A stretch of DNA of 38,549 nt from contig NZ_ML762424.1 of assembly GCF_009498735.1 (NCBI RefSeq), forward strand, positions 419,824 to 458,372, given 5' to 3'. Source of the stretch: Gracilibacillus oryzae. Its GTDB lineage: Bacteria > Bacillota > Bacilli > Bacillales > Amphibacillaceae. The notes beneath the pieces were generated by a model. That model was not told where the DNA came from. It did not search any database and was given only the letters and a program-made list of their open reading frames with translations. Below are positions 1 to 38,549 of this stretch, one piece after another. The translations under genes and the position numbers were made by a program. Position 1 is the first letter of the stretch. Each line of letters starts with the position of its first letter.

Positions 1-69
1 ATGCCTTGATTCTGACTTTTTCCTCCTTCTTGGCATTCAAACATGCTTTCAATGTCTTCAATTCAGGTT

Positions 70-98
70 ATAATAAAGTGAGACAATGTTACAGACAA
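70..98 (-). promoter_or_regulatory. Candidate sigma-A promoter reading off the left edge
   Basis: On the minus strand TTGTCT (93-98) is followed after 17 bases by TATTAT (70-75), a reasonable vegetative promoter. It would start transcription near base 63 and read out of the window. A strong AGGAGG-like ribosome-binding site lies at 22-28 on the same strand, but no standard start codon is properly spaced from it before the edge, so the gene it serves cannot be named. The hexamers overlap the short repeat described at 73-107. Confidence 0.4.
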
Positions 99-107
99 TT
101 AGCAGTG
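73..107. repeat. Short remnant of the intergenic element at 5922-6058
   Basis: The 12-mer ATAAAGTGAGAC (73-84) is identical to 5922-5933, and TTACAGACAATTAGCAGTG (89-107) matches 6040-6058 at 15 of 19 positions. In the distal copy these two blocks are the outer ends of a 137-bp structured element; here they lie 4 bases apart. This looks like an internally deleted copy of the same repeat. Chance resemblance of short blocks is possible. Confidence 0.4.
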
Positions 108-121
108 TGAAGTCAGTAACC

Positions 122-158
122 AAAAAAACTAGAGTGTGCCAATGTGCACTCTAGTTTT
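122..158 (-). terminator. Rho-independent terminator of the hem operon
   Basis: A perfect 12-bp stem (125-136 with 147-158) with a 10-base loop is followed on the minus strand by a run of seven T. The hemY stop codon lies inside the stem, so the coding region runs into the terminator. Confidence 0.85.
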
Positions 159-1548
159 CCAAATATGCTAATATTTGCTCAACTGCTGCTTCTCCCTGAT
201 CAATACAATCAGGTATTCCAATTCCACGGTAGGAGCTGCCTGCGACAAAAAGACCTGGCAGGTTCTCCGCAATGTCTTTTTCTAACTTGTCCACCTTTGC
301 TTTATGGCCGATTCCATATTGAGGCATGGCATTTTCCCAGCGGGAGACGACTGAAAATCGTGGTGTCCCTTCGATTTTCATAATCTTATTCAAATCAGAT
401 AACACAATTTTTTCCAGAGCCTCATCCGACAGATCAACTACACTTTCATCACCAGGGCGGCCGACATAACATCGAAGCAGCGCCATTCCCTCTGGTGCAG
501 CTGTTTCCGGCCATTTCTTGTGTGTCCATGTACATGCCGTAATGCGATAATCACTGTTACGCGAGACAACAAAGCCTGTGCCATCAATATCTTCTTTAAT
601 AGCGGATTGATCAAAAGCTAAGGCGACATTGGCTACAGAAGTTGCTTTCATATCTTCAAGGCTTGAGACAAAATCATAATTACCCAGCATCTTCTTCATC
701 GTATTAAAAGGTGTGGCAACCATCACAGCATCTGACCTAATGGTACGATGATCCGATAATGTCAGCGTATATTGTTCGCCGGCTTTTTCAATCTGTTTAA
801 CTACAGTATTTTTGCGGACTACATTGTCATCCAGCATTTCTTCTATTGCTTCTACCAGTGACTGCAAGCCATCTTTCAGACTGTAGAACATACTTCTTTT
901 TTTGCCAGGAGAAGTCTTGGGCTTCGGCATTGTCTGCTGCAAGCCTCTCACTAAGCTGCGATGTTTCTGTTCCAATTGATAAAAGTTCGGGAATGTTGCC
1001 ATCAAACTTAAATCATCGATATCTCCAGCATAAATACCGGACAGCAATGGTTCAATCAGATTTTCAACCAGTTCATCACCAAATCTTCGTCTGAAAAACT
1101 TTCCTAATGATTGGTCTTCCTTTGGCTCACCTTTTGGTAAAACAAAATCAAAACCTGCTCTTAATTTCCCTGACAAGCTAAACAAATCGGAAAATAGAAA
1201 AGGTTTTACTTGTGTAGGAATTCCCATAAATGACCCTTGCGGCATACTGTGCAATTTTCCATCAACGAGAATATATGATTTTCCTGTACCATTTGTCACC
1301 AGCTGGTCGCCCAGTCCCGCTTCACGGGCAAGTCTTTCTGCCGACTGCTTACGGATTAAGAAAGAATCCGGGCCTCGTTCGATCGTAAATCCATCGCGGC
1401 GTTCTGTTTTTATCTTCCCGCCAAGCCGTTCACTTGCCTCGAGCAGAGTAACCTGGTAGGGCAAATGCTTTTCTTTGATCTGTTTCTGAAGATAATAGGC
1501 GGCAGTTAATCCTGCGATACCGCCGCCTATAATGGTAATATGCTTCAT
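151..1548 (-). CDS. hemY: Coproporphyrinogen III / protoporphyrinogen oxidase HemY (CgoX)
   Basis: FAD-dependent flavoenzyme that oxidises the porphyrinogen ring late in haem synthesis; in Gram-positive bacteria the physiological substrate is coproporphyrinogen III. The N-terminus carries the dinucleotide-binding motif [13 protein letters not shown] (residues 8-20) followed by an acidic strand end (LLEAS), and the C-terminus has the family signature [15 protein letters not shown] that closes the FAD site. At 465 residues it has the usual length. It is the last gene of hemE-hemH-hemY. Its ATG overlaps the hemH stop by four bases and has no strong ribosome-binding site of its own, so translation is probably coupled to hemH. 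Family assignment is firm; the coproporphyrinogen preference is from family knowledge, not visible here. Confidence 0.95.
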
Positions 1549-2486
1549 GATTGATCATTACTTTGGTATTTTTCTAGTACAACTGTTGCAAGTGTATCAA
1601 TAAATTGTGGATGCACATTTGGCATTTCCGGTCTGTAATAACTCGCGCCGATTTCCTCACAAACCACTTTGCACTCATAGTCATTGTCATAAAGTACTTC
1701 TAAGTGATCGGCAACAAATCCGACTGGTGCATAAACAAACGAACGATATCCATTATGTTCATAAAGATCGCGAGTTAAGTCCTGCACATCTGGCCCTAAC
1801 CATGGATCAGGTGTGTTTCCTTCACTTTGCCAGCCTATTTCAACATGCTGTACACCTGTTTTCGCCTGAATCAGCTCTGCTGTTTTCTTCAATTGATCAG
1901 GATAAGGATCACCATTCTGCAAAATTTTCTCTGGCAGACTGTGAGCAGAAACAACGAGAACCGCACTTTCTTTCTCAGCTTCATCCATTTTATTAAATTC
2001 GCCTAAAACAGCATCCTTCCAATAATCAATAAATCCTTCTGCATCATACCAGCTTTCCACTGATTGAATCGTTACGCCATGCTTCTCTGCCTCTTCCTGG
2101 GCCCGGCCATTATATGATTTTACACTGAACGTCGAATAGTGCGGTGCTAGCACAATGGAGATAGCTTCAGTGATCCCGTCATCTGCCATTTGTTTTACTG
2201 CATCTTCGACAAATGGTTCAATATGCTTTAAGCCTAAATAATAAACAAATTCCACCTCATCTTGTTTTTCATTCAGACGATTTTCAATTGCCTGTGCTTG
2301 TTCTTTCGTAATTCTTGCAAGTGGAGAAATACCGCCAATTGCACGATATCTCTCTGTTAAATCATCGAGCATTTCCTGAGAAGGTTTACGACCGTGACGG
2401 ATGTGTGTGTAATATCTTTCAATATCTGCTTCTTTATATGGCGTTCCATATGCCATTACTAAAAGTCCTATTTTTTTCTTTGCCAT
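1545..2486 (-). CDS. hemH: Ferrochelatase HemH (coproporphyrin ferrochelatase, CpfC)
   Basis: Inserts ferrous iron into the porphyrin; in Bacillaceae the substrate is coproporphyrin III and the product coproheme. Visible landmarks are the metal-side histidine in SAHSLPEKI, the acidic [10 protein letters not shown] segment and the C-terminal [13 protein letters not shown] block, all typical of the soluble Bacillus-type enzyme without a [2Fe-2S] cluster. I start it at the internal ATG at 2486 (MAKKKIGLL) because AAAGGGA lies nine bases upstream; the longer open frame begins only seven codons earlier. About 313 residues, normal for the family. It sits between hemE and hemY with a short gap and a 4-base overlap, consistent with one transcript. 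Confidence 0.95.
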
Positions 2487-2507
2487 TGTTATACATCCCT
2501 TTCTCAA

Positions 2508-3539
2508 TTATCGTTTCGAATAACTATGAACAAACTCCGTTAATTGCTTCAACCTAGCTGGACTTATTTCAGGTGTTACCCCATGTCCTAAGTTAAAAAT
2601 GTGACTTGGATGCTGCTTTCCTTCATCAATAATTTGCTTCGTCTTCTCTTCAACAACATTCCAGTCTGCCAGTAAAAAGGCAGGATCAAGGTTACCCTGA
2701 AGAGCTTTCGTCACATCTAATTGTCTTGCTTCACTAATCGATAAGCGCCAATCCAAGCCAATAACATCAACAGGAAGATCATTCCATTCTTTAATCAAGT
2801 GACTTGCCCCAACACCGAAAATAATTAACGGGACATCATTTTTTCTCAATTCAAAGAAAATCCGCTCCATAATTGGTTTAATGTACTTACGATAATCTGT
2901 TACATTTAATGCACCAACCCAGGAGTCAAAAATCTGGATTGCCTGTGCACCAGCTTTTACCTGCGCTTCCACATAAGTAATGGTCATATCAGCTAGTTTA
3001 TCCATTAATGCAAACCATGCCTTTGGATCACTGTACATTAATGCTTTTGTTTTATGATAATTTTTCGACGGACCGCCTTCGATCATATAGCTTGCTAAAG
3101 TAAAAGGCGCACCGCTAAAGCCGATCATAGGAACATTTAATTGTTCCTTTGTCAGCAGTCGAATTGTCTCTAATACATACGGTACATCACTTTCCGGATC
3201 AATAGTTCCCAATTTATCGATATCCGCTTTTGAGGTTATCGGATTATCAATTACAGGACCAATTCCTGACTTAATCTCCACATCCACACCAATTGCCGGA
3301 AGTGGTGACATAATGTCTTTATACAGAACGGCTGCATCGACATTGTACATTTCAACAGGCAGCCTTGTCACATACGCACAAAGTTCTGGCTGATGAGTAA
3401 TTTCAAATAAAGAGTATTTCTTTTTTAATTCACGATATTCCTTTTGCGATCTGCCAGCCTGGCGCATATACCAGACAGGTGTATAATCGGTTTCTTCTCC
3501 TCGAAAAGCTTTTAAAATTGTATCATTAAATTTCGTCAT
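2508..3539 (-). CDS. hemE: Uroporphyrinogen decarboxylase HemE
   Basis: Cytoplasmic enzyme that removes four carboxyl groups from uroporphyrinogen III to give coproporphyrinogen III, feeding HemY and HemH encoded just downstream. The N-terminal signature [10 protein letters not shown] and the second signature [17 protein letters not shown] are both present, as is the HIFNLGHGV block near the C-terminus. The start is set at ATG 3539 (MTKFNDTIL) because AAAGGGTG lies a few bases upstream; the open frame extends nine codons further without a better site. First hem gene of the cluster, about 130 bases after the penicillin-binding protein gene. A perfect 5-bp inverted repeat (3606-3618) lies upstream. 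Confidence 0.96.
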
Positions 3540-3605
3540 TTTTTTCACCCTTTTTATCCATTCCACTCTACTATAGAATGTTTGACGGTTTCTGTATAGT
3601 TTTTT

Positions 3606-3618
3606 TGAACAACGTTCA
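3606..3618. promoter_or_regulatory. Perfect inverted repeat TGAAC-AAC-GTTCA upstream of hemE
   Basis: Five-base arms with a 3-base centre lie about 70 bases upstream of the hemE start in the pbpF-hemE gap. It resembles a small operator. It differs from the Bacillus LexA box, in which GAAC and GTTC are separated by four bases. No regulator can be named from the window. Confidence 0.3.
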
Positions 3619-3671
3619 CTAAATTGTAATTATTATAACTAAAAAACAATTATAATAAAAAATCATAAGAT

Positions 3672-5849
3672 TTAAAAGTCAAACGATAATGAAGCAATGT
3701 TTGATGGTTCTCCTTCTCGTTCTGTCAGTCGGTTATAAGGAACGACATAATAATCCCCGCTGTTAAATACATTGATATCTTCAATGGTGAATTGCCCAAT
3801 ACCCTCAACCTCACCAATCAACGGATCTTCCCCATCTCTTTGTTCATAGATCCGGTACATTACACGTTTATCTGGAGAGGCAGTCCAGAACAGCTTGCCT
3901 TGAAATATAGAAAAGCCGCCAAATTCAAAGGAACCAGTCACATCAGTAATTGTCGGTAATTCGATTGGCTTTTCCAGATCCGTTACCTTATCCGGTTTTT
4001 CAAACTCTTCTTTTATCTCAGTCTGCTTATTAATCTCAGATATGATAGCTTTCGTTAATTTCGTTGGTGCTTCACTGCCTGATGTTAAGTAGTTTTGTTC
4101 CGATATCTCTGAAAATCCAATCCATGTTGAGACAACATAATCTGGTGTGAATCCGGCAAACCATGCATCCTTTGTCTTGCCTGTTACAATGGAATGTTCT
4201 GTTGATCCAGTTTTTCCAGCAAGTGCTTTAGGGTATTCTCCTGCTGCAGCAGTACCATGATCAACGGTTGCTTCAAGCATTCGTACCATATCCCACGCCA
4301 CTTGGGGATCAAACACTTGATTTTTCTGTTGCTCCACACTCGCCAGCTGCTCTCCATATCTATCTGTAATAGAATGAATGGTTCTTGATTCCAGCCATTC
4401 TCCATTATGAATAAAAGTTCTGTAAGATTCAGCCACTTGCAATGGAGTAAGCCCATACTCTAAACCTCCCACTGCAATTGCCAAACCATTGTCTTCCAGT
4501 ATTATATTCATCTTTTCCAGAATTGACTTACTGTAGCTGATGCCAATTTGGTCCAAAGTCCATACAGCTGGTGCATTTTTTGACTGGACAATCGCTTCAT
4601 ACATCGTAACTTCTCCAGAAAATACCCCATCAGCATTGTTCACTTGATAACCGTTATAATCGATGTCTTGATCAGGTAAATAATCATAAGCATGATAGGC
4701 ATTTAATTCCATCGCTGGTCCATAGACAGCAATAGGCTTCATTACAGAACCAGGCTGTTTCGGAACTTGCAGGTGATTCGTTTTGTTCAGTTCAAATTGT
4801 CTTCCTGCAATTAATACTTTTAAATGTCCGGTATCTTCTTCCATTAAGGCAAACGCACCATCAACAGCCTCACTTGCTGAAGGAAAGTATTCGTCCGCTT
4901 GCATCTTCTCATATGCCATTTTTTGCATCATTGGGTCCATATATACTTCTATTTTATATCCACCGCGTTTTAAAGCATCTCTGCTTAATCCATAAACGGT
5001 ATCTAATTCTTCTAATACCTGGGCAAAATAATCATCTAACCAAGGTTTTTCATCTTCTTCCTGTTGCTGAACTCTGATATTTTTCGCTTGTAATGCCTGC
5101 ATTTCTTTTGCAGTGATCGACCCATAATCAACCATTTGCTGCAGTGCAAGATCCCGCCTTTGCTTTGCTTTTTCGATATCATTATATGGTGAATATGTGT
5201 TTGGTGCTTTTACCATGGCAGCAAGCATTGCACCTTCTTCGATTGTCAGCTCTTCAATACTTTTGCCAAAATAATAGGTTGCCGCTGTGCCTACACCATA
5301 TATCCCATGCGCAAAGTATACTTCATTTAAATAGAGTTCTAATATATCTTCCTTGCTGTAATTTCGCTCTAAATAAATCGATGCCATGACTTCTTTCGTT
5401 TTACGCATCCATGTTTTATCATTAAAAAGAAAAAGATTTTTTGCTAATTGCTGGGTTATCGTACTGCCGCCTTCCACTTTACTCATCGCCAGAATATCCC
5501 GATAAACCGCACGAGCGACTGATGGAAAAGAAATACCGGCATGATCATAAAAACGTTGATCTTCCAAAGCTAAAAACGCTTCTTCTACATGATCAGGAAT
5601 TTGGTCAATTGTTACATAATCACGGTTTTCAGTATATAACTTTCCAACAACGGTCCCGTCTTGTGCCACAACTGTGGAAGCTGTCGGCAGGTTAACGGCT
5701 GTTTCGTCAAAAACAAAACGACCGCCAAATATAATAAATGAATATCCAATGATCGCCAATAAGAACATGGAAGAGAAAATAATGACGAGCCACTTAAAAC
5801 GTTTGATCCACTGGAAGCCTTTATTCAGCCATTGTTTAAATTGCTCCAA
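3672..5849 (-). CDS. pbpF: Class A penicillin-binding protein, PbpF/PBP2c-like
   Basis: Bifunctional peptidoglycan synthase at the outer face of the membrane. A single membrane segment (about residues 20-45) is followed by a glycosyltransferase domain with EDQRFYDHAG, GGSTITQQLAKN and ELYLNEVYFAHGIYGVGTAA. The transpeptidase domain has the active-site serine in PGSVMKP, the SKN triad and GKTGS. A C-terminal extension of about 100 residues looks like a fibronectin-III-type module. The open frame begins with GTG at 5861, but AAAGGTG is positioned eight bases before a TTG at 5849, so TTG is the better start (725 residues). The position beside hemEHY and hmoB matches B. subtilis pbpF, which acts in forespore wall synthesis. 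Orthology is inferred from position, length and domain order. Confidence 0.9.
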   Translation of the reverse strand: MEQFKQWLNKGFQWIKRFKWLVIIFSSMFLLAIIGYSFIIFGGRFVFDETAVNLPTASTVVAQDGTVVGKLYTENRDYVTIDQIPDHVEEAFLALEDQRFYDHAGISFPSVARAVYRDILAMSKVEGGSTITQQLAKNLFLFNDKTWMRKTKEVMASIYLERNYSKEDILELYLNEVYFAHGIYGVGTAATYYFGKSIEELTIEEGAMLAAMVKAPNTYSPYNDIEKAKQRRDLALQQMVDYGSITAKEMQALQAKNIRVQQQEEDEKPWLDDYFAQVLEELDTVYGLSRDALKRGGYKIEVYMDPMMQKMAYEKMQADEYFPSASEAVDGAFALMEEDTGHLKVLIAGRQFELNKTNHLQVPKQPGSVMKPIAVYGPAMELNAYHAYDYLPDQDIDYNGYQVNNADGVFSGEVTMYEAIVQSKNAPAVWTLDQIGISYSKSILEKMNIILEDNGLAIAVGGLEYGLTPLQVAESYRTFIHNGEWLESRTIHSITDRYGEQLASVEQQKNQVFDPQVAWDMVRMLEATVDHGTAAAGEYPKALAGKTGSTEHSIVTGKTKDAWFAGFTPDYVVSTWIGFSEISEQNYLTSGSEAPTKLTKAIISEINKQTEIKEEFEKPDKVTDLEKPIELPTITDVTGSFEFGGFSIFQGKLFWTASPDKRVMYRIYEQRDGEDPLIGEVEGIGQFTIEDINVFNSGDYYVVPYNRLTEREGEPSNIASLSFDF

Positions 5850-5921
5850 ACGTTTACACACCTTTCTTAGTTAGAAAAACTTGACTATTAATTTGTAAAA
5901 GACCATAATTTTACATATACT

Positions 5922-6058
5922 ATAAAGTGAGACTTTGATTTTATATCCCCCACTGACCATTAGCGAAACTTATCAGGATGCTTAGCGTCTGTTTTCCCCC
6001 ACTTACTATCTTCGTGTTACTCGAAACTTGAAGGGGGTATTACAGACGGTTAGCGCTG
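5922..6058. repeat. Structured intergenic element between pbpF and hmoB
   Basis: The 317-base divergent gap holds a stretch rich in C5/G5 blocks. Left strand GCTTAGCGTCTGT (5981-5993) can pair with ACAGACGGTTAGC (6042-6054). CCCCC at 5997-6001 pairs with GGGGG at 6033-6037, which makes a hairpin of about 70 bases with a loop of some 30 bases. A second copy of the CCCCCACT motif occurs near 5947. Both ends of the stretch recur, close together, at 73-107. There is no coding frame. It could be a small palindromic repeat family, a remnant insertion, or a leader structure for hmoB. Confidence 0.45.
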
Positions 6059-6166
6059 CGATCAATACGAAAACGATCATTTTGCTAGAGAATAGTAAAA
6101 AGCACACAAATTCTATTTTATCATAATTGATTTATAAATACTTCTAAAATAGAACGGAGGATCTTC

Positions 6167-6646
6167 ATGAAAGCTTACATGACAAATGGCACTTATGAAT
6201 TCTTAAACAAACTGAAAAATAAGCACACGATCTCCCCTTTTCTCCTTATGAATAACAGGGAAAATGCAATCGCCTTCTATGAAAGCGAGAAGCAGTCTAT
6301 TTTTCAAACAGGCCGTAATTATGAAGTCATTGCAAAAGAGGGAAATCTGTCCGAAGAAGGGTTTGCATCTATTATTCATCTGCCGATTACTGATGAAGGT
6401 CGGCCGATCTTTGAGCTTGAGTGGAAGGATAAACTGAAAAGAGTTGGCCAATTAAATGGACTAATTGCCGCAAGAGTATTGCGTCCACTTAGAGGAAATG
6501 AGTATCTGATCTTAACCGAATGGGCTGATAATAAAGTTTACCAAACACAAAAGGATTTCTTTATCGAAGAAGAGAAAAGTCCCTACAGCAGCGCAGGACC
6601 GAACTATACGAAGACCTATCATGTCGGGGAAAAGGAAGAAGACTAA
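6167..6646 (+). CDS. hmoB: Haem-degrading monooxygenase HmoB-like (ABM domain)
   Basis: Predicted cytoplasmic antibiotic-biosynthesis-monooxygenase-fold protein of the IsdG-related HmoB type, which opens haem and releases iron. The C-terminal half (about residues 65-135) carries the ABM-like fold, with a core around the conserved block LNGLIAARVLRPLRGNEYLI and then LTEWADNKVYQTQKDF; the N-terminal part is the partial domain typical of HmoB. The length of 159 residues is close to B. subtilis HmoB. The ATG has AACGGAGG eight bases upstream. It lies divergent from pbpF-hemEHY, as in B. subtilis, so haem synthesis and haem turnover genes are neighbours. The call rests on both sequence resemblance and position. 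Confidence 0.85.
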   Translation: MKAYMTNGTYEFLNKLKNKHTISPFLLMNNRENAIAFYESEKQSIFQTGRNYEVIAKEGNLSEEGFASIIHLPITDEGRPIFELEWKDKLKRVGQLNGLIAARVLRPLRGNEYLILTEWADNKVYQTQKDFFIEEEKSPYSSAGPNYTKTYHVGEKEED

Positions 6647-6654
6647 AACCTAAA

Positions 6655-6693
6655 GAAAAAAGCTGATCCTCTGTAAAGGAATCAGCTTTTTCT
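6655..6693. terminator. Bidirectional terminator between hmoB and the disulfide pair
   Basis: An 11-bp stem (6657-6667 with 6681-6691) is flanked by A and T tracts, so it can stop transcripts arriving from hmoB and from the converging thioredoxin-like gene. Confidence 0.85.
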
Positions 6694-6694
6694 T

Positions 6695-7165
6695 TTATTC
6701 TACTACATTTGTATCAAAAAAGTTTTCAAATTCTGCCTGTGGCTGTTCACCGACAATACGTGCAGCTTCTTCACCTGCTTCAAAATGGACTAATGTTGGA
6801 GTTGATTGGATACCATATTCTTGCCATTGGTCTCTAAATTCTTCTAAATTCATTTTTACAAGATCAACTCCATAATCATCTGCCATCGGAACTACAACAG
6901 GAGTTGTTCGTTGACAATGGATACAATTCGGATCATAGAAATATACCGTTACATCTTCTCCATTATCTAATTTCTCTGCAAGTTCATCAGGTAAAATTTG
7001 ATTCTGATACATAGGATCATCTAATTGATCGATTGTCGTTTGATTCAAGTTCGATTTATTATATGGATTTCCTTCTGAAGCTTGATCTTTTTGGTAATCT
7101 ACCACAAACCATAGTGCCCCAAAAATCGCAACAAGCACTAGTACAAAGATTATCATCTTTTTCAA
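6695..7165 (-). CDS. Membrane-anchored thioredoxin-like protein paired with BdbC
   Basis: Predicted extracytoplasmic thiol-disulfide protein. An N-terminal hydrophobic segment (about residues 4-22) acts as an anchor or uncleaved signal. It is followed by a thioredoxin fold with the redox motif CIHC in YFYDPNCIHCQRTTPVV and the cis-proline loop STPTL. It directly follows bdbC. The open frame starts in-frame upstream, but AAAGGAG lies eight bases before TTG at 7165 and one base after the bdbC stop, so TTG is the likely start (about 156 residues). The usual BdbC partner in B. subtilis is the DsbA-like BdbD; this protein is shorter and thioredoxin-like. It may be oxidised by BdbC or serve another thiol role. 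Confidence 0.75.
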   Translation of the reverse strand: MKKMIIFVLVLVAIFGALWFVVDYQKDQASEGNPYNKSNLNQTTIDQLDDPMYQNQILPDELAEKLDNGEDVTVYFYDPNCIHCQRTTPVVVPMADDYGVDLVKMNLEEFRDQWQEYGIQSTPTLVHFEAGEEAARIVGEQPQAEFENFFDTNVVE

Positions 7166-7166
7166 A

Positions 7167-7589
7167 TTAAACTCTCCTTTGTTGAACAATTAAAACAAGG
7201 TGTATAACAAAAATAACGACAAACGCGAAAAGTGCCTGAAACGGAATGGTTATAAATCCTAAAAACTCTACATAAATCCCATTACAAGGAACTAGTCCAC
7301 ATGCCTCGCCAGCTGATGCCATACTGGGCACTTGCTGAATAAGATAATGATAGGTGGATACACCAATTCCGATCCCGCTCATAATAAGTCCAGGCAAAGC
7401 ATATCGTATGTCTTTTTTATAAAGTGCATAACCATAGATGAGTACAAGGGGGTACATTAGTATTCTTTGATACCAGCATAATTCACATGGTGTATATCCT
7501 TGCACTTCTGAGTAAAATAAACTGCCCAGCATTGCGACAAGACTTTGCGCCCATGCGATAAACAGCAATGTCTCTTTTTTCTTCTCCAT
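7167..7589 (-). CDS. bdbC: DsbB-family disulfide oxidoreductase BdbC
   Basis: Small quinone-dependent integral membrane protein that reoxidises an extracytoplasmic thiol oxidase. Four hydrophobic segments are visible (about residues 7-25, 38-58, 67-85 and 110-135). The first redox pair is CELC, in the conserved CELCWYQR motif after helix 1. The second pair, in EACGLVPC, lies in the large external loop. At 140 residues it has the family length. AGAGGTG precedes the ATG. It forms a tight pair with the downstream thioredoxin-like gene and has a good promoter at 7616-7643. The family call is firm; the symbol follows B. subtilis by similarity. Confidence 0.9.
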   Translation of the reverse strand: MEKKKETLLFIAWAQSLVAMLGSLFYSEVQGYTPCELCWYQRILMYPLVLIYGYALYKKDIRYALPGLIMSGIGIGVSTYHYLIQQVPSMASAGEACGLVPCNGIYVEFLGFITIPFQALFAFVVIFVIHLVLIVQQRRV

Positions 7590-7615
7590 TTATACACCTC
7601 TCTTCCCACCATTTT

Positions 7616-7643
7616 ATTATACATAGATCAGTTATAAAAACAA
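7616..7643 (-). promoter_or_regulatory. Candidate sigma-A promoter of the bdbC pair
   Basis: On the minus strand TTGTTT (7638-7643), 16 bases, then a perfect TATAAT (7616-7621) stand about 30 bases upstream of the bdbC start codon. Confidence 0.65.
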
Positions 7644-7811
7644 ACAGATGAGCAGCCAGAATGATATTTTTCACAGATTGGACAAAATTGCATGTTAGGG
7701 ATAGTCCAGAAATCCCCTTTTATTCATTCGATTGAATATTTGTTCTATATTTAGTTTTGCTATTATTACAAGTGATTATTTACGTGCCCCAGACCTATTG
7801 ATTGAATATGC

Positions 7812-7846
7812 TGAAAAAAGAGCAGCTCCAAATGAGCTGCTCTTTC
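7812..7846 (-). terminator. Terminator of the thiamine operon
   Basis: A perfect 11-bp stem (7818-7828 with 7834-7844), a 5-base loop and a following T-run on the minus strand directly after thiF. It marks thiF as the last operon gene. Confidence 0.88.
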
Positions 7847-7849
7847 TTC

Positions 7850-8872
7850 TTACCCTACATATTGATAATAGAGCTTCTTCGCTGCCTTTATATCTTTCGT
7901 ACCGTGAATAAAAGTACGACCGTCTTTAAAAATAACAATGCGATAATTGTGCACTTCAAATGAAATAAGAAACGGATTTTTCGTCACATGAAGATCTGAA
8001 TTCTGGCTTAAATGGCTGCAAAGCTGGTCTAAATTCACACTCTCCCTGTGATTCACTCTAATTTGAACCGTATCTCTGCCACATAACACTGCCGTCTTCA
8101 TCTGGGCATCATATGTCAAGTTCGGATATTCCCCCATCACACATGAGGGACACTGCTGATCCTTTAATTTCTTCACATCGATCTCCATCCGCTGGTTCTT
8201 CCATAAATCAAATCCGATTAACTTCCCAGACAGTGCTTCGGAATTATTAGTCAGAATTTTTAGCGCTTCTGTCATTTGGTGCGCTACAACCATTTGGACT
8301 GTCGGACTAATAATTCCGACCGTATCACATGTTGCTCCATCACTTGGGATATGATCAAGCAAGCAATGAAAACATGGTGTCACACCAGGCAAAACGGTAA
8401 AAGTAATGCCGTAGCTTGCGACACAGCCGCCATAGATCCATGGTTTCTGGTGTTTTTGGGAAATATCATTAAGAATTAATCTTGTGTCAAAATTATCTGT
8501 CGCATCCATGATTAAATCAACACTTGGTACAAGTTTCTCTAATTCCTCTACCCCTGCATCTTCTACTAGCGCTTCAATGGCAATATGAGAGTTGACAAGT
8601 TCCAGTCTGCGCTTGGCAGCGATCGCTTTTGGTGTTCGTTCTTCTGCATCACGCTCTGTAAACAATTGCTGCCGCTGTAGATTACTTGCCTCCACATAAT
8701 CACGATCAATTAATGTTAATTTTCCGACACCAGCTCTTGCAAGCATTTCTGCACTGCTTGAGCCTAGCGCCCCGATGCCGATAATCAACACATGGCTGTC
8801 TGCCAGCTTTTTTTGCCCTTCCATTCCAATTGGTTCAAACAATGTTTGCCTGCTATAACGATTATCCACCAA
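7850..8872 (-). CDS. thiF: ThiF/MoeB-type sulfur-carrier adenylyltransferase
   Basis: E1-like enzyme that adenylates the C-terminal glycine of ThiS so that sulfur can be loaded for thiazole formation. The N-terminal half has RYSRQTLF, the nucleotide loop [17 protein letters not shown] (about residues 33-49) and the DATDNFDTR block. Two zinc-type cysteine pairs, CFHC and CPSC, are present. The last 100 residues form the extra C-terminal region seen in the Bacillus thiazole-pathway ThiF rather than the short MoeB form. The start is TTG at 8872 or the adjacent GTG; AAGGG lies about seven bases upstream of the TTG, and the gene overlaps the end of thiG by 11 bases. Unlike the B. subtilis operon, no thiD follows. 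Confidence 0.9.
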
Positions 8873-9635
8873 TACTGATCCCTTCTTTAGGACTGCTTGC
8901 TATAGCATATTGTTTTTTCTCTATTCTGCCTGCTTCATAGCCCAGTCTTCCTGCATGGATTGCCAGTTTCAGTGCTTCTGCCATTTTCACTGGATCATCC
9001 GCACCAGATACCGCTGTATTTAATAACACCCCATCAGCACCTAATTCCATTGCATATGCTGCATCACGAGGGGAGCCGATGCCGGCATCCACAATAACAG
9101 GTACATTAGCCTGATCAATGATGAACTGAAGATTTAATGGATTAAGGATTCCTTGGCCAGAACCAATCGGAGAAGCTCCTGGCATAATAGCATGCGCGCC
9201 TAATTCTTCCAGCTTTCTTGCTAATACAACATCATCAGAAGTGTATGGCAATACAGTGAACCCATCGTTTAATAGCATTTCTGTTGCTCTTAATGTTTCA
9301 ACAGGATCAGGTAATAACGTTTTGTCACAGCCAATTACTTCCACTTTTATCATGTCACATAAACCGGAAGCATCGGCAAGCTTCGCAATACGAACCGCTT
9401 CTTCCGCATTTTTTGCTCCTGCTGTATTTGGTAAAAAGCGATAATTTTTCAGATTAATTTTCTCTAAAAAATTGGGCTGCTCCTTGTCAAAAATGTTCAT
9501 TCTTCTGACAGCAAACGTTAAGACCTCTGTTTCCGAAACTTCTACTGCTTGTTTTTGTATATCAAAATCGGGATACTTACCTGTTCCTAAAAATAATCTT
9601 GACTGAAAAGAAAATTCTCCTATTTTCATCATCAT
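8862..9635 (-). CDS. thiG: Thiazole synthase ThiG
   Basis: TIM-barrel enzyme that condenses 1-deoxyxylulose 5-phosphate, dehydroglycine and ThiS-thiocarboxylate to the thiazole phosphate. Visible landmarks are [11 protein letters not shown] at the N-terminus, the Schiff-base lysine region [25 protein letters not shown] and [29 protein letters not shown], which together cover the phosphate-binding end of the barrel. At 257 residues it has the usual length. Three consecutive ATG codons occur at the start; the first (9635) overlaps the thiS stop by one base and the GGAGGAGG that serves it lies within the thiS end. ThiS, ThiF and ThiO encoded beside it supply its substrates. Confidence 0.95.
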
Positions 9636-9838
9636 TATCCTCCTCCAACAAAATGAACAATTTCTAACTGATCTCCATCTGAGAGACTCGCACCCATATG
9701 GTCCTGTTTCTTCAATATGATCTGATTATGCTCGACAATCAGCGATTTATCGCTTAAGCCCAGGACACCAATCAGCTCTTCAACATTCTCTACATTTTCT
9801 TCCATTTGGATTAAATCCCCATTAATCAATAATTTCAT
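9635..9838 (-). CDS. thiS: Sulfur carrier protein ThiS
   Basis: Ubiquitin-like 67-residue carrier whose C-terminal glycine is adenylated by ThiF and converted to a thiocarboxylate that donates sulfur to ThiG. The beta-grasp pattern starts with [11 protein letters not shown] and ends in the required diglycine (HFVGGG). I chose ATG 9838 because AAAGGG lies eight bases upstream; an in-frame GTG and ATG just upstream are too close to it. The gene sits between thiO and thiG with minimal gaps, as in B. subtilis. Confidence 0.93.
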
Positions 9839-9852
9839 CATCCACACCCTTT

Positions 9853-10968
9853 TTAAATAATTGCTTGTTGTGCCCTGTCAACCGCAAAGCTTCTGGTATA
9901 TTTCTCAGCTGCTTTTCCTTCGATTAAATCTGCCATCATGATGCCTGTCATAGGTGATAATAAAATACCATTTCGATAATGGCCCGCAGCAACATAAAGT
10001 CCCTGCTTACCTGGTATTTCACCTATGTATGGGAAGCCGTCCTCTGTTTGCGGGCGGATTCCTGTCCAGAAATTTTCCATCTGCGCATAGGCAATGGCAG
10101 GAAGAATCTGCTTCGCTCTTGTGAGCAAATATTCCACACTCTTCACCCGAACAACTGGATCTGTTATACCCGGAAACGAAGTAGCACCAATAATGATCCG
10201 CCCATCTTGTTTGGGAACTAAGTAACATCCATCAGAAAAGATCGTACTCCCTATTAATGGTTGATCTGGCCTGATAGAAACACACTCCCCTTTTACAGGA
10301 GTTATCGCCATATCATCAGGTAACCAGTTCGTCATATCTTTTCCTGTTGCCATAACAAGCTTGTCACAGTAAAAAGAGCCGTTACCCGTTTTTACACCTT
10401 TCAGTCCATTCTCTTGTTCGATTATTTCATTTACTTGTGTATGTTCCAGCAGCACAGCATGATGATTTTGGGCTGCCCTTGCAAAAGCTGAGGTCAGCAT
10501 TGGGGCAGATACATGCCCATCATCTGGCAAAAATAAACCCGCCAGGAAATCAGGCGCCAATTTCCTTTCTTTTAATAAAACCGCTTTTTCTGTCAAGAGA
10601 ATAGCAGTTTCCCCAGCATTCTCCTGAAATTTAGCCATTTTCTTTAATTGATTTAATTGCTCTTGTGTATAAGCTAATTTCAGCATCCCTTTTTGAACAA
10701 GTTCTATGTCAATCCCGCTGGCTTCCTTTAACTCCCTTGCCAGTTCCGGAAAAAGCGCTCGGCTTTCTCTTGCAAAATCAAATAATACACTATCTGACGA
10801 GAATTCCGCTTGTGCACCAAGCATCCCTGCAGCTGCACATGAAGCACCATTTCCTATTGTGCCACTCTCAATTAGTAAAACATGGTATCCCCTTTTGCTT
10901 AATTGGTATGCAATGGAACAACCAATCACACCGCCGCCAACAACAATTTGATCAAACTGTTTTCTCAT
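9853..10968 (-). CDS. thiO: Glycine oxidase ThiO
   Basis: FAD-dependent amine oxidase that converts glycine to the imine (dehydroglycine) used by ThiG. The N-terminus has the dinucleotide-binding motif VVGGGVIGCSIAYQLSKRG, and the C-terminal region has the D-amino-acid-oxidase-type signature FWTGIRPQTEDGFPYIG and YVAAGHYRNGILLSP. I start it at ATG 10968 (MRKQFDQI) because AGGAGG lies six bases upstream, giving 371 residues, close to the B. subtilis enzyme; the open frame runs 16 codons further up. Its first codons overlap the end of tenI. Confidence 0.93.
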   Translation of the reverse strand: MRKQFDQIVVGGGVIGCSIAYQLSKRGYHVLLIESGTIGNGASCAAAGMLGAQAEFSSDSVLFDFARESRALFPELARELKEASGIDIELVQKGMLKLAYTQEQLNQLKKMAKFQENAGETAILLTEKAVLLKERKLAPDFLAGLFLPDDGHVSAPMLTSAFARAAQNHHAVLLEHTQVNEIIEQENGLKGVKTGNGSFYCDKLVMATGKDMTNWLPDDMAITPVKGECVSIRPDQPLIGSTIFSDGCYLVPKQDGRIIIGATSFPGITDPVVRVKSVEYLLTRAKQILPAIAYAQMENFWTGIRPQTEDGFPYIGEIPGKQGLYVAAGHYRNGILLSPMTGIMMADLIEGKAAEKYTRSFAVDRAQQAII

Positions 10969-11578
10969 GCTGTTCCTCCTTCCAATGATTGAATCTGTCA
11001 TAATAAGCCTTCGCAACCTGGATTGGTTCAGCCGCCTCCCAAACTGAAGAGATCATGGCTACTCCATTTGCTCCTGTGTCTAGGACTTCTTTTACTTGAT
11101 CTGGCTTAATCCCACCAACGCCGATAACAGGGATGGAAGTTGTTTGCGCAACATCCTGTAAGTTCTTCAATCCTCTAGGGTTCACACCTTGTTTTGAATT
11201 ACTGTGATAAATATGACCATATAAAACAAAATCAGCTCCATCTGCTTCTGCCTTTCTTGCTTCTGCTGCTGAATGAACAGATTTTCCTATTTTTATATCA
11301 GGGAAGCGTTCTCTTACAAGATTTACCGGCGGACTGTGATAAGCAAGCTGAACACCGGCACAGTCTCTCATCACCGCGAGATCCACTCGATCATTGACGA
11401 TTATTTTAGAAAGTGGAATACCTGTCTCCCATATGATATCAAGTACTTCTAAAAGCTCAGCAGCTGACTTTGTCTTTTCTCTCACATGAATATAATCAAA
11501 ATAATGATGAAAACTTCCTAATTGTTCAAGATCTGCTTTTGTTATCTTTCCGTTTGTAATTAGATGAATCCCCTTCAT
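10952..11578 (-). CDS. tenI: Thiazole tautomerase TenI (ThiE-like fold)
   Basis: TIM-barrel protein of the ThiE/TenI group; TenI aromatises the thiazole carboxylate tautomer made by ThiG. It retains the TenI-like DYIHVREKTKSA, IGKSVHSAAEA, the catalytic-type histidine in FVLYGHIYHS and the phosphate loop IPVIGVGGI. The thiamine-phosphate-synthase fingerprint for pyrimidine binding (ThiE-type QxxD...R and TxTK) is not evident, so TenI is preferred over ThiE. Start ATG 11578 follows AGGGTG by six bases. It is the first gene of the operon, after the TPP riboswitch and terminator. No tenA gene precedes it here, unlike B. subtilis. Confidence 0.88.
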   Translation of the reverse strand: MKGIHLITNGKITKADLEQLGSFHHYFDYIHVREKTKSAAELLEVLDIIWETGIPLSKIIVNDRVDLAVMRDCAGVQLAYHSPPVNLVRERFPDIKIGKSVHSAAEARKAEADGADFVLYGHIYHSNSKQGVNPRGLKNLQDVAQTTSIPVIGVGGIKPDQVKEVLDTGANGVAMISSVWEAAEPIQVAKAYYDRFNHWKEEQHEKTV

Positions 11579-11618
11579 ACAAAACACCCTATCTTTCCGT
11601 AAGTAGTTAAGGAATGCA

Positions 11619-11657
11619 GAAAAAAACCACCCTTCCAGCTAGAGAAGAGTGGTTTTG
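11619..11657 (-). terminator. Attenuator terminator of the TPP riboswitch
   Basis: Arms 11623-11634 and 11645-11656 form a stem of about 12 bp with one G-T pair, followed on the minus strand by a run of seven T, between the aptamer and tenI. The layout fits transcription termination when TPP is bound. Confidence 0.85.
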
Positions 11658-11680
11658 TAATAATGAATAAATAACGTGCT

Positions 11681-11770
11681 CCACCACTTCCCTCCGCTGG
11701 TGTTAACCAGATCAGGTTCAAAGGGTCCGAAATTTCTTCGTCTCAGCCAATACTCTGGCTCCCCTAGTGT
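11681..11770 (-). ncRNA. TPP (THI-box) riboswitch aptamer
   Basis: On the minus strand the conserved aptamer blocks appear in order: ACTAGGGGAGCC, GGCTGAGA, ACCCTTTGAACCTGATCTGG (the near-invariant thi-box core), TTAACACCAGCGGAGGGAAG. CACTA at the 5' end pairs with TGGTG at the 3' end to close helix P1. It stands immediately upstream of tenI-thiO-thiS-thiG-thiF with an intervening terminator, so it is the switch for that operon. Confidence 0.97.
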
Positions 11771-11912
11771 TCAATCAACTATTTAGTTTTGATAGTTACA
11801 GAATAACACAAAATGGTAACTAATCCAATATTCATTTTTAATTTGTGTTTATTTTTTGAATTAGAGGGAAGATATATAGTGGAACATAAATGATGAAAGG
11901 ATGTTAGGACAT

Positions 11913-12359
11913 ATGGCAAAAGATCAAGAAAAATTACAAGAATTACTGGATGGTTTAAATGTAGACTTAGCGAATGAATATGCTGCTGCAATCATGTACA
12001 CTTATCACGCATCTGCAGTTTCCGGACTATATCGCTCATTGTTAAAACCTTTCTTTGAAGATGAAATTAATGATGAGCTTGGACATGCCTTATATTTATC
12101 TGACAAGATCAAAACATTAGGCGGAACACCAACAACTACCCCAGCAAAAGTAGAACAATTAACAGATGTGAGAGAAATGCTGGAAGCTACTTATAAAGCA
12201 GAAGCTGAAACAATTGAACGATACGAAAAACGTAAGCAGCAGGCCGAAGAATTAGGCTTCACTGAACTTGCAGTTAAATTAGATGATATGATAGCTGACG
12301 AAACACACCATAAAGAAGAAACACAACGATTACTTGCAGATAAATCATTCTTTAGCTAA
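11913..12359 (+). CDS. Ferritin-like four-helix-bundle protein
   Basis: A 148-residue all-helical protein of the ferritin/Dps-like superfamily, probably cytoplasmic. The repeated E-x(n)-E/DxxH pattern of a di-iron site is visible: ANEYAAAIMYTYH in helix A, EINDELGHALYL in helix B, EAETIERYEKR in helix C and DDMIADETHHKEE in helix D. ATG 11913 is chosen; AAAGG lies 12 bases upstream and the earlier ATG at 11901 abuts it. It is divergent from the thiamine operon and followed by its own terminator. Iron storage or redox protection is a reasonable guess, but the iron chemistry cannot be judged from sequence. No encapsulin gene is adjacent. Confidence 0.8.
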   Translation: MAKDQEKLQELLDGLNVDLANEYAAAIMYTYHASAVSGLYRSLLKPFFEDEINDELGHALYLSDKIKTLGGTPTTTPAKVEQLTDVREMLEATYKAEAETIERYEKRKQQAEELGFTELAVKLDDMIADETHHKEETQRLLADKSFFS

Positions 12360-12379
12360 CCTCCCCCTTAATAATAGAT

Positions 12380-12420
12380 AAAAACAGACTTCCAGCAAAT
12401 GTTGGGAGTCTGTTTTGCTT
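12380..12420 (+). terminator. Terminator after the ferritin-like gene
   Basis: A 10-bp stem (12381-12390 with 12407-12416) extended by an inner CCAGC/GTTGG pairing, ending in TTTTGCTT. It separates this gene from the amidohydrolase, whose own candidate -10 TATAAT lies at 12433-12438. Confidence 0.8.
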
Positions 12421-12463
12421 CCCTTATTATGGTATAATGATGGGAAAAGAGGAGGGAAAATAC

Positions 12464-13633
12464 ATGCTTCAAACATTTTTTCAGGAAGTGGATAATTATT
12501 ATGACGAGATGGTAGAAATGCGGAGACATTTACACCAGCACCCCGAGCTTTCCTTCCAAGAGTATAAAACAGCATCGTTCATTCAAGATTTTTATCATAA
12601 ATTAGATATACCCTTCCAACCAAATGTTGGCGGCAATGGGGTGGTTGCCAGACTCAATGGTGCTCAATCAGGCAAGACGATCGCACTAAGAGCTGATTTT
12701 GATGCACTTCCGATTGAAGATGCAAAACAAGTCCCTTATCGCTCAACAAATTCCGGCGTGATGCATGCCTGTGCTCATGATGGCCATACTGCAACATTAC
12801 TAACCGTAGCGAAAATTTTACATAAATACAGAGACCAGCTTCCTGGGAACATTACTTTTATTCATCAGCATGCAGAAGAGGTTGCACCAGGCGGAGCCCA
12901 GCCGATAATTTCTGATGGGGTGCTGAAAGGTGTTGACTATGTTTACGGAACACACCTTTGGACAGGCACACCATATGGGATTGTTCAAACAGCTCCAGGT
13001 AACTTTATGGCTGCTGCAGATAAATTTACGATCACCATCAAAGGTAGCGGCGGGCATGGGGGCATGCCACATCAAACGATAGACCCGATCGTCATTGGAT
13101 CACAGTTGGTAACTAATTTACAGCAAATTGTCAGTCGAAAATTAGATCCATTGGCAACTGCCGTACTTTCTATCGGTAAATTTCATGCAGGCAATGCCTA
13201 TAATGTGATTCCTGATATTGCTGTAATTGAAGGTACTGTAAGGACATTTGATCAGGAACTACAGCAGTTGATTATGGCAGAAATGGAAAAGATAATAAAA
13301 GGAACATGCCACAGCTATCAAGCAGAATTTATTTTCGATTATCAAAAAGGTTATCGTCCTGTCGTTAACCATAAGGAACATGCACAATTAATTATCGAAT
13401 CGGCACAGCAAGTAGATGAGGTGGAAAAAGCGGAGATAGTTGCCCCAAGTATGACAGGCGAAGATTTCGCTTATTATCTGGAAGAAAGACCTGGTGCCTT
13501 TTTTTTCACAGGAGCCCAGATAAAAGATCAGTTTGTCCCACACCATCATCCAATGTTTGACTTTGACGAAAGAGCAATGAAGATTGCTGCCAAAACATTG
13601 ATTAGTGCAGTGATGAAGGCAAACCAAATATAG
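12464..13633 (+). CDS. yhaA: M20D amidohydrolase, YhaA-like
   Basis: Zinc-dependent aminoacylase/carboxypeptidase-type amidohydrolase that would cleave N-acyl groups from amino acids or related amides; the substrate is unknown. The metal and catalytic motifs of the family are in place: RRHLHQHPELSFQE (residues 20-33), LRADFDALPI, HACAHDGHTA, HQHAEEVAPGG, and GGHGGMPHQTIDP in the lid domain, with MTGEDFAYYLE near the C-terminus. Start ATG 12464 has GAGGAGG eight bases upstream; a longer frame starts inside the promoter region. About 389 residues, cytoplasmic. Proximity to ecsAB matches B. subtilis yhaA. The symbol is given by position and family. Confidence 0.85.
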   Translation: MLQTFFQEVDNYYDEMVEMRRHLHQHPELSFQEYKTASFIQDFYHKLDIPFQPNVGGNGVVARLNGAQSGKTIALRADFDALPIEDAKQVPYRSTNSGVMHACAHDGHTATLLTVAKILHKYRDQLPGNITFIHQHAEEVAPGGAQPIISDGVLKGVDYVYGTHLWTGTPYGIVQTAPGNFMAAADKFTITIKGSGGHGGMPHQTIDPIVIGSQLVTNLQQIVSRKLDPLATAVLSIGKFHAGNAYNVIPDIAVIEGTVRTFDQELQQLIMAEMEKIIKGTCHSYQAEFIFDYQKGYRPVVNHKEHAQLIIESAQQVDEVEKAEIVAPSMTGEDFAYYLEERPGAFFFTGAQIKDQFVPHHHPMFDFDERAMKIAAKTLISAVMKANQI

Positions 13634-13654
13634 CCGGATTATCTATGATATCCT

Positions 13655-13965
13655 TTTCCTATCAAATCTCTTCTCCCCATCGGGTGATTTGATAGGTAAA
13701 GAGCTTTTTCCTATCATATCTCTTTCTTCCATCGATGGTTTTAATAGGTAAAAACCTTCTTCCTATCATATCTCTTCTTCCCATTAGGCGGTTTGATAGG
13801 TAAAGAGCTTTTTCCTATCATATCTCTTTCTTCCATCGACTGTTTTAATAGGTAAAGACCTTCTTCCTATCATATCTCTTCTCCCCATCGGGCGTTTTGA
13901 TAGGTAAAGAGCTGCTTCCTATCAAATGAGCGGCTTTACCTAACAGATCTGACAGGTAAAACTGC
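13655..13965. repeat. Tandem array of about six 52-bp palindromic repeats
   Basis: Units start with TTCCTATCA at 13655, 13708, 13760, 13812, 13864 and 13916 (spacing 53, 52, 52, 52, 52). Each unit has inverted arms; in unit 1 CCTATCAAATC (13657-13667) pairs perfectly with GATTTGATAGG (13686-13696). Units alternate: 1, 3 and 5 carry GATAGGTAAAGAGCT (13691, 13795, 13899), while 2 and 4 carry AATAGGTAAA followed by AACCT or GACCT (13743, 13847), so the true period is 104. Unit 6 is diverged and has a shorter dyad TTTACCT/AGGTAAA. No coding frame explains it. It lies between the convergent amidohydrolase and ecsB genes. Nothing recognisable occurs in the remaining bases to about 14025. Confidence 0.9.
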
Positions 13966-14025
13966 TTTATACCTCTCTCATTTAGTTACACAAAACTTCA
14001 GCATGCAGCTCATCATCAGAAAACA

Positions 14026-14056
14026 CCAAAAAAAGAACCCAGTCTGGACTGGGTTT
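14026..14056 (-). terminator. Terminator of the ecsAB operon
   Basis: AACCCAGT (14036-14043) pairs with ACTGGGTT (14048-14055) around a 4-base loop and is followed on the minus strand by C and a run of T. It lies about 45 bases beyond the ecsB stop. Confidence 0.8.
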
Positions 14057-14100
14057 AAATTATAGAAATATTCCTTCTTTCGACCTATTGCAGCTTCCTG

Positions 14101-15318
14101 TCATCTACTTTGTATCTTTTGATTAACATAACCAGGTATGATCAGCCAGACAAAGACAATGGAAGCTGCCGCCATTAATCCGCCAGTTACATAACTTTCC
14201 ACAACAAATAGGAAGATGGCAAACAACAACATTTGCACAAACATCAGTTGTTGAATCCACTTAATAAATGACTGTTTACGGACTTTATCTGCAACAGGAT
14301 ACAAGTCCAGCCAGATAATGATGGCATGATGTTTCCAAAGTGGAAGCAACTGAATAAAAGTCATATAGCTGAACAAAATAGCAAAAATAAGTTTCATCCA
14401 CATATTAGGAACAAAGAAAATAATTAATCCGCCAACCACCAGCAAGCGAGTATAAATACCAAAATATTCGCCGCTTCTTGCACTAGTTAAGCGATATAAA
14501 TAGGTATAACTATTTGATTGTTCAAATGGGACAGACTTTGTTAAAAGCCTTGCAAAAAGAGCCCGTTTCTTAACAGTAGTCTCCAAATGCGGAACATCTG
14601 TAAACATATTTGCCAACCGGTAAAATGACCGCATCCGTAAATAGTCACGTTCAATCATCAGTTCCCAATTAAGTGCTTTTTGTTTGTTAAAAAGATATCG
14701 GTTATAAATGAGTAAACCAATTCCCATTACTGTAATAATGCCGACCATCAGCATTTCTTGTTTGATAAAAAAATAGATTAACGCACTAATTATCAAATAG
14801 CGCACAATAATGTCCATTGTCCTCATTGACTGCTCACGGACTTTCAACATCCACCAGTTCGCAATCATACTCCACCCTTTTACAATCAAAAGAACAAGTA
14901 ACAGCAACCCATATGTGTTTCCTTGATACTGTGTTAAATATAATGGAGCTAAAGCAGCATAGATAAATAAGAATAAATAGATCTGGGTAACATAGCTGTA
15001 TATTAAAGTCCGCCTAAAATAACCTTTCAGCTGATGTTCAGCAGGAATCAGAAAAACAATATCCGCTCTTTTTAGCATTGTTTGGATTGGACTGTATGTT
15101 GTTACAGAACCTAACAGAATAGCGATAATAAAGGCTGTCGGAAACTCCTCTGGAAGTTCTTCTAACCATTGCTGGTAATAATAGGCTAGAGCAGACAGGA
15201 TAAAGAACACGGCAATCGCAAGGTGCCCTGTTAAAATATAGCGTAAATAACGATTTATTTCTTTTACATGTCCTTTCAGACGTTCGGTAAATAAGGTATT
15301 TGCCTTAAGCATGAGCAT
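14101..15318 (-). CDS. ecsB: EcsB, ABC transporter membrane subunit
   Basis: Polytopic membrane partner of EcsA. The 405-residue protein shows about six to eight hydrophobic segments, clustered at about residues 30-75, 105-145, 165-210, 290-325 and 350-395, with the basic, soluble loop (RDYLRMRSFYRLANMF) typical of EcsB in the middle. Length is close to B. subtilis EcsB. In B. subtilis loss of the Ecs transporter affects competence, secretion and intramembrane proteolysis by RasP; the transported substrate is not settled. The start at ATG 15318 follows AAAGGA by five bases inside the 3' end of ecsA and overlaps it by 14 bases, so translation is probably coupled. ecsC does not follow; the palindromic array does. 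Confidence 0.88.
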   Translation of the reverse strand: MLMLKANTLFTERLKGHVKEINRYLRYILTGHLAIAVFFILSALAYYYQQWLEELPEEFPTAFIIAILLGSVTTYSPIQTMLKRADIVFLIPAEHQLKGYFRRTLIYSYVTQIYLFLFIYAALAPLYLTQYQGNTYGLLLLVLLIVKGWSMIANWWMLKVREQSMRTMDIIVRYLIISALIYFFIKQEMLMVGIITVMGIGLLIYNRYLFNKQKALNWELMIERDYLRMRSFYRLANMFTDVPHLETTVKKRALFARLLTKSVPFEQSNSYTYLYRLTSARSGEYFGIYTRLLVVGGLIIFFVPNMWMKLIFAILFSYMTFIQLLPLWKHHAIIIWLDLYPVADKVRKQSFIKWIQQLMFVQMLLFAIFLFVVESYVTGGLMAAASIVFVWLIIPGYVNQKIQSR

Positions 15319-16051
15319 CTGCTTCCTTTGTCAATTGAATATATAAATCATCTAATGTGGCTTCAGGCTGTCCAAATTGCACACGTAATTCGGCCAATGT
15401 TCCTTTTGCTCTGATTTCCCCATCATGCAAAATGACAAATCGGTCACAATAGCGTTCAGCTGTTGCTAAAATATGTGTCGACATTAAGACACCTGCACCA
15501 TTTTCCTTCATTTGATTCATCCATTGCAAGTAGGATTGAATACCGAGAGGATCCAGTCCGACAAATGGCTCATCAACAATATATAATGAAGGTTCAACAA
15601 GAAATGCTGCCATAATCATCACCTTCTGACGCATCCCTTTCGAGAAATGAATCGGAAACTGCTTTAGCCTTTTTTCTAACCGAAACTCTTTCAACAATGG
15701 CGCAACACGTGAATGATACGTTTCTTCAGACAAACCATAAGCCATTGCTGTTAGTCGTAAATGTTCTTCTAATGTTAATTCATCATAAAGCACAGGCATT
15801 TCAGGGATGTAACTAAACTGGGTACGGTAACTTTCAGGTGCCTGATCAAATGTTTTTCCATTGATGGATACAGTGCCTTTCTTTGGCTGCATCAGACCAA
15901 TCACATGTTTAATTGTCGTACTTTTACCAGCACCATTTAAACCGATCAATCCTACAATTTCATTTGGATTCACATCAAAAGATATTCCATGAAGAACGTT
16001 TCTGTGGGTATAACCACCTTCGAGCTTATCGATATGTAATAATGGTTGCAT
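15305..16051 (-). CDS. ecsA: EcsA, ABC transporter ATP-binding protein
   Basis: Cytoplasmic ATPase of the EcsAB transporter. It has the Walker A loop GLNGAGKST (about residues 37-45), the signature motif as FSKGMRQKVMIMAA in place of canonical LSGGQ, Walker B LYIVDEPFVGLDP and the switch histidine in STHILATAE. At 248 residues it is the length of B. subtilis EcsA. It is transcribed with ecsB and divergent from hit, the same order as B. subtilis. A good promoter lies at 16100-16128. Confidence 0.93.
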   Translation of the reverse strand: MQPLLHIDKLEGGYTHRNVLHGISFDVNPNEIVGLIGLNGAGKSTTIKHVIGLMQPKKGTVSINGKTFDQAPESYRTQFSYIPEMPVLYDELTLEEHLRLTAMAYGLSEETYHSRVAPLLKEFRLEKRLKQFPIHFSKGMRQKVMIMAAFLVEPSLYIVDEPFVGLDPLGIQSYLQWMNQMKENGAGVLMSTHILATAERYCDRFVILHDGEIRAKGTLAELRVQFGQPEATLDDLYIQLTKEADAHA

Positions 16052-16099
16052 TCATTTCTTCCTCCCTTTTTCCACGGTCCAATTCACTGATCTTTTTAA

Positions 16100-16128
16100 A
16101 TCTTATCACTTAATCCTGAAGATGCCAA
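16100..16128 (-). promoter_or_regulatory. Candidate promoter of ecsAB
   Basis: On the minus strand TTGGCA (16123-16128), 17 bases, TAAGAT (16100-16105), about 50 bases upstream of ecsA. On the other strand a TATAAT at 16201-16206 is the likely -10 for hit, but its -35 is weak. Confidence 0.6.
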
Positions 16129-16243
16129 AAATATCGTGATATTCCAACTATCTTAGTAAGACATTGTTGCGCTTCTTTTCAATTATTTATACAATAGGAG
16201 TATAATAAAGAACGATAAAAAAGAAAACAAAGGAGCGCCAGTA

Positions 16244-16675
16244 ATGACACTACATAATGAATGCATTTTTTGTAAAATAATCGCGGGAGACATTCCATCA
16301 GCAAAAGTATATGAAGATGATGACGTATACGCATTTCTTGATATCGGCCAAGTGACCAAAGGACATACACTGATTGTTCCAAAAAAACATACAAAGAATA
16401 TCTACGAAACGGATGGGGATATTGCTGCAAATTTATTTAGTCGTGTTCCGAAAGTGGCAAATGCAATAAAAGAAGCATTTCAGCCGAAAGGAATTAATAT
16501 ATTAAATAATAATGAAGCACCTGCTGGTCAATCTGTCTTTCATTTACATATTCACCTGATTCCGCGTTACGGCAAAGGAGATGGATTCGATTCCAAATGG
16601 ATCACACATGAAAATGAGTATACAGCAAATGACTTAGCAGAAATTGCAAATACGATAAATAAACAAATTAGTTAG
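16244..16675 (+). CDS. hit: HIT-family (histidine triad) nucleotide-binding protein
   Basis: Small cytoplasmic nucleotide hydrolase of the Hint branch, which cleaves adenosine 5'-phosphoramidate-type substrates. The N-terminus has the CIFCKIIAGDIPSAKVYEDD block, with a Cys-x-x-Cys that commonly binds zinc with downstream residues, and the catalytic triad HLHIHLIPR is at about residues 98-106. It has 143 residues, as expected. AAAGGAGCG precedes the ATG. It stands divergent from ecsAB and upstream of yhaH, as in B. subtilis. Confidence 0.94.
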   Translation: MTLHNECIFCKIIAGDIPSAKVYEDDDVYAFLDIGQVTKGHTLIVPKKHTKNIYETDGDIAANLFSRVPKVANAIKEAFQPKGINILNNNEAPAGQSVFHLHIHLIPRYGKGDGFDSKWITHENEYTANDLAEIANTINKQIS

Positions 16676-16744
16676 TACCGCTAAAAAGTAGTTTTATCCT
16701 GACAAAAAAAGTGAATAATAAGTTATAAAAAGGGAGTGTTTCAT

Positions 16745-17116
16745 ATGATTAATGCCAAATCTCTATTTTTCGGAATAATTGTTGGTGGAGCAATTAGTGC
16801 AACAGCAACTTTATTGAGTGCACCAAAGTCCGGAAAGGATCTGCGTTACGATGTTAAACATAAAGGTGATGAAGCGATTCAGGCAATTAAGCACCTTAAA
16901 GAAGACGGCTTTGACTTAAAAGAGCAAATTACACAGACTTCCAAGGAAGGTGCTGCTCTTATTAAAGACCTTTCCGCAGATGTTAAACAATCGATTGAGT
17001 CATGGAAACAAACGGTTGAACCACATCAGAAGAACATTCAAAAGTATTTAAATCAAATCGAAAAAAGCTTAAAAGAATTAGAGGAAAAAACAAAGAAGCA
17101 GACAGAAGAAGCTTAA
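16745..17116 (+). CDS. yhaH: YtxH-domain protein YhaH
   Basis: Small protein with one N-terminal hydrophobic segment (about residues 5-25, glycine rich: FFGIIVGGAISATATLL) followed by the YtxH-family motif SAPKSGKDLR. A long, charged, predicted coiled-coil tail rich in Lys, Glu and Gln makes up the rest. Function is not established; B. subtilis relatives are general-stress or membrane-associated proteins. ATG 16745 follows AAAGGGAG by eight bases; an in-frame GTG at 16736 overlaps that site. About 123 residues. It shares its terminator with the converging yhaI. Confidence 0.85.
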   Translation: MINAKSLFFGIIVGGAISATATLLSAPKSGKDLRYDVKHKGDEAIQAIKHLKEDGFDLKEQITQTSKEGAALIKDLSADVKQSIESWKQTVEPHQKNIQKYLNQIEKSLKELEEKTKKQTEEA

Positions 17117-17125
17117 TGATCATCC

Positions 17126-17158
17126 AAAGAACGACTATTCCATGTCGTTCTTTTTATA
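17126..17158. terminator. Bidirectional terminator between yhaH and yhaI
   Basis: A 10-bp stem (AAAGAACGAC, 17126-17135, with its complement at 17144-17153) followed by a T-rich tract. The yhaI stop codon (17135-17137) sits inside it. Confidence 0.8.
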
Positions 17159-17488
17159 TTTAAAATGAATGTGTATGAACTCCTCCACTAACTCTGCATA
17201 CATTCCTTCTTTACTTAATGCAAGCATTGTTCGTTCAGGATTCAGTTTTTCACAAAGCTCCCCAACAAAACGAACTAATAACGGTTCAAAATTCAGGTAG
17301 CCTTCCTCTTTCCACTCATAAAACGTTTGCTCCAGTTTATCTAACGTTTTCAGCAGCAGTTGATATTCTTTTTCCGTTATCCCTGATTCCACTAAAAGTC
17401 TTACTAGATGGTGGGCATCGACATTGCTGATAGAAAGTAACAATTGGATATGAAATTGTTGTTTTTGTAATTCCTTCTCCATCTCCAT
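17135..17488 (-). CDS. yhaI: YhaI-like protein (DUF1878)
   Basis: A 117-residue, mostly helical, acidic cytoplasmic protein of unknown function. It resembles YhaI by length, by the N-terminal QFHIQLLLSI and central LVESGITEKEYQLLLKTLDKLE, and by the C-terminal LVEEFIHIHFKYK, and by position beside yhaH-hit-ecs. It has no membrane segments and no catalytic motif that I recognise. A strong promoter (17541-17570) precedes it. The protein is a Bacillaceae-restricted family as far as I know. Confidence 0.75.
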   Translation of the reverse strand: MEMEKELQKQQFHIQLLLSISNVDAHHLVRLLVESGITEKEYQLLLKTLDKLEQTFYEWKEEGYLNFEPLLVRFVGELCEKLNPERTMLALSKEGMYAELVEEFIHIHFKYKKNDME

Positions 17489-17540
17489 ACAGCGAAAGAC
17501 AACCTCTCTATTATTTCAAAATATATGCCGCTATTCTTTA

Positions 17541-17570
17541 TTTATACTCTTTGTTTATAGCAGAAGTCAA
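17541..17570 (-). promoter_or_regulatory. Candidate sigma-A promoter of yhaI
   Basis: On the minus strand TTGACT (17565-17570), 18 bases, TATAAA (17541-17546), roughly 50 bases before the yhaI start. Confidence 0.7.
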
Positions 17571-17617
17571 GATTTTAAAATAATATCGCTTACAATTTAT
17601 TTTTTTTGTAAATCCTA

Positions 17618-17646
17618 TTGATTTTTATGATAAATCATACTATAGT
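17618..17646 (+). promoter_or_regulatory. Candidate sigma-A promoter of the DUF3267-like gene
   Basis: TTGATT (17618-17623), exactly 17 bases, TATAGT (17641-17646), about 65 bases upstream of the start codon. The spacer holds the short palindrome ATGATAAATCAT. Confidence 0.7.
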
Positions 17647-17709
17647 CGTGAAGTGCTTTTTTACTTATGCATATACTTAACTGATAATGAGATTAACAGA
17701 GGTGATTCC

Positions 17710-18249
17710 ATGAATTGTTGGGATACAATAAATGTAGAAAAAAATTTGGGATTTCGGCGTATAATGATCCTTTCATTTATATTTGGATTAATATCTTTTA
17801 TATCCTTATATTTACCTATAACATTTGTTCATACAAATGCTGTGATAAAAGATTATGGATTCATTCCATTAATAGTTGGCTTGGCATGTTTACCGCTGTT
17901 GCATAAAATATTTCATATTATTCCATTAAAATGTGTAAACAGAAAGGTAAAATTATCGTGGTCGTTTGAAATGAAGATTATCCCAAACTTTAAAGTCTGT
18001 GCCAATACAAAGACGAATAAACCGACCTTGCTTATTGCCTTATTGTCACCAACTATTTTTATTACCGTTCCATGTATTGTTGCAGGTTTTCTTTATTCCA
18101 GTTATTATCCATACTTTCTACTATATGCGGCGATTAATTTGAGCCTGTCATATGTTGATTTTATCTATATTAAACATTTATGGAATGCACCGAGGAAATG
18201 TATTATTTCCAATGATGAGAAAGGTTACGACATATTAATTCAACGCTGA
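17710..18249 (+). CDS. DUF3267-like membrane protein
   Basis: A 179-residue integral membrane protein with four hydrophobic segments (about residues 20-40, 52-75, 108-130 and 135-155). It resembles DUF3267 proteins, in which an HExxH-like zinc motif sits at the end of the second segment and the chain ends in GYDILI. Here that motif reads LLHKIFHIIPL: the two histidines remain but the catalytic-type glutamate is replaced by lysine, so protease activity is doubtful. ATG 17710 follows GAGGTGA. The location between yhaI and prsA is where B. subtilis keeps yhaJ/yhaK. Function unknown. Confidence 0.65.
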   Translation: MNCWDTINVEKNLGFRRIMILSFIFGLISFISLYLPITFVHTNAVIKDYGFIPLIVGLACLPLLHKIFHIIPLKCVNRKVKLSWSFEMKIIPNFKVCANTKTNKPTLLIALLSPTIFITVPCIVAGFLYSSYYPYFLLYAAINLSLSYVDFIYIKHLWNAPRKCIISNDEKGYDILIQR

Positions 18250-18282
18250 AAGACAAGGGAAATTGCTCCCTTGTCTTTTTTA
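18249..18282 (+). terminator. Terminator after the DUF3267-like gene
   Basis: A perfect 11-bp stem (AAGACAAGGGA, 18250-18260, with 18267-18277), 6-base loop, and a T-run. Confidence 0.88.
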
Positions 18283-18421
18283 CGTTAGGAAAGCATAAAA
18301 TTTCCTGTTTCAATAGCAGAGGTACCCTCCTGCCATTATAAAAGCAAAAATCCTAAGGGACATACTGTTCAAATATGCTTTTTTTTGTTAAAGTATTACT
18401 TGAGTATAAGGAGGTAGATTC

Positions 18422-18601
18422 ATGCTTTTGGTGTTTGCAGTATTTTCAATATTTGTTTTATTTATTTTTAATTCATTAACCTATAGATTGTGTATGCAGA
18501 CAGAAATGGGGGAAGAAAAACAACCGAATGTATTTCGAACCATTAATGTCTTAATAACAATATTATTAATTTCTTCATATGTAGAAGTTATTTATACGTA
18601 A
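18422..18601 (+). CDS. 59-residue two-helix membrane protein
   Basis: A short frame with a good ribosome-binding site (AAGGAGG, eight bases before the ATG). It encodes two hydrophobic helices (residues 1-20 and 41-57) joined by a polar, acidic loop with TEMGEEKQPN. The helices would form a hairpin with the loop on one side of the membrane. I do not recognise a family. It lies alone between a terminator and prsA, transcribed in the same direction. The spacing, helix pattern and ribosome-binding site make it a likely real gene. No homologue can be confirmed from here. Confidence 0.7.
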   Translation: MLLVFAVFSIFVLFIFNSLTYRLCMQTEMGEEKQPNVFRTINVLITILLISSYVEVIYT

Positions 18602-18717
18602 TCAAAATATGTAAAAACAGTGGAATATCTTTTTTCGCTGTTATTTTTCTCGCAAAGTATGTTATATTATTGCAAGAGTTAAAAATAGCATTAGCAAATA
18701 GTAGGAGTGTATAAAGT

Positions 18718-19734
18718 ATGAAAAAATTATTTATGACAGTAACAGTCGCAGCAAGTGTTATCGCACTTTCCGCATGTTCATCAAATGAATCGGAAACAGT
18801 TGTGGAAACAAGCTCAGGAAATATTACAAAAGAAGCACTATACGAACAAATGCTGGAAACAAACGGTGAGGCAGCTATTCAGGATATGGTTATTAAAACC
18901 ATTCTAGAAGATAAATATGAAGTCTCTGATGCCGACGTTGATGCAGAAATTGAAACATATAAAGAACAATTCGGCGATCAGTGGGAAATGGTTTTACAAA
19001 GTAACGGATATGCAGATGAAGACGCATTTAAAGAAGATCTGAAATTCCAACTTCTTCAGGAAAAAGCTATCACAGAAGATGTAGAGGTAACGGAAGAAGA
19101 AATTAACCAGCGATATGAAAGAATGCAGACAGAGTTAGTTGCAAGTCACATCCTTGTTGCGGATGAAGCAACTGCCAATGAAGTATTAGACAAGTTAAAT
19201 GCTGGCGAAGACTTTGCCGCATTAGCAGAAGAGTATTCAACAGATACAGGCAGTAAAGCAAACGGTGGTGACCTCGGACAATTCGGTCCTGGTAAGATGG
19301 TTCCAGAGTTTGAAGATGCAGCATATAACCTTGAAGTTGACGAAATCAGTGAACCTGTTCAAACACAGCATGGTTTCCACGTTATAAAAGTAACAGATCG
19401 TGTGGCTGTTGAAGATGTGGAACCTTTAGAAGATATTCAAGATCAAATCAGAAGAGAAATTGCAATGACTAAAGTAGATCAGGCTGCTATGCAGACAAAA
19501 ATCCAGGAATTAATTACGGATGCCAATATCGATGTTAAAATCGATCAGTATAGTGATCTATTTGCAGCTCCTGAACAACCAGCACCAGAAGAAGGAGCTA
19601 CTCAGGAAACAGAAGAGCCAACAGAATCTGAGGATTCTGCTAATACAGAAGAATCAACAGATGAATCTGCTAACACGGAAGACAGTGCGAATACGGAAGA
19701 AAATACCGATACAGAAGAATCTGCAAACCAATAA
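18718..19734 (+). CDS. prsA: Foldase lipoprotein PrsA
   Basis: Post-translocation folding factor on the outer membrane face, a peptidyl-prolyl isomerase needed for secreted proteins and penicillin-binding proteins. A lipoprotein signal ends in LSAC with the lipidated Cys at residue 20. A helical chaperone region (about 21-135) precedes a parvulin domain (about 139-230) with [26 protein letters not shown] and [11 protein letters not shown]. The last 55 residues are an acidic, repetitive tail built from SANTE-like units, longer than the short tail of B. subtilis PrsA. AGGAGTG lies upstream. The tail suits surface exposure in salt, which is inference. Confidence 0.95.
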
Positions 19735-19741
19735 TCAAATT

Positions 19742-19776
19742 CCCCTATCTCTTTTTCCAAAAGGGATAGGGTTTTT
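19742..19776 (+). terminator. Terminator between prsA and yhaM
   Basis: CCCTATC (19743-19749) pairs with GATAGGG (19765-19771), extended by an inner CTTTT/AAAAG pairing with a mismatch between, then a T-run. Read-through to yhaM, 18 bases further on, is possible. Confidence 0.82.
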
Positions 19777-19794
19777 CATTAAAGGAGTGGGAAA

Positions 19795-21030
19795 ATGACG
19801 AATCGATATTATTTTTATCAAACAATCCCTATTCAATATTCATTATCAGATCAACAAAAAGAAGAAATCCTGTCCGCATACCTCCCCCCTACCTTACCGG
19901 AAAGTAACACTGAACAAGCATTTAACTTACAGGAGACTCCGAAAGGAACATCTGTGGCAACCAGAGTGCTATTAAATGACTTTGATATTAAGCAGACGAA
20001 GACGAAGAAATCTTTTTTAAAAATCACCTTCAGCAACCAAGCTGGAAATATTCCAGCAAAAATGTGGGACAACAATAACTCGGTAGAAACAACCGTTCCA
20101 TTACTGGAAGAGTCAGGCGTGTTTGATATTAAAGGACAAGTCGATGAATTTAATGGTTTTAAAAGTATTACGATCCATAATATTTCACCATGTAAAGAAG
20201 AAATTGATCCATTTGAATTACTGGCTTATACAAAACAAGATCTGGATCAATTAACAACAGAATTGTTTGCATATATTTATGAATTAGAACAGCCGTATAA
20301 AACAATTGCATTGAATGCAATGGATAAACTTTGGGACAGTTTCAAATTAAGCCCTGCGGCAAAGGGATTTCACCATAATTATCTTGGCGGGCTATTAAAA
20401 CATACAATCGGTCTGATGCGTTTTTGCAGATATATCACCGTTCTTGAAGAGAATCCGTTCCGCGCAGTAATAAAATTAATACATAAGGTAGAAACACAAT
20501 ACAAGCAGGAGATTTGGGAATCATTAAAACAGGATGAGCCGACCAGAAGTTTTGTCTGGAAAGATACGATTGATCATTTATACAGCATGTTACACGGTAT
20601 GTCTGAACACAAATATGATTCCATCCATTATGATGCATTGATGACTAGTATTCTCTTTCATGATATTGGTAAATTACTAGAATACGATTATGCCGGCAGA
20701 ACTGCAGATGTATTTCATTATCTGTATCCAACAGCAGTGTTTGATAATCCAGCAAAAAAACAGTCGGGTATTGCAATGGATCCTCTCGGTTTAATGATTG
20801 GACATATCCCATATGGTGTTCTACTCTTAAATAAAGTGATAGAAGATAATCAGATTGCGATTAGTATGGAGGCAATCCACCTTATGTCCCACTGCATTTT
20901 GTGCCATCATGGATTACCTGAATGGGGAAGTGCCGTAAGAAAGCCATTGAGCTTAGAAGGCTATATTATTCATATAGTAGACTATCTGGATAGTCGCTAT
21001 GAAAATACAGAATCAGATGATGAAAAGTAA
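19795..21030 (+). CDS. yhaM: YhaM-type 3'-5' exoribonuclease homologue with enlarged HD domain
   Basis: Probable cytoplasmic exonuclease built like YhaM/Cbf1: an N-terminal OB-like nucleic-acid-binding region (about residues 45-135, with KSFLKITFSNQAGNIPAKMWD) and a metal-dependent HD domain. HD landmarks are FHHNYLGGLLKHT (about 192-204), FHDIGK (from about 288), a later CHHGLPEWGS and DYLDSRY at the end. At 411 residues it is about 100 longer than B. subtilis YhaM. Some of the excess is an N-terminal addition, and roughly 55 residues are inserted between the first histidines and the HD pair. AAAGGAGTG precedes the ATG. Position beside yhaN/yhaO supports the symbol. A divergent paralogue with altered specificity is possible. 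Confidence 0.75.
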   Translation: MTNRYYFYQTIPIQYSLSDQQKEEILSAYLPPTLPESNTEQAFNLQETPKGTSVATRVLLNDFDIKQTKTKKSFLKITFSNQAGNIPAKMWDNNNSVETTVPLLEESGVFDIKGQVDEFNGFKSITIHNISPCKEEIDPFELLAYTKQDLDQLTTELFAYIYELEQPYKTIALNAMDKLWDSFKLSPAAKGFHHNYLGGLLKHTIGLMRFCRYITVLEENPFRAVIKLIHKVETQYKQEIWESLKQDEPTRSFVWKDTIDHLYSMLHGMSEHKYDSIHYDALMTSILFHDIGKLLEYDYAGRTADVFHYLYPTAVFDNPAKKQSGIAMDPLGLMIGHIPYGVLLLNKVIEDNQIAISMEAIHLMSHCILCHHGLPEWGSAVRKPLSLEGYIIHIVDYLDSRYENTESDDEK

Positions 21031-21045
21031 AGGAGTTTTAGAAAA

Positions 21046-22146
21046 TTGAATTGGCAATTCTGGAACACAATTAGTCAGGAAAACTGGATTGATATTGGTA
21101 TTTCCATTGGAGTAATTCTCCTGTTTTTAATATTGAGAAAGCTATTTACGAAATATGTATTTTATATCATTGTTAAATTAACCAAAAAGACAAAATCAGA
21201 ATTTTTAAATCAAGTAGTCGCTGCTTTTGAAAGACCATTAAGATGGGTATTTATTTTGATCGGAGTCTATATCGCATTAGACTTTTTCCCATATATCGAT
21301 CAACATAATCAGCTGCTAACCCAATTATTAAGAGCTGGATACATCCTTCTTATCACATGGGGATTATATAACCTGTCCTCTAATAGTTCGTTTTTCTTTA
21401 TGAAACTTAATTCACGCACAAACATACAAATAGACAAAATTCTTATTCCATTTCTTTCAAAGGCAATTCGTGTGATTATTGTTATCATCAGTATCAGTGT
21501 CATTGCTGAAGTATTTGGCTATAAAGTTAGCGGGCTGGTTGCAGGACTTGGTATTGGTGGGTTAGCATTTGCACTGGCAGCCCAGGAAGTAGTCAAAAAT
21601 CTGTTTGGCGGTGTTGTGATTATTACAGAAAAACCATTTTCGATCGGGGAATGGATAAAGACGCCGACAGTAGAAGGAATTGTGGAAGACATTAATTTCC
21701 GCAGTACATTAATTCGTACATTTGCTGATGCGGTAATTACCATTCCTAACTCCACCCTGTCAAATGAGCCAATTACCAATTGGAGCAAAATGGGGAAAAG
21801 GCAAATCAGTTTTAACTTAGGTGTGGAATACAGCACACCAAAAGATAAGTTAGAGACGGTGAACAATAAAATTAAGGAGTACTTAGAGAATCATCCTGAA
21901 GTTCATCAGGAAACTCTTTTTGTCCGTTTCACAGAGTTTAATCATAGCAGTTTAGATATTATGTTGTATTTTTTCACAAAAACAACCGTATGGGGAGAAT
22001 ATTTGCGTATTAAAGAAGAAATTAATTTTAAGATAATGGAAATTTTAGAAAGTGAAGGTGTATCGATTGCTTTCCCTTCTCAAACAATCTATTTTAATGA
22101 GAATAGTAAACACATAGTGAAAAATTCCTCCCAATCAGAAGAATAG
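21046..22146 (+). CDS. MscS-family mechanosensitive channel
   Basis: Small-conductance mechanosensitive channel protein that releases solutes on hypo-osmotic shock. The N-terminal 130 residues hold several membrane segments. The pore helix region reads VSGLVAGLGIGGLAFALAAQ (about 163-182), the classical Gly/Ala-packed TM3, followed by the beta-domain signature with FSIGEWIKT and TIPNSTLSNEPITNWS. 366 residues, resembling B. subtilis YhdY-type proteins. The start is TTG at 21046, served by AAAGGAG ten bases upstream and placed 15 bases after the yhaM stop, so the two are probably cotranscribed. Confidence 0.88.
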   Translation: MNWQFWNTISQENWIDIGISIGVILLFLILRKLFTKYVFYIIVKLTKKTKSEFLNQVVAAFERPLRWVFILIGVYIALDFFPYIDQHNQLLTQLLRAGYILLITWGLYNLSSNSSFFFMKLNSRTNIQIDKILIPFLSKAIRVIIVIISISVIAEVFGYKVSGLVAGLGIGGLAFALAAQEVVKNLFGGVVIITEKPFSIGEWIKTPTVEGIVEDINFRSTLIRTFADAVITIPNSTLSNEPITNWSKMGKRQISFNLGVEYSTPKDKLETVNNKIKEYLENHPEVHQETLFVRFTEFNHSSLDIMLYFFTKTTVWGEYLRIKEEINFKIMEILESEGVSIAFPSQTIYFNENSKHIVKNSSQSEE

Positions 22147-22228
22147 AAGCTTAGATAAGATTCCTGCTTTGGAAGAGTACAGGAAAATGTTTTAAGGGAT
22201 CAAAAATATCTGGAGAAAATCTTCAAGA

Positions 22229-22330
22229 CTCCCCAGTGATAGCAGCAACATTAGAAGACCCCACAGAGAGCGCTCTTTGCTTCTGAGGGGTCTTCTAATG
22301 TTGCCCTTGGGGAAAGTGGTATTTCCCCGG
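22229..22330. repeat. Long palindrome with alternative hairpins
   Basis: GCAACATTAGAAGACCCC (22245-22262) pairs perfectly with 22287-22304 over 18 bp. The stem continues inward past one mismatch with CAGA/TCTG, and the loop contains AGAGCGCTCT. CCCC near 22231-22234 could pair with GGGG at 22309-22312, but that GGGGAAA also forms its own hairpin with TTTCCCC (22322-22328), so two folds compete. It lies between convergent mscS and yhaN. No T-run follows the main stem, so a simple terminator is not obvious. It could be a palindromic intergenic repeat of the sort scattered in Bacillaceae genomes. Confidence 0.75.
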
Positions 22331-22351
22331 CAGTGATTTAGGAATATATAA

Positions 22352-22413
22352 CTTCGTACATTAATGAGCAGTACGAAGGAACCTGCTTTGCCCTCTTCTA
22401 TAATTGCAAAGCA
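22352..22413. terminator. Two further hairpins at the yhaN 3' end
   Basis: CTTCGTAC (22352-22359) pairs with GTACGAAG (22371-22378), and TGCTTTGC (22384-22391) pairs with GCAAAGCA (22406-22413). The second spans the yhaN stop codon. Neither has a clear T-run, so termination or mRNA protection are both possible. Confidence 0.4.
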
Positions 22414-25253
22414 TGAATTAATGTGGTGTCTGTTGAAAAGTAAATCACTTGATTATGCTGCCCGATTTCCTCTAACAATTGGATAATTAATTCTTTTCGT
22501 ACCGAGTCAAAATGAACAAACCCATCATCAATCAGGAACGGAAAATGAATCCCTGCAGAAACCACTTTGCTTAAAGCAAGACGCAATGAAATGTACAGTT
22601 GATCTTTTGTACCTTGTGACAGTTCTTCTAATGTGTATACAATCCCATTTGCATCAATTACTTTTATCCATTCATTCTCTTTCGGTATGGATAACCGCTT
22701 ATACTTTGCTTTTGTTAAATGAGAAAAATAATCACTTGCATATTCAAACACTTTCGGAATATATTCAGCATAGTATTTTGCCTTCGCTTTTGCTAATTTC
22801 TCCACAGCTATCTGGCTGATTGCCCACTCTCTTGCAAGCTGATTTGTCTGCTCTATCAATTGTTCATACTGATGCTTTAATATGGATGAATCTTCCTTAT
22901 CTTCTAATAAAGCGATACTTGCACGAATATCACTAAGCTGCTGCCTGTTTTCGACTATATTCCTTTTATGATCATTTATTTGCTGTTGCAAATAGCTGAG
23001 CTTTTGTCTCAATGTGACCTCATCTTCGTACTCTCCTGCAGAGAAAAGCTTTCGTTCCCTTTCATCAAATAAGACGGATAAACTATCTGTCATCTGTTCT
23101 ATTTGATTCTTTAATTTCATTCTTTCATCGAAATTTGTTCCATTTGTAACAAATGCTTCTTCATCCACTACATTTGCTTGTGCATAAAGATGCTTTATTT
23201 CCGTAATATATGGTTTTTGTTTTTCTGTATTAGCTGACAATTCCTTTTCAATTCTGTCCAGTTGCTGTTGTACTTGCCGGATTTCATTCCGTCGTTCCTG
23301 ATCGGCATGAATGGAAACAGAATAGTCCTCTGCATCTGTTTCCAGATTCGCCAGTGCTTCTTGTTTCTCATAGAGCGAGGCTTTCTCTGTGTCCAGCAGT
23401 ACACTCTTTTGTTGAAATTCGGACATTTTCTCTTTTAATGTGTATAACTGTTGAAACAGTCTCGGCCAATATACGATGTTTACTCTTTGTAAGAAAGGAT
23501 ATTGCTCCATTTGATCTGCTATCTTTTCATTCAATTGCTGTAACCTGAGGTGGACAAAGTGATATCTCTCCTCTAACTTCAGCTGTTCTATCATCTGCTG
23601 CTTTTTGTTTGCTGTTAATTGAGTCAGCTGTTCTCTAATTATTTGTTGTTCTTGCAGAATTCCTTTTCGTTCGGCCAGTTGCTTATCGCTCAAATCGGAT
23701 ATAGTTCGGCGATCAGGTTTAAACCATTCTGCTGCTAACTTGCGTGCTATCACTAAACCAATCATTGGAAGTACACCAACCGTGGCAAATAAGAGACTCC
23801 ATGGAAGTTGATTTTGCAACAGTAATAAAACAGCTACTACAATACCAGCTAAGAAAATAACAAAAGATCTCTTTGTCCACTTTTTCAGTTGGCTGCTCAA
23901 TTGATGAAAATTCCTAAATTGGTTCTGTTTTTCCTTATCCTGTTCTGCTTTATCGACTTCCAGCTTATATTGCTGCAAGATGGCATCATCCATCAGATTT
24001 TGCTGTTCGAATTCAATATCTTTCTCTGCTTCAGCTAAAACCCGCTCAATTGATCGAATATCTTCACCTACATATTGCTTTTCCATTTCCAGTTGTTCTT
24101 TTTGTTTGGTTAAATCTGACCATAACTCTTCTAAATAGAACGGCAAAGAAAGCTCTTGCATCCCTTCCATTGTAAGTGGTATTCCTAATTGCTGTAATTT
24201 GGAATCCATCTTAATTCTAAATGTATAGAGTTCATCTTCTAATTGACTGATCACTTGCTTATGCTCAGCCAATTGGTCTGACAGTTGCGCAGCTGCTTGC
24301 AATCGCTCCAATTGTTCTTCTGATAGCAGCATTGCCTGAAGTTGTTCTATTTGTTCTAATCGCTCTTCTTTTGTTCGCTGTAATACACTTGCTTCACTCT
24401 GGATTGGCAAAAGCTTTTCCTTTACGTTATCATAGCGTGTTAAGCCATTAGCTGGGAAATCATCTGGTGCTTTTAATCTTTTTAGTTGCTGACTTGCCAA
24501 ATAGTAGGATTTTATTAACTGATGGTGTGCCAGTTTTTTTTCATATAATTGGTACTCTTCCTGGACAGATTCCAGTTCTGTTGTACAATTGTTTATTTTA
24601 TCCTCTAATGTTGCCATTTCCGTCAACTTATTTTGATAGGTTGCTTCTTCTTTTTTTGATTGACTTAATTTTTCCTTTAAGTAAGCAAGTTGATCAAATA
24701 ACTGATTTATCTCCGGTTTTTTTCCATATGGTTTAAAAAGTTCCGCCCGTTTCTTATCCAGTTGTTTTTCTGCATAATAAATTCGATCAGATCCTGTCAT
24801 ACCGATCGCTAATAATACATCGTTTAATGCTTGATTATTTAACTGCTGAATTTTTTGCAAATCTATCGTATCAAATGAGTAAATTGCTTCAAAATGGGTT
24901 CGATCAATGCCTTTCCATTTTCGTTTCAGCCACTCCTCATCTTTTGTCTCACCATTCGGCAGATAGACTGTTGCATTCCCTTTGTTTTTGTTATAAATTC
25001 TTTCCATTATCAGGCTCTCTGGAGAGATTCCTGATATCGTAATTCTTCCTCCAAGCTGTGTACCATGTTTTGGGAGAAAAATGTCAAGCTTCTTCGTTGT
25101 TTGTCCAAACAGAATATAAAGAATAAACTGTCTTAATGTGGATTTACCTGCTTCGTTTCTGCCGGCAATTTGCTGGAAGGTTGAGGAAGTGAAAGAAAAT
25201 TGCTGATCCTGCCATTTCCCAAAACCATAAATATGTACATGTTCAATTTTCAT
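22398..25253 (-). CDS. yhaN: SbcC/RecN-like coiled-coil ATPase YhaN
   Basis: Large ATPase of the SMC/Rad50 superfamily, partner of the YhaO phosphoesterase and probably an SbcCD-like DNA-end nuclease. Walker A is GRNEAGKST (residues 31-39). The signature ELSQGTKDQLYISLRLA and Walker B FPFLIDDGFVHFD lie in the last 90 residues. Long Gln/Glu/Lys-rich coiled coils run from about 170 to 450 and 510 to 790. Between them, about residues 459-500, are two strongly hydrophobic stretches separated by a short NQLPW turn, which would make a membrane hairpin at the apex of the coil where SbcC has a zinc hook. The 951-residue length matches B. subtilis YhaN. It overlaps yhaO by four bases. Confidence 0.9.
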   Translation of the reverse strand: MKIEHVHIYGFGKWQDQQFSFTSSTFQQIAGRNEAGKSTLRQFILYILFGQTTKKLDIFLPKHGTQLGGRITISGISPESLIMERIYNKNKGNATVYLPNGETKDEEWLKRKWKGIDRTHFEAIYSFDTIDLQKIQQLNNQALNDVLLAIGMTGSDRIYYAEKQLDKKRAELFKPYGKKPEINQLFDQLAYLKEKLSQSKKEEATYQNKLTEMATLEDKINNCTTELESVQEEYQLYEKKLAHHQLIKSYYLASQQLKRLKAPDDFPANGLTRYDNVKEKLLPIQSEASVLQRTKEERLEQIEQLQAMLLSEEQLERLQAAAQLSDQLAEHKQVISQLEDELYTFRIKMDSKLQQLGIPLTMEGMQELSLPFYLEELWSDLTKQKEQLEMEKQYVGEDIRSIERVLAEAEKDIEFEQQNLMDDAILQQYKLEVDKAEQDKEKQNQFRNFHQLSSQLKKWTKRSFVIFLAGIVVAVLLLLQNQLPWSLLFATVGVLPMIGLVIARKLAAEWFKPDRRTISDLSDKQLAERKGILQEQQIIREQLTQLTANKKQQMIEQLKLEERYHFVHLRLQQLNEKIADQMEQYPFLQRVNIVYWPRLFQQLYTLKEKMSEFQQKSVLLDTEKASLYEKQEALANLETDAEDYSVSIHADQERRNEIRQVQQQLDRIEKELSANTEKQKPYITEIKHLYAQANVVDEEAFVTNGTNFDERMKLKNQIEQMTDSLSVLFDERERKLFSAGEYEDEVTLRQKLSYLQQQINDHKRNIVENRQQLSDIRASIALLEDKEDSSILKHQYEQLIEQTNQLAREWAISQIAVEKLAKAKAKYYAEYIPKVFEYASDYFSHLTKAKYKRLSIPKENEWIKVIDANGIVYTLEELSQGTKDQLYISLRLALSKVVSAGIHFPFLIDDGFVHFDSVRKELIIQLLEEIGQHNQVIYFSTDTTLIHALQL

Positions 25254-26488
25254 TCGCTTTCCTCGCTTTCATGCAATAAGTAAAAGACCTCTTCCTTTGC
25301 ACGGGAAAGAAGTTCCTCTTGTTCCTCTTCTGCAAGCTGATCTAACCATTTCCTTCCTTCCACATGGTACCATAACGGTTCTATAATATCTTCCAGATCT
25401 GATGATTGTGCAAAGGTTGTTTGCAATTGCTGTAAAAATTGCTCTCCTTCCTGCCATTCATGTATTTTTCTTGATTTTTCGATTTTGATTTTGAGTATTT
25501 GTGCCCAGTTTGTTTGTTGAGAGAATTGTTCATTCCACAGCTCTCTCATTTCTACTAATTTCCCTTCTTTGTCCCATTTAATAAAATGGTCTGGGGCTTG
25601 CACGAAAGTTAATTCTAGCAAGACTTTATCGATTGTTTGCAAAGTCAATTCCATTTGCTTCTCTACTATATTCATTACTTCATTTATATCTGTGATTTCT
25701 GCTGCATCAAGCGAGACTTTCCTAAACTGAATCTGATCCAATCGGCAAAATTCCAAAACAGAGCCAGATTCTGATAGTGTGACATGATAACAGCCTTTCT
25801 CCCCTGTCTCCTTAATTGATCTGCCTTGGATATTTCCAGGATAGACGATAGCAGGTTTGTCTGAAAGGATTTCACGTTTATGTATATGGCCAAGTGCCCA
25901 ATAATCAAAAGCTGATTTTTTCAACTCATTTAACTGAAAAGGCGCATAATTCGCATGATCTGTATTGCTGTTCCCTAATGATCCATGAAGAGATGCAATA
26001 TGAAATGGGACATCCCCCTTTATTTTGTACTGTGGAACCATGTTATTCTCAACTGCACGATTGTAATAACTAAATCCATAAATGTTGGCAATAACCTGAG
26101 CATTTTTTATAAAAGGGAAAACTTCCACCTGTTCCTTTTCAAAAACAAACACATTGTCAGGATAATTTCGGGGGAATGTTTGGCTTTTCATAAAATCATG
26201 ATTTCCAAAGGATAAATATACATAAATACCATTCTCCATCAGACGGCGGAACCCTCGAATGACGGTCATATGTGCCTTCATCGATTGCTCTTCCTGATCA
26301 AATATATCACCAACAATTAAAACAAAATCCACTTGCTTATCAATCGCCAGTTCAATCATTTGGTTGAATGCTTGAAACGTACTTTCTCTAACCTGATCGG
26401 TAATTTGATTTGATATGTGACTTAATCCTTTAAATGGACTGTCTAAATGAAGATCTGCACAATGAATAAACGAAATTTGCTGATCCAA
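25250..26488 (-). CDS. yhaO: SbcD/Mre11-like metallophosphoesterase YhaO
   Basis: Calcineurin-type phosphoesterase expected to be the nuclease subunit acting with YhaN. Metal-ligand motifs are in order: FIHCADLHLDSPF (residues 7-19), VLIVGDIFDQ, LSFGNHDFM, IASLHGS and ALGHIHKRE. The C-terminal 150 residues are helical and would contact the ATPase. The open frame starts at GTG 26500, but AAAGGTGG lies eight bases before TTG 26488, which gives MDQQISFIH and 412 residues, similar to B. subtilis YhaO. First gene of a two-gene unit with yhaN. Confidence 0.92.
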   Translation of the reverse strand: MDQQISFIHCADLHLDSPFKGLSHISNQITDQVRESTFQAFNQMIELAIDKQVDFVLIVGDIFDQEEQSMKAHMTVIRGFRRLMENGIYVYLSFGNHDFMKSQTFPRNYPDNVFVFEKEQVEVFPFIKNAQVIANIYGFSYYNRAVENNMVPQYKIKGDVPFHIASLHGSLGNSNTDHANYAPFQLNELKKSAFDYWALGHIHKREILSDKPAIVYPGNIQGRSIKETGEKGCYHVTLSESGSVLEFCRLDQIQFRKVSLDAAEITDINEVMNIVEKQMELTLQTIDKVLLELTFVQAPDHFIKWDKEGKLVEMRELWNEQFSQQTNWAQILKIKIEKSRKIHEWQEGEQFLQQLQTTFAQSSDLEDIIEPLWYHVEGRKWLDQLAEEEQEELLSRAKEEVFYLLHESEESE

Positions 26489-26612
26489 TCGGTTCACCAC
26501 CTTTCTTCTATTCTATCAAAAGCAAAACAAGAATGCACGTTCGATTCTCATCAGAGAATTTATTCTGTAAAGCCGACAAAGAAAACAATGAAATTCGTAA
26601 ATCTCGTACAAT

Positions 26613-26643
26613 AGAAAAAACCAGACTATTCATTAGTCTGGCC
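26613..26643 (-). terminator. Terminator of the yhaQ-yhaP operon
   Basis: CCAGACTA (26621-26628) pairs perfectly with TAGTCTGG (26634-26641), 5-base loop, and on the minus strand a run of six T follows, just after the permease gene. Confidence 0.88.
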
Positions 26644-26653
26644 TGATTGTTGC

Positions 26654-27937
26654 TTATTCTTTTTTCGATAATCGCAGGGCCTTTTTAATATCCTTTAATG
26701 AGGTTGAGGTACCATACATTAGTACACCACCTCGATAGATTCTTGCTCCTATTACTGCTAGCAGTGCAATCGTAATAATAAGTATAGCAATACTTAACGC
26801 AATTTCCCACATCGGAATATCTAACATTCCGACACGTAAAAACATGGTCCTTGGTGAGAAGAATGGAATATAAGACGAGATCGTTACAAAACTCGAGCTT
26901 GGGTCAGATAAGCCAATCATTGAAATCATAAATGCTGCCACAATCAGTAGAGTTACCGGCAACATCATTTGTTGAACGTCTTCTGTACGACTTACCAATG
27001 AACCTAACATTGCAGCCAATGTTGCATAAAGGAAATAGCCAAGCAGGAAGAAAATAAACGCATAAACAAATGTGGAAACACTGACATCAGATAAACCAAA
27101 TACCTCAAAGAAGCCTCCAACTAACTCTTCTTGCTTTTGTGTGATAATTAAGTAGCCGATCCCTAAAAAGATGGTCATTTGTGTTAATCCTACTAAACCA
27201 ATCCCTAATATCTTAGCAAACATTTGACTGACAGGAGAGGAACTGGAAATTAAAATCTCCATTACACGTGACGTTTTCTCATTTGCAATATCTGTAGCAA
27301 TCATATTCCCGTAAGAGATAACAGCAAAATAGAGCAAAAACAACAACACGTATACTAATCCACGAGTCCCGTTGAGTTCTTCTTCCGTCTTAACTAATTC
27401 TTCTCCGCCGCCTCCGTCTGCTTCTATTTGCTCGGTGTTAAATTGCATTGGTTCATAAATGGAAGAAATAGTACTTTGATCAATACCTGCCTGGTTTGCT
27501 GCCATTGCTACTTTGATTTGTTCAAGCTCCTGAGATAGCTGTGATTCAATGGCAAAGTTCGTTGTATCATTCGTATAATAGGTGGCAACAGGTAATTCTT
27601 GTTCACTTAACGTAATATGAAGAGCACCTGCATACGTTCCATCTGTTACCAATTGTTTTGCATCGTCTATGGAAGTTTCCAGTTCATTTACCTGGAAATT
27701 CGATTCACCGTTTTCAAGCCTTTGATTCAATTGATCCATAATTGTCTGCTCTTCCGAAACAACCGCAACTGTAGTATTATCAGCTGTTCCTTCTTCACTG
27801 CTGAACATATCTACAAAAGTATTAATGTTTGCTAAAAGGAAAATAAAGACAAGAAAAATTCCAGTTGTAATTAAAAATGACTTCTTTTTCACTTTTGAAA
27901 GGTATGTGTGCAAAAATACAGTCATAAATTTATTCAT
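26654..27937 (-). CDS. yhaP: NatB-like ABC-2 exporter permease YhaP
   Basis: Membrane subunit of an ABC-2 exporter. An N-terminal helix (about residues 18-40) is followed by a large extracytoplasmic domain of about 150 residues. Five or six further helices fill the C-terminal half, including the ANEKTSRVMEILISSSSP segment between helices that is typical of NatB-type exporters. At about 427 residues it matches B. subtilis YhaP. ATG 27937 has GGTGAG four bases upstream and overlaps the yhaQ stop by eight bases. Related NatAB systems export sodium; whether this pair does is not shown, but it would suit a salt-loving host. Confidence 0.85.
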   Translation of the reverse strand: MNKFMTVFLHTYLSKVKKKSFLITTGIFLVFIFLLANINTFVDMFSSEEGTADNTTVAVVSEEQTIMDQLNQRLENGESNFQVNELETSIDDAKQLVTDGTYAGALHITLSEQELPVATYYTNDTTNFAIESQLSQELEQIKVAMAANQAGIDQSTISSIYEPMQFNTEQIEADGGGGEELVKTEEELNGTRGLVYVLLFLLYFAVISYGNMIATDIANEKTSRVMEILISSSSPVSQMFAKILGIGLVGLTQMTIFLGIGYLIITQKQEELVGGFFEVFGLSDVSVSTFVYAFIFFLLGYFLYATLAAMLGSLVSRTEDVQQMMLPVTLLIVAAFMISMIGLSDPSSSFVTISSYIPFFSPRTMFLRVGMLDIPMWEIALSIAILIITIALLAVIGARIYRGGVLMYGTSTSLKDIKKALRLSKKE

Positions 27938-28829
27938 AAGACTCACCAGCCTTATCAATGAAAATATCATTTAAACTTGGTTCTTCTAATTCAAACTTGC
28001 GAACAAAACCTTTGCCCAGCAGTTCGTGCAGAATATATTGCGAAACCTCTTCATTCTCAATTTGACATGCAATTCCCCATGAATAAGTTTGCACCTTTAC
28101 TACACCAGCCAGATGTTTGACAAAATCAAGGTCAAAATCTGCTTCAATTTTCAAGTTTTTCCTGCCAAATGACCGCTTGATCTCTCTAATGTTTCCGTGT
28201 AAAATTCGTTTACCATTTTTCAACATACATAAGTTCTCACATAACTGCTCCACATGTTCCATCCGGTGGGACGAAAATACAATCGTTGTGCCTTGATTCT
28301 TCAAGTCTGTTACCGCATCTTTCAATATTTCCACATTCACAGGATCTAAACCAGAGAAGGGTTCATCTAAAATGAGCAATTTTGGCTTATGAATGACAGC
28401 TGAAATAAATTGAATCTTCTGCTGATTTCCCTTTGACAGTTCTTCCACTTTTTTATCTAAATGCTGTGGAACCTTTAACCGGTCTAACCATACACTCAAT
28501 TCATTTTGAGCATCTTTTTTTGTCATTCCTCTCAGCTTCCCAAGATAGACAAGCTGGTCCTTGACTTTTAATTTAGGATACAATCCTCTCTCTTCTGGTA
28601 AATAACCGATTGAATCACTTGTATGATAGGTAATATTATTTCCATTCCATGTAACTGAGCCATTTGTTGGATCAATCAAGTTAAGAATCATTCGAAATGT
28701 TGTTGTCTTTCCAGCACCGTTTGCCCCAAGAAATCCAAAGATATTGTTTTCCCTTATTTCTAAGGACAGTTGGTCAACTGCAGTAAAAGATCCAAACTTT
28801 TTGGTTACATTTTCTAATAATAATGTCAA
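27930..28829 (-). CDS. yhaQ: NatA-like ABC exporter ATPase YhaQ
   Basis: ATP-binding subunit paired with YhaP. Walker A GANGAGKTTT (near residue 35), signature LSKGNQQKIQFISA, Walker B LLILDEPFSGLDP and switch HRMEH in SSHRMEHVEQL are all visible; a C-terminal region of about 80 residues ends in the EPSLNDIFI motif common to NatA-type exporters. The open frame begins at ATG 28847, but GAGGTG lies six bases before TTG 28829, giving MTLLLENVTKKFG, which aligns with the usual N-terminus. About 299 residues. First gene of the yhaQ-yhaP unit. Confidence 0.88.
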   Translation of the reverse strand: MTLLLENVTKKFGSFTAVDQLSLEIRENNIFGFLGANGAGKTTTFRMILNLIDPTNGSVTWNGNNITYHTSDSIGYLPEERGLYPKLKVKDQLVYLGKLRGMTKKDAQNELSVWLDRLKVPQHLDKKVEELSKGNQQKIQFISAVIHKPKLLILDEPFSGLDPVNVEILKDAVTDLKNQGTTIVFSSHRMEHVEQLCENLCMLKNGKRILHGNIREIKRSFGRKNLKIEADFDLDFVKHLAGVVKVQTYSWGIACQIENEEVSQYILHELLGKGFVRKFELEEPSLNDIFIDKAGESYE

Positions 28830-28909
28830 TGAGACCACCTCTTTCATTCTTATATACGGGGAGATGATGGAAAAGTTTCAGTAAAACATAAAAAAACAGT
28901 CTGTTAAAA

Positions 28910-28948
28910 TATGTTAAAACCCCAATAAGCATATGTTATCGGGGTTAA
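28910..28948 (-). terminator. Terminator after ectD
   Basis: An 11-bp stem with one mismatch (28918-28928 with 28936-28946), 7-base loop, then a T-rich tract on the minus strand. Confidence 0.75.
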
Positions 28949-28952
28949 ACAT

Positions 28953-29885
28953 TTAAGACTGTATACTAATTTTCTTCTTTTTCAAATCCATCTGTTTTGG
29001 TTCCACTGGTTTTACATTTGTACGATTTGCGATGAATTCCGGTCTTGCTGGAATATTTGCGAACGGTTCGACTAACTTATTTTCCACACTGTTAAACACA
29101 AAGAATACATTACTGCGAGGCAGTGGGGATATATTGCTGTTGGAACCATGCATAGTATTAGATTCAAAAAATAAAACAGACCCTGCAGGCCCTGTTGCAC
29201 TGTCAATTTTGCCGCCTTTTGAAAGCAGCCAATTAATGCTGTCATGGTCAGGTACACCAAGATTCTGCATTTTTAGTGATTGTTCGAAATGGTTTTCTGG
29301 TGTTTCTCCGACACATTGAACAAAATAACGATGAGACCCTGGAATTAACAATAATGGTCCATTATACGAATAGTTATCTGTCAGAATAATGCTGCAGCTT
29401 ACTGCACGCATATTCGGCATTCCATCTTCCATATGCCATGTTTCAAAGTCAGAATGCCAGTAAAAATCTTTCCCTTTAAAACCAGGTTTCAAATTAATTC
29501 TGGACTGGTTTATGTAAACCTGACTGCCGAGCAGCTGTTGTGCAATATGAACAAGTCTTTCATGTGAAGATAAATCATGGAAAAATTCATCATTATTATG
29601 AACATCAAATACGGAGCGGATCTCCTCTCCCCCAGTTTCTCTTACAACATGCTTTTCATTTGATGCTTTATTGTCATTCATATTACGGCTCAACTCTTGC
29701 TGGAGTAAAGTTACCTCATCTTCAGAGAAAAAATTAGACATAAAAAGGTAACCATTGTCTTCATAAAAATCTAACTCCACCTCACTTAAAGGCCCATCTC
29801 CCTTGTTGGAGCTGTGAATGATCGGATCTTTTCTTTCTAAAATGGCAGGCATCCCTTTGATTCTAGAAGGATACAAATCTTTCAT
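28953..29885 (-). CDS. ectD: Ectoine hydroxylase EctD (ThpD)
   Basis: Non-haem iron(II), 2-oxoglutarate-dependent dioxygenase that converts ectoine to 5-hydroxyectoine in the cytoplasm, a stress protectant. The EctD signature around FYWHSDFETWHMEDGMPNMR gives iron ligands H144 and D146; H246 in TMHGSNSN is the third, and R257 (LPRSN) is the expected 2-oxoglutarate contact. The 310-residue length is normal. AAGGAG precedes the ATG. It is a single gene with its own promoter (29926-29954) and terminator. No ectABC gene is within the window, so ectoine must come from a distant locus or from uptake. Confident family call. Confidence 0.93.
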   Translation of the reverse strand: MKDLYPSRIKGMPAILERKDPIIHSSNKGDGPLSEVELDFYEDNGYLFMSNFFSEDEVTLLQQELSRNMNDNKASNEKHVVRETGGEEIRSVFDVHNNDEFFHDLSSHERLVHIAQQLLGSQVYINQSRINLKPGFKGKDFYWHSDFETWHMEDGMPNMRAVSCSIILTDNYSYNGPLLLIPGSHRYFVQCVGETPENHFEQSLKMQNLGVPDHDSINWLLSKGGKIDSATGPAGSVLFFESNTMHGSNSNISPLPRSNVFFVFNSVENKLVEPFANIPARPEFIANRTNVKPVEPKQMDLKKKKISIQS

Positions 29886-29925
29886 AATTCAAACACTCCT
29901 TGTCGGTATTAGATTTTACGTATTC

Positions 29926-29954
29926 AGTATAATCTCCTAACACAGGTTAGACAA
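29926..29954 (-). promoter_or_regulatory. Candidate promoter of ectD
   Basis: On the minus strand TTGTCT (29949-29954), 17 bases, TATACT (29926-29931). The spacer contains the dyad CTAA-CCTGTG-TTAG, and TTACA-ACCAA-TGTAA (29961-29975) lies just upstream; either could be an operator. Confidence 0.65.
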
Positions 29955-29975
29955 CTCTTTTTACAACCAATGTAA

Positions 29976-30095
29976 GGTTATAACATTCAATTTCACTTCA
30001 TCTGTGACAAATACCTGCTTATTACGATATTTTTCCATTTATTCCGCTTTATATCTGCATTTCCCTAAAATATAAGTAATCAAACTCACAATATA
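29976..30095. other. Gene-free AT-rich stretch upstream of ectD
   Basis: Part of a 353-base gap between the start of ectD and the end of the dehydrogenase gene. Apart from the ectD promoter region and the dehydrogenase terminator I see no frame, repeat or clear signal here. Confidence 0.5.
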
Positions 30096-30140
30096 ATAAA
30101 AAGCAGTACAGACTTTATCCGTCTTTGTACTGCTTTTTCC
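30096..30140 (-). terminator. Terminator of the 2-hydroxyacid dehydrogenase gene
   Basis: A 13-bp perfect stem (AAAAAGCAGTACA, 30098-30110, with 30126-30138), with inner GAC/GTC pairing, flanked by A and T tracts. It is about 100 bases beyond the stop codon; the bases between hold nothing recognisable. Confidence 0.8.
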
Positions 30141-30238
30141 CTCTTTTATTTCTCTTCTAACAATTTATCCCATCAATCGCTTTGCATTCTTCTATAATAT
30201 TGAACAAACTATTTCTATTTCTGCTTCTTTTGATCATA

Positions 30239-31231
30239 TTATGCCTGCAAATAAAATTCCTCGCGTGAAACCTGCCACTGTAGCGGCTCCTTCTTTACAT
30301 ACCGTTCTAATTCCTGCAGCATATAATGCCCCATTCTTGCACATTCCTTTCCATGGCTGCCTGCTAAATGCGGGGTTAAGATAACATTGGGCATAAGGTA
30401 TAGAGGTGATTCAGGAGCTGGCGGTTCAGGATCTGTGACATCTAATACCGCTGTAATATCCTCGCGCTGTTTTAACACACTGATCATTTCTTCTTCTTTA
30501 ACAATTGCTCCACGTGCCGTATTGATAAAGCTGGCACCTTGTTTCATCTTAGCAAAATGACTGGCTGTAATCATTCCTTTTGTTTCATCCAGCAGAGGAG
30601 CATGCACTGATACAATGTCTGATTGTTCAAAGATCTCGTCAAGACTGCACAACTTCACTCCCAGCCTTTCTGCTTCTTCCTGACTGGCAAAAGGATCATA
30701 AGCGATTACATTCAGATCGAAGTGTTTTAATAACTCACAGACCCCTTTTCCAATTGTACTTAAAGAGATAACTCCAACAGTACTTCCGAAACCGCCAACA
30801 ATAGCAGAAGGCTTATGAGGAAAAGTTTTCGTACGCTCTATGTCTCGAACGAACTGCCAGCCATTCTTGAGACAAAACACAATTTGCGAGATAGTAAATT
30901 CTATCACTGGAACAGCATTTGCTTTTACTGCATTTGTAATGATAATCTCTCTATCCCACATGTGATCTGTTGCCATATTTTTTATAGAACCTGCTCCATA
31001 AAATACTGCTTTTAAATTCGGTGCATGCTCAAGAAACTCAGCATCTAACCTGGGACCACCCCAACCTGATATTAATATATCGATATCTTTAAGTAAATGG
31101 TAGTTATTCTGTAATGTGTCCTGTGATAACTGCCTTTCATCTATATCTACTAACTTCTTAATTTCTTTTCTGATTTGTAATGGATAAATCAATTCGAATG
31201 AATCATCGTTCATAATATATATCGCTTTCAT
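30239..31231 (-). CDS. D-isomer-specific 2-hydroxyacid dehydrogenase family protein
   Basis: Probable cytoplasmic NAD(P)-dependent 2-hydroxyacid dehydrogenase or reductase; the substrate is unknown. Catalytic positions are visible: Arg in FINTARGAIV, Glu in DVTDPEPPAPESPL and His in VILTPHLAGSHG. The cofactor loop reads VGVISLSTIGKGV where GxGxxG is usual, so the first two glycines are replaced by serine. 330 residues with normal domain order. GGAGGAG precedes the ATG and a good promoter lies at 31293-31322. Single-gene unit between ectD and yheA; I see no pathway link with either. Confidence 0.8.
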   Translation of the reverse strand: MKAIYIMNDDSFELIYPLQIRKEIKKLVDIDERQLSQDTLQNNYHLLKDIDILISGWGGPRLDAEFLEHAPNLKAVFYGAGSIKNMATDHMWDREIIITNAVKANAVPVIEFTISQIVFCLKNGWQFVRDIERTKTFPHKPSAIVGGFGSTVGVISLSTIGKGVCELLKHFDLNVIAYDPFASQEEAERLGVKLCSLDEIFEQSDIVSVHAPLLDETKGMITASHFAKMKQGASFINTARGAIVKEEEMISVLKQREDITAVLDVTDPEPPAPESPLYLMPNVILTPHLAGSHGKECARMGHYMLQELERYVKKEPLQWQVSREEFYLQA

Positions 31232-31292
31232 TTATGTACTCTCCTCCATTTCATAGTTAAAAGTCCACACTTGTCTTTAATTCTTTATATTT

Positions 31293-31322
31293 ATTATAGC
31301 TTAGCACTTGTTTTCCTGACAA
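31293..31322 (-). promoter_or_regulatory. Sigma-A promoter of the dehydrogenase gene
   Basis: On the minus strand TTGTCA (31317-31322), 18 bases, perfect TATAAT (31293-31298), about 60 bases upstream of the start codon. Confidence 0.75.
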
Positions 31323-31379
31323 GATTCCCCTAAAGGCTTCCATACCTAATAGTATCTCTTCCTTATTTCCGTCCATAAA

Positions 31380-31415
31380 TAAAAAAAAGGATCAAAAGCA
31401 ATGCTTTCAATCCTG
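31380..31415 (-). terminator. Terminator after yheA
   Basis: GGATTGAAAGC and GCTTTTGATCC (minus strand; 31403-31413 and 31389-31399) form an 11-bp stem with one weak pair, followed by at least eight T. Confidence 0.85.
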
Positions 31416-31423
31416 TCTCTTAT

Positions 31424-31774
31424 TTATGCTTCCTGCGCACCATACAATTCTTCCAGTGGTTTCGTAATAATACGGCTGATATCATTGATCAGTACGTTTA
31501 CACGTTGTTCCTGTTCCATTAACTTAGAAATATCTTCATGCTGTTGAACAAGTTCGACAACACTTTTCGCTTTTTCTACTTCTTCTTCGGTAATTTCTAA
31601 TCCTTGCATCTGTTTTTGCTGTAATTCTAATTGAGTATTTCTGAAATTATCGAACATCTGCTTTGATGATGGATCATTCATTACTTTTTCATATGCTGCT
31701 TTTAAATCCTGGAATTCCTCGCTTTCCTGGATTGCTTTTTCTAATTCATGTGCGCTATCATGGATATTTGCCAT
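31424..31774 (-). CDS. yheA: YheA (YlbF/YmcA-family) protein
   Basis: A 116-residue, fully helical cytoplasmic protein of the YlbF/YmcA/YheA family. The family pattern is visible in DSAHELEKAIQESEEFQDLKAAYEKV, where a helical pair precedes the SKQMFDNFRNTQ block. YlbF and YmcA paralogues form a complex that guides RNase Y; a specific role for YheA is not established. AGGAGG precedes the ATG. It is followed by a terminator and lies next to yheB, as in B. subtilis. Confidence 0.9.
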   Translation of the reverse strand: MANIHDSAHELEKAIQESEEFQDLKAAYEKVMNDPSSKQMFDNFRNTQLELQQKQMQGLEITEEEVEKAKSVVELVQQHEDISKLMEQEQRVNVLINDISRIITKPLEELYGAQEA

Positions 31775-31891
31775 AAAAATAAATCCTCCTAAATTAATTC
31801 GCGTTACATGCTGACTGCAGTTCTTGCTAACTATAAGACAGTCAGCCGCTTATTCTAAATCTACTTTCCCACTATAACAAAGATTAATCAC

Positions 31892-33028
31892 TTATCCAAC
31901 CAATACAAACAGAATTCCTTGAATTAGTCCAATTACCCCACCGAGCAGTGCGCCTAAATATGTAATCAATTTAAACTCTTTTCTCGAAATCGACAAGATG
32001 ATATCTTCGATTCTTGCTGTCGGAAATGAAGCAACTTGTTTCTCCACCATTTTTTCCACTTTAAGGTTTGCTAAGATGGCTGGAACATTTTCTGTCAGTT
32101 TTGCTAATAACAAATCAACTACCTTAGGCAGGATGTTATGTTCGATTTTCGTCTGTAATGGAAGAATGAATGTCTGCACCGGCTGGTTTAACCAGTTTTC
32201 AACAGGAATATTGCGAATAACTACATCGCGAATCGCGTCCTTTACAAAAGCCTTCTCCAAAAAGGGCTGAAAATCAGATAACGGTTTTTGTTTCAGCTTT
32301 TTCCATTCATTATCCAGCACACTTTGTAACATAGAATATCCATCTTCTGATCTGAAGTAATCTGTTAACAGGTCCTGAACTTTTGCAGACAAATCCTCCC
32401 CGCTGATCATCGACAATAACATGTTGCCAAAGAAACCTTTTGACTGGGCATATTCATTAATCATCTGTTCGATCTTCTGTTTTGTTGAAGGCTGATTAAT
32501 CAATACAATGATTTGCTTGTATACATGGTGGGTCAATTGCTCCAGCTGACTATTTATCTCCTCTTCTGCTCCTGTTGTTAACCAGTCTTCCAATGACTTA
32601 TTACTATGTTGATCGATAAATTCCTCAAACTTCTTCAGAACAAAGTCACCAATCTTTTTCTCCATCTTATCTTTATCGATTGAAATTTCCAGCTTGTTGA
32701 GCAGCATGTCAACAGTCAGCTGTTTTCTCAGGAAATGATGAAATTCTTTGTTGAATAACTGGATAACTTGATCTTTCACTTCTTTTTCCTGCAATTTATT
32801 CTGGAGACTGTCTGCTGTAACTAAATGATTGACAACAAGTTCCCCTAACTGAATGGCCAGTTGATCACGGCGTTTCGGAATGACGCCAGGTGTAAATGGT
32901 ATCTTCCACTTTCCAATATATTTAGCTTCATATGGTCGAAAAAGCATTTTAATCGCAAGTGAATTGGTTACACCGCCAATCAACCCTCCAATAATGACCA
33001 TCAGTAACAATGTAATAAAAACACTCAT
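31892..33028 (-). CDS. yheB: YheB (DUF445 membrane protein)
   Basis: A 378-residue DUF445-family protein. A hydrophobic N-terminal helix with glycines (LLMVIIGGLIGGVTNSLAIK) is followed by the family motif MLFRPYEAKYIGKWKIPFTPG, where a PFTPGxIPK block is the family hallmark. A long, helical, charged region follows, and the chain ends in a second membrane segment (YLGALLGGVIGLIQGILFVL). The ends are membrane segments and the middle would lie on one side. Function unknown; some relatives are sporulation associated. Position next to yheA and the divergent yheC/D gene matches B. subtilis. Confidence 0.88.
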   Translation of the reverse strand: MSVFITLLLMVIIGGLIGGVTNSLAIKMLFRPYEAKYIGKWKIPFTPGVIPKRRDQLAIQLGELVVNHLVTADSLQNKLQEKEVKDQVIQLFNKEFHHFLRKQLTVDMLLNKLEISIDKDKMEKKIGDFVLKKFEEFIDQHSNKSLEDWLTTGAEEEINSQLEQLTHHVYKQIIVLINQPSTKQKIEQMINEYAQSKGFFGNMLLSMISGEDLSAKVQDLLTDYFRSEDGYSMLQSVLDNEWKKLKQKPLSDFQPFLEKAFVKDAIRDVVIRNIPVENWLNQPVQTFILPLQTKIEHNILPKVVDLLLAKLTENVPAILANLKVEKMVEKQVASFPTARIEDIILSISRKEFKLITYLGALLGGVIGLIQGILFVLVG

Positions 33029-33099
33029 CTATATTCCTGCCTTTCTTTTTAAATAAACTCGCGTCCGGAAATTTTCTGCTTTCCTAACGTGGTACAAAT

Positions 33100-33128
33100 G
33101 TATAGTAAACCCAACTCAAGCATAGAAT
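33100..33128 (+). promoter_or_regulatory. Candidate sigma-E promoter of the yheC/D gene
   Basis: GTATAGT (33100-33106), 14 bases, CATAGAAT (33121-33128) resembles the mother-cell sigma-E pattern (K/G-M-ATATT, 13-15 bases, CATACANT). The transcript would begin about 30 bases before the start codon. No equally good sigma-A promoter is evident. Confidence 0.5.
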
Positions 33129-33167
33129 GGATTAAATTATGAGAAATTTTTAAAGGGTGGATGTCTT

Positions 33168-34466
33168 ATGTTATATGAATTCAAAGTAAAGGAGTATCCC
33201 AATACTAAAAATAGAATTATTGTGCCTAATTCAGTATACCACGTTTATAAAAATGTACGAAGAATGGTCAATGGTCCCTGCTATGTTTATTGTGACTGGC
33301 TAAGCCACAAAAAAGATAACCAGACGATCTTTATTTCATCAGAGTTAATGAAACAATTGCAGTTTCAGGCTAACAAATATTATCAGTTCGTCGTTGAGGA
33401 TCAATCCTGTATGGTACATTACCAATTTGGCATATTAACTGCAGGCAGGCGGCAGATGGAAAGGCATGCAGCTACTTTCCTTGAAATGACACAGATCGGC
33501 AAATTATACGGTTTTCAAACATTCTTGTTCGGTTATAAAGACATTGACTTTCAGATCAATAAGATCAGAGGATATTTCTTTGAAGATAATCAATGGACAA
33601 GTACTGTCCAGCCAATTCCAAAAGTCATCTATAATCGTCTCCCAAACCGAAAATTAGAAGCACATCCTAAAGTAAAGCAGGCAAAACAGATGCTTCAATC
33701 AACTTCTATTATATTTAATCCTGAATTTTTTAACAAATGGCAGGTTTACGAAATTATCATGCAAGATACCTCTGTCCATTATTTATTACCACATACTATC
33801 TTTCAACCATCTGCAAGGACACTAGATGAATGGATTGACAATGGAGATATCTATTTAAAACCAATCCATGGAAGTAAAGGAAACGGCATCTATCATATTT
33901 CCAAAAGCAATCAGCAGTACACTGTACATTTCTATATCGAAAAGAAAATTGAAAAAAGCAGACATACGGATATTGAGTCCATCATGGACACCCACTTCCC
34001 TAATGGATTCAGAAACTATGTCATTCAGGAAGCAATCCCACTGTATATGAAAAACAGTAAGAAGATTGATTTGCGGATCCATACAAATAAAAATGAAAAC
34101 AACAGCTGGGAAATGTCGCTCCATTATGTCAGACAGGCAGAGGACCACCTATTTACCACACATGTTTCCAGAGGTGCTTCGATTAGGAACATCTATGATA
34201 TTTTCTCTGAAAAAGAAGCAACCATCCTGTTAAACAAAATAGAGGAAACGGTCCTTTCCTTGAGCGCGATTATTGATAAATATTACTCAGGGAAAATTGG
34301 CGAACTGGGATTTGATTTAGGGATTGATCAAGAAAAAAAGATCTGGCTGCTTGAAGTAAATGCGAAACCAGGCTGGAATATATTCGACCAGCCTGATTAT
34401 CACAGTGACAGAAACAATATTTTCCGTTTATTATATCGTTATGCATATTTTCTTCAGAATAAGTAA
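33168..34466 (+). CDS. YheC/YheD-family spore-coat-associated ATP-grasp protein
   Basis: A 432-residue protein of the YheC/D endospore coat-associated family, with an ATP-grasp-like C-terminal half. Recognisable parts are the central PKVIYNRLPNRK, the ATP-grasp loop YLKPIHGSKGNGIYHIS, DLRIHTNKNENNSW and the metal-binding end IGELGFDLGIDQEKKIWLLEVNAKPGW. The first 130 residues form a separate, less conserved region. AAAGGGTGG precedes the ATG. B. subtilis carries two tandem genes (yheC, yheD) here and this genome has one, so I give no symbol. The ligated substrate is unknown. A sigma-E-like promoter fits spore-coat timing. Confidence 0.82.
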   Translation: MLYEFKVKEYPNTKNRIIVPNSVYHVYKNVRRMVNGPCYVYCDWLSHKKDNQTIFISSELMKQLQFQANKYYQFVVEDQSCMVHYQFGILTAGRRQMERHAATFLEMTQIGKLYGFQTFLFGYKDIDFQINKIRGYFFEDNQWTSTVQPIPKVIYNRLPNRKLEAHPKVKQAKQMLQSTSIIFNPEFFNKWQVYEIIMQDTSVHYLLPHTIFQPSARTLDEWIDNGDIYLKPIHGSKGNGIYHISKSNQQYTVHFYIEKKIEKSRHTDIESIMDTHFPNGFRNYVIQEAIPLYMKNSKKIDLRIHTNKNENNSWEMSLHYVRQAEDHLFTTHVSRGASIRNIYDIFSEKEATILLNKIEETVLSLSAIIDKYYSGKIGELGFDLGIDQEKKIWLLEVNAKPGWNIFDQPDYHSDRNNIFRLLYRYAYFLQNK

Positions 34467-34517
34467 GTATGCACCCTCTATATCGAGCACAAACTAATGC
34501 GGTAAGGAGGGATATGT

Positions 34518-34697
34518 ATGGCAAAACCATCTAAAGAAAAAGATGCACGACAAGAATATGAATTAGATGTAGATCGTATGATTAATGAGGGAATGGCTGG
34601 CGGAACAACCTACAGTATTCATGGCAGAATGCAGATAGAACAGGCTAGATCCCTGCCAAAAGAAGACAATCCATTCCCGGCTGAAAGTGATGATTAA
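34518..34697 (+). CDS. Small acidic 59-residue hypothetical protein
   Basis: Short frame with a strong ribosome-binding site (TAAGGAGG, seven bases before the ATG) and its own terminator directly after it. The protein is polar and acidic with no hydrophobic segment; it contains DVDRMINEGMAGGTTYS, a glycine-rich turn after an acidic helix, and a C-terminal NPFPAESDD. It looks like one of the small acidic Bacillaceae proteins of unknown function, possibly spore associated because it follows the YheC/D gene, but I do not recognise a named family. Confidence 0.75.
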   Translation: MAKPSKEKDARQEYELDVDRMINEGMAGGTTYSIHGRMQIEQARSLPKEDNPFPAESDD

Positions 34698-34704
34698 CCT
34701 GATT

Positions 34705-34738
34705 TTTTCGCACATTATCTAAAATGTGCGATTTTTCA
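34705..34738 (+). terminator. Terminator after the small acidic protein gene
   Basis: CGCACATT (34709-34716) pairs perfectly with AATGTGCG (34723-34730), 6-base loop, followed by ATTTTT. Confidence 0.88.
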
Positions 34739-34813
34739 TTTCTTTGTATCTGCTTTTTTCGTCATATTTGTTATACTTATATGGACAAGTATTAATGAAA
34801 GAGGCCAGAATCT

Positions 34814-35716
34814 ATGCTAAAGCAATTACAAGAGATGTTCCCACAATTAATTAGAGCTACTGATAGTATGCTAAAAGAATACAATGATTATAAATGGTTT
34901 TTGACAAATGAGAATGACATTATCGGTATCTCTAAAACCGAACTATCCCAGCGCGAAGAAGCATTATTAAACATTTTGCTCACACCATATCATGCAAATG
35001 AACCTCCTACCAGCCAACGTGAGAAACTCTGGATGGATGTTCTTTTTCATCAGGAAATTCCTCAAACCCTGGTGGATGATAAAATGGAGAGATTTCATTT
35101 TGTTTATTTCTCTTTCTCTGATGAAACTGTTGATCCCGATGGTTTCAGAGAAGCGATTTATGGACTTTTCCCACAAAAAACACCCATATTGTGGGAGAAT
35201 AATCATGAAGGTGTCTTAATTATTGAAGAAGCAGAGAATACACCGGAAGAACAGATTTCCTACACGGAGATTATAGAAGTATTAACAACTGACTTTTATA
35301 TGAATATCCAGCTGTTTGTAGGACCTGTGATATATGAAATAAAGAAAGCTTATGACTTTTACCAATGGATAAGCAAATGTTATCAGTTAACAAAGAAGCT
35401 GCAACAGCCTGTCATTCATTATTACAGCGTTGTCCCTTATTTAATTTTGCATAACTTAACGGAAAAGGAGCAGCAGATAATTTTTGATTCTATTCTTGCC
35501 AAAGTAAAAGATGATAAAGAATTATTAAAAACAGTCCAAGTCTTCTTGGAATCTAATTCGAATACAACGTTAGCTGCCAAGAAAATGTTCATGCACCGCA
35601 ACAGCCTGCAATATCGAGTAGATAAGTTTATTGAAAAAACCGGTATTGATGTAAAACAATTTGATCAAGCTTTGGCTGTTTATTTGTGCTTACTTATGCA
35701 AAACAAATGGAATTAA
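34814..35716 (+). CDS. PucR/CdaR-type transcriptional regulator, YxkF-like
   Basis: A 300-residue regulator whose C-terminal 60 residues form the PucR-type helix-turn-helix: FLESNSNTTLAAKKMFMHRNSLQYRVDKF followed by DQALAVYLCL. The remainder is a helical and mixed sensor region without a recognisable ligand-binding signature. It lies directly upstream of msmX in the same orientation; the B. subtilis neighbour of msmX is the similar YxkF. The gap between the two genes holds paired sites (35775-35807), so it may regulate msmX, itself, or both. That link is inference. Confidence 0.82.
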   Translation: MLKQLQEMFPQLIRATDSMLKEYNDYKWFLTNENDIIGISKTELSQREEALLNILLTPYHANEPPTSQREKLWMDVLFHQEIPQTLVDDKMERFHFVYFSFSDETVDPDGFREAIYGLFPQKTPILWENNHEGVLIIEEAENTPEEQISYTEIIEVLTTDFYMNIQLFVGPVIYEIKKAYDFYQWISKCYQLTKKLQQPVIHYYSVVPYLILHNLTEKEQQIIFDSILAKVKDDKELLKTVQVFLESNSNTTLAAKKMFMHRNSLQYRVDKFIEKTGIDVKQFDQALAVYLCLLMQNKWN

Positions 35717-35755
35717 ATCTGCTGTTTTGTGCATATGTAACAAACAAACTGCCCA

Positions 35756-35769
35756 TGAATGCGTTTTCA
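35756..35769 (+). promoter_or_regulatory. Candidate CcpA (cre) site upstream of msmX
   Basis: TGAATGCGTTTTCA matches the published cre consensus TGWAANCGNTNWCA at all but one position. It lies about 120 bases upstream of msmX. Confidence 0.55.
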
Positions 35770-35774
35770 GTAAA

Positions 35775-35807
35775 CGTGCACAAATGACTCGGTATTTTTT
35801 GTGCACG
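35775..35807. promoter_or_regulatory. Perfect 10-bp inverted repeat, candidate operator
   Basis: CGTGCACAAA (35775-35784) and TTTGTGCACG (35798-35807) are exact complements with a 13-base centre; a third half-site TTTTGTGCA lies at 35725-35733. No T-run follows the second arm, so an operator fits better than a terminator. The PucR-type protein encoded upstream is the obvious candidate binder. Confidence 0.55.
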
Positions 35808-35852
35808 GTAGCTATTTACGGTTGGCCGGATTATTTGTAAACTAATAGACAT

Positions 35853-35866
35853 AGATAACGTTTTCA
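35853..35866 (+). promoter_or_regulatory. Second candidate cre site near the msmX start
   Basis: AGATAACGTTTTCA matches the cre consensus with two mismatches and ends 20 bases before the msmX start, in a position where a repressor could block transcription. Confidence 0.4.
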
Positions 35867-35886
35867 CAATTCAGGAGGGAAATGAA

Positions 35887-36987
35887 ATGGCAGAATTATC
35901 TTTAAGAAATATTGATAAAGTATATGACAAAGGCGCATCAAAAGCAGTTGATAACTTTAACTTGGAAATTGCTGATAAAGAGTTTATCGTATTTGTTGGT
36001 CCATCAGGTTGTGGTAAATCAACAACACTTCGTATGATCGCAGGATTAGAAGAAATTTCTGGCGGAGAATTCTACATTGATGGAAAACTGATGAATGAAG
36101 TGGCACCAAAAGACCGTGACATTGCGATGGTTTTCCAGAACTACGCATTGTATCCACACATGAATGTATATGATAACATGGCATTTGGTCTGAAATTACG
36201 TAAATTCAAAAAAGATGAAATTGAGCGTCGTGTTAAAGATGCAGCACGTATTCTAGGCTTGGAAGCATACTTAGATCGTAAACCGAAAGCACTTTCCGGT
36301 GGTCAGCGTCAGCGTGTGGCATTAGGACGTGCCATTGTACGTGATGCGAAAGTATTCTTAATGGATGAGCCTTTATCAAACTTGGATGCGAAACTTCGTG
36401 TACAGATGCGTGCGGAAATTCAAAAATTACACCACCGCCTGCAAACAACTACTATTTATGTAACACACGATCAAACAGAAGCGATGACAATGGCAACTCG
36501 CCTTGTTGTATTAAAAGATGGTCTTATTCAGCAAGTAGGTGCACCTAAAGAAGTATATGATAAGCCAAATAACATTTTCGTTGGCGGATTTATCGGCTCC
36601 CCTGCAATGAACTTCTTTAATGGTACATTAGAAGATGGAAATATTGTTTTAGGTAATACAAAAGTGTCTATTCCTGAAGGTAAAATGAAAGTGCTTCGCG
36701 AACAAGGTTATGTAGGTAAAGAAATCGTATTAGGCGTGCGTCCTGAAGATATTCATGATGAGCCAGTATTCTTAGATGCCAACCCAGGTGCAAAAATTAC
36801 AGCAACTATCGCTGTTGCGGAATTAATGGGTTCTGAATCCTATCTTTACTCTGAATTAAATGAGCAGGAATTTGTCGCACGTGTTGACTCTCGTACAGAC
36901 ATTCACGGCGGAGAAAAAATTGATCTTGCATTTGATATGCACAAATGCCACTTCTTTGACAAAGACTCAGAAGCTAGAATTAAATAA
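35887..36987 (+). CDS. msmX: Multi-sugar ABC transporter ATPase MsmX
   Basis: Shared ATPase that energises several carbohydrate importers, known in B. subtilis as MsmX. The ABC domain has Walker A GPSGCGKST (residues 37-45), Q-loop VFQNYALYPHMNVYDNMAFGL, signature LSGGQRQRVALGRA and Walker B VFLMDEPLSNLD, with the switch histidine in YVTHDQTEAM. The last 130 residues are the OB-type regulatory domain of the MalK/UgpC group (VGGFIGSPAMNFF). 366 residues as expected. GGAGGGAA lies upstream. No sugar permease genes are adjacent, as is usual for this freestanding gene. Confidence 0.93.
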   Translation: MAELSLRNIDKVYDKGASKAVDNFNLEIADKEFIVFVGPSGCGKSTTLRMIAGLEEISGGEFYIDGKLMNEVAPKDRDIAMVFQNYALYPHMNVYDNMAFGLKLRKFKKDEIERRVKDAARILGLEAYLDRKPKALSGGQRQRVALGRAIVRDAKVFLMDEPLSNLDAKLRVQMRAEIQKLHHRLQTTTIYVTHDQTEAMTMATRLVVLKDGLIQQVGAPKEVYDKPNNIFVGGFIGSPAMNFFNGTLEDGNIVLGNTKVSIPEGKMKVLREQGYVGKEIVLGVRPEDIHDEPVFLDANPGAKITATIAVAELMGSESYLYSELNEQEFVARVDSRTDIHGGEKIDLAFDMHKCHFFDKDSEARIK

Positions 36988-36991
36988 CACA

Positions 36992-37030
36992 TTAAAAAAG
37001 CGCAGACCATCCGGTTTTGCGCTTTTTAAT
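36992..37030. terminator. Bidirectional terminator between msmX and the Cys-rich gene
   Basis: AAAAAGCGCA (36995-37004) pairs with TGCGCTTTTT (37018-37027); A and T tracts on both sides serve both converging genes. Confidence 0.85.
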
Positions 37031-37283
37031 TTTTTAGAGTTTTCTCATTAACTATAACTTCTTCCATATAGTTACAAGCAGAACATATTCCAAGATGCAC
37101 ACATTGATGTTCTTCCGCAGAACTTGGTATACCGTCAATTAGCTGCGCATCATGAATGTCTATATATGCTGCATAATCACCATAATAATCAACCACTTTG
37201 CCAGCATCGTGCATACTCTTCTGACATTGCGGACATTGTGCATCTAACTTTTCCAGACCATTACATACATAACATAGATACAT
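37026..37283 (-). CDS. Small Cys-rich protein, probably zinc binding
   Basis: An 85-86 residue protein with an N-terminal CYVC and CPQC pair (positions about 5, 8, 18 and 21), a zinc-ribbon-type layout, and a further cysteine group in CVHLGICSACNYM. The central region (VVDYYGDYAAYIDI) has no recognisable motif and there is no membrane segment. Two ATG codons are adjacent; GAGGGG is better spaced from the second (37283). It has no assignable function and lies beside a SASP gene. Confidence 0.7.
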   Translation of the reverse strand: MYLCYVCNGLEKLDAQCPQCQKSMHDAGKVVDYYGDYAAYIDIHDAQLIDGIPSSAEEHQCVHLGICSACNYMEEVIVNEKTLKN

Positions 37284-37300
37284 CATAACCCCTCAATAAT

Positions 37301-37338
37301 AAAGAGAGACGCTGACAACCGCTGCGTCTCCCTTTTTA
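37301..37338 (-). terminator. Terminator after the SASP gene
   Basis: GAGACGC (37306-37312) pairs with GCGTCTC (37324-37330) with an inner bulge and an A/T flank, immediately after the SASP stop codon. Confidence 0.75.
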
Positions 37339-37339
37339 T

Positions 37340-37543
37340 TTATTGTTGCCCGTTGTTGAATTGTTGTTCAGCCATTGTAACTAAACGTTTTGTAATTTCA
37401 CCACCAACAGATCCGTTAGAGCGTGAAGTTGAATCTGCACCTAGGTTTACACCAAATTCCTGAGCGATCTCATATTTCATTTGATCTAGAGCTTGTTGTA
37501 CTCCTGGCACTACTAAGTTATTTGAGCTATTGTTATTTGCCAT
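37340..37543 (-). CDS. Alpha/beta-type small acid-soluble spore protein
   Basis: DNA-coating protein of the forespore that protects spore DNA. The 67 residues follow the family pattern: a polar start ([20 protein letters not shown]), the germination-protease cleavage region [10 protein letters not shown] with the E-I-A bond, [21 protein letters not shown] and MAEQQF. AGGAGGTGA precedes the ATG. A sigma-G-like promoter stands upstream. Several paralogues are usual, so a specific letter cannot be assigned. This gene shows the host forms endospores. Confidence 0.95.
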
Positions 37544-37565
37544 CTTTGTTCACCTCCTGTACACA

Positions 37566-37594
37566 TATTGTGAACAAAAAGATGATCTATATGC
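37566..37594 (-). promoter_or_regulatory. Candidate sigma-G promoter of the SASP gene
   Basis: On the minus strand GCATA (37590-37594), 17 bases, CACAATA (37566-37572) matches the forespore sigma-G pattern (GHATR, 17-18 bases, CATNHTA) at all but one position, just upstream of the SASP start. Confidence 0.7.
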
Positions 37595-37633
37595 TTTTAT
37601 TTTTCTAGTAATTTAAACCAGTCACACCAAATA

Positions 37634-38549
37634 TTATTTTGGATATGTCATCTCTTCCGGTTTAATCCATTCATCAAATTGTTCTCCTGTCAGCAGGCCT
37701 AATTCCACTGCAGCTTCTTTTAATGTAGAATTATCAGCAAATGCTTTTTTTGCTATTTTTGCGGCATTCTCATAACCGATGTGTGGATTAAGTGCTGTCA
37801 CAAGCATTAATGAATCATTTAGATTCTTTTCAATTTGCTCATAATTCGGCTCTAATCCGACAACACAACGGTCATTGAATGATAGCATACTGTCAGCCAA
37901 AAGCTGAGCAGACTGCAGGAAGTTATATGCTATTACTGGTTTAAACACGTTAAGTTCAAAGTTACCTTGACTTGCAGCAAAACCAATTGCAGCATCGTTG
38001 CCCATTACTTGTGTCGCTACCATCGTAATTGCTTCACTTTGAGTCGGGTTAACCTTTCCAGGCATAATCGAACTTCCAGGCTCATTTGCAGGAATGGTAA
38101 TTTCACCAATTCCGCAACGAGGACCGCTTGCTAACCATCTTACATCATTAGCAATCTTCATTAAATCTGCAGCTAATCCTTTTAATGCTCCATGAGCGAA
38201 AACAAGTTCATCATGACTAGTTAATGCATGAAATTTATTTGGAGCTGATATAAATTCTTTTCCAGTATATTCGCTTATTTTTTCTGTTACTCGTTCGGAA
38301 AATTCCGGATGTGCATTCAATCCAGTTCCTACAGCTGTTCCGCCAATTGCCAGCTCTTTCACATATGGTAAACTGTTTTCAATCATTTGTTCCGTTTTTT
38401 CCAGCATGCGATGCCAACCGCTGATCTCTTGCCCCAATGTTAATGGTGTTGCATCTTGAAGATGGGTACGGCCAATTTTGACAACATCCTGAAACGCTTC
38501 CATCTTTTCTTTTAATGTTGCCTTTAAAGTAAGCAATGCGGGAAGCACT
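37634..38549 (-). CDS. fumC: Class II fumarate hydratase FumC, N-terminus outside the window
   Basis: TCA-cycle enzyme that hydrates fumarate to L-malate in the cytoplasm. Only about the last 305 of an expected 460 residues are present, because the gene runs off the right edge. It contains the catalytic-site region [17 protein letters not shown] and the superfamily signature [13 protein letters not shown] (near residue 168 of the fragment), then [16 protein letters not shown]. FumC is preferred over argininosuccinate lyase or aspartase by the overall pattern (GSAV-like [13 protein letters not shown], with RCGIGEI). The stop is at 37634; no clear terminator is seen between it and the SASP promoter. 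Confidence 0.9.

Follow-up and report, generated by a model that had tools for sequence, protein, structure and literature searches.

What does an array of alternating palindromes represent when it sits in the gap between two convergent genes? The question is raised by a locus in the window, the whole 38,549-nt stretch of Gracilibacillus oryzae DNA analysed here, where a preliminary description from the letters of the sequence had noted about six head-to-tail units of 52-53 bp, with a 104-bp super-period, between an amidohydrolase gene and ecsB.

The array between the peptidase gene and ecsB

The repeat and both of its periods are borne out (Table 1). The hexamer CCTATC opens each of the six units at five spacings of exactly 52, and TRF finds a period of 52 over 13656-13924 (5.2 copies) together with a higher-scoring period of 104 (2.6 copies, 90% matches). 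The unit count needs amendment: five units are complete, a sixth is partial and degenerate, and the unit length is 52. Over 13656-13925, identity is 90% at a lag of 104 and 78% at a lag of 52, against 39% at the best other lag between 20 and 139, so the periodicity is far above chance. A unit comprises a palindrome of 39 nt and a linker of 13 nt, and the perfect 11-bp arm pair that had been reported for unit 1 is present (CCTATCAAATC/GATTTGATAGG). As had also been noticed, units 1, 3 and 5 are more like one another (88-90% identity) than they are like units 2 and 4 (94% between these two; 75-81% between sets), and GATAGGTAAAGAGCT recurs exactly, at 13691, 13795 and 13899 (spacings 104 and 104). 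Because units 1/3/5 and 2/4 form two kinds, the most recent growth was by a dimer, which agrees with the duplication originally proposed. The array contains no coding frame, as claimed: the ORF list has no ORF of at least 80 aa across it. The dismissal of CRISPR likewise stands; these arrays resemble CRISPR in their regular tandem layout of conserved and variable parts, but within any one array the variable parts resemble one another, and a genome carries many arrays.

Table 1. Positions of the array, its parts and the neighbouring features in the window.
Feature	Position	Strand	Basis
M20-family peptidase/amidohydrolase gene, lagging-strand	12437-13633	+	ORF; PF01546, E 2.3e-38
Core array: five 52-bp units at 13658, 13710, 13762, 13814 and 13866, and start of the sixth at 13918	13658-13924	-	TRF periods 52 and 104, spacing, unit identities
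Unit 1 palindrome, 39 nt (CCTATCAAATC, 17 nt, GATTTGATAGG), then 13-nt linker (13697-13709)	13658-13696		sequence
Example of bipartite element in leading orientation (GATATG, N23, TAAAAC)	13842-13876	-	sequence
Degenerate sixth unit, ecsB side	13918-13960		sequence; TRF 156-period row ending at 13960
Terminator-like stem-loop and T run, between ecsB and the array	14036-14055	-	1 found vs shuffle mean 0.5
ecsB, on the leading strand and convergent with the peptidase gene	14101-15318	-	ORF; PF05975, E 7.6e-109

The strand assigned to the core array is the leading-strand, purine-rich orientation; for the window contig the leading strand was inferred from the skew and coding bias of C1:1-400000, a segment that ends 20 kb before the window. 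The stop codon of the peptidase gene lies 24 bp ahead of the first CCTATC. On the other side, the terminator-like site suggests that ecsB transcripts probably end ahead of the array. Four units also contain a promoter-like TTGATA/TTAATA-N17-TATCAT arrangement (13689-13873, + strand), which we take as a by-product of this arm family and which may possibly be a set of weak promoters.

Constant length and variable sequence among related arrays

Used as a query against the 4.63 Mb (53 contigs) of its own genome, the window array recovered 17 arrays with 26 matching places, the units being nearly all 52 long and a few 51. Each array has a core sequence of its own, which is similar from unit to unit. 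The arm pattern CTATCA-N25-TGATAG occurs 82 times in this genome, against once for its reversed control, which upholds the earlier suggestion of a genome-wide repeat family. The search of relatives that had accompanied that suggestion, proposed for TTTACCTATC and run here with the arm pattern, gave 0-3 matches in each of 158 other genomes of the family; the arm sequence is thus private to the species. A tandem CCTATC pattern had no match in the contig collection searched, from which near relatives of the window may be missing. With so few matches per genome, arm sequence was given up as a route to relatives, and it was comparison of the period that exposed the class.

Among intergenic TRF arrays of period at least 30 in 800 kb of the genome (contigs C1, C3 and C5), 26 of 30 have period 52, the remaining periods being 40, 82, 147 and 159. 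These counts disregard ORFs of less than 450 bp inside arrays when calling an array intergenic, and the scripted scans used a TRF score of 40, as against 50 in the window run. The period-52 arrays fall into several unrelated-looking sequence families, each array being homogeneous, with super-periods of 104 and 156 in the TRF output. Length, rather than sequence, is what the arrays share genome-wide. A run of N inside one of them (L022, G000:C3, ~198.86-198.95 kb) marks either an assembly gap or masked sequence, and the draft may therefore understate copy numbers. Repeats outside the 52-bp kind include two intergenic two-copy repeats, of 159 bp (G000:C1:286558-286882) and 147 bp (G000:C3:124136-124456), and a 62/83-bp repeat (GCAAGAAGAGAGCGGGAAGTC) inside an ORF at G000:C3:137588-137972, with a similar repeat at a contig end (G000:C5:76-374).

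This pattern places the window array, as a real and exact member, in a known and unexplained class, the constant-length 52-nt satellites of Firmicutes. According to the available portion of the account by Subirana and Messeguer (PMC8161180; an earlier survey by the same authors, available likewise in part, is PMC6749651), these are tandem repeats of Bacillus and other Firmicutes that lack sequence conservation. Their period is 52 (51-53), copies mostly number 4-10, the sequence is variable, a genome holds several families and few tandem repeats of other kinds, and species-specific short sequences occur in the repeat together with their reverse. The likeness extends to length, families, sequence and lack of coding: the window array has 5.2 copies of a unit within 52 ± 1 nt, where the class calls for at least four; its genome carries several families of the same length and few other tandem repeats (26 of 30); and its sequence is species-specific (82 matches vs 0-3) and non-coding (no ORF of at least 80 aa). 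The shared length, the orientation described below and this prior description had been missed by the preliminary description, which was otherwise sound on the family, on dimer growth, on CRISPR and in listing protein binding as an option.

Sampling of the genus returned arrays of period 50-53 at uneven densities: samples of 400 kb contained 7 in G027, 5 in G030 and 1 in G032, and samples of 200 kb contained 7 in G023 and none in G033. The closest relative as judged by EcsB, G037, has no match to the motif described below and no 52-bp array in 80 kb, so any function would be dispensable or quickly lost. Named relatives of EcsB are 33-47% identical to it. Other intergenic periods were 294, 42 and 116 in G030 and 42/63 in G027. 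A slightly shorter variant, with period 50-51 and TGTCCGTAAG...CTTATGGACA arms, is found at G030:C13:64308 and 386573 and at G027:C4:297236. Beyond the genus, TRF assigned a period of 52 to all 10 loci examined, with 5.9 to 20.2 copies; one array there (L219, in G393) is overlapped by an ORF of at least 600 bp. A different palindrome family (CTATCAGTAGGG...CCCTACTGATAG) is dispersed over several contigs of G141 and G142, two genomes of another genus, with three hits each to the N25 pattern. Within the sampled set, arrays are commoner in convergent gaps (16 of 46, vs 150 of 921 background gaps) and rarer in divergent ones (3 of 46 vs 198 of 921).

A recurrent half-site and its orientation along replication

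Although the arrays differ in sequence, many share a bipartite element. We compared 47 consensus rows, which are the TRF rows from five genomes after removal of positional near-duplicates (one G023 array is represented twice, 7137/7150); merging of rows gives the 46-array set used for gap context and purine content, and the window array is in neither set. On the leading strand, GWTWTG-N22/23-CAAAA(C/G) is perfect (12/12) in 21 of the 47 rows, and 3 more score 11/12; a score of 12 occurs in none of 940 shuffles and in 1 of 47 rows on the opposite strand, where 22 rows score 10-11, as a partial palindrome must. The other 23 rows score 8-10, within the range of the shuffles (7-11, mostly 8-9), and include 9 of 26 rows from the own genome and 7 of 7 from G027. 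The half-site is therefore far from universal among the arrays. Palindromy of the consensus unit is also uneven, exceeding shuffles at z>2 in just 17 of 47 rows and being weak in many families. In the window array, the 23/17 spacing is kept in the four complete bipartite elements. Its left half-sites are GATATG (four) and GATTTG (one); the right half-sites, from the ecsB side, are CAAAAC, TAAAAC, CAAACC, TAAAAC and CAAATC, so that one of five is CAAAAC and the remaining four are one-base variants at the correct spacing.

Since the half-site was read from the same 47 rows, the count within them is partly circular, and a whole-genome search serves as the independent test. The pattern CAAAAS-N17/18-GWTWTG-N22/23-CAAAAS, which permits periods of 51-53, matched 112 times in the own genome, 180 in G032, 61 in G023, 20 in G030, 5 in G035, 3 in G027 and 2 in G031, making 7 of 17 genomes of the genus; the other 10 have none. 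Among 142 other genomes of the family, 8 have a single match each, and the reversed control gave 2 matches over all 159. Only one array had been known in G032 before these 180 matches. The period is 52 in 52 of the 61 G023 matches and in 91 of the 100 matches listed for G032. The inner and outer gaps are mostly 23+17 in the own genome and mostly 22+18 in G023 and G032, both arrangements summing to a 52-bp period. Five places with a single match in the latter two genomes were inspected with TRF: four are arrays (11.6 kb and 3.495 Mb in G032; 0.624 and 1.926 Mb in G023), and the fifth (4.259 Mb in G023) has no tandem repeat of period at least 20. Of 397 genomes searched across the order, 43 contain the pattern. 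At least two matches share one place in 14 of these 43, which represent 7 families; the scattered matches in the other 29 may be chance. The reversed control gave one match in each of 9 genomes.

For the sampled contigs, the leading strand was set by skew and coding bias. Of 46 arrays of period 50-53, 44 are purine-rich on that strand, against 56.5% of 2976 background 52-bp windows; the exceptions are at C3:110013 in the own genome, where 25 of 26 arrays follow the rule, and at 31028 in G027. Transcription is weakened as the source of this orientation by three kinds of context. In convergent gaps, 15 of 16 arrays are purine-rich on the leading strand, compared with 52% of the background; two arrays between lagging co-directional genes (as called by simple ORF picks) still follow replication, with purine contents of 0.62 and 0.66; and so do three arrays in divergent gaps (0.54, 0.55 and 0.66), two of them weakly. 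A passive compositional skew looks too weak to be the cause, given mean leading-strand purine contents of 0.524 in the background and 0.623 in the arrays, though part of the polarity may stem from it.

The strand of the motif, which is not a measure independent of purine skew, was compared with replichores in complete genomes, where the origin was placed at dnaA with backing from the strands of rRNA genes. Motif strand and replichore agree at 20 of the 21 places in G023, or at 19 of 20 when the non-array place at 4.259 Mb is left out, and at 24 of 24 among the places listed for G032. The G023 exception, at 1.2976 Mb, is a real 52-bp array of 6.7 copies, and a local inversion there is possible; the 5-kb stretch around it (L232, G023:C1:1295000-1300000) has genes mostly on the minus strand. 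Among the matches listed in G032, which cover 100 of its 180 units, 61 are on the minus and 39 on the plus strand, all consistent with the replichore. The remaining 80, which by position order should lie beyond 3.82 Mb, comprise 79 plus units and one minus unit that counts against the polarity. In G393, a member of another family with dnaA at 1.1 kb of 4.81 Mb, the 6 listed places all follow the replichore (6 plus units at 0.35-0.77 Mb; minus units, 4 of 7 listed, at 2.74-3.76 Mb); by purine content, 4 of 6 arrays agree there, one is neutral and one contrary. Agreement extends to the G434 array (minus strand, 2.56 Mb; dnaA at 1.1 kb) and to the one match in G270. Such a predominant alignment with replication, seen in this bacterium and in some of its relatives, suggests that the arrays contribute to chromosome organisation.

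Two genomes of the genus also lack matches around the point opposite dnaA. In G023, there is no motif match between 2.34 and 4.26 Mb, the largest gap being 1.91 of 4.51 Mb (42%, P 0.00025), and the gap widens when the non-array place is left out; in G032, no match falls between 0.012 and 1.557 Mb among the places listed (1.55 of 4.80 Mb, 32%, P 0.0026). Both voids contain the point opposite dnaA, and both P values are too small because the arrays are related. Motif-free TRF scans found no tandem repeat of period at least 20 in the 80 kb opposite dnaA in G023 and none of period at least 30 in the corresponding 60 kb of G032; within 0-0.4 Mb of G032, the array at 11.6 kb is the sole one. As a general rule, a terminus void was dropped, since arrays lie near that point in another family: a 12.9-copy 52-bp array 0.16 Mb away in G434 and an array 0.33 Mb away in G393.

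Candidate explanations of the arrays

The reading that we tentatively favour is of a helically phased docking array for a putative DNA-binding protein. Five B-DNA turns make up one period, and the half-sites are oriented alternately; one dimer per unit on the same face of the helix is thus the simplest arrangement. Each 52-bp unit would dock a dimeric protein; five turns (5 x 10.4) would set successive units on one DNA face, where neighbouring proteins could touch; and together the arrays would take part in organising the chromosome arms after replication. Both growth and homogeneity of the arrays would follow from slippage, or from unequal exchange involving one or two units. A broader version, which we regard as rather unlikely, would make the 52-nt satellites of Bacillales the sites of a hitherto unrecognised system that organises the chromosome, in which a conserved putative protein would read TTTTG/CAAAA half-sites in phased arrays pointing along replication and so mark replicated arms for compaction, segregation or division timing, sparing the terminus region in this genus. 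We infer the protein, its conservation and its role.

Some known systems resemble the arrays in part. The Noc and SlmA sites, as treated in the available portion of PMC4726725, are likewise palindromic, spread over the chromosome arms and underrepresented in Ter, as the motif places are in G023 and G032; unlike the present arrays, they are single short sites and not tandem arrays of fixed period, and a depletion of this type does not extend to G434 and G393, where arrays come to within 0.16 and 0.33 Mb, respectively, of the position opposite dnaA. The class itself had already been described; what the present analysis adds is the half-site, which recurs between families, the replication polarity and, in two genomes of the genus, the terminus void. 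In its available portion, PMC8161180 uses none of the terms orientation, leading strand, terminus, intergenic and palindrom-, and we found no description of these three features in the literature on the class, its 2020 founding paper left aside. Literature searches on 52-nt or 52-bp repeats returned, on this class, only PMC8161180. In the same portion of their paper, the discoverers suggest a nucleoid protein or a small RNA as the function and leave the question open. The half-site, the fixed spacing and the polarity turn 'constant length, no sequence' into something testable: a DNA bait with correct spacing could be used to seek the putative protein, changes of period could serve as a test of helical phasing, and the map of sites predicts effects on the organisation of the nucleoid.

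The strongest rival, which on balance we think somewhat unlikely, is replication-linked duplication without function. A selfish or neutral satellite would arise from a process, such as slippage, paired nicks with fill-in, or a repair ruler, that makes 52-bp duplications near palindromes, and length and orientation would then be the marks of the maker. Homogeneity within arrays, the 104/156 super-periods and the polarity with replication are all compatible with such an origin, as are the fast turnover implied by the lack of any motif match, and of any 52-bp array in 80 kb, in the closest relative, the patchiness of the motif (7 of 17 genomes of the genus) and a void that is not general. Indeed, the failure of the void in another family lowers our confidence in the docking and organising readings and raises it in this one. 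Against it, the recurrence of the half-site across 7 families of the order suggests selection on sequence, and the enrichment of arrays in convergent gaps and their depletion from divergent ones count against it as well. Were the arrays made in this way, their fixed 52-bp length would indicate an unknown molecular ruler.

The preliminary description had also considered an RNA-stabilising or terminating role, and arrays that yield 3' UTR or small RNA hairpins with a stabilising, terminating or sponge function would suit the enrichment in convergent gaps and the transcription of 52-nt repeats in B. coagulans, reported in the available portion of PMC8625621. Folding of both strands, which had been proposed as a check, gave a good fold, but did so on both strands alike (z = -6.6 for the minus strand and -5.9 for the plus strand), as any inverted repeat would. 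In 73 distinct units with a gap of 23, arm pairs 7-11 are complementary at 70%, vs 16-21% when slid (43% vs 23-30% in the six units with a gap of 22), and the mismatches in 50 distinct units from leading-oriented stretches show no preference for G-U, with 11 G.T and 12 A.C over pairs 7-11 and 31 and 33 over pairs 7-17, so that neither RNA strand is favoured. The terminator-like site separates ecsB from the window array, the lagging co-directional and divergent-gap arrays (two and three) still follow replication, and the exact period has no obvious RNA reason. Arm pairing and the terminator-like site weakly indicate DNA over RNA, and we consider a structured RNA improbable. Scanned against Rfam at gathering scores, the window gives a single match, which lies outside the array: a TPP riboswitch (RF00059, 80 bits) at 11672-11775 on the minus strand, the strand that also carries ORFs 10952-11587 and 9853-11016.

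Mobile palindromes of the REP/REPIN kind, moved by a Y1 (RAYT) transposase on the lagging-strand template, would share with the arrays an extragenic palindromic nature, at times in arrays (as the available portions of the literature on REP, BIME and REPIN describe), and replication polarity, and one Y1 gene exists in the own genome (C24:14556). Unlike REP elements, however, the arrays have a fixed period and a core private to each array; no array lies in the 3.3 kb around that Y1 gene; G026 and G036 have 15 and 10 Y1 matches yet no motif match; and the complete, motif-rich G023 has 21 motif places and no PF01797 match, on which ground RAYT/REPIN was rejected. A mobile REP system is very unlikely.

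Equally hard to sustain is the idea that the arrays, instead of docking a protein in phase, are clusters of KOPS/SRS or Chi that mark orientation for DNA translocases or for recombination: this would fit the polarity and the presence of AGCGG, which we take to be the B. subtilis Chi, in 9 of 47 rows vs 1.4 expected, but no tested motif is common to most arrays, GAGAAGGG, presumably the SRS, being in 0 of 47 rows and GAAGAAG in 2 of 47.

Read on the leading strand, the consensus units from the five genomes have a further compositional feature: GGAGG occurs in none (1.6 expected) and AGGAG in 15 of 47, vs 2.5 expected.
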